A DNA stretch of 64,000 nt from Melioribacteraceae bacterium (GCA_030584085.1 CP129490.1:1273511-1337510), one strand, 5' to 3'; shown: positions 1 through 64,000, numbered from the stretch's first letter. Program-made: numbers and translations. Notes: generated by a model not told the origin, from the sequence alone.

Positions 1-1
1 T

Positions 2-1234
2 CATATGATTATAACTTATGAGTGGATTATCGCAGGCCTAGTTGTAGGTTCTCTAATCGGTTCAGTTATGGCTACAAAAGTTCAGATGACTGGTATGCCT
101 CAGATGGTTGGTTTACTAAACGGATTTGGCGGCGGTGCATCAGCTGTTGTTGCACTTGGTGAATATTACAAAGTTGAGACACCAAATTTCGAAATCAATA
201 TTATAATAACAATTGTACTTTCCATATTAATCGGTGCAGTTACTTTCACCGGTTCGTTTATTGCATTCGGAAAATTACAAGGTATTGTAACTGGTAAGGT
301 TGTTAAGTATCCTTTGCAGAATCCAATAAACGTTCTTCTCTTTGTTGCCGTAATTGTTGCCGGTGTCTTCCTTGTAATCGATCAATCGAGTGTTGAATTG
401 TTAATTGGAATTGTTGCTGTATCATTAATTCTCGGAGTATTACTTGTGTTGCCTATCGGTGGTGCCGATATGCCGGTCGCAATTTCATTACTGAATTCAT
501 ACTCCGGTATTGCAGCATCTATGACCGGATTTGTAATTAACAATAACATGTTAATTATTGCCGGTGCGTTAGTCGGTGCTTCCGGAATTATTCTTACTAT
601 AATTATGTGTAAAGGAATGAATCGTTCCTTAATGAACGTTGTTCTTGGTGGTCGGGAATCTGCCGGAAGTGGTGGAGCTGCGGTAGGTGACGGCACACAA
701 AAACCACATAAATCAATTGATTCGGAAGAACTTGCAATGTTGTTTGATTCTGCTAGTAATGTAGTTATTGTTCCCGGATATGGAATGGCAGTCGCCCAAG
801 CACAACATGCAATTCGTGATCTTGCTAATGCATTGGAAGCAAAAGGAATTAACGTTAGATTTGCAATTCACCCTGTTGCCGGTAGAATGCCCGGTCATAT
901 GAACGTACTTCTTGCTGAAGCTCAAGTTTCATATGATAAACTTTATGCACTTGAAGATATTAATGATGACTTCCCAAATACAGATGTTGTTTTGGTTATT
1001 GGCGCTAACGATGTTGTTAACCCAGCCGCTCGTCATGATAAAAATTCACCGATATTCGGCATGCCAATTTTAAATGTTGACTATGCAAAAACAGTAATAG
1101 TTAATAAACGTTCGATGAATGTTGGTTATGCCGGTATTGATAATGAATTATTCTATCTTGATAACACATTAATGTATTTTGGTGATGCAAAAAATGCAGT
1201 TGTTAAATTAGTTAATGAGTTGAAAGAATTATAA
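2..1234 (+). CDS. pntB: NAD(P) transhydrogenase subunit beta, 5'-truncated by the window edge
   Basis: This is the beta subunit of the proton-translocating NAD(P) transhydrogenase, an inner-membrane enzyme that moves hydride between NADH and NADP+ using the proton gradient. The reading frame is open to the window edge. The first visible ATG (position 5) is probably internal, because about 50 N-terminal residues of the usual ~460 are missing. Residues 1-210 of the visible part hold glycine-rich membrane helices (GFGGGASAVVALGEYY, then GGADMPVAISLLNSYSG). The NADP(H)-binding domain III follows, with VPGYGMAVAQAQ, GANDVVNPAA and KRSMNVGYAGIDNELFY. The partner alpha-subunit genes would be expected just upstream, outside the window. 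A strong terminator follows the stop. Family assignment is secure; only the start is unknown. Confidence 0.95.
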   Translation, partial: HMIITYEWIIAGLVVGSLIGSVMATKVQMTGMPQMVGLLNGFGGGASAVVALGEYYKVETPNFEINIIITIVLSILIGAVTFTGSFIAFGKLQGIVTGKVVKYPLQNPINVLLFVAVIVAGVFLVIDQSSVELLIGIVAVSLILGVLLVLPIGGADMPVAISLLNSYSGIAASMTGFVINNNMLIIAGALVGASGIILTIIMCKGMNRSLMNVVLGGRESAGSGGAAVGDGTQKPHKSIDSEELAMLFDSASNVVIVPGYGMAVAQAQHAIRDLANALEAKGINVRFAIHPVAGRMPGHMNVLLAEAQVSYDKLYALEDINDDFPNTDVVLVIGANDVVNPAARHDKNSPIFGMPILNVDYAKTVIVNKRSMNVGYAGIDNELFYLDNTLMYFGDAKNAVVKLVNELKEL

Positions 1235-1260
1235 GACGTATTAAGAGAAATGTGAATTAT

Positions 1261-1291
1261 AAAAATCCCGCTTTTTAGCGGGATTTTTTTT
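1261..1291 (+). terminator. Rho-independent terminator after pntB
   Basis: A 12-bp perfect stem (AAAAATCCCGCT paired with AGCGGGATTTTT) with a TTTT loop is followed by a run of T. It lies 27 bases after the pntB stop codon. Confidence 0.9.
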
Positions 1292-1360
1292 ACACAATTC
1301 TGACATTGCAGTGTCTTCACTTTTTCTTATACTTGCGATGAAATTAAATGAAAGTATAAA

Positions 1361-2581
1361 ATGAAATCTATTACAACGATCCTCTTAATTTTTATATCAC
1401 TATTTCTTCTATCTTGCAATAATAATTCGGTCGAAACTGATCCAATTGAGACATACGAACGTGGAGAGATAGTTGAAATCATTTCTGAAAAAGAAGTCAG
1501 TTTAGAAGAATTAGAAAATTTGATATCCACATTTGCCGGCTCAAATGACTTTGATATTGAATTAAAAAATGACATTAAGTATTACTCTGTTTTATATAGA
1601 ACTATAGATCATACTGGCAATCCAACCGATGCTTCCGGATTATTTGTTATTCCTTCTAGCGGCAATTTTTTCCCGCTGATAAGTCTTCATCATGGTACAC
1701 AATCAAAAAAGAATAACGTAGGATCTATAAACCCGCTTTCAAGTTTTGATGCATTACTATCCGGTGCACTTGGATACGTGGCTGTCTCTGCCGATATGCT
1801 TGGACTTGGATACTCTAACTTAGTTCATCCTTACCACATTGCTGATGTAAATGCCAACACGGTTATTGATTTTATTCGAGCTGTGAAGAAATTTGCAAAT
1901 GAAAAATCGATTGCCTTAAATGGTGATCTATTTTTGGGTGGTTATTCACAGGGTGGTTACACAACAATGGCGGTTCATAAAAAAATGCAAACGGAATTAT
2001 TCAATGAATTTAACGTTACTGCTTCGGCACCGATGGCCGGTGCACATGATTTGATGGGTACCGCTCAATATATTGTGTCGAATGATAATTATGATAAGCC
2101 GTCATTCCTCGCATTTTTAACGTATGCGTATTCTACTGTTTATGGTTGGAATAATCTTTCAGAATTTTTCCAAGCTACTTATCACCTTACAATTCCGGAT
2201 TTATTCAACGGATCACTTACAACAGATGAAATAGATGATCATTTACCGGGTAAACTTTCGGAATTGTTTACTCCTAGTTTATTGGATGCAATTAAAAATG
2301 GTACTGAAAGTTTAATGACAACTGCCTTGATTAACAATAGTCTGTTGAATTGGGGACCTCAAGCACCGGTGTTAATTGTTCATGGAAATGCAGATACTTT
2401 TGTACCCTATCAAAACGCAATCACTGCTAAAGAAAATTGGGAAGCAAACGGTGCAACAAATGTTCAACTAATTACAATTGATGGCGGTAATCATTATTCA
2501 TCGGTATTACCCGCAATTATGCATGCTATTAATTTTTTCGAAAATTATAGGAGCGATTTAAGAATAGCTATCAATTACTAG
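1361..2581 (+). CDS. Secreted lipoprotein alpha/beta hydrolase (esterase/lipase-like)
   Basis: A predicted lipoprotein enzyme with the alpha/beta-hydrolase fold. The N-terminus is a lipoprotein signal peptide with lipobox LLSC (Cys19), so the protein should be anchored in a membrane facing the periplasm or cell surface. The catalytic triad can be read: nucleophile Ser196 in GYSQGG, Asp345 in HGNADTFVP and His378 in GGNHYS. A probable oxyanion element, LHHGTQ, lies near residues 109-114. The layout resembles secretory lipases and prolyl-oligopeptidase-type esterases; the substrate cannot be told from sequence. It stands alone between the pntB terminator and the convergent uspA-like gene, whose stop lies only 3 bases away. 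Confidence 0.75.
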   Translation: MKSITTILLIFISLFLLSCNNNSVETDPIETYERGEIVEIISEKEVSLEELENLISTFAGSNDFDIELKNDIKYYSVLYRTIDHTGNPTDASGLFVIPSSGNFFPLISLHHGTQSKKNNVGSINPLSSFDALLSGALGYVAVSADMLGLGYSNLVHPYHIADVNANTVIDFIRAVKKFANEKSIALNGDLFLGGYSQGGYTTMAVHKKMQTELFNEFNVTASAPMAGAHDLMGTAQYIVSNDNYDKPSFLAFLTYAYSTVYGWNNLSEFFQATYHLTIPDLFNGSLTTDEIDDHLPGKLSELFTPSLLDAIKNGTESLMTTALINNSLLNWGPQAPVLIVHGNADTFVPYQNAITAKENWEANGATNVQLITIDGGNHYSSVLPAIMHAINFFENYRSDLRIAINY

Positions 2582-2584
2582 CGA

Positions 2585-3025
2585 TTATTTTGACTTCACC
2601 GGAATGACAAGTACCGGAATTTTACTTGTGCGAATAACTCCTTCAATAACAGAACCCATCAATAAATTGTACATCGCGCCATGTCCATGACTTCCCATTA
2701 TTATAATGCTTGCGTTAAATTTTTTACTTTCTTTTATAATCTCATCGACCGTAACTCCCTGAACAAGTAATGGTGTGGTTTTTATTCCTTCCTTTTCAAT
2801 GTTTCCGGCTAACTTTTGAATTTTCTTATGCTGATCTCGCAATCTTTTTGCTTTTTGATCTCTCAAAACTTGGGGGCCGACTTCATCACCAATAAATTCC
2901 GGTTCAGGAGCTGCAACATGCAGCAATCTTATTTCACCACCTAAAGATTTTGCATATTTTATTGCTTGTTCAATTATTTTTTTTGTTGCATCGGAAAAAT
3001 CAATTGGGACTAATATCCGTCTCAT
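2585..3025 (-). CDS. Universal stress protein, UspA family
   Basis: A single-domain cytoplasmic universal stress protein of 146 residues, the normal length for one Usp domain. It begins with the typical strand RRILVPIDFSD. It carries the ATP-binding signature G-x2-G-x9-G-S (Gly111, Gly114, Gly124, Ser125 in GSHGHGAMYNLLMGS), so it probably belongs to the ATP-binding class. A very strong Shine-Dalgarno (AAAAAGGAGGATGAA) fixes the ATG start. The gene is monocistronic and convergent with the esterase gene. Family members are usually induced in stasis or stress; no regulatory site is evident here. Confidence 0.92.
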   Translation of the reverse strand: MRRILVPIDFSDATKKIIEQAIKYAKSLGGEIRLLHVAAPEPEFIGDEVGPQVLRDQKAKRLRDQHKKIQKLAGNIEKEGIKTTPLLVQGVTVDEIIKESKKFNASIIIMGSHGHGAMYNLLMGSVIEGVIRTSKIPVLVIPVKSK

Positions 3026-3187
3026 TTCATCCTCCTTTTTGATACAATCTAATCAGATAATTTTGTTGAAGCAAGGGGATTATCGAGCCGATAAAGATGT
3101 TTGTAAACCAAATTACTTTATTATAAGGACTCTCATGCTTAAGTTTTTTTGCCCCGACTTTTTGACATTGATGCAAAACTCATAAAC

Positions 3188-3332
3188 TGTCATTCCGAAC
3201 GCACCGTTTTGTGGTAAGTGAGGAATCTCATTTGAACATTACTGTGAATATCAATTTATCCCTAATGAGATTCTTGCATAGCTATACCTTTTGCATTCAT
3301 TCCGTTCCGCTACATTCAGAATCACAGTTATG
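3188..3332. repeat. Degenerate extragenic inverted element in a 373-bp gene-free stretch
   Basis: The stretch 3026-3398 has no convincing gene. Inside it, CTGTCATTCCGAAC at the left faces a degraded counterpart near 3312-3325. The inner arms AGGAATCTCATT (3221-3232) and AATGAGATTC (3264-3273) form a perfect 10-bp inverted repeat. GTCATTCCGA...GAGGAATCTC is a phrase I recall from dispersed intergenic repeats in several bacterial groups. This looks like a decayed copy; only one is seen in the window. Confidence 0.4.
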
Positions 3333-3398
3333 CCACATACACTAACGTGAACGGTAGTCCAAAAATTCATTCGACCGAAGTGTGTTATCAAGAATTAA

Positions 3399-4163
3399 TT
3401 ATAATGGGATGGAAAGTGAAAAGATGGGTGATGGAGTTGAATTTCCTATAAATTCCTTTTCACTATGCTGATCAACAAAAAACTTTGCGGCAGTAAATCC
3501 GATTATACCACCTAAAACAACGTCTGAAAACCAATGTTGGTTTTCATAAATCCTCGAATATGCCGTGAGAATTGCCGGAATAAAAGATGCTATTTTAAGT
3601 AAATCCGAACTGCTGTTAGCTGATAATACGGTTGAAATGGCAAATGCAATTGTAGTATGACCCGATGGTAAAGAAAAGAAATCGTTATTGTATAAAATCG
3701 GTCCGGTAAAATTATATTTATCATCAGTTGATCTCGGTCGTTCTCTACCTAAAAGTGACTTAAGAATTTGAGTTGTTGCCGCCGCAAACAATGTAGATTG
3801 TATTATTTCAAAACCCAGTTTTTTTTGATAACGATTTCCGGTAGAATTTCCGTTAATAATAAAATATGAACTTAGCACTAGAGGTGTAACAGGTTCGCCA
3901 TAAATTCTTCCGATTAATATATGTGGTGGTGAATCTTGAAGCTTATCTGATTGTGTAAAATCTTTAATGGTATTATCAAACTGCATAGCGCCGAAGGTTA
4001 CTCCAACTGTTAGCCCGAGATATAAAAAATCTTTTGCCTGCCAGCTTAACGGTGAACTAAAATATTCCTTTCCTTCATCAACAAATTGATTAAAATCATA
4101 TTTATTTTGAGCTAACGTCTGTACGAATAAAAATGTTAAGAGAAGTAAAACCTTTTTTGTCAT
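3399..4163 (-). CDS. PAP2-family membrane phosphatase
   Basis: A type 2 phosphatidic acid phosphatase (PAP2) superfamily member with a cleavable-looking signal peptide (MTKKVLLLLTFLFVQTLAQ). All three catalytic motifs are present: K-x6-RP (Lys135 to Arg142-Pro143), PSGH (166-169) and SR-x5-H-x3-D (Ser203-Arg204, His210, Asp214). Likely substrates are lipid phosphates such as undecaprenyl pyrophosphate or phosphatidate in the envelope; which one cannot be said. It is the last gene of an apparent operon with crcB and the DUF190 gene, 7 bases downstream of the latter. That is an unusual partner for a fluoride-export pair. Confidence 0.88.
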   Translation of the reverse strand: MTKKVLLLLTFLFVQTLAQNKYDFNQFVDEGKEYFSSPLSWQAKDFLYLGLTVGVTFGAMQFDNTIKDFTQSDKLQDSPPHILIGRIYGEPVTPLVLSSYFIINGNSTGNRYQKKLGFEIIQSTLFAAATTQILKSLLGRERPRSTDDKYNFTGPILYNNDFFSLPSGHTTIAFAISTVLSANSSSDLLKIASFIPAILTAYSRIYENQHWFSDVVLGGIIGFTAAKFFVDQHSEKEFIGNSTPSPIFSLSIPL

Positions 4164-4170
4164 AGTAAAA

Positions 4171-4518
4171 TTAAGTAGTTGATGTATATTTAATTATCTC
4201 TGCTGCTTCAATTGTAATCAAGCCGCCGGCATTTGACTCTTTAATTATTTTCTCAACTATCGGAATAAACGAATTAATTTTTTCTTCGGTATCAACAATT
4301 TCTATGACTAAAGGTAAGTCTTCGGAAAGTCTTAATACTTTTGCGGTATGTATTCTGCTATTGCTCCCAAAACCCATTATCCCTTTATAAACAGTTGCTC
4401 CGGCGAGATTAATTTTTCGGGCTTCGACAACAATCTTTTCATATAAGGAGACATGACCATGCTTATCGGTTTCACCGACAAAAATTCTTAATAATTTTGC
4501 TTTGCTATTTGTTTTCAT
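4171..4518 (-). CDS. DUF190 family protein, partner of CrcB
   Basis: A small cytoplasmic protein of 115 residues matching the DUF190 family, which has a PII-like ferredoxin fold. Recognisable features are LLRIFVGETDKHG near the N-terminus, GATVYKGIMGFGSNS in the middle and the strand LPLVIEIVDTEEKI. DUF190 genes are often found beside crcB and may regulate or accompany fluoride export, though the biochemical role is not settled. It lies 2 bases after crcB and 7 bases before the PAP2 gene, so co-transcription is very likely. Confidence 0.85.
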   Translation of the reverse strand: MKTNSKAKLLRIFVGETDKHGHVSLYEKIVVEARKINLAGATVYKGIMGFGSNSRIHTAKVLRLSEDLPLVIEIVDTEEKINSFIPIVEKIIKESNAGGLITIEAAEIIKYTSTT

Positions 4519-4520
4519 TT

Positions 4521-4886
4521 TTATCTCACAATTATGTAAGCTAAATAAATTCCAAGAATTGTTGTTACAACATTTAGCATAATATTTAATGAAGCGAGAA
4601 AAAACTGTGCGTCTTTTAGTAGATAAAAAGTTTCATAAGAGAAAGTTGAGAATGTTGTCAATCCTCCGCAGAACCCTATACCCAGGAATAACTTTAATTT
4701 CTCGTTAATCAATCCTTTTTCGTCTAAACCAAAGATCATAAATCCTAGCAATAAACTTCCGACCAAGTTTACTATCAATGTTCCAAACGGATAATAAATC
4801 GGAAGATTATGAGATGTATAGTCCGAAATTAAATATCGAAGTGCACCTCCCAAACCGGCACCGAAAAAAACAATTAGAATATTCAT
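4521..4886 (-). CDS. crcB: Fluoride channel CrcB/Fluc
   Basis: A 121-residue, four-helix membrane protein of the CrcB/Fluc family, which forms a dual-topology dimeric channel that lets fluoride leave the cytoplasm. Family motifs are clear: GGALRYLIS at residues 14-22, FGTLIVNLVGSLLLGF and GFCGGLTTFSTFSYE. The second holds the conserved pore Asn and the third the Thr/Phe/Ser track. It is a single gene here, so it probably works as a homodimer. It opens the crcB-DUF190-PAP2 operon. The ~110-bp region upstream shows no fluoride riboswitch that I can recognise. Confidence 0.92.
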   Translation of the reverse strand: MNILIVFFGAGLGGALRYLISDYTSHNLPIYYPFGTLIVNLVGSLLLGFMIFGLDEKGLINEKLKLFLGIGFCGGLTTFSTFSYETFYLLKDAQFFLASLNIMLNVVTTILGIYLAYIIVR

Positions 4887-4997
4887 AATCTACCGGAATT
4901 TTTACAACTTTTTTATAAAAGATGAGTCTAAATTTATGTTAATGTAACCATTTAAGTAATTCGATAGTCAAAATAATAAATAAAATAGAGGGTAAAA

Positions 4998-5837
4998 ATG
5001 AAATTATTTTTAAGAAATTTAACAATCTTTCTTTTTGTGCTGTTACTTTCAAGCGTCTCCTTCTCTCAAAGTTTAAGAACCATCCATGAAAAATCTTTTG
5101 ATGTGAGTTCCGGTGAGCTTCTGGAAATTCAATCAGATGTTGGTGATATAAGAATCAAGACATGGGATGAAAATACCGTTCACATAAAAGTTTATGGTAA
5201 TAGAAAAGCCGAGGAAGATGTAGATTTTCATTTTGAAAAAACTTCAAAAGGTGTTCTAGTCGATGCTGAAAAAGACGGTAGTTGGAATTGGTTTAGTGGA
5301 GTGAAAGTGAAATACGAAATTAATGTTCCGAAAACTTTTAATTTGGATTTGAGAACCGGTGGAGGTGATGTTATAGTGCTTGATTTGTATGGAGAAATAG
5401 AAGCTAAAACATCCGGAGGTGATATCGATTTTGAAAATATTGACGGTGAAATTTCCGCAACCACATCGGGTGGAGACGTAAAAATAATTAATGCTGTTGG
5501 TAATGTTAGATCTTCAACATCCGGAGGCGATATTGATATTAAATCTAAGGATGGAAAAGTTTCCGCTTCAACTTCAGGTGGTGATGTCACACTCGAGTAT
5601 TACGGTGAAAATTATGGTATCGATCTCGGAACCAGCGGTGGGGATATTACGGTCTTAATTCCGGACAACTTAAAAGCTGATGTAAACTTAAAAACCAGTG
5701 GCGGTGATATTGAATGTGATGTAGAAGCTAGAGTAAAAGAAGTCACCAGAAGCAAATTCCTCGGTATTATGAATGGCGGTGGGACGGATTTAACTTGTAA
5801 AACTTCAGGTGGTGACATCACTGTAAGAACATTCTAA
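4998..5837 (+). CDS. Secreted SGGD-repeat protein (DUF4097-like putative adhesin)
   Basis: An exported protein of 279 residues with a signal peptide ending near SVSFSQ. From residue ~118 it is built of repeats whose hallmark is TSGGD, beginning at Thr138, 156, 174, 192, 212, 233 and 269. The first four are spaced exactly 18 residues apart, then 20, 21 and 36. A related TGGGD occurs at 120. Each unit alternates short beta strands with a GGD turn, as expected for a right-handed beta-helix or solenoid. This matches the DUF4097 putative adhesin group; a true adhesive role is unproven. SD is AGAGGG, 6 bases before the ATG. Confidence 0.75.
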   Translation: MKLFLRNLTIFLFVLLLSSVSFSQSLRTIHEKSFDVSSGELLEIQSDVGDIRIKTWDENTVHIKVYGNRKAEEDVDFHFEKTSKGVLVDAEKDGSWNWFSGVKVKYEINVPKTFNLDLRTGGGDVIVLDLYGEIEAKTSGGDIDFENIDGEISATTSGGDVKIINAVGNVRSSTSGGDIDIKSKDGKVSASTSGGDVTLEYYGENYGIDLGTSGGDITVLIPDNLKADVNLKTSGGDIECDVEARVKEVTRSKFLGIMNGGGTDLTCKTSGGDITVRTF

Positions 5838-5886
5838 TGTAATTTAGCGAATTTTCGAATTTGACGAATTGTCGAAAATAAAATTG

Positions 5887-5925
5887 AAGATGGCTACAAT
5901 TTATTTAGTAGTCATCTTTTTTTTT
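5887..5925 (+). terminator. Rho-independent terminator after the SGGD-repeat gene
   Basis: An 11-bp stem (AAGATGGCTAC with GTAGTCATCTT, one G-U pair) and a 10-base loop are followed by nine or more T. It lies about 50 bases after the stop codon. Confidence 0.85.
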
Positions 5926-6071
5926 GAAAATAACCCATTCAAACAAAAATTGAAATAATTCTATAGCAGTTAATCTCCAAATCCATTAATCCATTAATTC
6001 CTTCCGTATTGGAAAAGAAGCGATTTTTGGGTACTTTTATTACTTAATATTTATCCAAATTGGAGGATAAT

Positions 6072-6308
6072 TTGAGTATGGATTGGGAAAAATATTTAGA
6101 TAGAACAATAAACGTAACCATGAATGAAAATTACGGGGTTGTTTACGGTGAAAAAAAAGAACAATCAAATTTTTACGAAATAGTTTTTAAAACCGGTAAA
6201 CTTCGCGAAGTTTTTGAAGACGGACTTTTGATTGAATCCGTTCGTGATAAAAACATGGTAATGGTTTTTATTCCATATTCATCTATTAAATGTGTTGAAA
6301 TATTCTAA
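6072..6308 (+). CDS. Small uncharacterised cytoplasmic protein upstream of the T9SS plug gene
   Basis: A small acidic protein of about 79 residues with no signal peptide or membrane segment. I do not recognise the family. It reads as a short beta-rich domain (TINVTMNENYGVVYGEK, FKTGKLREVFEDGLLIESVRD) ending in FIPYSSIKCVEIF, somewhat like an Sm-like or SH3-type barrel; that is only an impression. The start is decided by the Shine-Dalgarno TGGAGG at 6061-6066. This fits TTG at 6072 (5-base spacing) or ATG at 6078 (11 bases), not the more upstream in-frame TTG at 6060, which overlaps the SD. It sits 4 bases before the plug gene and is probably its operon partner. Confidence 0.6.
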   Translation: MSMDWEKYLDRTINVTMNENYGVVYGEKKEQSNFYEIVFKTGKLREVFEDGLLIESVRDKNMVMVFIPYSSIKCVEIF

Positions 6309-6312
6309 AAAT

Positions 6313-7521
6313 ATGAAAAAAATTATAGTCTTTTTTTTAATTTCAATTCCCATTTTTTCTCAACAAGTTGAGATAAAAAGCCTTCAAGTTTATTCTTCAA
6401 ATAATAATGAACTTCCTATTCTGATAGGGAAAGAAAAACTCAATATCAAGTTTGATATTGCTTCGGATTATGAACCAAATTTATTAATCCGTTTTGCGTT
6501 TTGTGATAAAGATTGGAAACCTTACGATAATAACTTTTTACAAAATCAAAGTTATAATACGGAATATAACCTCTGGTTCGAACAAATCCCAAACCAAAGT
6601 AGTAATGTTCGATATCATTACAAAGGTCAATTTCCAAATGTCGATGTAACATTCCCGTTTTCTGGTAAATGGAAATTTTTTGTTACCGATTCAAATAATC
6701 CCGACATAATTTTTTCCGAGGGAAAGTTTTATGTAATAGAACCTCAAGTGAATGTTTATTCCAAATTAGATACTTACCGATTAAACAGCAGTCAAGAACG
6801 AACCAATGAACTTCAAAGAACATTAGAACTAAAAGTGGATTTCGTATTGCAAGATTCAATGTATGCAATGGACTTAAGTCATGTTGAAGTTATAGAAAAC
6901 AAGAAAGTTGATTACCCGATCATTATTAGTAAAACTGCCCGTCGTGGATTAAGATATTATGAAACCAACGGTGCTCGTGATTTTACTTTTGTTGCGCTGG
7001 ATATAAGACCGGGTAACGAATATCGACAAGTTGATCTAAATGATAGAAACCGATATCAACCTCCAATCACAACAGCACACTACGACGGTTTTGATTATAA
7101 TCGATTTCAACAATTTGGCTATCCCGATTTAAACGGTGGATTTGAACTTGTTCCGTTTAATGATAGTTACGCGGACTATATGATGGTCGAGTTTGAATAT
7201 TCACCGGGTGGATTTATTGAAAAAGATATATTTCTTGTTGGAGCATTCAACAATTGGGAAGTACTTCCGCAATATAAACTTTCACAGGACGGTAATATTT
7301 ATAAAGTTACAACGGACCTAAAACGTGGAATTTATGATTATCAATATGTAACCGGGTATGATAATGGCAATGTTATAGATGATTTAGACTGGTACGAACT
7401 TGAGGGCAATTTCTGGGAAACAACAAACGAGTATTACATTTTTGTTTATTATAAATCACTTAATTATGGTGGATACGATCAGATAATTGGTTACACAAGA
7501 ATAAAAAGCGGAAGATATTAA
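6313..7521 (+). CDS. Type IX secretion system plug protein (DUF5103 family)
   Basis: A periplasmic or outer-membrane-associated protein of about 402 residues, resembling the DUF5103 family, also called the T9SS plug domain. A clean signal peptide (MKKIIVFFLISIPIFSQ) argues for the ATG at 6313 rather than the ATG at 6292, which overlaps the previous gene. Family-like stretches are FAFCDKDWKPYDNNF, WFEQIPNQSSNVRYHY and a conserved C-terminal FLVGAFNNWE domain, similar to an E-set/CBM48-like beta sandwich (residues ~300-390). In structures of SprA complexes, plug proteins close the lateral pore of the idle translocon. sprA is present at 21.6 kb. The stop overlaps the next start by one base (TAATG). 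Confidence 0.75.
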   Translation: MKKIIVFFLISIPIFSQQVEIKSLQVYSSNNNELPILIGKEKLNIKFDIASDYEPNLLIRFAFCDKDWKPYDNNFLQNQSYNTEYNLWFEQIPNQSSNVRYHYKGQFPNVDVTFPFSGKWKFFVTDSNNPDIIFSEGKFYVIEPQVNVYSKLDTYRLNSSQERTNELQRTLELKVDFVLQDSMYAMDLSHVEVIENKKVDYPIIISKTARRGLRYYETNGARDFTFVALDIRPGNEYRQVDLNDRNRYQPPITTAHYDGFDYNRFQQFGYPDLNGGFELVPFNDSYADYMMVEFEYSPGGFIEKDIFLVGAFNNWEVLPQYKLSQDGNIYKVTTDLKRGIYDYQYVTGYDNGNVIDDLDWYELEGNFWETTNEYYIFVYYKSLNYGGYDQIIGYTRIKSGRY

Positions 7522-8510
7522 TGAGTAAATTGAAAGTCGGAGTCATCGGAACCGGGCATCTCGGAAAGATTCACACAAAATTATTTAAAGATGTAGAAAA
7601 CACAGAATTAATCGGAATTTACGATATCGATGAATCAAAAGCATCACAAGCAGCAAAAGAATTTAACACTAAGTCTTTCTCGAAACTAGATGATTTATTA
7701 AATGAAGTCGATGGTGTTTCCATTGTAGCCACGACAAGTGCACATTATGAGTTGGCGAAAAAAGCCTTCGAGAAAAATGTTCATGTGCTTGTTGAAAAAC
7801 CTATTACAGCGACAATAGAACAAGCAGAAGAATTAGTAAAAATCGCGGATGAGAAAAATCTTATTTTACAAGTCGGACATATTGAAAGATTTAATCCCGC
7901 ACTCCTGTCTTTGGAAAAATATGACCTCAATCCAAAATTCATTCAAACTGATCGGCTTGCACAATTTAATCCGCGCGGAACCGACGTCGCCGTTGTTCTT
8001 GATTTAATGATCCATGATATCGATATAATTTTAAGTTTAGTTAGGAGTGATGTAAAAGAAATTAAGGCAAGCGGTGTAGCAGTTGTATCCGATAATATTG
8101 ACATAGCAAATGCAAGATTAGAATTCGTAAACGGAGCTGTTGCAAATGTGACAGCTAGTAGAATATCACAAAAGAAAATGCGCAAGATGCGTATGTTCCA
8201 GCAAAGCGGATACATTGCCTTGGATTTTATTACAGGTGTAGCAGAAGTTTATAGATTGATAAATCAAAAAGAAATGGATGAAAATCATTTCTTATCATTT
8301 GGCGAAATGGGAGTTGGTGATAAAAAGAAATTTGTCGTTTATGAACAACCGGAAATAATACAAGTTAATGCACTGAAACATGAACTTGAACTTTTTGTAA
8401 ATGCGATTACCACAAAAACAAAACCTGTTGTCAGCGGAAGTGATGGTTTGAAAGCTCTAAAAGTTGCCGACGAAATTATCAAGAAAATTGAGGAGTCAAG
8501 AATATTATGA
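7521..8510 (+). CDS. Gfo/Idh/MocA-family NAD(P)-dependent sugar oxidoreductase
   Basis: An oxidoreductase of 329 residues. The Rossmann fold is at the N-terminus (KVGVIGTGHLGKIHTKLF, GxGxxG at 10-15). The conserved EKP motif (VEKPITATIEQA) is near residue 93, with a C-terminal alpha/beta substrate domain containing GHIERFNP and LDLMIHDIDIILSLV. Such enzymes oxidise or reduce sugar hydroxyls on nucleotide sugars. The combination resembles UDP-GlcNAc 3-dehydrogenases (GnnA type) used for amide-linked lipid A. That fits the nearby lptD, but the substrate is an inference. The gene is translationally coupled on both sides, by TAATG before and ATGA after. Confidence 0.85.
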   Translation: MSKLKVGVIGTGHLGKIHTKLFKDVENTELIGIYDIDESKASQAAKEFNTKSFSKLDDLLNEVDGVSIVATTSAHYELAKKAFEKNVHVLVEKPITATIEQAEELVKIADEKNLILQVGHIERFNPALLSLEKYDLNPKFIQTDRLAQFNPRGTDVAVVLDLMIHDIDIILSLVRSDVKEIKASGVAVVSDNIDIANARLEFVNGAVANVTASRISQKKMRKMRMFQQSGYIALDFITGVAEVYRLINQKEMDENHFLSFGEMGVGDKKKFVVYEQPEIIQVNALKHELELFVNAITTKTKPVVSGSDGLKALKVADEIIKKIEESRIL

Positions 8511-9112
8511 AGCTAAATCGCAATCTGATTATTGTTTCATTCATAACTTTATTTATTGTCTCATGCGGAGTTTATGAAACCGTTACAAATTTAACCCGGC
8601 TAAAATTCAAAGTAGATTCTTACAACAATTTTAGAGTTGCTAATGTTGCTTTGGAAGGGAAAGAGGATCTCGATGATTTTGCAGCGATGGATTATGTTAA
8701 ATTAACCGGAGCATTTATAAAAGGGGAACTTCCATTTAGTTTTATAATTAATGTCGAAGCTAATAACCCTAATGATCGAAGCGGTGGATTCCCGGCAACG
8801 AATATTACTCTCGAATCTTTCCCATTTCGAGTTCAATTGGATGACAAGCAAGTTCTTTCAGGGAATATTGAAAATCCTCTTGTTGTCCCCGGTGTTGGTG
8901 AGAATAGAATTATCCCAATCGCTGTTGAAGTTGATCTTATAAAGTTTTTTAAGGACAAAAGTTTTGAAGAACTCGCAAATTTTGTTTTAGCGATTGGCGG
9001 CAAAGACGGGTCAAGATCACGAATATCACTTTTTGCAAAACCGGTACTCGGAACTCCGGTTGGAAAGATTGAGTATCCGGATGAAATAAAAATTAGTCAC
9101 GAGTTTAATTAG
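8507..9112 (+). CDS. LEA14/WHy-like lipoprotein
   Basis: A predicted lipoprotein of 201 residues with a signal peptide and lipobox IVSC (Cys20). The mature part looks like the LEA14/WHy immunoglobulin-like domain: FIINVEANNPNDRSGGFPATNITLESFPFRVQ is typical of the 'natural desiccation protein' strand pattern, followed by IPIAVEVDLIKFF. The function of bacterial members is unknown; they are usually envelope-associated. It overlaps the oxidoreductase gene by 4 bases (ATGA) and is followed 11 bases later by the ROK kinase, so it is part of the same operon. Confidence 0.65.
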   Translation: MKLNRNLIIVSFITLFIVSCGVYETVTNLTRLKFKVDSYNNFRVANVALEGKEDLDDFAAMDYVKLTGAFIKGELPFSFIINVEANNPNDRSGGFPATNITLESFPFRVQLDDKQVLSGNIENPLVVPGVGENRIIPIAVEVDLIKFFKDKSFEELANFVLAIGGKDGSRSRISLFAKPVLGTPVGKIEYPDEIKISHEFN

Positions 9113-9123
9113 GAAAATATAAA

Positions 9124-10077
9124 ATGGGCACGCAACGTTATGCAATTGGGGTTGATCTTGGGGGAACTTCTATAAAATTTGGATTAGTTAACGAGCTAGG
9201 AAAAATTAAAAACAAATTTTCTCTCGAAACAAATGCCGCTAAAGGACCTCAAGCGGTAATCGATCAAATAATTAAAGGTATTGCTAAACTAAATGATTCG
9301 AAACACAAAATAATTGGGATAGGAATCGGAACTCCCGGTGTAGTTACAAAGAAAAAAGGCACAGTTGAAAATCCGCCAAACTTTCCCGGTTGGGAAAGAA
9401 TTTCTTTAGGCAGTATTCTTAAAACAGAGTTTAAGAAAAAAGTTTTTGTTGAAAATGACGCAAATGCAGCAGCAATTGGTGAGATGATATTTGGTTCGGG
9501 TAAAAAGTATAAAAATTTTATTATGATTACGCTTGGAACGGGAGTTGGTGGCGGTATTATTATTAATCGCAAAATATATCGAGGTGAATCAGGTGGTGCC
9601 GGTGAAATTGGTCATGTTTCAATTAACGAAAAAGGTAAACAATGTAAGTGCGGTTCACGCGGATGTATAGAAACTTATGCGGGTAATAATTATTTAATTG
9701 AACAAGTCAAAAAAGAACTTCCCAATCACAAGGATTCTAAACTCCATCAATTGATAAGTGAAGGCAATGAACTTAATCCGAAATTAATTCATGATGCTTA
9801 CTTGTTAAATGATTCGTATGCCGAGATGATAATTGTTGACCTTGCTCAAAAACTTGGTGCTGCTTTGGCTTCCATTATTAATGTGCTGGATATCCCTAAA
9901 GTTATTATCGGCGGCGGAGTTGCTGGTTTTGGAAGAATTTTATTCGATACAGTTGAAGCTACTATCAAACAACGAGTAATGAAACCAATTAGCCCGCGTA
10001 TAATTGTAAAACCGGCTAAGCTAAAAAATGAAGCCGGAATAAAAGGAGCTTCTGCATTAGTTTTTTATAAATCTTAA
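9124..10077 (+). CDS. ROK-family sugar kinase (glucokinase-like)
   Basis: A 317-residue cytoplasmic kinase of the ROK family that probably phosphorylates glucose or a related hexose with ATP. Seen in the sequence are the phosphate-1 loop (GVDLGGTSIKFGLV, 9-22), ENDANAAAIGE with catalytic Asp112, and the phosphate-2 loop LGTGVGGG (137-144). The sugar-binding ESGGAGEIGH (155-164) follows. The zinc site is His164 with Cys174, Cys176 and Cys181 in CKCGSRGC. The length is normal and there is no N-terminal DNA-binding domain, so it is an enzyme and not a ROK repressor. It lies in the envelope operon just ahead of lptD. Confidence 0.9.
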   Translation: MGTQRYAIGVDLGGTSIKFGLVNELGKIKNKFSLETNAAKGPQAVIDQIIKGIAKLNDSKHKIIGIGIGTPGVVTKKKGTVENPPNFPGWERISLGSILKTEFKKKVFVENDANAAAIGEMIFGSGKKYKNFIMITLGTGVGGGIIINRKIYRGESGGAGEIGHVSINEKGKQCKCGSRGCIETYAGNNYLIEQVKKELPNHKDSKLHQLISEGNELNPKLIHDAYLLNDSYAEMIIVDLAQKLGAALASIINVLDIPKVIIGGGVAGFGRILFDTVEATIKQRVMKPISPRIIVKPAKLKNEAGIKGASALVFYKS

Positions 10078-10098
10078 TAATAACCATGAAATCCGCAG

Positions 10099-12684
10099 AT
10101 GAAAATGAAGCTAATTATATTTGTAATTTTGCTGACAGCTTGCATTAGTTTATCTGCTCAGGTAAATATTCAAGACACAACCCAATTCACTTTTACCGAC
10201 TCACTTTCAATTATCGATACAAACAAAGTTGATTCAATTCAACAAGCTTCCAATAGAACAGATGTGGATGATGTTGTAACCACAATAGCATCAGATTCTC
10301 TTACCTTTGATGTAAAAAATAAAAAAATGAACGTGTATGGAAGTGGTCAGCTTAAATACAAAAAAACCGATTTAAAGTCGGGAATGATTTTTGTCGATTT
10401 CCCAACTAATGAATTAGAAGCATTTGGTGTCGCCGATACATCTGATACAACGGGACAAAAATTAATTCAAACACCCGAGTTGACCGAAGATGGCGAAACA
10501 TATCAAGGAACAAGTATAAAATATAATTTCAAGACGCAACGCGGTTATATATCACTAGCAAAAAATGAGATGGAAGGTTCTTCTTACAGCGGTCAGCGAG
10601 TAAAAAAAGTTGATAAAGACGTTTACTTTATTGAAGATGGAATATATACAACTTGCGGAGGTGACGATCCGGTTACGTACTTTACTGCAAAACAGATGAA
10701 AATAATTCATAAAGATAAAGTTATTGCTCGTTGGATATTCATGTACATCGGTGGTGTTCCGGTTCCTGTTCCAATTCCCTTTGCTGTATTTCCCGCTGAA
10801 AGTGGAAGACGTTCGGGTATAATAGCTCCGAGCTATGGTCAAATAGGTCAACGAGGCTGGTACTTCAGAAATTTTGGTTACTTCTGGGCAATTAGTGATT
10901 ATATGGATTTGGCGGTTACGGGAGATTATTATACAAGAGGCGGATGGGGAACACGCGGACGTTATCGCTACGCTAAACGTTATGATTTCAGCGGGAATAT
11001 TAATGCTGGTTATTCTAATATTCTGATCGGCGATAAAAATGATCCTAATCGATCCGAACAAATAGATTGGAACTTATCACTTTTTCATAATCAACAATTT
11101 GATCCGAACACTAGGTTGGATGTTAATCTTCAATTTCAGTCTTCAACATTCCTTACAAATAATAGTGTAAGCTATAATGATCTTTTACAACGTGATATCA
11201 TTTCGAACGCAACATTGAATAAACGCTGGGATAACGGAACAAGTTTAACAGTAAATTATAATCGCAGACAAAATTTGGAATCCGGCAATATTTATGAAAC
11301 TTTACCAAGTATCAGCTTTAATGTTCCCATTCTTTATCCATTTCAATCAAAGTATTCAACTTCACGAGATCAAAGTTGGTATGAGATGATAGGAATAAAT
11401 TATTCCGGGCAACTTAAGAATCAACGCAACAAAGTTGACGGGCAATTAAATATCAGAGCCGGCGTTCAACATAATGCATCGGTAAAAGCTTCACCAAAGG
11501 TTGGATATTTTAGTTTTACTCCATCGATTAATTATTCTGAAAAGTGGTATAACAAAAAGATTGAAAGAGTATTAGTCCCCGAGTTTGAAACAGATTCAAC
11601 AGGCAATGTTGTCGATACAAATTATGTTGAACAGGAAAGAGATATTAAACAAATAAATGCTGTTAGAACATTCGATGTTTCACTTTCGACACAAACAAAA
11701 ATTTATGGCATGTTTAACATCGGCACTTTTGGTATTGAAGCGCTTAGACACACAATTACACCAACTTTATCCTTCAACTATCGTCCGGATTTTAGCGAAG
11801 AGAAGTACGGTTATTTTAACGAATTTGTCGATGTTAATGGCAATATTGTTAGATATGATCAATACGCGCGAGAAGTATTTGGCGGTGCTGGTTCGGGTGA
11901 ACAAAAATCTTTAAACCTTTCGATCGGTAATCTTTTCGAGATCAAGACATTAAAGAATCCAACCGACACAACCTCAAAACAAGAAAAGATTCAGTTGTTA
12001 AATTTAACAGCAAATGTTGGTTATAATTTGGCTGCGGATAGTCTTAAGCTTTCTCCATTGAGATTAAGTTATAGAACACAAATTGGTGAGTATCTTAACT
12101 TCAGCGGTTCATCTTCTTATACATTTTATGATTTCCGTAACGGCAAACAAATAAATGAATTCTTAGTTAACAAAGGAAAAGGTCTTTTTAGAATGACGGG
12201 TTTAAATCTCTCGATTTCTACAAACATAAGCGGCGATAAAATATCCGGTGAATCTAGACAAAGTGGATTTGGTGTTGAAGAAGAAAGTGATTACTCGGCA
12301 TTTAATAAAACGGATTATATTGGTTTATATGATGAAGTCCCTTCTGATTTTTCAATTCCTTGGAATCTTAATCTTAATTACAATTTCAGTCTCAATAAGC
12401 CGACACCCGATGCATCAACCATTCGTTCGACAATTGGTGCCAGTTTGAGCTTAAGTTTGTCACAAGCTTGGAAGCTTACTTTTAGAGGTAATTATGATTT
12501 CCAAGAACATGAAGTCACTGCTCCGCAGATAACTATCTATCGTGATCTAGATTGTTGGGAAATGAATTTTACATGGAATCCTATAGGAACTTACAGTGGA
12601 TTCAGATTTGAAATTAGAATGAAAGCTCCGGAACTAAGAGATATAAAAGTTACTAAGAGCAGAGATATTTTCTCGGGTAGATAA
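10099..12684 (+). CDS. lptD: LPS-assembly protein LptD-like outer-membrane barrel
   Basis: An 861-residue outer-membrane protein that should complete LPS transport to the cell surface. A signal peptide (ending SLSAQ) is followed by an OstA/LptA-like beta-jellyroll. Examples are SDSLTFDVKNKKMNVYGSG near 95 and a second repeat, YQGTSIKYNFKTQRGYI, near 135-150. Next comes the LptD core, with FPAESGRRSGIIAPSYG at ~230-246 and DYYTRGGWGTRGRYRY at ~277. A long barrel with alternating aromatic strands runs to the C-terminus. The Pro-rich IGGVPVPVPIPFAVFP just before the barrel is typical of Bacteroidota LptD. Its stop overlaps the next start (TAATG). Confidence 0.85.
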   Translation: MKMKLIIFVILLTACISLSAQVNIQDTTQFTFTDSLSIIDTNKVDSIQQASNRTDVDDVVTTIASDSLTFDVKNKKMNVYGSGQLKYKKTDLKSGMIFVDFPTNELEAFGVADTSDTTGQKLIQTPELTEDGETYQGTSIKYNFKTQRGYISLAKNEMEGSSYSGQRVKKVDKDVYFIEDGIYTTCGGDDPVTYFTAKQMKIIHKDKVIARWIFMYIGGVPVPVPIPFAVFPAESGRRSGIIAPSYGQIGQRGWYFRNFGYFWAISDYMDLAVTGDYYTRGGWGTRGRYRYAKRYDFSGNINAGYSNILIGDKNDPNRSEQIDWNLSLFHNQQFDPNTRLDVNLQFQSSTFLTNNSVSYNDLLQRDIISNATLNKRWDNGTSLTVNYNRRQNLESGNIYETLPSISFNVPILYPFQSKYSTSRDQSWYEMIGINYSGQLKNQRNKVDGQLNIRAGVQHNASVKASPKVGYFSFTPSINYSEKWYNKKIERVLVPEFETDSTGNVVDTNYVEQERDIKQINAVRTFDVSLSTQTKIYGMFNIGTFGIEALRHTITPTLSFNYRPDFSEEKYGYFNEFVDVNGNIVRYDQYAREVFGGAGSGEQKSLNLSIGNLFEIKTLKNPTDTTSKQEKIQLLNLTANVGYNLAADSLKLSPLRLSYRTQIGEYLNFSGSSSYTFYDFRNGKQINEFLVNKGKGLFRMTGLNLSISTNISGDKISGESRQSGFGVEEESDYSAFNKTDYIGLYDEVPSDFSIPWNLNLNYNFSLNKPTPDASTIRSTIGASLSLSLSQAWKLTFRGNYDFQEHEVTAPQITIYRDLDCWEMNFTWNPIGTYSGFRFEIRMKAPELRDIKVTKSRDIFSGR

Positions 12685-13133
12685 TGCAACATTACATTTT
12701 GGACGGAAATAATATTATCGGGAAAGATCGAGAACTAAAACAACTTCAACAAATTGAACCGCAGCTTTCGCGTGAAAAACTAATTCCGCTTATTGATCGA
12801 TACTTTGCAAAAAAGAAAGTAAAAGTTTCACTTCATTTCGATGGGTTTCAAAAAGATATTGTAAAATCATCCAAAGCGAAAATCATTTACTCGGATAATA
12901 AAACAGCGGATGAAAAAATTCGAGATCAAATCGAAAGCTCAAAGAATTCTAAAAAATTAGTTGTTGTCACATCGGATCGACCACTTTCGGAGTTTGCTAA
13001 AGTCTGCAGTTGCACAGTTATAAAATCCGAAGAATTTCTTAACCAAATTAGTAACGAGAAAACTGGTAGAAGTGAATCAGAGATCCAAGAAGAAATTCAC
13101 GACGATGAAATAAAAAAATTGTTCGGTGTATGA
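12684..13133 (+). CDS. NYN-domain protein, YacP-like putative endoribonuclease
   Basis: A 149-residue cytoplasmic protein of the YacP/DUF901 NYN group, which has a PIN-like nuclease fold. Family signatures are YILDGNNIIG at the start, with an acidic Asp-Gly-Asn, then DNKTADEKIRDQIE in the middle and VVTSDRPLSEFAK near residue 95-108. Together these supply the acidic metal-binding residues. In Bacillus the relative Rae1/YacP cuts mRNA at the ribosome; whether this one does is not known. The last 25 residues are charged and probably disordered. It is coupled to lptD by TAATG and closes the envelope operon. Confidence 0.8.
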   Translation: MQHYILDGNNIIGKDRELKQLQQIEPQLSREKLIPLIDRYFAKKKVKVSLHFDGFQKDIVKSSKAKIIYSDNKTADEKIRDQIESSKNSKKLVVVTSDRPLSEFAKVCSCTVIKSEEFLNQISNEKTGRSESEIQEEIHDDEIKKLFGV

Positions 13134-13145
13134 GCATTTTTGATT

Positions 13146-13208
13146 GTTTAATTGTCTAATTGTTACATCGTTTTTGATAAGTTTATTCCAGCCATGTGAC
13201 AATTAAAC
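13146..13208. repeat. Intergenic inverted repeat between the NYN gene and ndh
   Basis: GTTTAATTGTC (13146-13156) is perfectly complementary to GACAATTAAAC (13198-13208). A second pairing is possible: TAATTGTTACAT (13157-13168) with ATGTGACAATTA (13194-13205), with one G-U pair. No T-run follows, so it is not a clear terminator. It may be a remnant of a small dispersed palindromic element. Confidence 0.4.
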
Positions 13209-13301
13209 CATGCAGCCATTTAATAAAACCTTCCTATTATAATATTCAGACAAAATATCTATGTTTAGTATATTTGTGCATGTGAATAATTTGAGATTCC
13301 T

Positions 13302-14543
13302 ATGAACAATAAAAAAATAGTAATTATTGGTGGTGGATTTGGTGGAATAACTCTGGCAAAGAAATTAAAAAACACCGATTACCAAATAAAAATAATCGAC
13401 AAATCTAATCATCATCTTTTTCAACCATTGCTTTACCAAGTGGCTGCAGCAGCACTTTCACCTGGTGATATTGCAGTCCCCATTAGATCGGAATTTTCCA
13501 ACAGTAAAAACGTAGAAGTGATACTTGGTGAAGTAATAAATATTGACCGAGCTAAAAAGAAAGTTATCACTAAAGATGATCAATACGAATATGATTTCTT
13601 AGTTGTTGCAATTGGAAATAAACATTCATACTTCGGAAACGATCAGTGGGAAAATTATGCGCCCGGTCTTAAAACAATTTCAGATGCATTAAATATTCGG
13701 GAAAGAATGTTGTTAGCTTTTGAGAAAGCTGAATTAGCTAAAACCGAAAATGAAAAACGAAAGGAAATGACTTTCGTTATAGTAGGCGGCGGACCCACCG
13801 GAGTTGAAGTTGCCGGCGCCATTGCTGAAATTTCAAAAGAAACTCTTCTAAAAGATTTTAGAAATATAAATACTGCCGATACAAAAATTATTCTTGTTGA
13901 AGGTGCAGATAAAATACTACAAACGTTTGATCAACCATTAAATGATAAAGCAAAACAAACTTTAGAAAAACTGGGTGTGGAAGTTCGACTTAATTCATTT
14001 GTTAAAGAGATTAATGAAAATGGTGTTCTTGTCGGAAGTGAATTTATTGAAGCATCCAATGTAATTTGGGCAGCCGGCAATAAAGTTTCTCCGATTCTTG
14101 AAAATCTGGAAACAGAGTTGGATAAAAGCGGTAGAGTAATAGTTGATCAGGATTGCTCGTTAAAAGATGATCCGAATATTTTCGTTATTGGTGATGCGGC
14201 TTTGTTCATTGAAAATGGAAAGCCACTTCCCGGAGTTGCACCTGTAGCGATGCAGCAAGGGAGATATGTAGCTAAAATTTTAAAGAAAAATTTACAAAAG
14301 GAATTTAGAAAACCGTTTAAGTATTTCGACAAAGGGAATCTTGCAACTATCGGTAGGGCAAAAGCAGTTTTGCAAATTGGCAACTTTAAAATTTCCGGAT
14401 TCTTCGCCTGGTTGGTTTGGGCATTGGTTCACATTGCGTTTTTGGTCAACTTCAGAAAACGCTACCGCGTTATGACAGAATGGATTTGGTACTACTTAAC
14501 TTTTCGAAATGGAATTAGGCTGATTACAAAAAATGATAAATAA
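13302..14543 (+). CDS. ndh: Type II NADH:quinone oxidoreductase (NDH-2)
   Basis: A 413-residue FAD flavoprotein that passes electrons from NADH to quinone at the membrane without pumping protons. Two dinucleotide-binding motifs are visible: GGGFGG for FAD at residues 9-14 and VGGGPTGVEVAGAIAE for NADH near 161-176. Also present are a second FAD motif, IFVIGDAA near 293, and the quinone-site motif PGVAPVAMQQGRYVA. A C-terminal amphipathic or membrane segment (FFAWLVWALVHIAFLVNFR) anchors it. The length is slightly short but within the family range. It stands alone, preceded by an AT-rich promoter region and followed by a gene-free palindromic stretch. Confidence 0.9.
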   Translation: MNNKKIVIIGGGFGGITLAKKLKNTDYQIKIIDKSNHHLFQPLLYQVAAAALSPGDIAVPIRSEFSNSKNVEVILGEVINIDRAKKKVITKDDQYEYDFLVVAIGNKHSYFGNDQWENYAPGLKTISDALNIRERMLLAFEKAELAKTENEKRKEMTFVIVGGGPTGVEVAGAIAEISKETLLKDFRNINTADTKIILVEGADKILQTFDQPLNDKAKQTLEKLGVEVRLNSFVKEINENGVLVGSEFIEASNVIWAAGNKVSPILENLETELDKSGRVIVDQDCSLKDDPNIFVIGDAALFIENGKPLPGVAPVAMQQGRYVAKILKKNLQKEFRKPFKYFDKGNLATIGRAKAVLQIGNFKISGFFAWLVWALVHIAFLVNFRKRYRVMTEWIWYYLTFRNGIRLITKNDK

Positions 14544-14548
14544 TTGAG

Positions 14549-14691
14549 AAGCAAATCTTAAATTCTAATTTCGAAATGCTAAACAAATCAAAAATACTAT
14601 ATGCAAAATTCTAAATGGTTTGTAGTTGTTTTTGTCATTCAATTTTCGAATTTAGATATTGTTTAGAAATTAGTGATTTGGATTTAGGATT
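14549..14691. repeat. AT-rich imperfect palindrome between convergent genes
   Basis: The left half (AAATCTTAAATTCTAATTTC...CTAAACAAATC) and the reverse complement of the right half (AAATCCTAAATCCAAATCAC...CTAAACAATATC) are clearly related. The ~140 bases could therefore form a long imperfect hairpin. This wording (AATTC/GAATTTAG runs) resembles intergenic repeats I recall from several AT-rich genomes. It may serve as a bidirectional terminator between ndh and the amidase gene, or be a decayed MITE. Confidence 0.5.
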
Positions 14692-15453
14692 TTAAATAAG
14701 TTTAATATCCTCCAAAAACGGAAGCTTGTTTCTTACTTCTTCAACTTTGCTCAAATCAATCTCTGTGCTGAAAAGACCTTCCTCATTATCACACATCAAA
14801 ACTTCCTCACCCATCGGATCGAAGATTGCACTAGAGCCGTTGTATTCGTTAAATGGATCATTCCCGATTCTGTTTACTCCAATAATAAAGCACTGGTTTT
14901 CAATCGCTCTGGATTTTAATAAATGTTTCCAATGTTCAATTCTAGTAACAGGCCAATTTGCAATGTTTATCATTATTTCAGCTCTATCTTTTCCATAAAA
15001 TCTGTACAACTCGGGAAAGCGTAAATCATAGCAAATTGTTAAACCGATTTTCATTTTCTCGATATTTGTAGTCACTAATTCTTTTCCGGCACTATAAGAT
15101 TCGTCTTCTTTCGCGTAACTAAATGGGTGAATTTTTCGATAACGTGCACGAATTAATCCGTTGCTGTCGAAATGTACGAGTGAGTTGTAAATATTTTTAT
15201 CGTCTTTTTCGATAATTCCTGCAAAGAGATGTTTTTTCAATCGTTGCGAAAGTGAGATAAAATATTTTGTCCCGGTTCCATCAATTTCTTCAGCAAACTT
15301 TTTTGAATTCATTGTAAAACCGGTCAATGTCATTTCGGGGAATGCAATTATATCTTCGTCAGAAATATTTTTAGAAATGAGCGATTCTATTGTTGAAATA
15401 TTAGCTTCAACATTTTCCCACTCAGGAGAGTATTGTAACAACCCGATTTTCAT
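14692..15453 (-). CDS. Carbon-nitrogen hydrolase, omega-amidase (YafV/Nit2-like)
   Basis: A 253-residue nitrilase-superfamily amidase. The catalytic triad is complete: Glu40 (FPEMTLTGF), Lys107 (RYRKIHPFS) and Cys141 (TICYDLRFPELYR). The motif layout and length fit the omega-amidase branch (YafV/Nit2), which hydrolyses alpha-ketoglutaramate or similar deaminated glutamine and methionine derivatives. A role in repairing such side products is likely but not proven by sequence. The gene is divergent from the SpmA-SpmB fusion gene and convergent with ndh. Confidence 0.88.
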   Translation of the reverse strand: MKIGLLQYSPEWENVEANISTIESLISKNISDEDIIAFPEMTLTGFTMNSKKFAEEIDGTGTKYFISLSQRLKKHLFAGIIEKDDKNIYNSLVHFDSNGLIRARYRKIHPFSYAKEDESYSAGKELVTTNIEKMKIGLTICYDLRFPELYRFYGKDRAEIMINIANWPVTRIEHWKHLLKSRAIENQCFIIGVNRIGNDPFNEYNGSSAIFDPMGEEVLMCDNEEGLFSTEIDLSKVEEVRNKLPFLEDIKLI

Positions 15454-15583
15454 TTGAAATCCTTTTAAAAATATTTTCTAAACAAAAATTTGAACACCAA
15501 ACTTGAATTATAATATCATGCTTTTTGAAAAAAGATTTTTTAACTTAGATGCAATTTACAAAACATAATTTAAGAACTCACAT

Positions 15584-17203
15584 ATGCTAAATTATATCTG
15601 GCTCGCTTTATTATTTCTCGGGATAGCAACTGCATTAACAACAGATATAATTGACGAATCGAAAAATAAATATCAGAACGGCAACTCCATTCCGGTTGAA
15701 ATATTTTTAGATGAATTATCCGAATCACATTCTCAACAACAAAAAGCACAGCTTAAAATTCCACACAATACTTTTAATGAATTCTATAACACTTCGTTGA
15801 ATGATACAATAAGTCATTCTATACAATTAAGCTATAACGAAAAGAAAGGTAGTTATTCACTGTTTTTAAGAGTAAATGAATCATCTCCGGAGATTTGGCA
15901 GACAATGGCAGCCGCTGTCGGTAAGTCTGATGATTTACTAGGTACTTTAGAAATTACTAATTCAATTTCCTCAAAAAGAAAAAGTGGTAGCGTTGAATTT
16001 GAAACAGTCTCTTTCATCCATATGAAAGAAGTTACAAATTCAACTTTGGATTATGCTTCAACAGCCGTAAACATTGCATTGGGATTAATCGGAATTATGG
16101 CACTTTGGCTTGGTATTATGAAAATTGCGGAAGAAGCCGGACTTATTAATATAATTGCGAAAGCAGTTAAACCAATAACCCGATTTTTGTTCCCCACTGT
16201 TCCTCATGATCATCCGGCCATTGGTTCAATTATTATGAATCTTTCGGCAAATATGTTGGGACTCGGAAATGCAGCAACACCTTTTGGTCTAAAAGCAATG
16301 GAGCAACTTGATGAGTTGAATGAAAACAAAGGAACAGCGACAAACGCAATGTGTATGTTTCTTGCGGTAAATACTGCCGGATTAACTTTAATACCCGCGA
16401 CTGCAATTGCAGTTCGTGCTGCAGCAGGAAGCAGCGATCCGACAATAATTATAGGGACATCTTTTTTCGGTGCGTTGTGTGCAACTATTGTTGGCATCAC
16501 ATCAGCAAAAATATTTGAAACATTCTCGCAAAAGAATATTGTGTTTAAGCAATGGTTAGTCGAAAAACGCAAACCAATAATTTTCGTATCACTAATAATT
16601 TTACTGGCTGTACTTATTTCAATTACCGGTTTGTTGACATCGATATTAAACAACATTGAAGCGGATGTATTCAAATCGATAATACAAATAGTTTCAACCT
16701 TGGCGATACCGTTTATAATATTATTATTTGTCACCTATGGTATTTTTAAAAAAGTAAAGATTTATGAATCATTTGTTGAAGGTGCTAAGGAAGGATTTCA
16801 AATTGCGGTTAGAATAATACCTTATTTAGTTGCAATGCTTGTCGCGATTGGGATATTCCGTGCTGGTGGTGCAATGGAATATTTAATTGCTTTAGTCACC
16901 CCGGCTACGGATTTAATCGGAATGCCGGCTGAAGCTCTTCCTATGGCTTTTATGCGTCCGCTTTCGGGAAGCGGTGCGCTTGGAATAATGGCTGAAATTA
17001 TTTCAGTTCACGGTGCCGATTCGTTTATTGGTGTTTTAGTTTCAACAATTATGGGAAGTACCGAAACGACATTTTATGTAATTGCTGTTTATTTTGGTGC
17101 TGTGAATATAAGCCGAACTCGATACGCACTGACAGCGGGATTATTAGCCGATCTTGCTGGTATACTTGGCGCTTTATTTATTGTAAAATTTTTATTCGGA
17201 TAA
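15584..17203 (+). CDS. SpmA-SpmB fusion, nucleoside-recognition (Gate) domain membrane protein
   Basis: A 539-residue inner-membrane protein that fuses two proteins known separately as SpmA and SpmB. A first helix (residues 3-20) is followed by a non-membrane segment of ~140 residues. The SpmA-like Gate domain spans ~160-330 (MNLSANMLGLGNAATPFGLKAM, then FLAVNTAGLTLIPATA). After two linking helices comes the SpmB-like Gate domain, ~395-539 (AFMRPLSGSGALGIMAEI, STIMGSTETTFYVIAVYFG). Gate domains occur in nucleoside and other transporters; here the solute is unknown. Fused forms are known in non-sporulating bacteria. The next gene starts 1 base after the stop, so they are coupled. Confidence 0.85.
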   Translation: MLNYIWLALLFLGIATALTTDIIDESKNKYQNGNSIPVEIFLDELSESHSQQQKAQLKIPHNTFNEFYNTSLNDTISHSIQLSYNEKKGSYSLFLRVNESSPEIWQTMAAAVGKSDDLLGTLEITNSISSKRKSGSVEFETVSFIHMKEVTNSTLDYASTAVNIALGLIGIMALWLGIMKIAEEAGLINIIAKAVKPITRFLFPTVPHDHPAIGSIIMNLSANMLGLGNAATPFGLKAMEQLDELNENKGTATNAMCMFLAVNTAGLTLIPATAIAVRAAAGSSDPTIIIGTSFFGALCATIVGITSAKIFETFSQKNIVFKQWLVEKRKPIIFVSLIILLAVLISITGLLTSILNNIEADVFKSIIQIVSTLAIPFIILLFVTYGIFKKVKIYESFVEGAKEGFQIAVRIIPYLVAMLVAIGIFRAGGAMEYLIALVTPATDLIGMPAEALPMAFMRPLSGSGALGIMAEIISVHGADSFIGVLVSTIMGSTETTFYVIAVYFGAVNISRTRYALTAGLLADLAGILGALFIVKFLFG

Positions 17204-17204
17204 G

Positions 17205-18155
17205 ATGAAAGTATTTATAACAAGAAGTTTACCCGGTAATGTGGAAAAGACATTACGTGAAAATGGTCACACTGTTGTAACCTTCAAGAAGGATAAACCA
17301 ATCACAAAAAAAGAACTTATCAAATATGCTCGTAATGCTGGTGCTGTTATTTCTTTATTGACTGATAAAATAGATTCGGAGATAATTGACAACTTAAAAA
17401 AGTGTAAAATAATTGCTAACTATGCTGCCGGCTATAATAATATTGATATTAATTATGCAAAGCAGAAAAATATAATCGTTACAAACACACCGGATATTCT
17501 AACAAACGCCACCGCAGATATAGCTTTAACTCTTGCACTCGCATGTTCACGAAGAGCGATTGAAGGACATGATTTTGTAATGAAGAAGAAATTCAAAGGT
17601 TGGGCGCCTAACCTTTTGCTGGGACTTGAAATGAGCGGCAAAACTATTGGTATTATCGGTGCGGGAAGAATTGGGCAAGCCGTTGCAAAAAGATTCAAAG
17701 CTTTCGATACAAAAATTATTTACTATAATCGCTCAAGCAAGTACGATTTAGAAAAAGATGTCGGTGCTAAGAAAGTTAGTCTCAAAAAATTAATGAATGA
17801 TTCGGATATTATTTCTATTCAAATTCCTTCAACCAACGAAACTTATCACTTATTGGATAAAGAACATCTTTCACTTTTAAAACCGAATGCAATTCTAATA
17901 AATATTGCTAGAGGTGAAGTGGTTGATGAAAAGTATCTTATTCAATTATTAAAGAAAGGTAAAATTCATTCGGCTGGATTCGATGTATATGAAAACGAGC
18001 CCAATCTTGATCAGGACTTGCTGAAATTGTCAAATGCGGTTCTATTACCGCATCTAGGAAGTGCCACAATCGAAACACGCACAAAGATGGCTCAGCTTTG
18101 TGCAGAAAATGTGATACGGGTACTTTCCGGTAAAACACCAAAAACACCGATCTAA
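17205..18155 (+). CDS. D-isomer-specific 2-hydroxyacid dehydrogenase (glyoxylate/hydroxypyruvate reductase-like)
   Basis: A 316-residue NAD(P)-dependent dehydrogenase. The Rossmann motif GIIGAGRIGQAVAKRF begins near residue 149, and the catalytic Arg lies in NIARGEVVDE. The Glu is in the segment YENEPNLDQDLLKLSN and the catalytic His in LLPHLGSAT. The sequence is closest in style to glyoxylate/2-ketogluconate reductases (GyaR/GhrB type), which reduce 2-oxo acids to D-2-hydroxy acids. The exact substrate is undetermined. There is no C-terminal ACT domain, so it is not a typical SerA. It is coupled to the Gate-domain gene, 1 base apart. Confidence 0.85.
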   Translation: MKVFITRSLPGNVEKTLRENGHTVVTFKKDKPITKKELIKYARNAGAVISLLTDKIDSEIIDNLKKCKIIANYAAGYNNIDINYAKQKNIIVTNTPDILTNATADIALTLALACSRRAIEGHDFVMKKKFKGWAPNLLLGLEMSGKTIGIIGAGRIGQAVAKRFKAFDTKIIYYNRSSKYDLEKDVGAKKVSLKKLMNDSDIISIQIPSTNETYHLLDKEHLSLLKPNAILINIARGEVVDEKYLIQLLKKGKIHSAGFDVYENEPNLDQDLLKLSNAVLLPHLGSATIETRTKMAQLCAENVIRVLSGKTPKTPI

Positions 18156-18234
18156 CATTGCCTGTCATTTTGTTTTTAAGAGGATTTATAAGTATTTTTT
18201 ACTTTATTATTTTATAAAAAAATTATCAAATACT

Positions 18235-19356
18235 ATGAGAATAGGCATACCAAAAGAGACCATACTTGAAGAAAAGAGAGTTGCTTTAGCTCCAGCCGGA
18301 GTTGATGCTTTAGTTAAAGCCGGACACACGGTATTTATTCAAACAAATGCCGGACTTGACAGTCATTTCCCCGATGAAGAATACCGGGAAGTAGGTGCAA
18401 ACATTGTCTATTCGGTTGAAGAAGTTTATCAACGTGCGGAATTGATTGCCAAAATTGCACCTCTTGCTGAAGCAGAAGCTGATTTACTTCAAGAAGATCA
18501 AATAATTTTTTCTTTTCTGCATTTGGCTGTCGGTAAAAAGAAAATAATCGAACAATTGTGCAAAAAGAAAATTACTGCGATTGGATATGAACTGATCGAA
18601 AAAAATAATGAACTGCCTGTATTAGAATCAATGAGTGAAATTGCCGGACAACTCGCAATTCAAGTAGGTGAGAGATATTTTGCAAGTGATATCCCAAGCA
18701 GCAGAGGAATTTTAATGGGTGGAATAACCGGCGTTGCTCCTGCCGCTGTTGTAATCCTGGGTGCCGGTGTTGTCGGTTTCACAGCCGCTCGTGCCGCGCT
18801 TTCAAGAGGTGCGCAAGTTATTGTTTTGGATAAAGATTTAAGTCGCCTTCGTAAAATGGAAATTCGATTATCAAAACGAATTACAACCGTTGTTGCAAAT
18901 CCATATACTATTGCAAGAGGATGTAAGTTCGCAGATTTATTCATCGGTGCGGTTCTTATTAAAGGTGAAAAGGTTCCTCATCTCATTACCGAAGAAATGG
19001 TTAAGACAATGAAAAAAGGTGCTGTTATTGTGGATGTATCTATCGATCAAGGCGGTGTAGTTGAGACTAGTCGGCCAACAACAATTTCTGATCCAACTTT
19101 TGTTGAGCACGATGTTATTCATTATTGCGTGCCTAATATGCCGGCTCTTGTTTCAAGAACGGCTAGTTACGGACTTACTAACGCATCATTAGATTATATA
19201 TTAAAAATTGCCGATAACGGACTAACGAATGCTTTACTAAGTGATAACGGTTTAGCGAAAGGTGTCTGTACTTTTAACGGTTATTGTTCAAATGAAACCT
19301 TAGCGGAAACATTTGGGCTCGAATATAGAAGATTACATTTTTTTTCAACGAACTAA
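18235..19356 (+). CDS. ald: Alanine dehydrogenase
   Basis: A 373-residue enzyme that interconverts L-alanine and pyruvate plus ammonia with NAD+. The N-terminus (MRIGIPKETILEEKRVALAPAGV) is shared with transhydrogenase alpha subunits. The residues equivalent to the catalytic Lys and His are Lys73 and His96 (FSFLHLA). The nucleotide-binding motif is VILGAGVVGFTAARAAL (~171-187), followed by the alanine dehydrogenase signature VDVSIDQGGVVET. The protein stops without the membrane part of PntA. The next gene begins at the base after the stop codon, so it is in an operon with the CoA-transferase. Confidence 0.9.
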   Translation: MRIGIPKETILEEKRVALAPAGVDALVKAGHTVFIQTNAGLDSHFPDEEYREVGANIVYSVEEVYQRAELIAKIAPLAEAEADLLQEDQIIFSFLHLAVGKKKIIEQLCKKKITAIGYELIEKNNELPVLESMSEIAGQLAIQVGERYFASDIPSSRGILMGGITGVAPAAVVILGAGVVGFTAARAALSRGAQVIVLDKDLSRLRKMEIRLSKRITTVVANPYTIARGCKFADLFIGAVLIKGEKVPHLITEEMVKTMKKGAVIVDVSIDQGGVVETSRPTTISDPTFVEHDVIHYCVPNMPALVSRTASYGLTNASLDYILKIADNGLTNALLSDNGLAKGVCTFNGYCSNETLAETFGLEYRRLHFFSTN

Positions 19357-20724
19357 ATGACTAAAATTATTATGACTACCGAAGAAACAAAAATAACAAA
19401 AACGAATAGCCCTGCATGGTTAGCAAAATATAATTCAAAAGTTGTTACTGCTGATGAAGCTGTAAAGGTTATTAATTCAGGTGATAAAGTTGTTATTCAA
19501 CCAGGATGCGCTGCACCGATGGAATTAATTCGCGCTATGGTTAGAAGAAAAGATGAGCTTGAAGACGTTAATATTTATCACATCCTTATCGTTGGTGATC
19601 TACCTTATGTTCAACCGGGGATGGAAAAACATTTTCTTCACAAAGCTTTCTTCATGGGAGGAAATACAAGAAAAGCTATAAATGAAGGACGTGCCCAGTT
19701 TATTCCAATTTTCCTTTCGGAAGTTACAATGCTCTTTAAGAGAGGATTACTTAAAGCTGATGTTGCAATGATAAATGTGTCACCGCCCGATGAACACGGT
19801 TTTTGCAGTTACGGAATCGATGTAGGTAATATCAAAACTCCGGCAGAAAAATCTAAAACAGTTATTGCTCAGATAAATGATAAAATGCCACGGGGATTAG
19901 GGAATAGTTTCATCCATATAAACAAAATAGATTATATAGTTGAATACAGTGAACCATTGATGGAATTACCGCAAGTTGATCCTAATGCCACCAAAGAGGA
20001 AATTGAAGTTTATAACCATATCGGAAGCCACATTGCTGAATTAATTGAAGATGGTTCGACTTTACAGATGGGTATCGGTGCTATTCCCGATGCGGTCATG
20101 CATTATCTAAAAGATAAAAATGATCTTGGCATTCATACCGAAATGTTTTCCGATGGATTAATTGATCTTGTTGAAATGGGAATTGTAAATGGTGAAAAGA
20201 AAACCCTTCATCCGGGAAAAATTATAGCTGGTTTCGTGTTAGGTACACGAAGATCATATAATTTTATTGATAATAACCCAATTTTTGAATTTCATCCTCA
20301 GGAATATGTTAATGATCCTTTTATTGTTGCACAGAATAGTAAGATGGTCGCAATAAATTCCGCAATTGAAGTTGACTTAACCGGTCAAGTTTGTTCGGAT
20401 TCAATCGGCACAAAATTTTACAGCGGAATAGGCGGCCAGGTTGATTTTATCCGAGGTGCTTCAAGAAGTGAAGGTGGAAAGCCTATAATTGCACTTCCAT
20501 CTTCCGCTAAGCATGGCCAAATTAGTAGAATAGTTCCAACCCTAAAACCGGGAGCAGGTGTTGTAACGTCTCGAGGTGATGTGCATTATGTTGTTACGGA
20601 ATATGGAGCGGTCAATCTTTACGGCAAAACAGTACAAGAAAGAGCTGCAGCGCTTATTGAAATCGCTCATCCGGCTTTTAAAGATGAATTGAAACAATTT
20701 GCCAAGGAGACTTATAACATATAA
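19357..20724 (+). CDS. Acetyl-CoA hydrolase/CoA-transferase family protein
   Basis: A 455-residue family I-like CoA-transferase of the acetyl-CoA hydrolase/4-hydroxybutyrate CoA-transferase group. It moves CoA between a carboxylic acid and an acyl-CoA through a glutamyl-CoA thioester. The probable catalytic Glu is in GIHTEMFSDG, preceded by the GIGAIPDAV oxyanion loop. The C-terminal domain carries GIGGQVDFIRGASRSEGGKPI and VVTEYGAVNLYGKTVQERA. Substrates are likely acetate, butyrate, succinate or 4-hydroxybutyrate; sequence does not decide. ATG directly abuts the ald stop; a second in-frame ATG lies at 19372. It overlaps the phosphatase start by one base. Confidence 0.88.
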   Translation: MTKIIMTTEETKITKTNSPAWLAKYNSKVVTADEAVKVINSGDKVVIQPGCAAPMELIRAMVRRKDELEDVNIYHILIVGDLPYVQPGMEKHFLHKAFFMGGNTRKAINEGRAQFIPIFLSEVTMLFKRGLLKADVAMINVSPPDEHGFCSYGIDVGNIKTPAEKSKTVIAQINDKMPRGLGNSFIHINKIDYIVEYSEPLMELPQVDPNATKEEIEVYNHIGSHIAELIEDGSTLQMGIGAIPDAVMHYLKDKNDLGIHTEMFSDGLIDLVEMGIVNGEKKTLHPGKIIAGFVLGTRRSYNFIDNNPIFEFHPQEYVNDPFIVAQNSKMVAINSAIEVDLTGQVCSDSIGTKFYSGIGGQVDFIRGASRSEGGKPIIALPSSAKHGQISRIVPTLKPGAGVVTSRGDVHYVVTEYGAVNLYGKTVQERAAALIEIAHPAFKDELKQFAKETYNI

Positions 20725-21413
20725 TGGTTGCTGTCATTGGTGATATTCATGGATGTTACTATACACTTGTTGAACTTTTTAATTTGATTCGCTCAAAGTA
20801 TAGTAAAATCCCGATTTATTCTGTCGGCGATCTGGTTGACCGAGGAAATAACAGTTACGATGTTATTGAATTTATTCTAAATGAAAAAATACTTTTTACA
20901 CCAGGCAATCATGATTATATGTTTTATCACTTCTTCAAAGATCCGTCAAGTGTTTTTGCCAGGTCTTGGATTTATAACGGAAATGAAGCTACTCTCGAAT
21001 CATACGAACAACACGAAGAAGCTCTATTCCATCATATCGATGCAATTAAATCGGCACCGTTATTTTATAATTTAGAAGATTGTTTTGTCTCCCATGCTGG
21101 GATTTCTGAAGGTTATAGAACTTATTTACCATCTAACTACAAAGAAGATTTATCAGTACTCGAACCATTTATTTACAAAGATTTTCGAAATGATAATGGA
21201 GTTTTGTGGACACGCGACCAGCTGCTTGATCTTGGAAAGATACAAGTCGTTGGTCACACTAAACAAAAAGAGATTGTTTATGACGAAACTGCCAACGCAT
21301 TATATATTGATACGGGAGCTTGTGTTGGGAATACATTGAGTGCTGTCATTATTGATAAGAGTAAAATAGTCGAAGTCATCTCTCAAAAAACTCACTTGAA
21401 TGATTTAATTTGA
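20724..21413 (+). CDS. Metallophosphatase of the PPP/Ap4A-hydrolase (PrpE-like) type
   Basis: A 229-residue calcineurin-like phosphatase. All four metal-binding motifs are visible: VIGDIHGCY (residues 4-12), VGDLVDRGNNS (near 36-46), TPGNHDYM (near 57-64) and VVGHTKQKE (near 174-182). The set matches the bacterial Ser/Thr protein phosphatase or diadenosine tetraphosphatase group. The substrate could be a phosphoprotein or a nucleotide. The ATG overlaps the stop of the CoA-transferase (TAATG), so the two are co-translated, though no functional link is obvious. Confidence 0.85.
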   Translation: MVAVIGDIHGCYYTLVELFNLIRSKYSKIPIYSVGDLVDRGNNSYDVIEFILNEKILFTPGNHDYMFYHFFKDPSSVFARSWIYNGNEATLESYEQHEEALFHHIDAIKSAPLFYNLEDCFVSHAGISEGYRTYLPSNYKEDLSVLEPFIYKDFRNDNGVLWTRDQLLDLGKIQVVGHTKQKEIVYDETANALYIDTGACVGNTLSAVIIDKSKIVEVISQKTHLNDLI

Positions 21414-21609
21414 AAGACATCCCTAAATTGATCTCCTCAAAAAAATAAATTGAATTTATGGAGCGAAATCAATAATTTTTCATCGTAACTTTTGAAACAA
21501 AGTTGGAGGAAGGATAGAAAAAACTCTACTATAACTACTATTAAATTTAGATAGGTCACATATTCTACAGTATCTAAAATATTTTTCGTCGATTGGAATC
21601 AAAAAGTTA

Positions 21610-24600
21610 TTGATTCCTATTTTTGTTTTAGGAGTTATTTCAGTTTTTTCAATCTTTTCCGAAAGTAAGGGGAAGTCTTTAAACTTTCCTTTTCTTGAAC
21701 AAAGATTCGATTTCCAAATCTCTCCTGCAGATTCTTCTCTTCTAAGAAGTGATACTTCCTTTACACAAGTTTCTCAAAACTTGAACCCGGATTCTAATAT
21801 TGTTGAAAATATTTCTGATTCCTTAAATTTATCAGTCCCTCAACAAATTTCAGACACACTTAATCTTGCAGACACATTAAATCTTTCTCCTTCCGATTCA
21901 ACAGCTTTGTTAGATACAGTTAAACTTGACTCTTTATCGATGGATTCATCAGCTCGGTTGCGTCATTTTAATTATACATTGCAACCGAAGTATACTTATT
22001 CGGTAACCCAACCAAGAAAATCGAAATTTTTTGCTTACCCGGCAACAACATTTATGGAGAGAACTGTTGAACTCGATTCGACAGGACAGTTTGTTCTTAT
22101 AAAGGAAAGAACTCCAACTGGTAAACAAAAATTATTCATGAAAATGCCTATCTCGGAATATATAGCACTCCGAATAAGTGCTTTGGAAAACGAAAGTTGG
22201 GCTAAGCTTGGTTATGCTTATGAATTTGATGATGGCAAACGGGGATTGTCTGATTTGTTTGCGGATATCACAAATATTGAAATTCCATTACCGAGTACTT
22301 CATTCTTAAGTATCTTCGGTCCGCCAAAAATCAGTTTGAGAATTAGCGGTGCCGTTGATATAAAAGGTGCTTGGCGCAGTGAAACAACAGAAGGTGTGAC
22401 TGCTTCAGCTCTGGGAAATACCAGAAATGAACCGGACTTTAAACAACAAGTGCAAATTAACGTTGCCGGTACTATTGGTGATAAATTAACAATCTCAGCG
22501 GACTGGAATACTGAACGTACATTTGAATATGAAAATCAATTAAAGATTAAGTACACAGGTTATGAAGACGAAATTGTGCAGAGTATAGAAGCCGGAAACG
22601 TATCTCTCCAAACTGCACCGCTGGTTGGAGGTAGTGAAGCGCTCTTCGGTGTTAAAGCTTTATTTAAATTTGGGCCTTTTAGTTTAACGGCTTTAGCTTC
22701 TCAAAAGAAGGGAGAGGTACAAGAGGTTTCAATTTCCGGTGGTTCTGAAAAGCAAGAATTTGAAAAACGACTTTATGAATACTCTACCAATCACTATTTC
22801 TTAGATGAAGTTTATGCTGATACCGATCCTGCCTTAGATATTTTTAATAAATACTATGGTGAAAGTACACCCATAGTTCTAAATGAATATGAAGTAAAGG
22901 ATATTGAAGTTTGGAAAACTACAAATGCCATAGTTGATAAAAGTAAAGAACGAAGAGCAAATGCCTTCATTAATTTACCTGCAATTAATGCGGGAGAATC
23001 TTATGGCGATGAATTCAGAGGCAATGAAGATTCTCAACCAGGTCTTACCGTAATCGGCGGTCGATTCGTAAAACTGGAACCTGATATAGATTATATACTT
23101 CATCCCAAGACAGGTTATATAAGCTTTAGATCACAAGTTCAGAAGGAAGATGCGATTGCTGTTGCCTATAGAAGAGAAGGCCAACCCGGACCTGATAACG
23201 ATCTTTACTTCGGTGAATTTTTGAATAATTCTAATCTACAAGACACATCGGTAACAATGGTCCTTAAACTTGTTAAGCCTGCTAATCTGAAACCGGATGG
23301 AGATTATGCAACCGCTTGGAAATTAATGCTAAAAAATATATATCCAATCGGTGGGCGTGATGTAAAACAAGAAGGGTTTGAATTCCAAATCAAGTATCAA
23401 GAACCTACTGGTGACCCCAAAAGTGATTACCAAGGTTTACCTTATATACAAGCTTTCGGATTAGACAAAACAAACGCGGATGGTACAAGTGATCAACCCG
23501 ACGGTGCATTTGATTTTAAGTCGGGTCTAACAATTAATGCGCAAACCGGTGAAATAATTTTCCCCGTTCTTCAACCTTTTGGTGAACAATATCCACCGGA
23601 ATTACCCGAAGAAAGAAAATTCCAAGAAGTATATGATTTATCAACAACATTTGCGCAACAAGAAAAATCGAAAGATAAATTCTTACTTACCGGAGTTTAT
23701 TCAGCCGCTTCATCATCAACATTTAATATCGGTTTTAATGTTGTGGAGAACTCGGTTGAAGTTTATCTAGGCGGACGAAAATTAAATCGCGGAACGGATT
23801 ACACAGTTGATTATAATATTGGGCAAGTTACTATTTTAAATAACGATGCATTAAATCCCGGTGCTGATCTAAGAATTACATTTGAACAAAACGATCTTTT
23901 CCAATTAGCTTCAAAAACTCTACTCGGGTTGCGCGGTATTTATCAATTCGATAAAGATTCGCACATCGGTTTCTCTTTCTTGAATTTGAATCAACAAACA
24001 CTTAGTGATAAAGTTAGGATCGGTGAAGAACCATTGAACAACACTATTTACGGTGTTGATATGAAAACTAAATTGGATCTTCCTTTTGTTACAGACTTAC
24101 TTGACAATGTAATATCAACAAGCGAAATGTCAAGTATAACTTTAAGTGGTGAATATGCATACATGAGTCCCGATCCAAATACTAAGAAAAGTACTATCGC
24201 AAGTGATCAAGATAAAAGTATTGCTTACATTGACGATTTTGAGGGATCAAAACGGATTATTCCAATAGGTAACACCTACGGACAATGGCGAGATCTTTCG
24301 GTTCCTAATAGAGTTCCGTTACATTCACCTGAAAGCTCACCAATTGAACTAATGGATTATAAAGCATTTTCATATTGGTTCAATTTAATCCCAGCCATAG
24401 ATAATGTAAACGATATATGGCCGGAGAGACAAGCTGCGAGAGACAACCAAACAATTACGGTATTAGATTTTGTCTATGATCCTTTCGAAAGAGGAAGATA
24501 TAATTCTCTCAATCCAACAATTGATAATCCTTTTCTAAATTGGGGTGGAATGATGAAACCTCTTTCATCGACTGCAAGCAATTTGGTGGAAGAGAATATT

Positions 24601-27600
24601 GAATTTATCGAATTTTGGATGCAGCTAAGATCAGCTCCTGAAGATGCTATGCTTAATATTGACCTTGGACAGATAAGTGAAGATGTTATACCAAATGGCG
24701 AACTTGACACAGAAGATAAAAATCAAAACGATTTAGTTGATGAAGGAGAAGATACAGGTATTGACGGTTTGTTCGATTCAGAAGAACCCGGTTATGACCC
24801 TGTAACAAATCCTGATCCAAATAGAGATAATTTTGCATATAGTCAAGGTTCCGGTGATTATAGATTTATTAATGGTACGGAAGGAAACGCAGCATTAACG
24901 GATGTTGGGCGCCTACCTGATACTGAAGATCTTAACAGAAACTTAACTCTCGATAGAATAAATAGTTATTTCCGTTATACTATTCCTTTGGATACATTGA
25001 GAGAGAATAATCAATTTATTCAGGGCGGTGGTGATAATAAAGGCTGGTACTTATTTAGAATTCCTTTAAAAGATTTCACGGATGCTATTGGAAATCCTTC
25101 GTTAACGCTTGTTGAAACAATTCGACTTTGGATCTCGAATGTTGATGAACCTATTCATTTAAGATTTGCAGAAATGAATCTTGTGGGTAATCAATGGAGG
25201 AAGGTTCTTAATCCACCTAAAGTAACAGAAGATGACGAAGTATTGAAAGTTACAACAATCAATATTGAGGATAATCCGGAATATAATTCTCCTCCCGGCG
25301 TACAAAGAGAGAGAGATAGAAGTAAGCCTGACGAAGAAGTATTCAAAAATGAGCAATCACTAAATTTAATTCTAACAAATTTAGAAGACGGTGATAGACG
25401 CGAGATTGTAAAATATCTTTACAAACCGCTTGATCTCTTTAATTATCGCGAATTAAAAATGTTTCTACACGGTGATATGTACACAGGACGCGGTTCTGTT
25501 TCATATTACGAGGATGAAAGAACTTATGGTGCTGAAATTTATTTTAGATTCGGTAGTGATACCTCCAATTATTATGAGTACCGTCAACCTGTGAGAAAAG
25601 GTTGGAACGAAGTCAGTATGATTTTCTCTGAGTTAACCGCTATCAAAGAACAGCGTGAAGTAATAAATGAAGTTTATAGAGTATTCTTAGCTGATGGTAC
25701 CGGTGCATCTTATGCAGTTAAAGGCGAACCTACATTAACGAGAGTTTCTTATTTTATTATTGGGATTCAAAATCCGAAATTGGCTCCGGACTCAACTCGA
25801 CCGAATAATTTTGGTGAACCTGTTTCCGGAAGTGTATGGGTTAACGAACTTCGTGTCCTAGATGCTGAAGATACACCCGGGTGGGCTTACACGGCTTCGG
25901 CAAGTGTTAAGTTTGCTGATTTATTAAATGTTGATGTTAACACTTCACAAACAGATCCATATTTCCATCGTTTATCCGAACGTTTTGGTAAGCGTATTGA
26001 TGAAAGAAGTTGGGGTATCAATATAAATTTCGACTTATTAAAACTAATCCCGGTAAACTTACAAGGAAGTAATCTTCGTCTAAATTATTCGAGAAGAGAG
26101 TCAATTTCAAAACCGTTGTACTTACCCGGAACTGATGTCAATGTTGATCAAGCTGCTGAAAAGTTACGAATCAGAATGATCGAAAATGGACTAAGCGATA
26201 AAGATGCTCAAGTTGAGGCTGATCGACTCAAATTTGAAACTCAAACACTAAGCACTACCGACACTTGGTCACTAAATGGTGTTAAAATTGTTCTGCCAAC
26301 GGACGCTTGGTATATAAAAGAAACAATTAATAACATCACTCTTGGGTTCAATTATAATATTACTCAAAGCAGAAACCCTACTACTGAACGAAATGAAAAA
26401 TGGGTTTGGAATGCTAACATGAATTATAATTTGAATTTCAGCAAAGAGAATTACTTCAAGCCGGTTGATATTCCGATTATTGGTGATTTTATTGGTTTGT
26501 TTGATGATTATAAAGATGTGAAAGTGTTTTTCAGTCCTACAAAATTTGACGCGGCATTTACAGCTTCAAGAAACTATTCGTTTAATTTAACAAGAACGGA
26601 TAGTGCCAAACCCAATATTCAACGAGACTTTACTACAACTAGAAAGTTTGGATTCGGTTGGCAATTTACTGAAGGTGGATTGTTAAATCTGGGCCTAAAC
26701 TATTCTGCGGATTTCCAATCTTCCTTAACAAATCTACTTACGAAAGAAATCGGTGTTGATAGTAGAAATCAGCCGATAATAATTGAAAGAAGCGAAAGTG
26801 AAATATGGAGTGATATTTTTGGCGGTGCATTCTTCGGTGATGATTTTAACTTCAAGCAGTCGTTTGATCTAAGGGCTCAACCAAAACTCCCGACATTATG
26901 GGGAATTGATAAGGCATTCTCTCTGACACTAAATTATTCTGTTAGCTATAATTGGCGAAACAACTTTACTCAAGCTGAAATAGGACGATCCGCTAGTTGG
27001 AGCAATAGATATGGTGCATCACTAAACATACGTTGGAAATCACTTTGGGAGCCATTGTTTGGTGAGGAATCTAAATCCACAACTGCAACAAGACCTGGCG
27101 CAACACAGCAACAGGGCAGAGGTGGGAGAACAACAAGAGGACAAGGTCGAGAAACTGAACGCGATGTTGATAAGGAAATTGAAGGAGCTAACGAAGAAAC
27201 TGTTCAATCGGATAGCACTGAAATTGATGACGGTCCATCAACAATTTCAAAAGGCTTTTCATACATAAAAGCCGCAATTAAATATATCCTTGTTGATTAT
27301 GACCAAATTAGATTCAACTTTACTCAGACTACTTCTCTTGCGAATACCGGATTAGCTGGTGCGGGTACTGGGTTTAATAATTTCTGGGGATTCTCGGAAC
27401 ATTATTCAAAAGGACCAAGTAGGGCTTATATGCTGGGATTTTCATTTAATGCCGGACCTCGTGCACCAAATGGTAATTTAAGTGATAACTTTTCACAAAA
27501 AAATAATTTTGATTTTTCCACTTCAAGACCTTTGTGGGAAGGTGCTACTTTAGATGTCAAATGGAATGTCGGTTGGGGAATTCAAAAAAATACTTCGCTT

Positions 27601-28494
27601 GAAACTAATGAAGACGGAACGGTTACTATAACAAACTTGAATTCGAGCGGTACACTTGACAGATCATTTTTATCCATTCCTAACTTCTTATTCTTTAATT
27701 TCTTTGATAACAACATTGCAAAAGTTGCTTCATTATATAATCCTAACGCTGAAAGACGAAGCGAGAACCTAAGTAATGCATTCATTGAAGGATTCGAATC
27801 ATTCCCTTGGCTATCAAAAATCCCGTTATTGGGGGATTTCATTAGATATATTCCTAGACCAAATTGGTCAGTCACTTGGAGTGGATTAGAAAAGTTTTCA
27901 TTCTTAAAAGATATTGCTCAACGTGTTCAGTTAAAACATGCATATACTTCAAAGTATACTGAAGGATGGAAAATTGATCCGGATGGTAATAAACAAATCC
28001 AAACACAAAAAATTACATATGGTTTTGCCCCGCTTGTTGGTGTAAGCTTAACGTTTACCGAAATTTTTGACGGGAACGTTACCGGCTCAGTACAGTATAA
28101 TACAACATCAAATTATGATTTGGGTACGACTACTAGAAACATAACGGAAGGTTTTAGTAAAGATATTTCTTTTACGGCTAGTTATTCAAAATCCGGATTT
28201 GAAATACCGTTATTTGGTTTGTCTCTTCAAAATGATATTGAAATTTCACTTTCCTATACTACAAGTGAAAATTCAACAGTGATTTATGAAATGGATAACT
28301 TTAACGAAGAAGGAACACCTCAAGACGGTACAACAAGAACTAGTATTGAACCAAGAATTAAATATGTTATGAGTTCTAGAGTAACACTATCATTATTCTA
28401 CAAAAGAACTTCGGTTGAACCGAAAGGTGCAGCTCGTATTCCACCGACTACTACTAATGAAGCTGGATTAGAAGTTCATATTTCTATTCAATAA
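21610..28494 (+). CDS. sprA: SprA, outer-membrane translocon of the type IX secretion system
   Basis: A 2294-residue giant outer-membrane protein matching the SprA/Sov family in length and features. SprA forms the very large single-chain beta-barrel through which T9SS cargo leaves the cell. Seen here are a hydrophobic N-terminus, SPSTSFLSIFGPPKISLRISG-type strands near 235 and repeated GxxLTISADWNTERTFEYENQLKI-type segments. Long barrel stretches rich in alternating aromatic residues follow (SFNLTRTDSAKP, LNYSVSYNWRNNF). A low-complexity loop (TRPGATQQQGRGGRTTRG) lies near 1824-1841. The start is uncertain: the visible TTG lacks a near SD, and the positive residues expected before the signal helix are encoded just upstream. 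porX follows after 16 bases. Confidence 0.92.
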   Translation: MIPIFVLGVISVFSIFSESKGKSLNFPFLEQRFDFQISPADSSLLRSDTSFTQVSQNLNPDSNIVENISDSLNLSVPQQISDTLNLADTLNLSPSDSTALLDTVKLDSLSMDSSARLRHFNYTLQPKYTYSVTQPRKSKFFAYPATTFMERTVELDSTGQFVLIKERTPTGKQKLFMKMPISEYIALRISALENESWAKLGYAYEFDDGKRGLSDLFADITNIEIPLPSTSFLSIFGPPKISLRISGAVDIKGAWRSETTEGVTASALGNTRNEPDFKQQVQINVAGTIGDKLTISADWNTERTFEYENQLKIKYTGYEDEIVQSIEAGNVSLQTAPLVGGSEALFGVKALFKFGPFSLTALASQKKGEVQEVSISGGSEKQEFEKRLYEYSTNHYFLDEVYADTDPALDIFNKYYGESTPIVLNEYEVKDIEVWKTTNAIVDKSKERRANAFINLPAINAGESYGDEFRGNEDSQPGLTVIGGRFVKLEPDIDYILHPKTGYISFRSQVQKEDAIAVAYRREGQPGPDNDLYFGEFLNNSNLQDTSVTMVLKLVKPANLKPDGDYATAWKLMLKNIYPIGGRDVKQEGFEFQIKYQEPTGDPKSDYQGLPYIQAFGLDKTNADGTSDQPDGAFDFKSGLTINAQTGEIIFPVLQPFGEQYPPELPEERKFQEVYDLSTTFAQQEKSKDKFLLTGVYSAASSSTFNIGFNVVENSVEVYLGGRKLNRGTDYTVDYNIGQVTILNNDALNPGADLRITFEQNDLFQLASKTLLGLRGIYQFDKDSHIGFSFLNLNQQTLSDKVRIGEEPLNNTIYGVDMKTKLDLPFVTDLLDNVISTSEMSSITLSGEYAYMSPDPNTKKSTIASDQDKSIAYIDDFEGSKRIIPIGNTYGQWRDLSVPNRVPLHSPESSPIELMDYKAFSYWFNLIPAIDNVNDIWPERQAARDNQTITVLDFVYDPFERGRYNSLNPTIDNPFLNWGGMMKPLSSTASNLVEENIEFIEFWMQLRSAPEDAMLNIDLGQISEDVIPNGELDTEDKNQNDLVDEGEDTGIDGLFDSEEPGYDPVTNPDPNRDNFAYSQGSGDYRFINGTEGNAALTDVGRLPDTEDLNRNLTLDRINSYFRYTIPLDTLRENNQFIQGGGDNKGWYLFRIPLKDFTDAIGNPSLTLVETIRLWISNVDEPIHLRFAEMNLVGNQWRKVLNPPKVTEDDEVLKVTTINIEDNPEYNSPPGVQRERDRSKPDEEVFKNEQSLNLILTNLEDGDRREIVKYLYKPLDLFNYRELKMFLHGDMYTGRGSVSYYEDERTYGAEIYFRFGSDTSNYYEYRQPVRKGWNEVSMIFSELTAIKEQREVINEVYRVFLADGTGASYAVKGEPTLTRVSYFIIGIQNPKLAPDSTRPNNFGEPVSGSVWVNELRVLDAEDTPGWAYTASASVKFADLLNVDVNTSQTDPYFHRLSERFGKRIDERSWGININFDLLKLIPVNLQGSNLRLNYSRRESISKPLYLPGTDVNVDQAAEKLRIRMIENGLSDKDAQVEADRLKFETQTLSTTDTWSLNGVKIVLPTDAWYIKETINNITLGFNYNITQSRNPTTERNEKWVWNANMNYNLNFSKENYFKPVDIPIIGDFIGLFDDYKDVKVFFSPTKFDAAFTASRNYSFNLTRTDSAKPNIQRDFTTTRKFGFGWQFTEGGLLNLGLNYSADFQSSLTNLLTKEIGVDSRNQPIIIERSESEIWSDIFGGAFFGDDFNFKQSFDLRAQPKLPTLWGIDKAFSLTLNYSVSYNWRNNFTQAEIGRSASWSNRYGASLNIRWKSLWEPLFGEESKSTTATRPGATQQQGRGGRTTRGQGRETERDVDKEIEGANEETVQSDSTEIDDGPSTISKGFSYIKAAIKYILVDYDQIRFNFTQTTSLANTGLAGAGTGFNNFWGFSEHYSKGPSRAYMLGFSFNAGPRAPNGNLSDNFSQKNNFDFSTSRPLWEGATLDVKWNVGWGIQKNTSLETNEDGTVTITNLNSSGTLDRSFLSIPNFLFFNFFDNNIAKVASLYNPNAERRSENLSNAFIEGFESFPWLSKIPLLGDFIRYIPRPNWSVTWSGLEKFSFLKDIAQRVQLKHAYTSKYTEGWKIDPDGNKQIQTQKITYGFAPLVGVSLTFTEIFDGNVTGSVQYNTTSNYDLGTTTRNITEGFSKDISFTASYSKSGFEIPLFGLSLQNDIEISLSYTTSENSTVIYEMDNFNEEGTPQDGTTRTSIEPRIKYVMSSRVTLSLFYKRTSVEPKGAARIPPTTTNEAGLEVHISIQ

Positions 28495-28510
28495 TAGCTA
28501 AAGGATTATA

Positions 28511-30079
28511 ATGCCACCCAAAAGAATATTATGGGTCGATGATGAGATTGAATTGCTGCGATCACATGTTTTATTTTTAACCGAGAAAGGCTATGAAGTA
28601 GAAACTGTTACTAATGGTACTGACGCAGTTAATGAGGTTAATACAAAAAATTATGACCTAATTTTTCTTGATGAAATGATGCCCGGTATGGGTGGACTTG
28701 AAACTTTATCCGAAATAAAGGAAATTAATTCTCATATACCTGTAGTCATGGTTACCAAAAGTGAAGAAGAAAGTTTGATGCATGATGCTATTGGAAGTAA
28801 AATTAGTGACTACTTGATTAAACCAGTAGTTCCTTCACAAATTTTACTTGTATGTAAAAAGATTTTTGATCGACAAAAAATTTCTGGCGAATATGTTGCC
28901 AGAGATTATTTAAATGATTTTAACCAAATCTCAACTCAGCTTCTTAACAATCCTGACCATTCTGCTTGGATTGATATTTATAAACGATTAGTTAATTACG
29001 AATTAGAACTTGATGCACATCCCGAAGTTGATTTACGCCAGACACTCAGCGATCAGAAAAAAGAATGCAACCAAGAATTCAGTAAGTATGTTGAGAAATA
29101 TTATAAAAAATGGATTGATAGTTTGGAATATGATGATTCACCAAATATGACTCCTCGTATTATTGAAGATAGAGTGATACCAATGGTGAGAGAAAGTGAA
29201 GGGCCGATATTTTTATTCGTGCTTGATTGTCTAAGACTTGACCAATGGAAAGTCATGGAAAGAGAGTTAATAAATTTATTCAATATTAAAACAGATTACT
29301 ATTATTCCATATTGCCGACAGCAACACCTTATGCTCGTAATGCATTATTCAGCGGGCTCTTTCCTTCTGAAATTGAACAACACTACCCGGAACTTTGGTC
29401 AAAAGAAGGAGATGACGAAAGAAGCCAAAATAAATATGAAAAAGAATTACTTCAATTATTGTTAAAGAGAAAGCATGTAAATCTTCGTAACGACCTTAAG
29501 TATATGAAAATTATTGACCCAGATGTTGGTAGAGCATTTGAACAAAATATTAGTTCGCATCATAATACACACTTCATGGCAGTTGTGGTAAATTTTCTGG
29601 ATATGATTGCTCATGGTCGTTCCGATTCGGATATCTTAAAAGAAATTGCGCCGGATGAATCAGCCTACAGATCTTTAACTGCAAGTTGGTTTAGACACTC
29701 ATCATTGTTGGCTACTTTTCAGACAATTTCTAAAATGAAGAATGCTAAAATTGTTATAACTACCGATCATGGAAGTATAAGAGCATTAAGAGGTGCCAAA
29801 GTACTTGGAGATAAAGATGCTTCCAGTAATCTTCGCTTTAAATTTGGCCGGAATTTAAAAGTTGACGATAAACATGCGGTTTTTGTAAAAAATCCAGCCG
29901 ATTACAAATTACCGCGTAAGAATATGATGATCAGCTATATCTTTGCTAAAGAAGATTACTATTTTGTTTATCCTACAGACTATCATAAGTATCTTAGCTA
30001 TTATAAGGATACTTTTCAACATGGAGGAATTTCCATGGAGGAAATGATTTTACCAATTATTACTATGGAAAAGAGATGA
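28511..30079 (+). CDS. porX: PorX, T9SS response regulator with PglZ/alkaline-phosphatase-like effector domain
   Basis: A 522-residue cytoplasmic regulator of the type IX system. The receiver domain (1-~120) has the acidic pocket WVDDE, phospho-acceptor Asp54 in FLDEMMPG and Lys104 in YLIKP. A three-helix linker follows. The PglZ domain (~205-522) belongs to the alkaline phosphatase superfamily, with the metal-site motif FVLDCLRLDQW (Asp239), PTATPYARN (Thr272 region) and a C-terminal TTDHGS. In Porphyromonas PorX pairs with PorY and affects T9SS gene expression and function; the same role is inferred here. SD AAGGATT precedes ATG 28511. Its end overlaps tsaE by 4 bases. Confidence 0.92.
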   Translation: MPPKRILWVDDEIELLRSHVLFLTEKGYEVETVTNGTDAVNEVNTKNYDLIFLDEMMPGMGGLETLSEIKEINSHIPVVMVTKSEEESLMHDAIGSKISDYLIKPVVPSQILLVCKKIFDRQKISGEYVARDYLNDFNQISTQLLNNPDHSAWIDIYKRLVNYELELDAHPEVDLRQTLSDQKKECNQEFSKYVEKYYKKWIDSLEYDDSPNMTPRIIEDRVIPMVRESEGPIFLFVLDCLRLDQWKVMERELINLFNIKTDYYYSILPTATPYARNALFSGLFPSEIEQHYPELWSKEGDDERSQNKYEKELLQLLLKRKHVNLRNDLKYMKIIDPDVGRAFEQNISSHHNTHFMAVVVNFLDMIAHGRSDSDILKEIAPDESAYRSLTASWFRHSSLLATFQTISKMKNAKIVITTDHGSIRALRGAKVLGDKDASSNLRFKFGRNLKVDDKHAVFVKNPADYKLPRKNMMISYIFAKEDYYFVYPTDYHKYLSYYKDTFQHGGISMEEMILPIITMEKR

Positions 30080-30501
30080 CATTCCCAGTATCGGTAGAAT
30101 CCTTAAATGAAAGCGACACGATCAATTTCGCGAATGAGTTTGCAGTTACTCTAAATCAAGGGGATATAGTTGCATTAAATGGGAATTTAGGAAGTGGTAA
30201 AACTTTTTTTATCAAAGCTGTTTGCAAAAATTTTGAAATTGATAATGTAACGAGTCCGAGTTTTGCAATCGTAAATAGTTATGATGGAAAATACAAAATC
30301 AATCACTTTGATTTTTATAGAATCAAAAAGATAGATGAGTTATATGATATTGGTTATTATGACTATTTAAATGATTCATCAATTACATTTATCGAATGGG
30401 CGGATTTATTTCCGAAATTGTTGCATAAAAATTACTACGAAATTAATATAGAAATTGATTCTCAAACCACGCGAAAAATTTCGATAAGAAAATATGAATG
30501 A
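30076..30501 (+). CDS. tsaE: tRNA threonylcarbamoyladenosine biosynthesis ATPase TsaE
   Basis: A 141-residue P-loop ATPase required for the t6A modification of tRNAs that read ANN codons. The Walker A is GNLGSGKT (residues 36-43). Family motifs SPSFAIVNSY, HFDFYRI and FIEWADLFPKLL follow in the right order. It works with TsaB and TsaD on threonylcarbamoyl transfer, and tsaB is the very next gene. It overlaps porX by 4 bases (ATGA) and tsaB by 8 bases, so translation of the three is probably coupled. Confidence 0.93.
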   Translation: MTFPVSVESLNESDTINFANEFAVTLNQGDIVALNGNLGSGKTFFIKAVCKNFEIDNVTSPSFAIVNSYDGKYKINHFDFYRIKKIDELYDIGYYDYLNDSSITFIEWADLFPKLLHKNYYEINIEIDSQTTRKISIRKYE

Positions 30502-31150
30502 TATATTTCCATTATTAGCTTTCGAGACGACTGATGAACTTTGCAGTGCTGCATTATTATTGAACCAAAATGAATACTCCGAGATTAATGTCAGTGGAAA
30601 ACACGTTCATTCAGCGAAACTTGTCCCAAGTGTCGAACAATTACTTTTAACAAATAAAATTCTAGTCGGTGAATTGAAAGTAATTGCCGTTTCTGAAGGG
30701 CCAGGTTCATTTACCGGATTGAGAATCGGCATGTCTGCGGCTAAAGGAATTGCGGTTGGGGCTCAAGTACCGGTGCTGTTAGTTCCTACTTTCGAGGCAA
30801 TTGCTTTTAAATATTGTAACATTCTTCCGAATGATTCGATATTCTGTATTGTCAAAAAAGCAAGTAGGGATGAAATTTACTTTGCTAAATATAAAGTAAA
30901 GGATAATAATTATTTTTTGGTTCAGCCATTAAGTTTAATTCAGGTGGGCGATCTTCCAAAACAAACCATGAATTCTGATGTAGTTATTACCAATATTATT
31001 AAAGATTTAGCGGTTAATAAAACATCAGTCCTGTCAGCTCTAGATATTGGAGTATGGGCTTATAAATTTGGCAAAGATTTATTAACTTCGGACTATGATT
31101 TATTGGAGCCGAAATATTTCAAAGAATTTATTGTAAAGGAGAAATTATGA
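30494..31150 (+). CDS. tsaB: tRNA threonylcarbamoyladenosine biosynthesis protein TsaB
   Basis: A 218-residue ASKHA-fold protein that scaffolds TsaD and TsaE in t6A synthesis. The diagnostic stretch VSEGPGSFTGLRIGMSAAKG is at about residues 69-88, after a short ASKHA strand LLAFETTDELCSAALLL at 7-23. The C-terminal half is less conserved, as usual for the family. It is a pseudo-enzyme; catalysis belongs to TsaD, which is not in the window. The start overlaps tsaE by 8 bases and the end overlaps the DUF1573 gene by 4 bases. Confidence 0.92.
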   Translation: MNDIFPLLAFETTDELCSAALLLNQNEYSEINVSGKHVHSAKLVPSVEQLLLTNKILVGELKVIAVSEGPGSFTGLRIGMSAAKGIAVGAQVPVLLVPTFEAIAFKYCNILPNDSIFCIVKKASRDEIYFAKYKVKDNNYFLVQPLSLIQVGDLPKQTMNSDVVITNIIKDLAVNKTSVLSALDIGVWAYKFGKDLLTSDYDLLEPKYFKEFIVKEKL

Positions 31151-31875
31151 AGAAACTATTTTATACAATCAGTTTGCTTGCAGTTTTGTCAATTAGCGTA
31201 ATGGCTCAGCCAAAAGCAGTCTTCTCTGAAGAGAAATATGATTTTGGAAGCATAAGACAAGGTGAGATAGTGTCACATGAATTTGTTTTAAAAAATGAAG
31301 GCAACGAAATCTTAAAAATAGAAAATGTGAAAGCAACTTGTGGTTGTACTGCTGTTGCACCTGAGAAAAAAGAATTAAAACCTGGTGAATCTACAAAAAT
31401 AGGAGTGAAATTTGACTCAAATGGTAGAAGGGGTGTTCAGCAAAAATACGTTTATGTTTTCACAAATGATCCGGAAAGACCTCAATCTCGTTTAGCATTT
31501 GCTACCAAAATATTACTTGAAGGTGAGATAGAATCCGAGGTCGTTAACCCACCACTTTTTCATATCAAATCAAACGAAATAGATTTTGGATCGGTGAGCG
31601 AGGGCGAAGTAAAATCTGAACGGATAACTTTTATGAATAGAGGTAAAAGTGAACTGGAAATTATTAGTGTAAAATCTTCTTGTGATTGTGCAGCAGTTTC
31701 TGTGAGTAAGAAAAAATTACGTCCAAATGAAGTTGCTTTTCTAAGTGTTAGATTTGATTCAAGAGGGAAATCCGGTGCTTTAACACACACAATAGATTTA
31801 ATTACGAATGATAAACAGCATACTGAAGTAGCGGTTACAATTAAAGCTAATGTTGTAAAGGGAGAGAAATCTTAA
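31147..31875 (+). CDS. Secreted protein with two DUF1573 domains
   Basis: An exported protein of 242 residues. A signal peptide (ending SISVMAQ) is followed by two tandem DUF1573 domains, at about 24-118 and 140-236. Each has the pattern [20 protein letters not shown] or [20 protein letters not shown], then a cysteine pair (ATCGCTAV and SSCDCAAV). These are immunoglobulin-like ASH/MSP-type domains, common in Bacteroidota. The function is unknown, probably structural or binding in the periplasm or at the surface. SD AAGGAG precedes the ATG. It overlaps tsaB by 4 bases and accD by 1 base. Confidence 0.8.
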
Positions 31876-32714
31876 TGGGCTGGTTCAAACGCTCCAAACA
31901 AAATATTTCGCCTGAGAGTAAAAAACTTGAAATGCCCGATGGTCAATGGGTTAAATGTGAAAGTTGCGGGGAAATTATTCACAATAAGCAACTTGATTTG
32001 AATCTCTGGGTTTGCTTAAAGTGTAATCATCACTTTAGAATCGGGAGTAAAGAGTACATAAGTATTCTTTTTGATAAAGGAAGTTTTCGAGAAACAGATA
32101 AAAAAATGAAATCCGGTGACCCGCTCGAATTTGAAGATACAAAGAAGTATAAGGACCGTATCAATCAGACAATCAAAAAAAGTGAATTGATGGACGCGGT
32201 TAAAACCGGAACCGGAAAAATTGACGGTAAGAAAGTATCCCTTGCTTGCATGGATTTCAAATTCATAGGCGGAAGCATGGGAGCAGTAGTTGGTGAAAAA
32301 ATTTCCAGGGCAATTGACCGTGCTTACAAAGAAAAAATTCCGATGATAGTAATAAGCCAAAGCGGTGGTGCCAGAATGATGGAAGGCGCATTCTCATTGA
32401 TGCAAATGGCTAAAACGAGCGCACGGCTTGCTCGCTTGGCTGATGCCGGTTTACCCTATATTTCAGTTATGACTGACCCTACCACCGGGGGTGTTACGGC
32501 AAGTTATGCAATGCTGGGCGATGTTAATATTGCTGAACCTAATGCATTAATTGGTTTTGCCGGTCCACGCGTTATTAAACAAACTATCGGTAAGGATTTG
32601 CCTAAAGGTTTTCAACGTTCTGAGTTTTTGCAAGAGAAGGGATTTTTAGATTTTATTGTTAATAGAAAAGATCTGAAAGAGAAAATTTCATTGTTGATTG
32701 ACTATATGAGTTAG
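31875..32714 (+). CDS. accD: Acetyl-CoA carboxylase carboxyltransferase subunit beta
   Basis: A 279-residue subunit of acetyl-CoA carboxylase, which makes malonyl-CoA for fatty-acid synthesis. The N-terminal zinc ribbon has four cysteines (Cys28, Cys31, Cys47, Cys50). The crotonase-like carboxyltransferase core follows, with [20 protein letters not shown], a glycine-rich [17 protein letters not shown] and [11 protein letters not shown]. Length is typical. The enzyme needs biotinylated AccB, and the biotin ligase birA is 2 kb downstream on the other strand. The start overlaps the DUF1573 stop (TAATG). The stop is 14 bases from the convergent cysteine desulfurase stop. Confidence 0.95.
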
Positions 32715-32728
32715 TTTGATTTGTCGAA

Positions 32729-33883
32729 TTATTTCTTAAATTTTTTAGACATTTTCTCCAAGATTTCGATAGTATAATCAACTTCTTCAAAGGTATTCAA
32801 TGCACTGAATGAAAGACGAATTGTTCCTTGTGCATCTTCCTTCGTTTTACCCATACTCATAATTACATGAGAAGGTTTTAATGTCCCCGAAGTACAAGCC
32901 GCTCCGTTTGATGCAGCAACTCCATTTATATCCAGATACATTAACATTGCTTCGGAATCGTTTTTGTAGAATTCAGAACTGAATGTGAGACTTAGAATAA
33001 ACGGAAATTCTGTATTCTCACAATTAATTTCATAGTTTTCAATTGATGAATTACCTAATGCCGAGATAAAATAGTTGCGGAGTTTTTGAACATTTGAAAA
33101 ATTTTCATCCATGTTTTGAGTCGCAATCTTTATTGCTTCGGCAAATCCAATAATACCTGCTGCAAACTCGGTTCCGCCACGTCTATTCCTTTCTTGTGAA
33201 CCACCGAGAATCATTGGTGTTAGCGGAGTACCGGATTTAACATATACAACACCAATCCCTTTTGGACCGTGAAGTTTATGTGCTGAAGCGGAAAGTGAAT
33301 TAACGCCTAATTCCTTTACATCAATTTTAATCTTACCAAAACTTTGCACAGCGTCAGTATGGAAATATCGATCAGTTCCAATAGTATTTCTTGTTAAAGA
33401 CTTAATATCATTAACAGAACCGGTTTCGTTGTTAACATGAATTAATGAAATCAAAGAAGTTTGATCATCGAGATTATTCAGCAACTCCTTTTTATCAATT
33501 TCGCAATCGCTTGTTACGTTTATTTGATTTGTTGAGAAACCTAACTTATTAAGAGCGTTAAAAGTCTCAAGGACACATGTATGCTCAGCTGCGGATGTGA
33601 TTAGTTTATTTTTCCCAGTTTCATCAAAATTCGTTTTTGCAATTCCGAATAGGGGAAGATTATTTGCTTCGGTTCCGTTACTCACAAAATAAATTTCACT
33701 TGTATCTGCATTTATAAAATCGGCAATTGTTTCTCGCGCTTCTTCAATGGCGACACGAACTTTTCTTCCAAATGAATGAATAGAAGATGGATTCCCATAT
33801 TCATCTGTTAGCAATGGTATCATCTTCTCTAAAACTTTTGGATGAAGCTTAGTGGTTGCTGCGTTATCGAAATAGACTTTCAG
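32729..33883 (-). CDS. Cysteine desulfurase (NifS/IscS-like), apparently with a CTG start
   Basis: A PLP enzyme that removes sulfur from cysteine for iron-sulfur cluster or tRNA thiolation pathways. The first ATG (33823) would drop the conserved N-terminal VYFDNAATTKLHPKVLEKM segment, which is encoded in frame just upstream. CTG at 33883, 6 bases after AAGGA (33890-33894), restores a 384-residue protein. With that start, the PLP lysine is Lys203 (SASAHKLHGPKG) and the active cysteine is Cys330 (NGAACTSGTLKPSHV). The short cysteine loop resembles group II or archaeal-type NifS more than SufS. It starts 14 bases after birA stops, so the two form an operon. No iscU or suf gene is adjacent. Confidence 0.85.
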   Translation of the reverse strand: MKVYFDNAATTKLHPKVLEKMIPLLTDEYGNPSSIHSFGRKVRVAIEEARETIADFINADTSEIYFVSNGTEANNLPLFGIAKTNFDETGKNKLITSAAEHTCVLETFNALNKLGFSTNQINVTSDCEIDKKELLNNLDDQTSLISLIHVNNETGSVNDIKSLTRNTIGTDRYFHTDAVQSFGKIKIDVKELGVNSLSASAHKLHGPKGIGVVYVKSGTPLTPMILGGSQERNRRGGTEFAAGIIGFAEAIKIATQNMDENFSNVQKLRNYFISALGNSSIENYEINCENTEFPFILSLTFSSEFYKNDSEAMLMYLDINGVAASNGAACTSGTLKPSHVIMSMGKTKEDAQGTIRLSFSALNTFEEVDYTIEILEKMSKKFKK

Positions 33884-33897
33884 AGGTATTCCTTTCT

Positions 33898-34674
33898 TTA
33901 TCTTAGACTCACATCACCGTAGTGAATTTTTTCGGTTTTATCATCGACCCGTAAAATAAGAAATCCATTTTCATCGAGATCTTCAAAGATTCCAAACTTA
34001 CTGCCGGTTTCGGCTTCAACTTTAACTTTCCCTCCAATCATTTTGCATCTGTCCTTCCAATCTTCAAGAATCTCTTGTGGGTTATCTTCAATTTTATTCA
34101 GAATTTCTTCAAATTGATTTAATACTTCACTCAGTAATCTCTCTCTGCTCACTTTATTTTTGAACTCCTTACGGATCGAAGTAGGTTCAATCAAATAACG
34201 ACCCGGGAAATTTGTTTGATTCACATTAATTCCAATACCTATCACAACTCTATCCAACTCACTTCCCTTAGAAGTAGATTCGAGAAGAATTCCTGAAACT
34301 TTCTTCCTATCAATTAAAATGTCGTTTGGCCATTTAACCGTACACTTCAATTGGTACAAATTTTCAATAGATTGAGCCACTGCTAAAGAAGCACCCAAAT
34401 TTATAATGTTTATAACTTTGCCATCAGCTTTTCGGAGAAGTATTGAAAAGGTTAAATTTTGTTCAGGTGTACTTATCCACTCGCGTTCTCTTCTACCTCT
34501 GCCTTTTAATTGTTCTTCGGCTAAGATTACTGTTCCGTCATCCTTAAATTCTTTACTTTCTAAAAGCATCGAATTTGTCGATTCTACTTGCTCAACATAA
34601 ATAAACTGTCTACCTATTACTTCGGTATCAAGCTTTATATCAAAATCTTCAATGTTAAAGGCATTGTTCTCCAT
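33898..34674 (-). CDS. birA: Biotin--[acetyl-CoA carboxylase] ligase (class I, no HTH)
   Basis: A 258-residue ligase that activates biotin with ATP and attaches it to the biotin carrier protein. Conserved elements are QVESTNSM, the adenylate-binding loop LKGRGRREREW, the strand TVKWPNDILI and DRKKVSGILLE. A small C-terminal SH3-like domain (~205-258) follows. There is no N-terminal helix-turn-helix, so it is a pure enzyme, not the BirA repressor type. The nearby convergent accD gene belongs to the pathway that needs biotinylation. The gene is followed directly by the cysteine desulfurase; both biotin and lipoate synthesis depend on sulfur supply, but a functional tie is only an inference. Confidence 0.92.
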   Translation of the reverse strand: MENNAFNIEDFDIKLDTEVIGRQFIYVEQVESTNSMLLESKEFKDDGTVILAEEQLKGRGRREREWISTPEQNLTFSILLRKADGKVINIINLGASLAVAQSIENLYQLKCTVKWPNDILIDRKKVSGILLESTSKGSELDRVVIGIGINVNQTNFPGRYLIEPTSIRKEFKNKVSRERLLSEVLNQFEEILNKIEDNPQEILEDWKDRCKMIGGKVKVEAETGSKFGIFEDLDENGFLILRVDDKTEKIHYGDVSLR

Positions 34675-34816
34675 TTCGTCTCCTTATCTGCTAAAATGGC
34701 ATACTAATGAAAATCTATGTTAATTTATGAACTTTGCTGACAATATGGCGTAATAATGATTTTTTTATCAAAAAGCTAACTTATTATATAACAATAATTT
34801 ATAGAATATAATTTCT

Positions 34817-34832
34817 TGGCATACTGATTGCA
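34817..34832 (+). promoter_or_regulatory. Sigma-54-type -24/-12 promoter upstream of dnaK
   Basis: TGGCATACTGATTGCA matches the sigma-54 consensus TGGCAYR-N4-TTGCW at every defined position, with GG and GC 10 bases apart. A transcript starting ~12 bases beyond the GC (near 34843) would include a 28-codon ORF and dnaK. Two partial look-alikes, TGGCATACTAATG (from 34697) and TGGCGTAATAATG (from ~34745), lie upstream. No sigma-54 activator gene is in the window. Confidence 0.5.
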
Positions 34833-34855
34833 ACTGTAATAATAAATTAAAAATT

Positions 34856-34942
34856 ATGACAAATTTACAATCACAAAAAATTGCAGCAGATTTATTAATA
34901 CAAAGTTACGACAAAAAGAAGAAATCTGAAATTAAGAAGTAA
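34856..34942 (+). CDS. Possible 28-residue leader peptide before dnaK
   Basis: A short ORF, M-T-N-L-Q-S-Q-K-I-A-A-D-L-L followed by a lysine-rich tail (DKKKKSEIKK), ends 24 bases before the dnaK ATG and lies just beyond the sigma-54-like promoter. It has no Shine-Dalgarno, which weakens the case. The amphipathic then basic character resembles a real small protein or an exposed tag more than random AT-rich DNA, but evidence is thin. Confidence 0.3.
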   Translation: MTNLQSQKIAADLLIQSYDKKKKSEIKK

Positions 34943-34966
34943 TTAAAATAAAAAGGAGTTAGAATT

Positions 34967-36904
34967 ATGGGAAAAATTATTGGAATTGATCTTGGAACGA
35001 CGAACAGCTGCGTTGCCGTAATGGAAGGTAACGAGCCTGTCGTAATTCCTAATTCGGAAGGTGGAAGAACGACACCATCTGTTGTTGCCTTCACAAAAAG
35101 TGGTGAAAGATTAGTTGGACAGCCGGCAAAAAGACAAGCTGTTACTAATCCAAATAATACAATTTTTTCTATCAAACGATTTATGGGAAGAAGAATTGAT
35201 GAGGTTGGCACTGAGATAGGAGAAGTCCCGTACAAAGTTGTTGAAGGTGACGGGAAAACTGCTCGTGTTCAAATTGATGATAGAAAATATTCACCTCCGG
35301 AAATTTCAGCAATGGTCTTACAAAAGATGAAAAAGACAGCTGAAGATTATCTCGGACAGGAAGTTACTGAAGCCGTGATTACTGTTCCGGCTTATTTTAA
35401 CGATTCACAACGACAAGCAACTAAAGATGCTGGTGAAATTGCCGGATTAAAAGTAAAAAGAATTATCAATGAACCGACTGCTGCTGCTTTAGCATACGGT
35501 CTTGATAAAAAGAACAAAGAACAAATTGTTGCTGTTTATGATTTAGGCGGTGGTACATTCGATATTTCTATATTGCAGTTAGGTGAAGGTGTGTTTGAAG
35601 TTAAGTCCACAAATGGTGATACCCACTTAGGTGGCGATGACTTTGATCAAAGACTTATAAACTTCCTAGCTGATGAATTTAAAAAGCAAGAAGGTATTGA
35701 TCTTAGAAAAGATCCGATGGCTTTACAACGATTAAAAGAAGCAGCTGAAAAAGCTAAAATTGAACTTTCTTCATCAAGTTCAACAGATGTTAATTTACCT
35801 TTTATCACTGCAACTCAAGACGGTCCAAAGCACTTAAATATTAATTTAAGCCGCTCTAAATTTGAACAATTAACAGATGATCTTATTGAAAGAACAGTTG
35901 GTCCATGTGAAAGTGCAATAAAAGATGCAGGTTTAACCGCCTCACAAATTGATGAAGTAATTCTAGTTGGTGGTTCGACAAGAATTCCTAAGGTACAAGA
36001 ACTTGTTAAAAAAATATTTGGTAGAGAACCGCATAAAGGTGTAAACCCGGATGAAGTTGTTGCAATCGGTGCGGCCATCCAAGGTGGTGTTCTTGCCGGT
36101 GATGTTAAGGATGTACTATTGCTTGATGTTACTCCACTATCACTCGGTATTGAAACTTTAGGCGGAGTGATGACTAAATTGATTAATGCCAATACAACAA
36201 TACCAACTAAAAAGAGTGAAGTATTCTCTACCGCTTCGGATAACCAACCATCGGTCGAAATACATGTTCTTCAAGGTGAGCGATCGATGGCAAATGATAA
36301 CAGAACACTTGGTAGATTCCACTTAGAAGGAATTCCACCGGCACCACGAGGAATTCCTCAAATTGAAGTTACATTTGATATTGACTCCAATGGTATATTA
36401 CATGTAGCGGCTAAAGATAAAGCGACCGGAAAAGAGCAGAGTATTAGAATCACTTCATCGAGTGGATTAAATCAAGATGAAATTGAAAAGATGAAGCAAG
36501 ATGCTAAAGAACATGCTGCTGAGGATAAAAAGAAAAAAGAATCGATCGAGATTAAGAACCAAGCTGACAATTTGATCTTCCAAACTAAGAAGCAAATTAC
36601 TGAACTTGGTGACAAGTTAAACGCTGACGATAAATCTAAATTAGAAAATGAAGTAAAAAATCTTGAAGATGCAGTTGCTACAAATGATACTGATAAAATA
36701 AAAGCAGCATCTGATAAACTCACTCAAGTATTTAGTGAAATTTCTCAAAAGATGTATCAACAGCAAGGTGCACCGGGAGCTCAACCTGGTAATGAACAGC
36801 AACAAAATCAAGGTGAACCTCAAAGTGAGAAATCGAATGAAAAAGATGTTGAAGATGCATCCTACGAAGTAATGGATGATGAAGAAAAAAAAGACGGTAA
36901 ATAA
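34967..36904 (+). CDS. dnaK: Molecular chaperone DnaK (Hsp70)
   Basis: A 645-residue Hsp70 that binds exposed hydrophobic segments in an ATP-driven cycle. Signatures are [16 protein letters not shown] at the N-terminus, the phosphate loop [16 protein letters not shown] and [14 protein letters not shown] in the nucleotide-binding domain. The hydrophobic linker is [19 protein letters not shown] (~386), with the substrate-binding domain to ~510 and a helical lid. The tail is Gln/Pro-rich and ends in acidic residues ([13 protein letters not shown]). SD AAAAGGAG fixes the ATG. grpE and dnaJ are not adjacent; a CbpA-type DnaJ is at 58 kb. A strong terminator follows. Confidence 0.98.
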
Positions 36905-36942
36905 AATTAGACATTAGATGTACTTAGGCTTACTCTTTTGTC

Positions 36943-36973
36943 AGAGACCCCGCTTCAGGCGGGGTTTCTTTTT
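36943..36973 (+). terminator. Rho-independent terminator after dnaK
   Basis: An 11-bp GC-rich stem (AGAGACCCCGC with GCGGGGTTTCT, one G-U pair), loop TTCAG and a T-run. It lies 38 bases after the dnaK stop. Confidence 0.9.
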
Positions 36974-36978
36974 ATATA

Positions 36979-36991
36979 CTGTCAGTGACAG
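36979..36991. promoter_or_regulatory. Perfect 13-bp palindrome, candidate operator
   Basis: CTGTCAGTGACAG is a perfect palindrome around a central G. It lies 6 bases after the dnaK terminator and 18 bases before the ATG of the M1 peptidase gene, where a repressor could cover the promoter or the ribosome site. The regulator is unknown. Confidence 0.35.
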
Positions 36992-37009
36992 ATTTTATAT
37001 ATTTATTTT

Positions 37010-38980
37010 ATGAAAAGAATGCTTTTTATATTCCCGCTTATTTTGCTCAGTTTATTTTTCTACTCACAAGAATCTTCAGATCTTTTTCAAAATACACCAC
37101 CAGAATTAGATTTTAGACAAACTAACTCAGTACTTTTAGAAAATAAGATTAAGTCTAACACAAATTATAAATTGGATGTAAGATTTGATCCTCACAATAA
37201 GCTTCTAATTGTATCAGAAAGGATAATTTGGCATAACACAACAAAACATCCGACTAACGAGCTGCAGTTTCATCTTTACGCAAATGCCTTTAGTAATTAC
37301 AAAACTGAGTTAACAAAGAATATATTCCTTGATGAACTCGAAAAAACTAAAGTTAATATTAAAAATTTACGAGTAAGTGAAGAAGAAAAAGAGTTTATCT
37401 ATATCCAACCCGAAGTTGAAAATCCATTCGACAGTACTGTGGCAAAAATTGAATTAAGTAATTCTATTAACCCTGGGGATTCAGTTACAATTAGCATTGA
37501 ATACGAATTAAAGATTCCAAGAAGTTTAATTCGATTTGGTTATGCCGCGGGACGTGAATTTTATTTTATTGCTCAGTGGTTTCCAAAATTAGGCGTATTT
37601 AAAAATGGGGAATGGACTTGCAGTCAATATCATCCTTACGCTGAATTTTATTCTGATTTTGCCGATTATGATGTTACGATCACCATACCAAATGATTACA
37701 TTATAGGAACAACCGGATCATTAATCTCATTTCTAGAAGGTGAAAGAGATAAGACGTATAACTTCATTGCCAAAAATGTTGTTGATTTTGCATGGACAGC
37801 TTCACCCGAATTTCTTGTTTATGAAAATATATTTCAAAGTAAATACGGACGAGAAATTAATATTAAATTTTTAATACAACCGGAAAACGAAGATCTAATT
37901 GAGAGAAAATTTACCGCAGTCGAAAATACTTTAGAATATTTAGAAGAATATATTGGCGAATATCCCTACAATAACTTAACACTTGTCGATGTTCCAAGGA
38001 GTTCAAACTTAGGAGGAATGGAATACCCTGAAATTGTGACTTACTTCACTCCTTTGTTTACACCAATAGAATTACAAAGACCGGAATCAACAATAATTCA
38101 TGAAATAATTCATCAATATTTTTACGCAGCAGTCAGCAGTAATGAAACTTATGAGGGATGGCTCGATGAAGGAGTTACAACTTATTTAGAAAAAGTTATT
38201 CTTGATGAATATTATGGTAAGCCAATTCTTAGTTTTAGTTTCATAGATTACTTTCCAATTTATGGTATTAAGTTTCTTGCTTTCAGAGAAATTCCGTTGA
38301 TTTATACTCTGCGAACTTTTGAAATTGATCATTATGTCTCTAATCTTTCGTTGTACTATGCAAATGATGGATTGGGTAATCTGAACGAAAAAAGTTTTTT
38401 CTTACCTAATTATCGGTCTTCAATTACAAATACGTATGCCAAACCAAGTTTAACATTGCATTCGCTTGAAAAATACATTCACAGAAAAAATGTTCTGGAT
38501 ATTCTTTCAAGATATTATAATAAATATAAATTCAACCATGTGACTGGAAGTGATCTCATAAATGAAATTAATGATTATAGCGGAAAAGATCTTACTTGGT
38601 TTGTTGATAGTTTTATAAACAAAGAAAATAAATTTGATTACAGCATAAGCAGCATTTATCAAATTAATGATACTTCCTACAAGATTTTGGCAGAGAGACT
38701 TGAGGAAGGAATAACTCAGACAGAAATTGCAATCTACACAGAAAGTGACACTTCATATATCGATTGGGATGGCAAAGACAGGTGGAAAGAATTTATCGTT
38801 TATAGCAAAGGTGAAGTCCTTGCCGCCGAAGTTGATCCACATAGAAAAAATATTTTTGATATAAATTATGCTAATAACTCATATATAATTGAAAGTAAAT
38901 ATTGGGCTTCACTTTCAATTGCAATTCGGTGGTATTTCTGGGTTCAAAATGCTTTACAAGTTTTTGGGAGTATTGGATGA
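37010..38980 (+). CDS. Secreted M1-family zinc metallopeptidase
   Basis: A 656-residue exported aminopeptidase-like protein with signal peptide MKRMLFIFPLILLSLFFYSQ. The zinc site of the gluzincin type is complete: HEIIH at 364-368 and Glu387 in GWLDEG, exactly 18 residues after the second His. An upstream substrate-site motif, GGMEYPE, takes the place of GAMEN. The region before it (~45-230) is the beta-sandwich domain. A C-terminal hydrophobic segment hints at membrane anchoring. The substrate is unknown. No clear SD is seen before the ATG, in contrast to neighbouring genes. The next gene overlaps by 4 bases. Confidence 0.85.
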   Translation: MKRMLFIFPLILLSLFFYSQESSDLFQNTPPELDFRQTNSVLLENKIKSNTNYKLDVRFDPHNKLLIVSERIIWHNTTKHPTNELQFHLYANAFSNYKTELTKNIFLDELEKTKVNIKNLRVSEEEKEFIYIQPEVENPFDSTVAKIELSNSINPGDSVTISIEYELKIPRSLIRFGYAAGREFYFIAQWFPKLGVFKNGEWTCSQYHPYAEFYSDFADYDVTITIPNDYIIGTTGSLISFLEGERDKTYNFIAKNVVDFAWTASPEFLVYENIFQSKYGREINIKFLIQPENEDLIERKFTAVENTLEYLEEYIGEYPYNNLTLVDVPRSSNLGGMEYPEIVTYFTPLFTPIELQRPESTIIHEIIHQYFYAAVSSNETYEGWLDEGVTTYLEKVILDEYYGKPILSFSFIDYFPIYGIKFLAFREIPLIYTLRTFEIDHYVSNLSLYYANDGLGNLNEKSFFLPNYRSSITNTYAKPSLTLHSLEKYIHRKNVLDILSRYYNKYKFNHVTGSDLINEINDYSGKDLTWFVDSFINKENKFDYSISSIYQINDTSYKILAERLEEGITQTEIAIYTESDTSYIDWDGKDRWKEFIVYSKGEVLAAEVDPHRKNIFDINYANNSYIIESKYWASLSIAIRWYFWVQNALQVFGSIG

Positions 38981-39891
38981 CTATTACCATTAAAAAGTCT
39001 TTGATACTTGGAATTCGCAGTATCTTCAAAAATGCCAAATTTGTTTTTCTATTGTGGGGAACAAATTCTCTTGCGGCATTCTTGTTAAGCATGCCAATTT
39101 ATTATTTATTAATGGATAATCTGACACATTCATTAATGAGCGACCAATTAGCGTTGGAATTTGATTTCACTTGGTATATCCAATTTAGAAATATATATGA
39201 ATCAAGTATCGGTGAAATTCCATTTATGATTTACAGTATGGTTGGTGTTTACATACTGATTCAAATTTTTTATATCGGTGGGCTGATTTCAATATTTAAT
39301 TTTCCTGAAAAGAATCACATGGTTGATTTTTTTTATGGTGGTGTTAAACATTGGTTAAGATTTACAAAAATAGCTTTCATCTCATTAGTGCCATTCTTAG
39401 CTGCGTTTATAATTCATGATTATTTAGGACTTCTAATTGAATGGGGATTTGCTGAAACTGAGAACCAAATGGCGGATTTTATTATCCGGCTGGCTCGGTA
39501 TATACTTTTAGTATTTTTTATTGGGTTAACTACAATTATATCTGACTACAGCAAAGTATATATGGCACTTAATGATTCCACAAAAACATTTCAGTCTATT
39601 GGTAGAGCGGTAATTTTTATTAAAAATAATTTTAATAAAACATTTACTGTGTTTTTAATTATAGCCTGTATCGGAGCATCAGGCGCAATTTTTTATAATC
39701 TTCTTGAAGCATATATACCAAGAACACCATTTTATTTCTTGATACTATCTTTTATTGTTCAGCAAATGTTGATTATATTTCGACTCTTTATTAGAATGTA
39801 TTTTTGTGCTACGGAAGTTCTTCTATATAAAGATCTTAGCGCCGAAGTTGTCGAATTAAAAGCAAAAGAACAGAAAGTTGGAGTTAATTAA
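38977..39891 (+). CDS. Uncharacterised integral membrane protein
   Basis: A protein of 304 residues that I do not recognise by family. It has about six membrane segments, for example FVFLLWGTNSLAAFLLS near the start, GVYILIQIFYIGGLISIF, FISLVPFLAAFII, ILLVFFIGLTTII, VFLIIACIGASGAIFY and a last one near FYFLILSFIVQQML. The start at 38977 (ATGA overlap with the peptidase stop, SD GGGAG at 38967-38970) is preferred over an in-frame ATG at 38902, which would overlap the peptidase by 79 bases. It is also coupled to def by a one-base overlap. A role in envelope biology is only a guess. Confidence 0.65.
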   Translation: MTITIKKSLILGIRSIFKNAKFVFLLWGTNSLAAFLLSMPIYYLLMDNLTHSLMSDQLALEFDFTWYIQFRNIYESSIGEIPFMIYSMVGVYILIQIFYIGGLISIFNFPEKNHMVDFFYGGVKHWLRFTKIAFISLVPFLAAFIIHDYLGLLIEWGFAETENQMADFIIRLARYILLVFFIGLTTIISDYSKVYMALNDSTKTFQSIGRAVIFIKNNFNKTFTVFLIIACIGASGAIFYNLLEAYIPRTPFYFLILSFIVQQMLIIFRLFIRMYFCATEVLLYKDLSAEVVELKAKEQKVGVN

Positions 39892-40439
39892 TGGCAATCA
39901 TTCCAATAACCGTTTACGGTGATTCAATTCTTCGCAAAAAGACGGAGAAAGTTAAGTCAGTAAATGACGATTTAATCCAAAATATTCAAGACATGTTTCA
40001 AACTATGCGCTATGCAAATGGAATTGGTTTAGCTGCCAATCAAGTTGGAATTGATAAGTCTTTATTTGTGATCGACTTACAAGAAGTAGAAGGATATGAA
40101 ACCTTCAAGCCAATAGTGATGATTAATCCCGAGATAGTTTTGGAATCGGATGAAATAGTAACAATTGAAGAAGGTTGCCTAAGTTTACCAAACTTAAGAG
40201 CTGATGTTGATCGTGCAGCTGCTATCAAAGTAAAATATCTAAATACTGATGAGCAGGAAGAAGAACTTGAGGCAGATGAATTGTTTGCGCGAGTAATTCT
40301 TCATGAATATGATCATCTAATAGGTAAAATGATTCCTGACCGTGTTAATGAAAAAATCAAAAAGAAATTACAGAAAGAATTAAAAGATATTTCCGATAGA
40401 AAAGTTGAAGTAGATTACCCAATAACCGAGAAGCAGTAA
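39891..40439 (+). CDS. def: Peptide deformylase
   Basis: A 182-residue metalloenzyme that removes the formyl group from nascent proteins. The three family motifs are intact: GIGLAANQVG (44-53), EGCLSLP with metal ligand Cys96, and HEYDHL with ligands His138 and His142 and catalytic Glu139. The sequence fits a standard, active bacterial enzyme of type I. The next gene is fmt, which adds the formyl group to the initiator tRNA; this def-fmt pairing is classical. The start overlaps the membrane protein stop (TAATG). Confidence 0.96.
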   Translation: MAIIPITVYGDSILRKKTEKVKSVNDDLIQNIQDMFQTMRYANGIGLAANQVGIDKSLFVIDLQEVEGYETFKPIVMINPEIVLESDEIVTIEEGCLSLPNLRADVDRAAAIKVKYLNTDEQEEELEADELFARVILHEYDHLIGKMIPDRVNEKIKKKLQKELKDISDRKVEVDYPITEKQ

Positions 40440-40444
40440 AGTAA

Positions 40445-41350
40445 ATGAGAATTGTATTCTTTGGTACTCCCGATTTTGCCGTTGCCTCGCTTTCTAAGAT
40501 TTACGAAAGTGAATTTAAAATTTCAGCAGTTGTAACTGCACCTGATAAAGAACGGGGCAGAGGAAGAAAAGTTAGCTTTACTCCCGCTAAAGAATTTGCA
40601 ATCGAAAAAAACATTCCGGTACTACAGCCAACTAAATTAAAAGAAAAACAATTCATTACAGAGCTGAAAAAGTTTAATGCCGATCTTTTTGTAATTGTTG
40701 CTTTTCGAATTCTTCCGGTTGAAGTATTTACTCTTCCAAAGTATGGTTCTATCAATCTTCACGGATCACTGCTTCCTAAATACCGCGGTGCAGCTCCTAT
40801 TCAATGGGCACTAATCAATGGTGATGAGGAAACAGGTGTTACAACTTTTTTCTTAAAAGAAAAAGTTGATACGGGAAATATGATTCTTCAAGAAAAAATT
40901 GCAATTGATCCTGAAGATAATTTTGAAACTTTAAATGATAAAATGAAAGAAGTGGGTGCTGAAGTTCTACTTAAAACTATTTCTATGATTGAAAAGGGCG
41001 AAGTTAACGAGCAATCACAAGATGATTCATCTGCTTCACCAGCCCCCAAAATCACTAAAGAGATTTGCGAAATTAATTGGACAAAAGCTGCTCTGGATAT
41101 TCACAATCTAATTCGCGGAGTTTCTCCTTACCCTGGTGCATTTTTCGTTTTGGATGATAAGCAGTACAAAGTATATAAATCCAAAGTTGTTGATTTACCT
41201 ATACTTCAACTTGCTGAAATTTTTGAAGATAAAAAAGAAATTTTCATTGGTTGTGGTGAAGGAACCTTACAAATATTGGAAATTCAACCCGAAGGAAGAA
41301 AACGTATGACAGCCGAAGAATTTTTAAGAGGATATAGATTAATAAACTAA
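40445..41350 (+). CDS. fmt: Methionyl-tRNA formyltransferase
   Basis: A 301-residue enzyme that formylates Met-tRNAfMet with 10-formyl-tetrahydrofolate. The N-terminal domain starts IVFFGTPDFAVASL. The catalytic region SINLHGSLLPKYRGAAPIQW lies near 100-119, and GVTTFFLKEKVDTG contains the catalytic Asp. The C-terminal OB-like domain begins near ~205 with NWTKAALDIHNLIRGVSPYPGAF. The gene begins 5 bases after def. Length is a little under the E. coli protein (315) but normal. Confidence 0.95.
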   Translation: MRIVFFGTPDFAVASLSKIYESEFKISAVVTAPDKERGRGRKVSFTPAKEFAIEKNIPVLQPTKLKEKQFITELKKFNADLFVIVAFRILPVEVFTLPKYGSINLHGSLLPKYRGAAPIQWALINGDEETGVTTFFLKEKVDTGNMILQEKIAIDPEDNFETLNDKMKEVGAEVLLKTISMIEKGEVNEQSQDDSSASPAPKITKEICEINWTKAALDIHNLIRGVSPYPGAFFVLDDKQYKVYKSKVVDLPILQLAEIFEDKKEIFIGCGEGTLQILEIQPEGRKRMTAEEFLRGYRLIN

Positions 41351-41393
41351 ATATAATTACCGCACTTCGTAATTAAAATTATAGGATTCAATT

Positions 41394-42368
41394 TTGCGAA
41401 ATAAAACTTACAACTTACTTGATTCAATTGGCAACACACCTCTAGTCAAACTAGATAATATTTCAAAAGAATTAAAAGCAAAAATTTGGGCAAAGTTAGA
41501 GTTTACAAATCCCGGTGGAAGCATAAAAGATCGTATTGCTTTATACATGATTGAAAAAGCCGAACGAGAAGGAAAGATAAAACCGGGTGATACTATTATT
41601 GAGAACTCATCAGGTAACACTGCTATGGGCTTAGCAATTGTTGCGAGACAAAAGGGCTATAAACTTAAAATCGTTATTCGCGATACTACGAGTAAAGAGA
41701 AAATTAAAATGCTTCAGGTACTCGGTGTTGATGTTCTTTTAGTCGATGCTAGTCTTCCTCATGAACATCCAAAATCATATAATAATTATGCAAAAAACTT
41801 AGCTGATGAACATCCCGATTATTATTACATTGATCAGCATAATAATTTAGATAACAACGAATCACACTATAAAACAACCGGACCCGAAATATGGGAACAG
41901 ATGAACGGAAAGATTGATTATGTTGTTGCTGGTGTGGGAACCGGGGGAACGTTGTGCGGAATGGGAAAATTTTTCAAGGAGAAAAATCCCAATATTAAAC
42001 TTATTGGAATTGATCCGATGGGTTCGATATTCTATAACTACTTTAAAGAAAAAAAACTCATTACACCGTACCGTTATAAAATTGAAGGGATTGGTGATGA
42101 GTTCTTAATCAAAACCGCACAACTTGAATTACTTGATGACATGTATCAAGTTGAAGATAAAACAGCTTTCCAATGGACCAAAAAATTGGCAAACGAAGAA
42201 GGGATTCTTTCCGGAGGTTCAAGCGGGGCAAATATTTGGGCATCTGTAAAACTCGCTAAAGAAATAGATAGAGAAGCTAATATTGTGACAATAATTTGCG
42301 ATTCGGGATATAAATATTTCAGCACAATTTACAATGACCAATGGTTGAAAGAAAATGAATTAATATAG
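41394..42368 (+). CDS. Cysteine synthase/cystathionine beta-synthase-like PLP enzyme without CBS domains
   Basis: A 324-residue fold-type II PLP enzyme. The PLP lysine is Lys45 in NPGGSIKDR. The substrate loop reads SSGNTAMG where most homologues have TSGNTG. The phosphate-binding glycine loop is GVGTGGTLCG and the PLP-ring serine is in GGSSGA. It could be an O-acetylserine sulfhydrylase, a cystathionine beta-synthase core or a related beta-replacement enzyme. The changed substrate loop means its specificity may differ from its neighbour. Start codon TTG at 41394 with a weak AGGA 8 bases away; the protein would otherwise lack its N-terminus. The downstream paralogue is about 100 bases away. 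Confidence 0.85.
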   Translation: MRNKTYNLLDSIGNTPLVKLDNISKELKAKIWAKLEFTNPGGSIKDRIALYMIEKAEREGKIKPGDTIIENSSGNTAMGLAIVARQKGYKLKIVIRDTTSKEKIKMLQVLGVDVLLVDASLPHEHPKSYNNYAKNLADEHPDYYYIDQHNNLDNNESHYKTTGPEIWEQMNGKIDYVVAGVGTGGTLCGMGKFFKEKNPNIKLIGIDPMGSIFYNYFKEKKLITPYRYKIEGIGDEFLIKTAQLELLDDMYQVEDKTAFQWTKKLANEEGILSGGSSGANIWASVKLAKEIDREANIVTIICDSGYKYFSTIYNDQWLKENELI

Positions 42369-42465
42369 ATGGTTAGTATTTTTTAAAACTATTCCCGAAA
42401 TTTTTATTTCCCCAACAATTCTTTATAAATTTGTACATCAAATCTCATTTTAGAGGGTAGTAGTT

Positions 42466-43827
42466 TTGGATTATAAGAATAATATAACCGAATTAATAGG
42501 AAACACGCCTTTAATTCAATTAAATAAACTTAACAATGGGTTAAAGCCAAAAATTTTTGCTAAACTCGAATCTAACAATCCCGGTGGAAGTGTAAAAGAT
42601 AGAATCGGTAGATCAATGATCGAAGATGCCGAACGATCGGGGAAACTTAAACCGGGTGGGACAATTGTAGAGGCAACCAGCGGTAATACGGGAATTGGAC
42701 TTGCTCTAACTGCAGCTGTAAAGGGGTATAAAGCTGTTTTTGTTGTGACAGATAAAGTAAGTGATGAAAAGATAAATTACCTTCGTGCACTTGGTTCGGA
42801 GGTAATCGTTGTTTCAAATGCAGTTGAACCGGATCATCCGGATTATTATGTAAACGTAGCAAAAAGAATTGCCGATGAAACACCGAATTCTATTTTTGCC
42901 TATCAGTATTCAAATCCCGCAAATCCCGAAGTACATTATCAAACGACCGGACCTGAGATTTGGAAACAGACCGATGGTAAGATTACTCATTTTATTGCAA
43001 GTATCGGAACCGGTGGAACAATAAGCGGAACGGGAAGATTTCTAAAAGAAAAAAATCCCAATATAAAAGTTATCGGAGCTGATCCGCTTGGCTCAATTTT
43101 CAAAACGTATAAGGAAACCGGCGAACTTATTAAAGGTACACCCTATCTAGTTGAAGGAATTGGACAAGACTGCCTACCGAAAAATGTTCACTTTCAATAC
43201 ATCGATCAGATAATAAATGTAAGTGATCGAGAATCATTTGCGATGGCTCGTCGTTTAACCAAAGAAGAGGGAATATTCTGTGGTGGCAGTACTGGAACAA
43301 TTGTTAAAGTAGCTTTGGATATTGCGAAAGATTTAACTGAAAATGATGTTGCCGTCTTCATCGTTTGTGATACCGGTGAACGTTATCTTTCCAAAGTGCA
43401 CAATGAAAGCTGGTTAAAAAATAATAGAATGCTCGAAGTAGAAATGAAAATTCTGCGTGATGTTTCTGACGAGAAGAAACGGAGAGGAATTGAAAATATC
43501 TGTTACGTTCATGATAGTGATTTAGTGAAAGATGCGGTCTCAATTTTTAATAAATATGGGTACACACAAATTCCCGTATTCGATGAACATCTAAAGCCGG
43601 TCGGATCCGTACGTGAAAATAAATTAATGGGAAAACTGGTGGAAGATTCAAAATTATTGAACGTAAAAGTATCGGAAGTTATGGAAGAATCATTCCCAAT
43701 AATTGATGCCAAAACAGAAATTGAAGAAGTGAAAAAAATGTTGAAAGATAGAAATGCAATTTTAGTTAGTGATTTTGGACGAATTACAGATATAATTACA
43801 AGATATGATTTAATTGATTTTAGTTAA
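42466..43827 (+). CDS. Cystathionine beta-synthase with C-terminal CBS-domain pair
   Basis: A 453-residue enzyme that should condense homocysteine with serine (or activated serine) to cystathionine. The catalytic core (1-~320) has PLP Lys44 (NPGGSVKDR), TSGNTGIG, SIGTGGTISG and GGSTGT. Two CBS motifs follow (~335-453: DLVKDAVSIFNKYGYTQIPVF and VSEVMEESFPIIDAKTE), which in the animal enzyme bind S-adenosylmethionine. The same architecture occurs in many Bacteroidota and actinobacterial genes. The start is TTG (42466), 8 bases after AGAGGG. The gamma-family gene 40 bases downstream supplies the next step of reverse transsulfuration. Confidence 0.9.
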   Translation: MDYKNNITELIGNTPLIQLNKLNNGLKPKIFAKLESNNPGGSVKDRIGRSMIEDAERSGKLKPGGTIVEATSGNTGIGLALTAAVKGYKAVFVVTDKVSDEKINYLRALGSEVIVVSNAVEPDHPDYYVNVAKRIADETPNSIFAYQYSNPANPEVHYQTTGPEIWKQTDGKITHFIASIGTGGTISGTGRFLKEKNPNIKVIGADPLGSIFKTYKETGELIKGTPYLVEGIGQDCLPKNVHFQYIDQIINVSDRESFAMARRLTKEEGIFCGGSTGTIVKVALDIAKDLTENDVAVFIVCDTGERYLSKVHNESWLKNNRMLEVEMKILRDVSDEKKRRGIENICYVHDSDLVKDAVSIFNKYGYTQIPVFDEHLKPVGSVRENKLMGKLVEDSKLLNVKVSEVMEESFPIIDAKTEIEEVKKMLKDRNAILVSDFGRITDIITRYDLIDFS

Positions 43828-43867
43828 TTGAAAATTGTCAATAGAAAATATTAAATAGGAAATTAAA

Positions 43868-45001
43868 ATGGGTTTTCAAACTGATGCTGTGCATGCCGGA
43901 CAAACACCTGAACCGCTAAGCGGTGCAATAACAATTCCGATATATCAAACTTCTACATATCATCAAGAAGAACTTGGTAAACACAAAGGATATGAATATG
44001 GCCGAACTCATAATCCGACTCGCGAGGCAATGGAAAAAAATATAGCAACTTTGGAAAAAGGGAAGTATGGTGTAGCTTACTCATCAGGACTCGCTTCTGT
44101 TCAGGCTTTGATGGGATTATCAAAACAAGGTGATCATGTAGTTATCTCAAACAATGTTTATGGTGGAACTTATCGTCAACTTGAATTGAACATGACAAAT
44201 TATGGTTTATCCTTTTCTTGGGTGGATACATCTGACTTAAAAAATATCGAGAATGCAATTAAGGACAACACAAAAATGGTTTACATCGAAACACCGACAA
44301 ACCCGATGTTAAACTTGACTGATATAAAAGGAACAACTGAAATTGCAAAGAAAAATAACTTAATCTCAGTTGTCGATAATACATTTATGAGTCCTTATTT
44401 TCAAAATCCTTTATTGTTGGGTGCCGATGTTGTCTTACACAGCACTACAAAATATCTTAATGGACACTGCGATGTTGTAGGCGGAATATTAATTACGAAT
44501 GACGAAAAAATTAATGAACGTTTAAGATATCTGCAAAATGCTATAGGTGCCGTGCCTTCTCCTTTTGATTGCTGGCTTACTCTGCGTTCGACTAAAACTC
44601 TTGCCTTAAGAATGAAACAACATAATGAAAATGCGATGAAAATTGCAGAGTATTTGGAAGGACAAAGTTATGCCGAAAAAGTTATTTATCCCGGTTTAAA
44701 ATCTCACTCTCAACACGATCTAGCAAAAAAACAAATGACTGGATTTGGCGGCATGATCTCGGTTGATTTTGGCACATTCGAAAAAGCCAAAAAAGTATTA
44801 AACGGAGTCAAGGTTTTTGCACTAGCTGAAAGTCTCGGTGGTGTTGAGAGTTTGGTCTGTCATCCCGCATCAATGACTCATGCTTCAGTTCCAAAAGAAG
44901 AACGTGATAAAATGGGATTGACAGATAGTCTTGTTCGTTTCTCTGTTGGAATCGAAGATGCAGAAGATTTAATTGCTGATATTGAACAGGCACTTAAATA
45001 A
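43868..45001 (+). CDS. Cystathionine gamma-synthase/gamma-lyase (Cys/Met PLP family)
   Basis: A 377-residue PLP enzyme of the Cys/Met metabolism family. The PLP lysine is Lys195 in HSTTKYLNGHCD. Other family motifs are YEYGRTHNPTR, YSSGLASVQA, VYGGTYRQ and the C-terminal SLGGVESLVCHPASMTH. Its place directly after a CBS-type beta-synthase favours cystathionine gamma-lyase, which splits cystathionine to cysteine, 2-oxobutyrate and ammonia. MetB-type gamma-synthase activity is the alternative and cannot be excluded. SD TAGGAAAT precedes the ATG. The 285 bases that follow hold no gene and no S-adenosylmethionine riboswitch that I can recognise. Confidence 0.9.
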   Translation: MGFQTDAVHAGQTPEPLSGAITIPIYQTSTYHQEELGKHKGYEYGRTHNPTREAMEKNIATLEKGKYGVAYSSGLASVQALMGLSKQGDHVVISNNVYGGTYRQLELNMTNYGLSFSWVDTSDLKNIENAIKDNTKMVYIETPTNPMLNLTDIKGTTEIAKKNNLISVVDNTFMSPYFQNPLLLGADVVLHSTTKYLNGHCDVVGGILITNDEKINERLRYLQNAIGAVPSPFDCWLTLRSTKTLALRMKQHNENAMKIAEYLEGQSYAEKVIYPGLKSHSQHDLAKKQMTGFGGMISVDFGTFEKAKKVLNGVKVFALAESLGGVESLVCHPASMTHASVPKEERDKMGLTDSLVRFSVGIEDAEDLIADIEQALK

Positions 45002-45286
45002 ATTTACGACTGTGAAAAGATTATAAGCTAATCTAACATCCACATAGCGCACAGATCGAGCAGAAAAAGCCGATAACCTATGATATTTCTTAGTAAACTG
45101 CTTTTTCAGCGGCAATTGTATTATGTAATATTTTCTTGATCGTATTCTCACAATTTCTCACAAATTTTAAAAAAATTTCCAAATAGAATTAACCCTAAAT
45201 AAAAATCAAAGGATATCCCTTTTTCTATTTTCTAAGGACATAGAAATCCTTAATTTTGTTTAAGAAAAATCAATAGGGAGGATAAA

Positions 45287-46606
45287 ATGACGGACACTAC
45301 GATCACAAAGAATAATAAGATAGAGGACTCCAAATATTCAATGGAGACACATGTTATTTATGGAAAAAATGTTTCGGATAAATGGGATTACTCACATCAT
45401 GTAACCGCGCCAATTTCTTCTTCAACTACATTTAGATTAGATTCAGTTGAGCGTGGAGCACAAGGATTTCAGCAATTTGCAAATACAGAGAACTTTGGAG
45501 ATGAAGCGCCGATTTTTATTTATGATCGTCTTGGAGAACCGAACAAAGATATGCTTGAAGAAAATCTCGCTTATGTCGAGAAAGGGGAGATGGCTGTAAC
45601 TTTTGCAAGCGGAATGGGAGCGATTTCTGCTGTTCTTGGGGTTTTGGTAAAAAGCGGTGATGAAATAATTACTCACTCAACTTTATATGGATGTACAATT
45701 TCACTTTTCAATAACTGGTATCCACGATACAATATTGGTGTAAAACCAATAAATTTAACTAATCTAAATAATTTTAGCAATACTGTAAATGAAAAAACAA
45801 AAGTAGTCTATTTAGAAACTCCAGCTAATCCAAATTTAGATATTATTGATCTCATAGAACTCAAGAAACTTGTGGATGAAGTTAATCAAACTCGTACGGA
45901 AAAAGATTACATAAAAATTGTGGTTGATAATACTTTTTCAACTCCATTCTGCCAACGACCTATCGAACTCGGGGCTGATTTTGTAGTTCACTCATTAACA
46001 AAAGGTATCGGTGGTTTTGGTACCGATATGGGTGGAGTAATTGTCGGACCGAAAAAATACCGCGATATGATTTTACTTTATCGGAAGGATTTTGGAGCAG
46101 TGCTGAATACTAAAAGTGCATGGGCAATTTTAACTTATGGATTACCGACATTACCGTTAAGACAAAAACAGCAAATTAAATCTGCAATGAGAATCGCAGA
46201 ATTTCTAGAAGCACATCCTAAAATATATTTTGTGAATTATCCAGGTTTACCAAGCTATAAATACCATGAACTAGCAAAACAACAAATGGTAGATTTCAAC
46301 GGAAACTTTGCCCCCGGTAGTATGATCTATTTTACATTAAAAGGTGATTCGGCTGAACAGCGAAAATTAATCGGCGCAAAGTTTATGGATTACGTAGCAG
46401 ATCATGCATACACTATGACACTTGCGGTTAGTCTGGGTCACACAAGAACCTTAATTGAACATCCAGCTTCAATGACACATTCGGTTGTTCCACCAGATCA
46501 ACTTGAAGCGAGAGGAATAGACGCCGGTGGTGTCAGATTAGCTATTGGTTTAGAAAATACAGAAGATATACTTTTGGATTTGGATGAAGCGTTAAAACAA
46601 TTGTAA
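45287..46606 (+). CDS. Methionine gamma-lyase-like enzyme (Cys/Met PLP family)
   Basis: A 439-residue PLP enzyme. Lys239 (HSLTKGIGGFG) is the Schiff-base lysine. The loop STLYGCTISLF has Cys136 at the position of the conserved active-site Cys of methionine gamma-lyases, which split methionine to methanethiol, 2-oxobutyrate and ammonia. Cystathionine enzymes usually have Gly or another residue there. The N-terminal ~40 residues are a longer extension than in the neighbour. O-acetylhomoserine sulfhydrylase is the alternative, but those usually lack this Cys. SD GGGAGGAT precedes the ATG. It has its own ~285-bp upstream region, so is probably separately controlled. Confidence 0.75.
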   Translation: MTDTTITKNNKIEDSKYSMETHVIYGKNVSDKWDYSHHVTAPISSSTTFRLDSVERGAQGFQQFANTENFGDEAPIFIYDRLGEPNKDMLEENLAYVEKGEMAVTFASGMGAISAVLGVLVKSGDEIITHSTLYGCTISLFNNWYPRYNIGVKPINLTNLNNFSNTVNEKTKVVYLETPANPNLDIIDLIELKKLVDEVNQTRTEKDYIKIVVDNTFSTPFCQRPIELGADFVVHSLTKGIGGFGTDMGGVIVGPKKYRDMILLYRKDFGAVLNTKSAWAILTYGLPTLPLRQKQQIKSAMRIAEFLEAHPKIYFVNYPGLPSYKYHELAKQQMVDFNGNFAPGSMIYFTLKGDSAEQRKLIGAKFMDYVADHAYTMTLAVSLGHTRTLIEHPASMTHSVVPPDQLEARGIDAGGVRLAIGLENTEDILLDLDEALKQL

Positions 46607-46644
46607 AAAGTTGTTTCCCGCCTAAATCTTCTAAGATACTAATA

Positions 46645-46668
46645 TGATTTAGATCACAGGTGATTTAG
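46645..46668. promoter_or_regulatory. Direct repeat TGATTTAG in the upstream region of the receptor cluster
   Basis: TGATTTAG occurs at 46645-46652 and 46661-46668, and its complement CTAAATC at 46622-46628. The spacing of 16 bases is close to one and a half helical turns. It may be an operator for the genes that follow, or chance in AT-rich DNA. Confidence 0.25.
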
Positions 46669-46741
46669 TCAATTGAATTTTAGTAAAATTAGTTTGATTT
46701 TTTATTTCCTGTTCATTAAGTTATAAATAGAGGGCATAAAA

Positions 46742-47401
46742 ATGAAATCAAGATTAACTTTAACAATTACCATTATCATTTTTCACCAGTTTTTACAAGC
46801 ACAAAATGATCCGACTAAACTTGTTGAAAAAATCACAGATAATACTTACCGAATTGATAATATTCTAATTAACACCACAACTAAAACACTTGAATTTCCG
46901 GCTTGGGTAAATATGACAGAAGGTCTTGTTGAGGTAATGGTGTGCGCACCGGGTGGAAAAGATCACGAATCTGTATTTATTGCTAATGTTGTTCCGTCCT
47001 ACCTGAATAGTGCTCTTTTATTATTAGGTTTGGAGACAGATAAAGATTTAAATTATGATCCACGAACACCAAATATTATTGGTCCCTCCTTGAATATTTT
47101 TGTGGAATGGGAAGTCGATGGAGACCTTTTTAGAATTCCTGCCGAAAATACTTTAATTAATATTACTGATTCTTCAACTGTTGATAATATTAATTGGGTT
47201 TACACAGGTTCTTTTTCAAAAAGCGGTCACTATGCGGCGGATAATGTTAAATCAATAATAACAACATATAATGATTTAACTACCATTATTGATAACGGTA
47301 GTAAAAGTGGAATTGATGATACTTTATTTGAAGCTAATCCAAAAGTTCTTCCACCAAAAAGAACTGATGTCAAAATTTTAATTCAGCTCAACAAGGAATA
47401 A
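46742..47401 (+). CDS. Secreted YdjY-like domain protein
   Basis: An exported protein of 219 residues. The signal peptide is followed by a segment typical of the YdjY domain: TLEFPAWVNMTEGLVEVMVC, then APGGKDHESVF, where the GGKxHES motif is the hallmark. The rest (FVEWEVDGDLFRIPAENTLI, WVYTGS) also agrees with that group. The function is unknown; members are usually secreted proteins of Bacteroidota, Planctomycetes and Verrucomicrobia. It lies 5 bases before a TonB-dependent receptor and is probably the first gene of the operon. SD AGAGGG precedes the ATG. Confidence 0.65.
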   Translation: MKSRLTLTITIIIFHQFLQAQNDPTKLVEKITDNTYRIDNILINTTTKTLEFPAWVNMTEGLVEVMVCAPGGKDHESVFIANVVPSYLNSALLLLGLETDKDLNYDPRTPNIIGPSLNIFVEWEVDGDLFRIPAENTLINITDSSTVDNINWVYTGSFSKSGHYAADNVKSIITTYNDLTTIIDNGSKSGIDDTLFEANPKVLPPKRTDVKILIQLNKE

Positions 47402-47406
47402 ACTAT

Positions 47407-49566
47407 ATGACTATAAAACCTCTTTTCGTTTTTTTGATTCTATTTAATATTCAGACATATTGTCAAGTTATTGATAAAGACACGGTTCATAATTACTCTT
47501 ATAATGAAATTGTTGTAACTGGAAATAGATATGAAACATTTTTGCTTCAGTCAACCTCATCAATCAATAAATTATCCGCTGTCCAATTAGCGAATTATCC
47601 TGTTCGCGACTTGGTTTCAACTTTACAATTTACACCCGGCTTTTTCTCGGTAAGTTTAGATGGGTTGGGTAAACATCCCGTAGTTACCACTAGAGGATTC
47701 TATGGTGGTGGGGAAGCCGAATATATCAATTTACTTGTGGATGGTATAGAAACTAATTATTCTCAAAGTGGCTTAGCTAATTGGCAAATTATCCCAACAG
47801 AAGTTCTGAATAATATAGAAATATTAAGAGGTGGTTCCTCTTCATTGTATGGAGATGCATCAATTGGAGGTGTAATTAACATTAACACTTTAGCAGGTTT
47901 GGAGAAAACTATTCTAAGTTTAAATGGCGGGGGATACGGTCAGTTCAACTCAAGTATTTATAGAAATTCTTCGTTTGGTGATCACCGATATTCGTTCTAT
48001 GGTGCATATGACGATGCAATTGGTTTCCGAGAACATAGTGATTGGATGCACGCATCATTCGGAGGTAATATTAGATTTAAATTAACCGATAATCTCAACT
48101 TATCTTTGGTAACACATAACCAAATTAACGATAGCGAACTTCCAGGACCAATTACTGAAACTGAATTGAACGAGAAAAGAAATCTTTCATCCGCCTACTA
48201 CAAGTATGATGAAAGAAAGGAAAATAGATTCATTTTTTCACCCAGTTTGGAATATAATATAAACGAATATTCTAGTTTGCGTTTGCAACTTGGTATCATG
48301 AACAGGACGGAAGACAAGACACAAACCTTTACTAATTTTGCCCCGATAATAAATCCACAAGATTTTTCAATAATTGGAGTTTATGATACTTCGCAATATG
48401 GAGATACCAAGCAGCGAGAATTACGTAGTAATGAAATATTCGGTGAGATATTATTCAATTCCAACTTTTCAAATTTCCCTGCGGAATTTGTGGCAGGCAC
48501 AAAAGTTAATTATTCTGATTACAGCAGTAGTTATTTTGATTACTATAAAGGATTCAAAGAGGATTATGAAAGTTCAAATGCTACAAGGGGAAATCAAGTC
48601 TTTGCTTCGGAAGGAACTAGAACTGAGCTATCAGCTTTTGTAAATTCCAGTATAGATATTTTGGAAGGACTTAGATTTAACTTAGGTGTTCGTTTCGATA
48701 ATATTTTTGATAAATATAATAGTTCACAACCAGATTCGATTATTTCTTCGGACAACAATGCGTTTAGTCCTAAAATTGGTCTGAATTATTTGTACTCCAA
48801 TAACTCTGATTATAAGGCGAGCTTGTATTTTAATTATAATAAATCATTTAAAGCTCCCACTATCGATCAGCTGACTGATTTAAAAAAATTGGACTTTATA
48901 ATTTTTATCCCCATCGGTCCGGATGCTTATACTACTTCACCTTACCAGGCAGATCCGTTCGCGAATTCAAATCTTAAACCACAGAAAAGTAATAATTATG
49001 AATTTGGCACATATCAAAGTATAAGTTTATCTAAAAGTTCGGCTCTGGAACTTCAATTATCATTTTATCAGATTGATATTGATGATGAAATTGATTTTGA
49101 TTTGAGCACATTCAAATATCAGAATATTGCAAAGACTAAACATCGCGGTATTGAATTTGGATCGAATATTGATTTTGGGAAGAACTTAACTGCCATGCTT
49201 AATTATACATACTCGGAAGTAACTTTTGAATCGGGTATCTATAATGGCAAGCAGTTAAAAGGAATTCCTAAACATGTCACTAATTTTGGATTTAATTATT
49301 CTTTTGATTTTGGTCTTTCGGCCGGAATAATTTTTAGTTCAGTAAATGATATTTATTTGGATGATAACAATACTGAAATGCTGGATAACTATTTGATTAC
49401 AAATGCAAAACTTGCCTATACATGGGAAAACATGATTTTTTCTTTAAGCATTTTTAATTTGTTGGATAAAGAATATAATAGCACAGGATATATCTCCGAC
49501 GGGACTAAATATTTATATCCGGCTGCAACAAGATACCTAATATTTGGTGTGAGTTATGAAATTTAA
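47407..49566 (+). CDS. TonB-dependent outer-membrane receptor
   Basis: A 719-residue ligand-gated outer-membrane transporter. After a signal peptide (ending QTYCQ), the plug domain (~30-160) starts EIVVTGNRYETFL and contains VVTTRGFYGGGEAEYINLLVDGIETN and ILRGGSSSLYGDASIGGVININT. A 22-strand-type barrel continues to the final YLIFGVSYEI. There is no N-terminal carboxypeptidase-regulatory domain, unlike SusC-type proteins, and no SusD partner. The ligand is unknown. It is followed by a second, different receptor gene that overlaps by 11 bases. Confidence 0.9.
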   Translation: MTIKPLFVFLILFNIQTYCQVIDKDTVHNYSYNEIVVTGNRYETFLLQSTSSINKLSAVQLANYPVRDLVSTLQFTPGFFSVSLDGLGKHPVVTTRGFYGGGEAEYINLLVDGIETNYSQSGLANWQIIPTEVLNNIEILRGGSSSLYGDASIGGVININTLAGLEKTILSLNGGGYGQFNSSIYRNSSFGDHRYSFYGAYDDAIGFREHSDWMHASFGGNIRFKLTDNLNLSLVTHNQINDSELPGPITETELNEKRNLSSAYYKYDERKENRFIFSPSLEYNINEYSSLRLQLGIMNRTEDKTQTFTNFAPIINPQDFSIIGVYDTSQYGDTKQRELRSNEIFGEILFNSNFSNFPAEFVAGTKVNYSDYSSSYFDYYKGFKEDYESSNATRGNQVFASEGTRTELSAFVNSSIDILEGLRFNLGVRFDNIFDKYNSSQPDSIISSDNNAFSPKIGLNYLYSNNSDYKASLYFNYNKSFKAPTIDQLTDLKKLDFIIFIPIGPDAYTTSPYQADPFANSNLKPQKSNNYEFGTYQSISLSKSSALELQLSFYQIDIDDEIDFDLSTFKYQNIAKTKHRGIEFGSNIDFGKNLTAMLNYTYSEVTFESGIYNGKQLKGIPKHVTNFGFNYSFDFGLSAGIIFSSVNDIYLDDNNTEMLDNYLITNAKLAYTWENMIFSLSIFNLLDKEYNSTGYISDGTKYLYPAATRYLIFGVSYEI

Positions 49567-51625
49567 AATCATTTCTTACCTTCTCTTTATTTATTCTTTC
49601 ACCTTTGTGTTTTTGCCTTTATCTGGGCAAGAAGTTAGTCCAAAAGATTCAACCATTCTCTCTTTTCAATTAGATCAGATTTCCGTGACGGCGTTAAGAG
49701 ATGAAATGGATACATTTAATACTCCTAATGAAGTAACAGTGATTCAGCAAAATGATTTTCTTGATCAAAATGTGAGGCTTCTGCCTGATGTATTTCAAAG
49801 ATATTCTTCTGTTTATATGCAGAAGACTAATTACGGCGGAGGTTCACCCATAATTAGGGGATTTATGGGGAACCAGGTGTTAATTTTAATTGACGGGATT
49901 AGATTAAATAACTCGACATATAGATACGGTCCAAATCAATATCTAAATACTATTGATCCTGGATTAATTAAATCGGTTGAAGTTATGCATGGTCCTGGAT
50001 CAGTACTTTACGGAAGTGATGCGCTTGGTGGCGTAATAAATATTATTACAAAGAAACCCGATAATTTTGTACATAATATAAATTCCTATACTAGGACAAG
50101 TACGGCTGATGAATCCATATATCAGAATCTTAATTACTCAAACCAATTTGGTGATATTAGTTTTTTAGTTGGCGGTACCTATAAGAAGTTTAATAATCTT
50201 AATGCCGGCGGTAAAGTTGAGGAACAAGAGTTTACAAATTTTGATGGAATCGACTTAAATGGCGCAATGAGTTATAACTTCAAAGATAACGGGAAGTTAA
50301 GTCTCAATTATAATTTTACCCGTCAGAATGAGGTACCAAGAACCGATAGATTAACTGCCGGAAATGATATTAAATATTTATTTAATCCTCAGGTTAGGCA
50401 ATTAGGTTACTTGAGCTACACCAACCAAAATATCTCATCATTAATCACTGATCTGAGTGCTAACTTATCGTATAATTATCAAAAAGAAAGTCGAGAAATT
50501 ATTTCAAGTAAAACTCCAAATTTAGAATCAAATGATAAAGATGAAGTAAATACAATAGGTGGTCAAATCACTCTCATATCAAAATATGACGAAAATATTT
50601 TTTCTTACGGAGTGGAGTTCTATAGAGATAAGATAAATAGTGAACGATTTATAATTGATGCAGACGCAAATACTAAAATCAAAGAACAACCAACATTTAC
50701 CGATAATTCATCATACCAAACCTTCGGTGCTTTTTTACAACATAGAATAAAGTTGGGCAGATTTGCCTTAACTTCCGGTGTTCGGTATTCTAAATTCCAA
50801 TTTGAAGGAAACATTGGTGATCCATTTGGCCTTGTATCCAGCGATAAAGGTGAATTTACATTTGCTGCCTCAGTAATGTATGCACTTATTACTAATAAAT
50901 TAAATTTGGTGCTGGCTTATTCGCAAGGATTCAGGGCGCCCAATGTCGATGACATCACATCATTCGGTAAATCAGGTTCCGGTGATGCTGCCAGGTACGA
51001 TACACCTAATCCAAATCTTGATCCTGAAAAAAGTCACAATATCGAAATAGGTGTTAAATTCAGAGAGTCTCAAATTGAAGCCGGCTTATCGATTTATTAT
51101 TCAAAAATAACTGATCTGCTAGAGCCTAGGCCAACTACTTTCAATGGAGCAGACTCTTTATTCGGGTTTCAAACTTATAGTAGGCAAAACGTTGGAGAAG
51201 CTGAGTTGAGCGGATTTGATTCATTTTTTCAGTGGTATTTTTCAAATCACCTGATCTTTACAGGGAATATAAGTTATACATATGGACAGAATCTTTCAGC
51301 AAATGAACCACTTTCGAGAGTTCCACCGTTAAATGGTTATTTTTCTGTAACTTGGAACTACGAGATTCTCTCAATTAAATATTATATGCTTTTTGCTTCA
51401 GCGCAGAAACGAATTAGTCAACGCGATATCAGAGACTATAGAATTGGTATTGACGGCACTTCCGGTTATATGACGCAAAACATATCGCTTATGGCTGATA
51501 TAAACGAGTACCTTGACTTATTCCTTAATTTTGAAAATGTTTTTGATGAACTATATAAAACTCACGGATCAGGTTTATACAGTCCCGGGAGGAGTCTTAC
51601 TTTAGGGCTAGCTTTACGATATTAA
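49556..51625 (+). CDS. TonB-dependent outer-membrane receptor (heme/siderophore-receptor-like plug)
   Basis: A 689-residue TonB-dependent receptor. The signal peptide ends PLSGQE. The plug includes IIRGFMGNQVLILIDGIRLN, then MHGPGSVLYGSDALGGVINIIT, of the style seen in heme and siderophore receptors; the ligand is not decided by this. The barrel contains FRAPNVDD and LDPEKSHNIEIGVKF, the usual receptor motifs, and ends LTLGLALRY. Its start overlaps the previous receptor by 11 bases, so both are made together. Two adjacent receptors without SusD suggest that one complex substrate, or two parts of it, are imported. Confidence 0.9.
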   Translation: MKFKIISYLLFIYSFTFVFLPLSGQEVSPKDSTILSFQLDQISVTALRDEMDTFNTPNEVTVIQQNDFLDQNVRLLPDVFQRYSSVYMQKTNYGGGSPIIRGFMGNQVLILIDGIRLNNSTYRYGPNQYLNTIDPGLIKSVEVMHGPGSVLYGSDALGGVINIITKKPDNFVHNINSYTRTSTADESIYQNLNYSNQFGDISFLVGGTYKKFNNLNAGGKVEEQEFTNFDGIDLNGAMSYNFKDNGKLSLNYNFTRQNEVPRTDRLTAGNDIKYLFNPQVRQLGYLSYTNQNISSLITDLSANLSYNYQKESREIISSKTPNLESNDKDEVNTIGGQITLISKYDENIFSYGVEFYRDKINSERFIIDADANTKIKEQPTFTDNSSYQTFGAFLQHRIKLGRFALTSGVRYSKFQFEGNIGDPFGLVSSDKGEFTFAASVMYALITNKLNLVLAYSQGFRAPNVDDITSFGKSGSGDAARYDTPNPNLDPEKSHNIEIGVKFRESQIEAGLSIYYSKITDLLEPRPTTFNGADSLFGFQTYSRQNVGEAELSGFDSFFQWYFSNHLIFTGNISYTYGQNLSANEPLSRVPPLNGYFSVTWNYEILSIKYYMLFASAQKRISQRDIRDYRIGIDGTSGYMTQNISLMADINEYLDLFLNFENVFDELYKTHGSGLYSPGRSLTLGLALRY

Positions 51626-51668
51626 AATAGTATATTTTTAATATTTACAAATTACTTTCTGAGGTCAT

Positions 51669-52799
51669 ATGAAAAAATGGGTAAATGTATTTGTTTTATT
51701 AACTTCATTTAGTATTGCGAATGCACAGGTTGATGTATCTCTTCAAAAAGAAATAGAACATTCGGTAATAAACGGACTCAAGTACTTAGCATCTGTGCAA
51801 GAAGATGACGGCTCATGGCAACATCATCCTGCTATCACGGGCTTAGTTTTGTCATCTTTTTTACGAGCCCACCCTTCAATTGGAATTAAAGACACTACAA
51901 TTAAAAAAGGTATAGATTTTCTGACCAAACTGGTACAAACAGATGGCGGGATTTATGCGGATGATATGAAAACTTATACTACCGCAATTTGTGTCATGAC
52001 TTTTGAAGATTTGGGAGTCGCAGAATATTCTGATATTATTTTGAATGGTAAGAAATTTTTAATGTCTATGCAGATGGATGAAGAACTAGGTTTAACGGTT
52101 GATAGTATTTATTATGGCGGTTTATCATATGGTAAAATGGATAAGGCTCCGGACCTTTCAAATTTGCAGTGGGCTTTGGAAGCAATTAGTTATGAGTCTC
52201 AAGATTTGGATAGAGCCGATGCTTTACAAACAAAAGTTGATCCAGAACAAAAGAAAATATTTTTTGATAAAGCAATTACTTTTTTAGAAAGAACACAAAA
52301 CTATAAAACAAATGACCAGGCATATGCATCGAACGATGGCGGTTTTATGTACAGACCTGGGGAAAGTAAGGCTGGAGAAACCATATCCTATGGTGGGATG
52401 ACTTATGCCGGACTTAAGAGTATGATTTTTGCAAAGGTATCAAAAGATGATGAAAGAGTTCAGGCTGCATTTAATTGGATAAAAAATAATTATTCTGTTG
52501 AAGAGAACCCCGGTATGGGTTTACAAGGTCTTTACTATTACTATCAAACAATGGCGAAAGCACTTTCAGTTATGGGTATCGAAGAGTTAAATACCCCCAA
52601 GGGTGAAGCTAATTGGAGAAGTGATTTAGCAGATCAATTGATAAAAATACAAAATTCTGATGGGTCTTGGGTAAACTCGAACGGACGGTGGTGGGAGAAC
52701 AATCCAGTATTGGTAACAGCATACTCACTCCTTGCTTTAGAAACAATAGCTGGGTTGCCTCATAATATAAGTACACAAAAAACATTGAGAATTGAGTAA
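51669..52799 (+). CDS. Secreted squalene-cyclase/prenyltransferase-repeat protein
   Basis: A 376-residue exported protein with a signal peptide (MKKWVNVFVLLTSFSIANAQ) and repeats of the alpha-alpha toroid found in terpene cyclases and prenyltransferases. Repeat-like units are YLASVQEDDGSWQHHPAITGLVLSSFL, QTDGGIYADDMKTYTTAICVM and IQNSDGSWVNSNGRWW...YSLLALE. No DxDD catalytic motif of squalene-hopene cyclases is present, and a secreted protein is an unlikely terpene cyclase. A binding or non-terpenoid role is inferred. It lies 43 bases after the second receptor and overlaps no gene; the next gene starts 22 bases after its stop. Confidence 0.75.
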   Translation: MKKWVNVFVLLTSFSIANAQVDVSLQKEIEHSVINGLKYLASVQEDDGSWQHHPAITGLVLSSFLRAHPSIGIKDTTIKKGIDFLTKLVQTDGGIYADDMKTYTTAICVMTFEDLGVAEYSDIILNGKKFLMSMQMDEELGLTVDSIYYGGLSYGKMDKAPDLSNLQWALEAISYESQDLDRADALQTKVDPEQKKIFFDKAITFLERTQNYKTNDQAYASNDGGFMYRPGESKAGETISYGGMTYAGLKSMIFAKVSKDDERVQAAFNWIKNNYSVEENPGMGLQGLYYYYQTMAKALSVMGIEELNTPKGEANWRSDLADQLIKIQNSDGSWVNSNGRWWENNPVLVTAYSLLALETIAGLPHNISTQKTLRIE

Positions 52800-52821
52800 G
52801 TCTAACATAAAAGGAGATAAT

Positions 52822-55800
52822 ATGAAGCACACGTTTCATTTATTAACAATTTCCTTTCTTCTAGTTTTTAATTTATCATTTGCCCAATACACATCAGATG
52901 AAATGATTGAACGTGGATTGGAGTACTTGGCTAATTCGCAAACGGTGCTTAAATCACCCGGAATAGCATCGTTTAGCGAAATGGGAAGCCAGCTTAAAAG
53001 TGGACCTAAATCCAATTCGATAATGCTTGCTGGTGGGGGTTACTGGACAAACACTGGCATTACGGGTTTGGCATTGCAAGCTTTTTTAGCCCATGGTCAT
53101 GGTCTTGATGACCCTACTTATGGAACAGTCGTTAGGAATGCAGTTGATTACATTCTTTCTGCACAGAATAGAACTGTAGGTAACTATGAGATGGGAGCCA
53201 TCGGGCATGGTTTTGAAGTAGGTTATGAAACAGCAATTTGCATGGGTGCTCTTTCTTCAGTTCTCAAATTGGGTGTAACTAACGACTCGCTGAGAACAGA
53301 AATCTTAAATGCGCTGGATTTAGCACTGATCTATTACACACAAGATATTGATAGTTCCGGCTGGGACTATGTCAGTTGGCGTTATAACAGGTCCTATTTT
53401 GGACAAACTTCAGGAGATATGTCTGCGAATCAATGGGTATATCTTGCATTGTTTGATACCGATTACGAAGGTAAAGATATTTGGCAGAAAATTTATAATT
53501 ATATAAATGATTTCTCTGTTCAAACAGAAACTACTGCTTATTTAGGTTATACACCTTACTCTCCTGGTACATGGAGTCGAGGTAATTCAATGGCTGCGAT
53601 CTGGGGGTTAATTCTTGCAGATGGATTCGGAATAACAGACGCAGGAGTTTTAGTTAATAAATTTTATAACTGGCTGGAATTGAATTCTCTTTCAGAAATT
53701 ATCGATCCTGCTTCTATTGGAAATCATGTTTATTCTGGTGGTGGTTATCATTATTATTTATACGAATTTGCTAAGGCTATGGCTCTAGGCGGAAGAATTC
53801 AGTTTCTTGGTTCGGATTGGTATACCGAACTTGAAACAGAACTTTCTTCAAGAGCAATTGAACCTACACCCGGCCAGCTTTATTGGGATGGTTCAGGTGG
53901 GCAAGGTCGGCCAATGGAGACAGCTTTAGCTGTTCTGTCTCTTCAATCAGGTACAGTTCCGCCTGGGACTAAATTTACTGTAGGAGCATTTATTAGACCA
54001 ACTGATGCTGATACGTCAGGAGTAAAACAGTATAACAGTGTTACAGCAGATTTCGAATACCAAATTTCAATTTATGATGCTCTTGGAAATTTTGCCGGTC
54101 AAGATGAAAACGGTGATTGGATTACTACTATACCAAATTCAAGTTGGACAAGTACAACAAGTCCGATTGAATTTGAAGTCAATCTCACTTCTGCTGCCAC
54201 ATTTAATATAGAAGTTGCAAATACCGGTGATGAGTCTATTGATTTTGATCTGCATTATGCCGCTTATCAGGGTGGGAGTACAACTCCTTCTAGTGAAAAA
54301 GATTATGCCGGATCGATTGCTCCTAACGAAAGTGTTGGCTCAACGGCTAATATAAATGCAATTGGTGGATTGAGTATTTTTTCTACAACTCCGACTGCGT
54401 TACCAGTTATGCAGTTATCACAAACACTCTGGTATGTGGATCCAGCTGAAAATGATTCAACGTATACGCTTGATTTGGGAATTGCTGAAGTCGGGGATTC
54501 TGCTGCACTAAATAGTATCACGGTGTTTGCGTCTGATCTTGTTGATGAATACGGAAATATTATCCCTAAAGCTAATTACAGCATTACACCGACATCAATA
54601 GCAAAAATTGACCAAGGAACATCCGATACTGTTTCAGTAAGTCTTACGATTCCCGATTCTACAAGCTTAGATCTTTCTTCTGTAGGATTGTTAAAAGGGA
54701 CTGTAACTATTCAATCTAGTAAATCCACAAAGGCAATTCAGGTTCGAGTTGGAAGAGTATTCCCATCGGTCGCACTTATCTCTCCTCCAAACAATGCTTC
54801 TAACGTTTCAACGGATATAGATTTTACTTGGAGTGGGGATGAAGTATTATTGGCAACCGATCCGGGTGGAAAAGGGCAGAATAGAGTTCAGGCTGTTAGT
54901 AAATATTGGTTTCAATTAGTAACTGATACTGGTACTATGGATGGTTTGGTTCAAGATTCTACACTTGTTGACAGTTCTTATTCCGTAAATGGTCTTACAT
55001 CTCAACAAACTTATTTTTGGAGAGTTGCTGGTAAAAATCATTTTGGTTGGGGAGCATTTTCATCTTGGTTTTCATTCACAACCGTTCAGTCCGGAGCTCT
55101 GGCAGCACCACTATTAATAAGTCCTGAGAATAATTCTGTTGATATCATATTGCCGCATCCTTTACAATGGAGTACTATAAATAATTCCGATCTGTACCAG
55201 TTGATTATTGCAGATGATGCTAACTTTAATACTGTTTTATATAATAATCTGAATATTAGGGAAGGTAGCTATTTGATTCTTAAAACAAACACGCCTGATG
55301 GGAAAAAAATGTATTGGAAAGTAAGAGCTGGTACCGATGCTGGTGCAACCGGTCCTTATAGTTTAACTTGGAACTTTACAACATATCTCCCATTCCCTTC
55401 TGATCTTGTGGCCTCCTCATCACAAAGTGATGTGGCAGTCGATTTAAGTTGGGTTGATAACTCGAATGGAGAAAATGGATTTATAATTTATAGAGCAGTT
55501 GGATTTGATGTAAGCAATGATCAGCTATTCTCTGCCATTGATACAGTTGGGGCAAATCAGACAATTTATACAGATTCAGAAGTAATGGAAAATACTCCCT
55601 ATACATACAAAATTACAGCACTGACTGATGATGTTGAATCCGATGAAAGCAACATATCCTCAGCTTCTACAATAACAGGGCTAAAGGAAGAAGGCTTACC
55701 AACAGAATATACACTTTATCAAAATTATCCAAATCCATTTAATCCGTCTACAACTATCAGATTTGCTTTACCATTTGCTAGTTCTGTACGTCTTGAAGTT

Positions 55801-55983
55801 TATAATTTATTAGGACAGAAAGTCGCAACATTACTGGATGGTAATGAGAATGCGGGTTACCATAAATTAGAATTTAATGCTAAAAATCTTGCTTCCGGTA
55901 TTTATTTTTACACAATAAAAGCAAATTCTATTGAAGGTGATAATGAATTTAGAGATGTTAAGAAGTTTATGTTAATGAAATAA
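52822..55983 (+). CDS. Large T9SS-exported protein: helical toroid, Fn3-like domains and type A sorting domain
   Basis: A 1053-residue surface or secreted protein. The start at ATG 52822 is set by SD AAGGAG and a signal peptide (ending NLSFAQ); the frame is open upstream to a TTG inside the previous gene. Residues ~20-380 look like an alpha-alpha toroid related to the previous gene product (ITGLALQAFLAHG, WRYNRSYFGQTSGDMSANQWV, GRPMETALAVLSLQ). A beta domain follows (~385-640), then Ig/Fn3-like domains (~645-950; FTWSGDE, HPLQWSTI, DLSWVDNSNGENGFIIYR). The final ~90 residues form a T9SS type A sorting domain (NYPNPFNPSTTIRFALP, LASGIYFYTIKA). The SprA translocon in this window would export it. 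Confidence 0.85.
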   Translation: MKHTFHLLTISFLLVFNLSFAQYTSDEMIERGLEYLANSQTVLKSPGIASFSEMGSQLKSGPKSNSIMLAGGGYWTNTGITGLALQAFLAHGHGLDDPTYGTVVRNAVDYILSAQNRTVGNYEMGAIGHGFEVGYETAICMGALSSVLKLGVTNDSLRTEILNALDLALIYYTQDIDSSGWDYVSWRYNRSYFGQTSGDMSANQWVYLALFDTDYEGKDIWQKIYNYINDFSVQTETTAYLGYTPYSPGTWSRGNSMAAIWGLILADGFGITDAGVLVNKFYNWLELNSLSEIIDPASIGNHVYSGGGYHYYLYEFAKAMALGGRIQFLGSDWYTELETELSSRAIEPTPGQLYWDGSGGQGRPMETALAVLSLQSGTVPPGTKFTVGAFIRPTDADTSGVKQYNSVTADFEYQISIYDALGNFAGQDENGDWITTIPNSSWTSTTSPIEFEVNLTSAATFNIEVANTGDESIDFDLHYAAYQGGSTTPSSEKDYAGSIAPNESVGSTANINAIGGLSIFSTTPTALPVMQLSQTLWYVDPAENDSTYTLDLGIAEVGDSAALNSITVFASDLVDEYGNIIPKANYSITPTSIAKIDQGTSDTVSVSLTIPDSTSLDLSSVGLLKGTVTIQSSKSTKAIQVRVGRVFPSVALISPPNNASNVSTDIDFTWSGDEVLLATDPGGKGQNRVQAVSKYWFQLVTDTGTMDGLVQDSTLVDSSYSVNGLTSQQTYFWRVAGKNHFGWGAFSSWFSFTTVQSGALAAPLLISPENNSVDIILPHPLQWSTINNSDLYQLIIADDANFNTVLYNNLNIREGSYLILKTNTPDGKKMYWKVRAGTDAGATGPYSLTWNFTTYLPFPSDLVASSSQSDVAVDLSWVDNSNGENGFIIYRAVGFDVSNDQLFSAIDTVGANQTIYTDSEVMENTPYTYKITALTDDVESDESNISSASTITGLKEEGLPTEYTLYQNYPNPFNPSTTIRFALPFASSVRLEVYNLLGQKVATLLDGNENAGYHKLEFNAKNLASGIYFYTIKANSIEGDNEFRDVKKFMLMK

Positions 55984-56014
55984 AAAAATGCCCATCTGTA
56001 AATGGGCATTTTTT
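55983..56014 (+). terminator. Rho-independent terminator after the T9SS cargo gene
   Basis: A 13-bp stem (AAAAAATGCCCAT with ATGGGCATTTTTT) and a 6-base loop at the stop codon of the + strand gene. The A- and T-rich flanks make it able to work in both directions. Confidence 0.88.
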
Positions 56015-56029
56015 AAATAATTATTATTA

Positions 56030-56070
56030 TACCCGACTGGCAAATTTTCAGTCGGGTATTTTTATTTTTT
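56030..56070. terminator. Second hairpin terminator between convergent genes
   Basis: TACCCGACTG (56030-56039) pairs with CAGTCGGGTA (56049-56058), followed by TTTTTATTTTTT on the + strand. It lies just beyond the htpG stop, so it may also end htpG transcription, although the minus-strand U-tract is weaker. Confidence 0.75.
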
Positions 56071-57966
56071 CCCCAAATACCAATCACTAGATTTTTCTAA
56101 GAGCTCGTTTATTCTTTTTACTAATTTATGCGGATCATTTAGATTACCTTCTAACAATAAAGCGGATTCAAATAATTGTTCAGTCGCATTTGTTATTAAG
56201 GAATCGTTTGAATCTTTTTTGAATACTTCCAAGAGATTACGAATTAGTTTATTATCGCGATTAATCTCGAGGATTTTCTTTTGGTCTGCCATACCGGGGT
56301 TTGTCATTTTCAAAATTTTCTGCATAGAAGCAGTCATTGCATCACCTTCGCTAGCTAAACAACTTGCGCTTCCACTTAATCTCTTCGATTCTCTTACATC
56401 AACAACTCGATCACCAAGGACTTCCTTCATTTTTGAAAGAAGACTGCTGAAATGTTTTTCATCATCTTTTTCAAGTTTTTCAAAATCAGTTTTCTTTTCT
56501 TCAACACTCTCGAGTTTTTCAATCTTCTTGAGATCCGCATTTTCAACGGATTCAATTTCAAAATCTTTGTATTTATGCAGCGAGTTAATTACAAACTCAT
56601 CTACCGGATCGAGTAGGTAAAGGACTTCAATTCCTTTTGATCGGAAAATTTCTAGGTGTGGATCGAGTTCGATTGAATCTCGTGAAGAACCGGCTGCATA
56701 GTAAATTGTTTTCTGATCTTCTTTCATTCTTGAACTGTATTCAGCGAAAGATGTTAATCCATCTTTGTTTTCGATACTTGAAGAATTGAATCTTAGTAAA
56801 TCCATATACTTTTCTTGATTTGAATAATCTGAATAACCAAGTTTGAAAATTCTTCCGTGTTCTTTCCAGAATTTCGCATATTCATCAGGATTATTTTTTG
56901 CTTTGTCGGCTAAGTAATTTAATACTTGTAAAGTAACGCTGCTTGAAATTTTACTAAAGACAATATTTTCTTGCAAAGTTTCGCGCGAGATATTTAACGG
57001 CAGATCTTCCGAATCAACGACACCTTTTACAAATCCCAAATATTCAGGTAATAGATCTTTATTCTTATGTTGAATTAAAACTCGTTTAACATAAAGATCT
57101 AATCCATAATCATCTTTATGCATCCAAAAGAATTCATTGTGCTTAGAAGGAATAAACAACAAGGCATTAAATTGAATCGGTGCATCGACCGATTTATGTA
57201 TAATGTCCATCGGCGGTTCAGAATCATAGGTCAAGAATTTATAAAATTCATCGTATTGTTCCTTCTTTACCGAACTTTTCGGTTCACGCCAAATTGCAGA
57301 AATTGTATTTACTTTATCTTTACCGATAAAGATTGGGAAAGTAATAAAGTTAGAATGACGTTTTATTGTGCTTTCTAATCTATATTTTTCTGTAAATTCT
57401 TTTGCATCTTCTCTTAACTTAATTTTGATCTCGGTGCCACGCTTTAAGTTACCGTCAAGTTCTTGAACCGTGTAACTTCCTAAGCCGTCGGATTTCCAAT
57501 AAATCGGTTTTGCATCCTTCCGATATGAACGAGATTTGATTTCAACTTCTTCAGCAACCATAAATACAGAATAAAAACCGACACCAAACTTTCCGATTAT
57601 ATTATTTGCTTGATCTTTACTTTCCATTAGTGTCTTAATAAATTCAGCAGATCCGGATTTTGCTATCGTCCCGATGTTTTCAACTATTTCATCTTGTGTC
57701 ATTCCAATTCCCGTATCGGAAATAGTTAATGTGTTCTTCTTTTCATCGAAATCAATTTTTATCTCAAGGGGTAAATCGTTATCGAGAATTTCATCACCTT
57801 TTGTAGATTTGAATCTTAGCTTATCCAAAGCATCAGAAGCGTTTGAGATAAGTTCGCGTAAGAAAATTTCACGAGATGTATAAAGAGAATGAACTAAAAT
57901 ATTCAACAATTGTTTTACTTCGGCCTTAAATTCAAATGTCTTTGTTTCGGTTTGTGTACTGCTCAT
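56062..57966 (-). CDS. htpG: Molecular chaperone HtpG (Hsp90)
   Basis: A 634-residue bacterial Hsp90. The N-terminal GHKL ATPase has ELISNASDALDKLRF (ATP-binding Asn), DTGIGMTQDE, GKFGVGFYSVFMVA and GTEIKIKL. The middle domain includes YVKRVLI and LPLNISRETLQ with the catalytic Arg, and a C-terminal dimerisation domain follows. Length is normal. It is the last gene of a minus-strand heat-shock cluster, 36 bases after the dnaJ-like gene; the SD GGAGGAAAG precedes the ATG. Control with the hsp20 genes is likely. Confidence 0.97.
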   Translation of the reverse strand: MSSTQTETKTFEFKAEVKQLLNILVHSLYTSREIFLRELISNASDALDKLRFKSTKGDEILDNDLPLEIKIDFDEKKNTLTISDTGIGMTQDEIVENIGTIAKSGSAEFIKTLMESKDQANNIIGKFGVGFYSVFMVAEEVEIKSRSYRKDAKPIYWKSDGLGSYTVQELDGNLKRGTEIKIKLREDAKEFTEKYRLESTIKRHSNFITFPIFIGKDKVNTISAIWREPKSSVKKEQYDEFYKFLTYDSEPPMDIIHKSVDAPIQFNALLFIPSKHNEFFWMHKDDYGLDLYVKRVLIQHKNKDLLPEYLGFVKGVVDSEDLPLNISRETLQENIVFSKISSSVTLQVLNYLADKAKNNPDEYAKFWKEHGRIFKLGYSDYSNQEKYMDLLRFNSSSIENKDGLTSFAEYSSRMKEDQKTIYYAAGSSRDSIELDPHLEIFRSKGIEVLYLLDPVDEFVINSLHKYKDFEIESVENADLKKIEKLESVEEKKTDFEKLEKDDEKHFSSLLSKMKEVLGDRVVDVRESKRLSGSASCLASEGDAMTASMQKILKMTNPGMADQKKILEINRDNKLIRNLLEVFKKDSNDSLITNATEQLFESALLLEGNLNDPHKLVKRINELLEKSSDWYLGKK

Positions 57967-58002
57967 CTTTCCTCCATAAATGAAAAATATAGTGCAAAGT
58001 TT

Positions 58003-58935
58003 TTATGTTCTGCTTAGAAAATCAAACTTGTTTATTTTCTCTTTTTCTGATTTAGATAAATTTTTTGGAACACTTATGTTTAAACGAATATATAAATCAC
58101 CTCTGTCGCCTGAAGAGTTTATCATTCCATGACCCGGGACCCTAAGTAATTTTCCGCTATCACTTCCTTCTTTAATTTTTATGTTTATTTTCTTACCATC
58201 GATTGTAGTAATAGTTTTTTCCCCGCCTAAGATAGCAGTTTTTATATCAACATTTATATTTTGATAAAGATCATCGCCGTCTCTTTCATAAATTTCATCC
58301 TCCTGAATTTTTAGTGTGATGTATAGATCTCCGGACTGTGAACCAAAATTACCATTTTGACCTTGTCCGCGTAAACGCAATTTTTTACCGTCATGAGTTC
58401 CTTTGGGAATTTTGATTTTAATTTTTTTGCCGTTGACAATAATTTGTTTTTCTGATCCGTTGAACGCATCGTATAATGAAATGGGAAGTTCAGCTGTTAC
58501 ATCTGCACCTTTATGAGAAGAAGTTCTTTGTCTTGATCTCTGATCGAATGATGAATCGAAACTACCGCCAAAAAAATTTGTAAAGAAATCCGAAAATCCA
58601 CCCAGATTTTTAAATACATCTTCAAAATCACCATGAAATTGATAAGACCTTCCACCTTGATTGCCAAATCCCGCGAAAGGATTTCCTTGATTAAAACCTG
58701 CTCTTTCGTATTGTTTCCAATTAGAACCAAGTGTGTCATATTTTTTTCTTTTTTCGGGATCGCTAAGGACTTCATGTGCTTCTGTGACTTCTTTAAATTT
58801 TTCTTCGGCAACTTTATTATCCGGATTTCTATCCGGGTGATATTTTAACGCCAGCTTACGATAAGCTTTTTTTATATCATCTTGAGAAGCATTTTTATCA
58901 ACACCTAGTATTTTATAATAATCTTTGAAGTCCAT
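58003..58935 (-). CDS. DnaJ-class co-chaperone without zinc finger (CbpA-like)
   Basis: A Hsp40 co-chaperone of about 310 residues. The J-domain (1-70) has the HPD motif in [10 protein letters not shown]. It is followed by a Gly/Phe-rich stretch ([20 protein letters not shown]) and two DnaJ C-terminal beta domains (~135-305; [38 protein letters not shown]). The four CxxCxGxG zinc motifs of DnaJ are absent, so it is CbpA type. Of three possible starts (GTG 58944, ATG 58941, ATG 58935), ATG 58935 has the best SD spacing (AGG, 8 bases). It should stimulate DnaK, which is 22 kb away. Confidence 0.88.
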
Positions 58936-58953
58936 ACTCATCACCTAATAAAG

Positions 58954-58979
58954 TAAGAAGCCGCGTTTGCGGCTTCTTA
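58954..58979 (-). other. Intercistronic stem-loop between hsp20 and the dnaJ-like gene
   Basis: An 11-bp perfect stem (TAAGAAGCCGC with GCGGCTTCTTA) and a 4-base loop lie 19 bases before the dnaJ-like start. On the minus strand it is followed by CTTTATTA, not a full U-tract. It could be a leaky terminator or an mRNA-stabilising hairpin that sets the ratio of Hsp20 to DnaJ. Confidence 0.55.
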
Positions 58980-59001
58980 GGTAAAAGAAACAATATTATG
59001 A

Positions 59002-59457
59002 TTAATTTACTTTGATATCAATCTCTCTCGGTTTTGCTTCTTCGGCTTTTGGAATTGTGACAGATAAAGTACCGTCTTTGAATTTAGCTTCGATCTTATC
59101 TTCAACTATTTTTTCCGGAAGCATAAATTCACGGTAGTATCTGCCGTAAGCTCTCTCAATTCTGTGAAACTTAGATGATTTATCTTCACTTTCTTGCTTC
59201 CTTTCACCGCTAACAATTAGACTTCCATTCTTGTATGAAATCTTTACATCTTTCTTTTCTACTCCGGGAATATCCATACTTACAACATACTTATCATTGT
59301 CTTCGGAAATATCAGTTAGCGGTGACCAGACAGCATTTTCAAAATCATCACCGTTTTCACGCAAACCGAATCTACCACCGAATGAGTTAAACAATTTGCT
59401 GAATTCTCTTTCGAGATTCATTAATTCTCTTGTTGGGTTCCATCTTACTAGTGCCAT
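59002..59457 (-). CDS. Small heat-shock protein Hsp20 (first of three from the right end of the cluster's 3' side)
   Basis: A 151-residue alpha-crystallin-domain holdase. Residues ~45-135 form the domain: WSPLTDISEDNDKYVVSMDIPGVEKKDVKISY, SLIVSGERK, and the final strand pattern AKFKDGTLSVTIPKAEE. The N-terminus (MALVRWNPTRELMNLEREFSKLFNSFGG) is typical of class A sHsps. The SD AAGGAGGTG is strong. It lies 36 bases from the neighbouring sHsp gene and carries the cluster's best conserved sequence, so it is likely the main sHsp. Confidence 0.95.
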   Translation of the reverse strand: MALVRWNPTRELMNLEREFSKLFNSFGGRFGLRENGDDFENAVWSPLTDISEDNDKYVVSMDIPGVEKKDVKISYKNGSLIVSGERKQESEDKSSKFHRIERAYGRYYREFMLPEKIVEDKIEAKFKDGTLSVTIPKAEEAKPREIDIKVN

Positions 59458-59493
59458 AATACACCTCCTTTTTAATAATTCAAAAAAGAAGAA

Positions 59494-59886
59494 TTAGTTA
59501 ATTTCTATAGTTCTTGGTTTAATTCTATCGTGCTTAGGTAGCTTTACCGCAAGCACACCATTTTCAAATTTTGCTTCTATTTTATGATTATCTATTGAAT
59601 CAGATATTTTGAATTTTCTGTAATAATTACCAACCGCGTATTCATTCAAAATATATTTACGATTTACAACTTCATTATAATTTATTCTGCCCATTATAAC
59701 TAAGCTACCGTCTTCAAGTTTAATTTTTATGTTTTCTCTTTGAACATCCGGCATAAAAGCGGTTAGATGAAATTCATCTTCGGTTTCATAAATATTAATC
59801 ATTGGCGCAATCCAAGATTCTCTTTCTAATGCTTCATCCCAAGATGAATTATTATCGACTTTTACCAATTCTTTTGTATCTGTCAT
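59494..59886 (-). CDS. Divergent small heat-shock protein Hsp20
   Basis: A 130-residue alpha-crystallin-domain protein with a shorter, Trp-rich N-terminus (SSWDEALERESWIAPMINIYE) instead of the usual RWxP start. The domain core is visible: DEFHLTAFMPDVQRENIKI, DGSLVIMGRIN, and the end strand AKFENGVLAVKLPK. The phrase PDVQRENI replaces the common PGVxKEDI. It is therefore a diverged paralogue that may form mixed oligomers with its neighbours. It lies 15 bases after the third sHsp gene. Confidence 0.88.
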   Translation of the reverse strand: MTDTKELVKVDNNSSWDEALERESWIAPMINIYETEDEFHLTAFMPDVQRENIKIKLEDGSLVIMGRINYNEVVNRKYILNEYAVGNYYRKFKISDSIDNHKIEAKFENGVLAVKLPKHDRIKPRTIEIN

Positions 59887-59901
59887 TTTAGTTTCTCCTA
59901 T

Positions 59902-60330
59902 TTATTTTAGTTCAATTGTTTTTTCATTGATATTTTTTACATCAAATTTTTGTAGAGAAATTTGCAGAACTCCATTCTCAAACTTTGCATTGACTTTATC
60001 CGGATCAACATCTACCGGTAATGTGAAACTTCTTTTAAAGGTTCCAAAACTTCTTTCTTGTCTAAATGATTTTACAAGATCTTTAATCTCTCTAGATTTT
60101 TTAGAACCTTGCAATGTTAAAATATTGTCTTCAAGAGTTAATTTTATATTTTCCTTCTCAACTCCGGGTAGTTCGACTTCAACATTCAGTAATTCTTCCG
60201 TTTCGTAAATATCAACTTTTGGTAAACCTGTGTTCTGATTGAGGCTCGAAACTGTATCATTGAAATACTTCTCAATCTGGTTAGAAAGTCTGTCAAAATC
60301 TCTCAACGGTTCGAATCTAATAAGTGTCAT
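59902..60330 (-). CDS. Small heat-shock protein Hsp20, first gene of the heat-shock cluster
   Basis: A 142-residue sHsp, the promoter-proximal gene of the cluster. N-terminus TLIRFEPLRDFDRLSNQIEKYF is typical. The alpha-crystallin domain runs from PKVDIYETEELLNVEVELPG to VNAKFENGVLQISLQKFD and includes ILTLQGSKKSREI. SD AAAAGGAG precedes the ATG. The order hsp20-hsp20-hsp20-dnaJ-htpG on one strand, with short gaps, suggests joint stress control. A sigma-54-like element lies 30 bases upstream. Confidence 0.95.
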   Translation of the reverse strand: MTLIRFEPLRDFDRLSNQIEKYFNDTVSSLNQNTGLPKVDIYETEELLNVEVELPGVEKENIKLTLEDNILTLQGSKKSREIKDLVKSFRQERSFGTFKRSFTLPVDVDPDKVNAKFENGVLQISLQKFDVKNINEKTIELK

Positions 60331-60359
60331 TTTTTTCTCCTTTTGTTTGCTAATTATTA

Positions 60360-60375
60360 AATAACTTTTGTGCCA
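60360..60375 (-). promoter_or_regulatory. Weak sigma-54-like element upstream of the hsp20 cluster
   Basis: On the minus strand TGGCACAAAAGTTATT matches the -24 half (TGGCAC) and the TT of the -12 half, but the usual GC at -12 is AT. It lies 30 bases before the first hsp20 ATG, the right place for a promoter. The missing GC makes true sigma-54 use doubtful. Confidence 0.25.
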
Positions 60376-60604
60376 TTAATGTGAAAAACGCATAAGTAAT
60401 TATAAAATAAAGACTTATAGACGGATTCATCAATTCATTCAGAATTGTTATTATGACTTATAAAATGTTATATAGACATACTTATGACATAAAAGCAAAT
60501 AGGAGCGACATTAAGGCAGTATAATATTGATATGTATAAATAATGAAATGGAAGTAAAATTATATCAATTTGACTATCTTTAAAAACAAATTTTTGAGGA
60601 AAAA

Positions 60605-61657
60605 ATGGAATTATTTGTTCTTATTATGGCAGGCGGTGTTGGCTCTAGATTCTGGCCAAGAAGCAGAAAATCAAAACCAAAACAACTCTTGAATATCTTC
60701 GGTCAAAATAGCATGATCAGAGAAACTTATAGAAGGGTGAGCAACCTAGTTCCACCGGGGAATGTTTACGTTATAACAAATAAAGTTCAAGCACAGTTAA
60801 TAACTGCGGAATTGCCCGAACTTCCAAAAAGAAATATTATTGCTGAACCTGTTGGCAAAAATACTGCTCCATGTGTTGCAGTTTCTGCTAAAACCATATT
60901 AAATCGTTCAGAAGAATCAGTTATCATTACACTTCCGGCTGATCACTTAATTGAGAATGAGAAAGAGTTCGAAAAGAAATTATTAGAAGCTGCTAAGTTT
61001 GCTTATCAATCGAAAGGACTTGTTACATTTGGCATAACTCCAACACGACCCGAAACCGGCTATGGATATATTCACTTCAATAAAAATAGCTCTGAAAATA
61101 TTTTCAAAGTAAAAGAGTTTGTTGAAAAACCAAATTTAGAAACTGCAAAAAAATATCTTATAGCTGGAGATTATCTTTGGAATTCGGGAATGTTTATTTG
61201 GCGAAGCGATGTTATTTTGGATGAAATTAAAAAATACTTGCCTGAAGTTTACTCACTTGTCGCTAAAATTAATGATACTGATTACGATAATATAATTGAA
61301 GAAATCTATCCAAAGTTCAAAAGTGTGTCTATTGACTACGGGATTATGGAAAAATCCGAGATGGTGTATGTGATGGAAGGTGAAATAGGTTGGAGCGATG
61401 TTGGTAGTTGGGAAAGTGTTTATGAACTTAGTAAAAAAGATGAAAATGGCAATGCATTAATTGGCGATGTTTTTACTATTGATACAAAAAATAGTTACGT
61501 CTATTCTGAAAATAACTTTACGGCTTTAGTTGGAGTACATGATTTGGTCGTGATAAATCTTGGTGATTCACTTCTTGTTTGTGATCGTGCAAAAGCTCAG
61601 GCAGTAAAAAATGTTGTGGATGAACTGACCAAAAATGATAGAAATGATTTATTGTAG
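60605..61657 (+). CDS. manC: Mannose-1-phosphate guanylyltransferase
   Basis: A 350-residue nucleotidyltransferase that makes GDP-mannose from mannose 1-phosphate and GTP, for surface polysaccharides or glycoproteins. The signature is MAGGVGSRFWPRSRKSKPKQ (residues 8-27). Next come GKNTAPCVA, the metal/sugar motif LPADHLI, the base of the sugar site TGYGYIHF and FVEKPNLETA. The C-terminal isomerase (cupin) half of bifunctional AlgA/ManC proteins is absent, so it is the short, monofunctional form. Divergent from the heat-shock cluster. SD GAGGAAA precedes the ATG. Confidence 0.9.
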   Translation: MELFVLIMAGGVGSRFWPRSRKSKPKQLLNIFGQNSMIRETYRRVSNLVPPGNVYVITNKVQAQLITAELPELPKRNIIAEPVGKNTAPCVAVSAKTILNRSEESVIITLPADHLIENEKEFEKKLLEAAKFAYQSKGLVTFGITPTRPETGYGYIHFNKNSSENIFKVKEFVEKPNLETAKKYLIAGDYLWNSGMFIWRSDVILDEIKKYLPEVYSLVAKINDTDYDNIIEEIYPKFKSVSIDYGIMEKSEMVYVMEGEIGWSDVGSWESVYELSKKDENGNALIGDVFTIDTKNSYVYSENNFTALVGVHDLVVINLGDSLLVCDRAKAQAVKNVVDELTKNDRNDLL

Positions 61658-61726
61658 TATATTTAATGACAGACCTAATCAAATAATGAGTAATTGTTCT
61701 ATATTCGAATATAAGTCGGATTTCCA

Positions 61727-63778
61727 ATGATCATTCTTGTATTGATTTCCATTAGTGCGGCTTTATTGTCGAGAACTCTAAATGTACTCACCTTTTATAT
61801 TTTTGAAAAACTGCCACTGTTGTTAGTCTCCAGTACCTACAATTATGCATTATTCATAATAATGTTATTGCTTGCTTCCCTTGTAATTTATTTATTGATA
61901 ATAAATAAAAAACTGAAAGTGACAGCAAAAAATGAAAACCTCGAATTAAAAAGAAGTGAGGAACGATTTAAAAAATTAACCAACCTCACCTTTGAAGGTA
62001 TTGTAATCCATAGAAACGGATTTTTTATCGACTGCAATGATTCGTTTCTCAAAATAATTGGTTATGAAAGAGAAGAGCTGATTAATACAAATATTGTTGA
62101 GAAATGCATTCATAAAGACAACATCAAAACAGTAGTAGAGAAAGTCAAAAATAAGGACATCAAACCATATGAAGTAAGAGGAAAAAGAAAAAATCAAGAA
62201 ATATTTCCGGTAGAGATTGAATCACGTGAAGTGATTCTTGATGGCGAACAAGTAAGAGTAGCCGCGATTAGGGACTTAACGGAGATTAAAAAACAGAAAG
62301 AAATTATTGAAAGGGAAGAATGGCTTTTATCTACAATGATGCAAAATATTCCAGACTCCATTTATTTTAAAGATCTTGAAAGCAAATTTATAAGAGTAAA
62401 TAGAAGTACATACAGTAAGTTCAATGTAGAATCCGCCGATGAATTAATAGGCAAAAGTGATTTTGATATTTTTGATGAAGAACATGCTCTACCCGCGTAT
62501 AAGGACGAACAAAAAATAATCAATACCGGAATCCCGATAATTAATAAAATTGAAAAAGAATCTTGGAAAGACGGTAAAATTGGATGGGTTTCGACCACAA
62601 AGCTCCCACTTTATGATAAGAACGGAAAAATTGTAGGTACTTTTGGCATTACTCGTGATATTTCGGAGCTTAAAAATGCACAAGAAAATTTAATCGCAGA
62701 GAAAGAAAAGTTCGAGCAGTTACTGAGATTAGTGCCTAGTGCAGTATTTACTATTGATACAGAACAAAGAGTTACAAGCTGGAATTTTATGGCTGAAAAA
62801 TTAACAGGTTTTTCAGCATCAGAAATGATAGGTAAAAAATGTACTGATTGGGCAATAAGTCCATGCGGACAGGCTTGTGGCTTATTCAATTCTGATATTC
62901 CTAAACCAATTACCGATGTTGAATGTATGTTGAAACATAAAAGCGGTAAAACAATTACAGTCTCAAAAAATGTGGATGAGATAAAAGATGCCAATGGAAT
63001 TATTATTGGCGGAATCGAAAGCTTTGTAGATATAAGTGAACGCAAGGAATATGAAACTCAAATTAAAAAAATAAACAAAGAACTTGCCGAAACAAATAAA
63101 AGTAAAGATCGATTCTTCTCGATCATTGCACATGATTTAAGAAATCCGTTTATAACGCTGTTAGGTTTTTCTGAAATGCTGATCGAAGATTATAATGAGT
63201 TTACCGATGAAGAAAAGATAAATTATTTAAAAGAAATGGAAAAGACTGCGAAGTCATCCTATCAACTATTAGAAAATCTACTTCAATGGTCAAGATCACA
63301 AACGGGTACGATAAAATTTACGCCCCAGGAATTAAATTTTGTAGATATACTTAAAGAAAATTTTTCATTACTCGAAAAATCAGCAGAAATGAAAAACATT
63401 AAATTGGAATCCAAATTATCTACCGCTGAATTTATTATGGCAGATTATGATATGGTTACTACGGTTTCAAGAAATTTACTGACCAATGCTATCAAATTTA
63501 CTCCTTCAGGCGGTTCCATCATAGTTGGTTCAACAAACAGAGATGGTATGATTGAGTTTTATATAAAGGATACCGGAGTTGGTATAAGTCCGGAAAGAGT
63601 TGAAAGCATTTTTAGAATTGATCAAACATCATCAACCGTTGGCACAGACGGTGAGAAAGGGTCCGGACTTGGATTGGTACTCTCAAATGAATTTATTCTA
63701 AAACATGGTGGAGAAATTTGGGTTGAAAGTGAAATAGGAAAGGGAACAACTTTCTTCTTTACTCTTCCAAAATCATAA
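61727..63778 (+). CDS. Membrane-bound PAS-domain sensor histidine kinase
   Basis: A 683-residue hybrid of sensor domains and kinase. Two membrane helices (about 1-25 and 40-60) precede three PAS domains (~75-185, ~195-315, ~325-440). The third has four cysteines spaced C-x7-C-x3-C-x15-C (KCTDWAISPCGQACGLF...VEC), which could bind a metal or sense redox state. The HisKA domain has His469 in SIIAHDLRNP. The HATPase has N-box NLLTNAIKFTPSGG, DTGVGISPERVESIF and GEKGSGLGLVLS. No receiver domain or adjacent response regulator is seen, so it is an orphan kinase. Confidence 0.9.
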   Translation: MIILVLISISAALLSRTLNVLTFYIFEKLPLLLVSSTYNYALFIIMLLLASLVIYLLIINKKLKVTAKNENLELKRSEERFKKLTNLTFEGIVIHRNGFFIDCNDSFLKIIGYEREELINTNIVEKCIHKDNIKTVVEKVKNKDIKPYEVRGKRKNQEIFPVEIESREVILDGEQVRVAAIRDLTEIKKQKEIIEREEWLLSTMMQNIPDSIYFKDLESKFIRVNRSTYSKFNVESADELIGKSDFDIFDEEHALPAYKDEQKIINTGIPIINKIEKESWKDGKIGWVSTTKLPLYDKNGKIVGTFGITRDISELKNAQENLIAEKEKFEQLLRLVPSAVFTIDTEQRVTSWNFMAEKLTGFSASEMIGKKCTDWAISPCGQACGLFNSDIPKPITDVECMLKHKSGKTITVSKNVDEIKDANGIIIGGIESFVDISERKEYETQIKKINKELAETNKSKDRFFSIIAHDLRNPFITLLGFSEMLIEDYNEFTDEEKINYLKEMEKTAKSSYQLLENLLQWSRSQTGTIKFTPQELNFVDILKENFSLLEKSAEMKNIKLESKLSTAEFIMADYDMVTTVSRNLLTNAIKFTPSGGSIIVGSTNRDGMIEFYIKDTGVGISPERVESIFRIDQTSSTVGTDGEKGSGLGLVLSNEFILKHGGEIWVESEIGKGTTFFFTLPKS

Positions 63779-63798
63779 TTAATTTTTGGAGATAAACT

Positions 63799-64000
63799 AT
63801 GACAGAAAAAAAGAAATTTGCTGCCGGCTCAGTTGGTTGGGTCGATCTTACAGTTAACGATGCAGACAAACTAAAGATATTTTATGAAGATGTTGTAGGT
63901 TTCAAATCTGCTCCTGTTTCGATGGGAGAATATAATGATTTTACTATGATCTCACGAGATGATGATATTCCTTATGCCGGTGTTTGTAATAACAAGGGAA
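63799..64000 (+). CDS. VOC-family (glyoxalase/bleomycin-resistance-like) protein, 3'-truncated by the window edge
   Basis: The first 67 codons of a gene that runs off the window. ATG 63799 follows SD TTGGAGAT. The start AAGSVGWVDLTVNDADKLK and the pattern FYEDVVGFKSAPVSMGEYNDF are typical of the first beta-alpha-beta-beta-beta module of the VOC superfamily. Such proteins are metal-dependent lyases, dioxygenases or binding proteins. The substrate cannot be told from the fragment. Confidence 0.75.
   Translation, partial: MTEKKKFAAGSVGWVDLTVNDADKLKIFYEDVVGFKSAPVSMGEYNDFTMISRDDDIPYAGVCNNKG

Follow-up and report, generated by a model that had tools for sequence, protein, structure and literature searches.

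Related uptake systems

TonB-dependent receptors are usually interpreted from SusCD, siderophore, heme or vitamin B12 precedents. In the SusCD and RagAB 'pedal-bin' systems, a TonB receptor is encoded together with a surface capture protein. RagAB has been implicated in the uptake of protein fragments in a proteolytic species that bears a type IX secretion system (T9SS) (PMC11817032). Cobalamin uptake in Bacteroides follows a similar arrangement, with the TonB receptor BtuB associated with a dedicated surface binder, BtuG (PMC10404256). The PQQ signature of the receptor PqqU, also known as YncD, consists of Tyr99, Arg304 and Arg365 (PMC12124388).

The locus described here lies within the window, a stretch of 64,000 nucleotides from a Melioribacteraceae bacterium (GCA_030584085.1, CP129490.1:1273511-1337510). 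Five consecutive genes encode a YdjY-domain protein, two TonB-dependent receptors (TBDR1 and TBDR2) and two alpha/alpha-toroid proteins (TorA and TorB). The co-encoded receptors and candidate surface binder are reminiscent of SusCD/RagAB. However, the SusD-type TPR lipoprotein is absent, the role of binder would fall to an alpha/alpha toroid displayed through the T9SS, and there is a second toroid which, together with YdjY, is predicted to be periplasmic. The likeness to BtuB-BtuG is likewise limited to the combination of receptor and surface binder, as the binder has a different fold and there is neither a BtuB-level match nor a cobalamin riboswitch. The set recurs as a unit in several bacterial phyla and is therefore probably a genuine, uncharacterised machine to capture or process something extracellular.

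Organization of the gene cluster

All five genes are on the + strand. The first encodes the YdjY-domain protein (46742-47401; 219 aa) and is followed by TBDR1 (47407-49566), TBDR2 (49556-51625), TorA (51669-52799; 376 aa) and TorB (52822-55983; 1053 aa counted from the ATG at 52822). The short or negative gaps listed in the first-pass annotation were confirmed as 5 bp, -11 bp, 43 bp and 22 bp (the last to the TorB ATG), the negative value being an 11-bp overlap of the TBDR1 and TBDR2 reading frames. Shine-Dalgarno-like sequences precede several of the genes, and no strong intergenic terminator was found between them (46742-55983). A Rho-independent terminator-like hairpin, a 12-pair stem followed by a T run, closes the set at 56029-56059 (+) and is convergent with htpG. 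The spacing, the ribosome-binding-like sequences and this terminator fit with a single operon, and the five genes are probably transcribed as one. No cis-regulatory RNA was detected in the window; the sub-threshold Rfam matches at 55977-56070 are terminator hairpins.

The domain content proposed earlier was also upheld by Pfam and NCBIfam, namely a YdjY protein, two receptors with plug (PF07715) and TonB barrel (PF00593), a toroid protein without a DxDD motif, and a protein with toroid, Ig/Fn3 and T9SS domains. The same holds for the absence of SusD and CarboxypepD among the matches of the five window proteins.

The cluster is preceded by a block of cysteine/methionine genes (41394-46606), comprising two cysteine synthase-like and two trans-sulfuration enzymes. 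A cysteine synthase is also found downstream of TorA in L099 (2034-2954), a recurrence in 2 of 30 loci that is possibly due to chance. Two other readings of the cluster were dropped: a defence system, as PADLOC returned no match, and spread by mobile elements or plasmids, as there was no plasmid match and the viral contigs held no relative.

Conservation across genomes

A contig scan with TorA recovered 25 loci from KSB1, Bacteroidales, other Bacteroidota, Cloacimonadota, GN15 and unassigned bacteria. Further genomes were added from relatives in the same family and class (G297 and G251) and from the phylum of the GN15 locus. The 30 YdjY-TorA loci compared belong to Bacteroidota, Ignavibacteria, KSB1, Cloacimonadota, a GN15/Zixibacteria-like group and others, at least five phylum-level groups in all. 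In a six-frame profile scan, 29 of the 30 have YdjY immediately before TorA and in the same orientation; in the exception, L097, a YdjY fragment adjoins TorA and the intact YdjY is about 7 kb off. TorB or a homologous toroid-T9SS protein is close by in nearly all of these loci. The five-gene order is therefore not confined to this genome, being identical in G297 of the same family, and the module extends to other Ignavibacteria, Bacteroidota and further phyla. It is nevertheless rare. Orthologues of TorA were found in 2 of 296 genomes sampled from the organism's own phylum, with marginal matches in two more; for TorB, unambiguous orthologues came from 2 of 395. Similar TorA sequences are presumably also present in Planctomycetes.

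All-against-all clustering of neighbouring genes across eight lineages limited meaningful recurrence to YdjY, the toroids, the TonB receptors and a PorV-family gene, the last in two lineages. With membership kept across phyla and only these genes recurring, the view of the cluster as a conserved functional module holds. YdjY, TorA and TorB are its core, as Cloacimonadota and KSB1 do without the receptors.

Some neighbours are of separate interest. Beside the module in receptor-less KSB1 and Cloacimonadota, the PorV-family genes lie at L029:8065-9276, L031:8066-9262 and L041:14357-15313. In two Cloacimonadota loci (L041:10458-11462 and L039:9398-10405), a gene scoring above the TIGR02486 cut-off (reductive dehalogenase family) lies between TorA and the TorB-like gene; it has no obvious export signal. 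Divergent YdjY-domain proteins of other Bacteroidota (L061, L062, L063 and L064) stand alone, without toroid or receptor neighbours.

YdjY and the toroid proteins

The YdjY-domain protein scores 124.9 bits against NF040466 (cut-off 50), contains a Sec signal and is predicted to be periplasmic. Its AlphaFold (AF2) model is confident (pLDDT 90.4). There was no convincing sequence match in the PDB and no Foldseek match at E<=0.001. YdjY of E. coli belongs to the same domain family, although its operon, ydjXYZ-ynjABCD, contains neither toroid nor receptor. This operon is activated by FNR (PMC3688515), which fits anaerobic use and is silent on the chemistry. Nothing in the open-access literature was found to tie YdjY or squalene-cyclase repeats to TonB or the T9SS.

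TorA matches PF13243, the squalene-hopene-cyclase repeat region, above its cut-off (33.1 bits), and its AF2 model (pLDDT 86) adopts the terpene-cyclase toroid fold. Foldseek matches of the model include type II terpene cyclases, AprG, MmpH (a mannose-polysaccharide hydrolase) and complement thioester domains, with E 4.8e-07 to 8PAK and a TM of about 0.55 to known toroids. The overall fold is thus common to TorA, single-domain type II terpene cyclases (MstE and the SHC-like 8PAK), AprG, MmpH and the thioester domain (TED). TorA differs from these in its export and in having YdjY and a T9SS toroid protein as partners, and from the cyclases in the absence of DxDD, which TorB also lacks. As the fold serves cyclases, an aldolase (AprG), glycosidases and thioester domains alike, it leaves the chemistry unfixed. 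The threshold for the alpha-2-macroglobulin thioester domain was missed (19.7 bits versus 22), the only Cys being C108 in 'ICVM'. About 70 columns are invariant among 26 TorA orthologues, and most of these hold polar or aromatic residues.

By hhalign, the toroids of TorA and TorB are homologues (probability 99.4%, E 5e-22); both are also matched by the PKD-type T9SS proteins found instead of TorB in other lineages. The toroid of TorB is accordingly predicted by profile homology to share the fold family of TorA, for which the model and Foldseek provide the structural evidence; the earlier claim of two toroids of one fold family stands on these terms. TorB also exceeds the cut-offs of the T9SS type A sorting domain (Por_Secre_tail PF18962/TIGR04183; TIGR04183 41.5 versus 23), with fn3 at its cut-off. 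SprA is encoded in 15 of 16 module genomes, including this one (SprA_N in G000). The sorting domain and the presence of SprA point to TorB as a predicted cell-surface cargo of the T9SS. TorA has a Sec-type signal, no sorting domain and no lipobox (0 of 21 orthologues), and is for these reasons probably periplasmic. The word 'secreted' used earlier for TorA thus most likely denotes the periplasm, and a signal for surface export is found on TorB alone. Other exported toroid-like proteins with a C-terminal TorA motif (L065:5280-6602 and L066:5625-6986) form a separate family; in L066 the following gene resembles a VWA-domain protein.

The TonB-dependent receptors

The nearest solved relative of TBDR1 is PqqU (profile 211 bits, over the full length) and that of TBDR2 is the heme receptor PhuR (229 bits). 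In 11 loci of Ignavibacteria, Bacteroidota and the GN15/Zixibacteria-like group, YdjY-TorA has members of both subfamilies as neighbours; the receptor genes vary in order and may be on the same strand, divergent or flanking. They are present in both main clades of the TorA tree, with five label changes. The link therefore survives rearrangement. TBDR2 of three Bacteroidota loci carries a CarboxypepD domain, unlike the window receptors.

Receptor profiles were built from cluster members, leaving out the TBDR1s of G341, G467 and G472 and the TBDR2s of G472 and G314. In genome-wide searches the scores were bimodal and set true members clearly apart from other receptors: TBDR1 orthologues scored at least 567 bits versus 142 for the next match, and TBDR2 orthologues at least 638 versus 219. 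Neither receptor was found anywhere in the tested Cloacimonadota and KSB1 genomes which keep YdjY-TorA-TorB. TBDR2 is present without TBDR1 in G251, and TBDR1 without TBDR2 in G506. In G314, of the same family as the window, a TBDR2 orthologue (L027:4768-6579) is located on a 9-kb contig on which no other module gene was seen. Two off-module TBDR1 orthologues (L117:10085-12175 and L118:8889-10991) adjoin a set of heavy-metal RND efflux genes that includes a CusB-like adaptor, as well as a two-component system. That of L118 is also downstream of a CfbA/CbiX-like chelatase domain protein with a signal-like N-terminus.

Toroid-peptidase fusions

In L038 and L042 the TorB-type toroid is joined to an astacin, and in L026 to a C13/legumain-like peptidase. 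The latter was recognized by similarity to L089, in which Peptidase_C13 (Pfam) is attached to a more distantly related toroid. The N-terminal part of the TorB-type protein of L097 contains a HEFGH motif, a metallopeptidase-like feature at the level of the motif only. TorA-type toroids are joined to a subtilase (S8) in L074:486-3488 (-) and to a papain-family (C1) peptidase in L101:3-2906 (-); both contigs are short, look foreign to their bins and are possibly archaeal contaminants. No peptidase is attached to the TorB of the window, and secreted peptidases can carry accessory domains of a generic kind. Even so, the repeated pairing of toroids with unrelated secreted peptidases suggests that the toroid handles polypeptides, and that the substrates may be proteins or peptides rather than terpenoids or cobalamin.

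Proposed function

The favoured reading, to which a probability of roughly 40% is assigned, is a TonB-coupled module for capture and uptake, in which two paralogous toroid proteins flank the outer membrane, one on either side. TorB would leave the cell through the type IX system and remain on its surface, its toroid perhaps holding a large, probably polypeptide-derived ligand there. In other lineages, TorB could double as a peptidase releasing the ligand. TBDR1 and TBDR2, where present, would import the released piece or cofactor with TonB energy, and on the periplasmic side TorA with its constant partner YdjY would take over the ligand, bind it or modify it. The model draws on the observed gene order and its conservation, the domain content, the toroid homology, the export signals and the peptidase fusions. 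From these we infer the periplasmic place of TorA and YdjY, ligand binding by the toroids, a proteinaceous ligand and the direction of transfer. Counting against it are the receptor-less core genomes of Cloacimonadota and KSB1, the incomplete sets of G251, G506 and G314, the peptidase-less TorB of the window, and the foreign-looking contigs of the subtilase and papain fusions. The first-pass annotation suggested that both toroids may bind a ligand outside the cell for the receptors; this agrees with the surface signal of TorB, but not with a probably periplasmic TorA or with a core that persists without receptors.

The main rival to the capture-and-uptake model is that YdjY and TorA are periplasmic maturation factors, an enzyme/chaperone pair readying TorB for type IX export or anchoring, with the receptors as dispensable clients or as genes acquired later. 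Such a role would explain why the invariant set is YdjY-TorA-TorB with the receptors not included; the deeply conserved polar and aromatic residues of TorA resemble an active site, and the PorV-family genes adjoining the module in KSB1 and Cloacimonadota are relatives of the T9SS shuttle. It is nonetheless considered rather unlikely. TorB-like proteins range from 882 to 2579 aa in PKD, peptidase or Ig contexts, a breadth of variation not seen in TorA, the receptors recur in both main TorA clades, and TorA-type toroids fused to peptidases do without a separate TorB. The remaining explanations are less likely than maturation. The adjacency of several envelope genes without joint function, as a result of chance co-inheritance, would be in keeping with the gain and loss of receptors (the five label changes on the TorA tree). 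It is a decidedly slim prospect given that only module genes recur among neighbours in eight lineages, that membership is steady while order and orientation shift, and that intact YdjY and TorA are almost never apart.

Scavenging of a small redox cofactor or tetrapyrrole (heme, PQQ-like or corrinoid), with the toroids as carriers as in transcobalamin, is improbable. It is suggested by the kinship of the receptors to PqqU and PhuR, by the chelatase domain protein upstream of the G341 TBDR1 orthologue, and by the reductive-dehalogenase-family gene between TorA and the TorB-like gene in Cloacimonadota. However, every NCBIfam cut-off was missed by a wide margin, including the BtuB equivalog (599.7, versus 108.7 for TBDR1 and 117.4 for TBDR2) and the heme/hemoglobin receptors of TIGR01785 (256.8 versus 316.85); the PqqU cut-off was not reached either. 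Within the PQQ signature, TBDR1 keeps the plug Tyr99 equivalent (12 of 12) but the Arg304 and Arg365 columns are unconserved, the loop alignment being approximate. TBDR2 has no His in the FRAP-NPNL loop, none conserved in the plug, and a single conserved His near the C-terminus. Heme and PQQ were rejected on these signature residues. Cobalamin riboswitch control is typical of BtuB receptors in Bacteroidota; no such riboswitch was found in or near the window or in 16 related loci scanned, and cobalamin was rejected on this and the lack of a BtuB-level match. A secreted terpenoid cyclase or hopanoid-type enzyme, which would make the cluster part of lipid metabolism, would account for the PF13243 match and for the best Foldseek matches of TorA, single-domain squalene-hopene-type and type II cyclases. 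This is highly improbable, as DxDD is absent, subfamily cut-offs were missed by far (TIGR01787 31.9 versus 322.7), TorA is exported rather than cytoplasmic, and AprG and glycosidases use the same fold. The idea of a hydrophobic or cobalamin-like ligand, raised at the outset, thus found no support in riboswitch, receptor or motif, nor in the invariant residues of TorA, most of which are polar or aromatic.

Significance

A more specific form of the capture-and-uptake model may be offered tentatively, and is itself doubtful. The module could represent a kind of TonB-coupled uptake not described before, present in several phyla that are mostly uncultured. A toroid displayed through the T9SS, in many cases with a peptidase, would trap and trim proteins or peptides, and a homologous periplasmic toroid together with YdjY would receive the product. 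If true, it would add a binder architecture that is absent from the SusCD, siderophore, heme and B12 systems. It would also account for exported 'squalene cyclase' annotations in several phyla. The YdjY family, including that of E. coli, is without an assigned function or solved fold and would gain a constant partner to test. The pairing of YdjY with TorA is by itself a direct and cheap experimental hypothesis.
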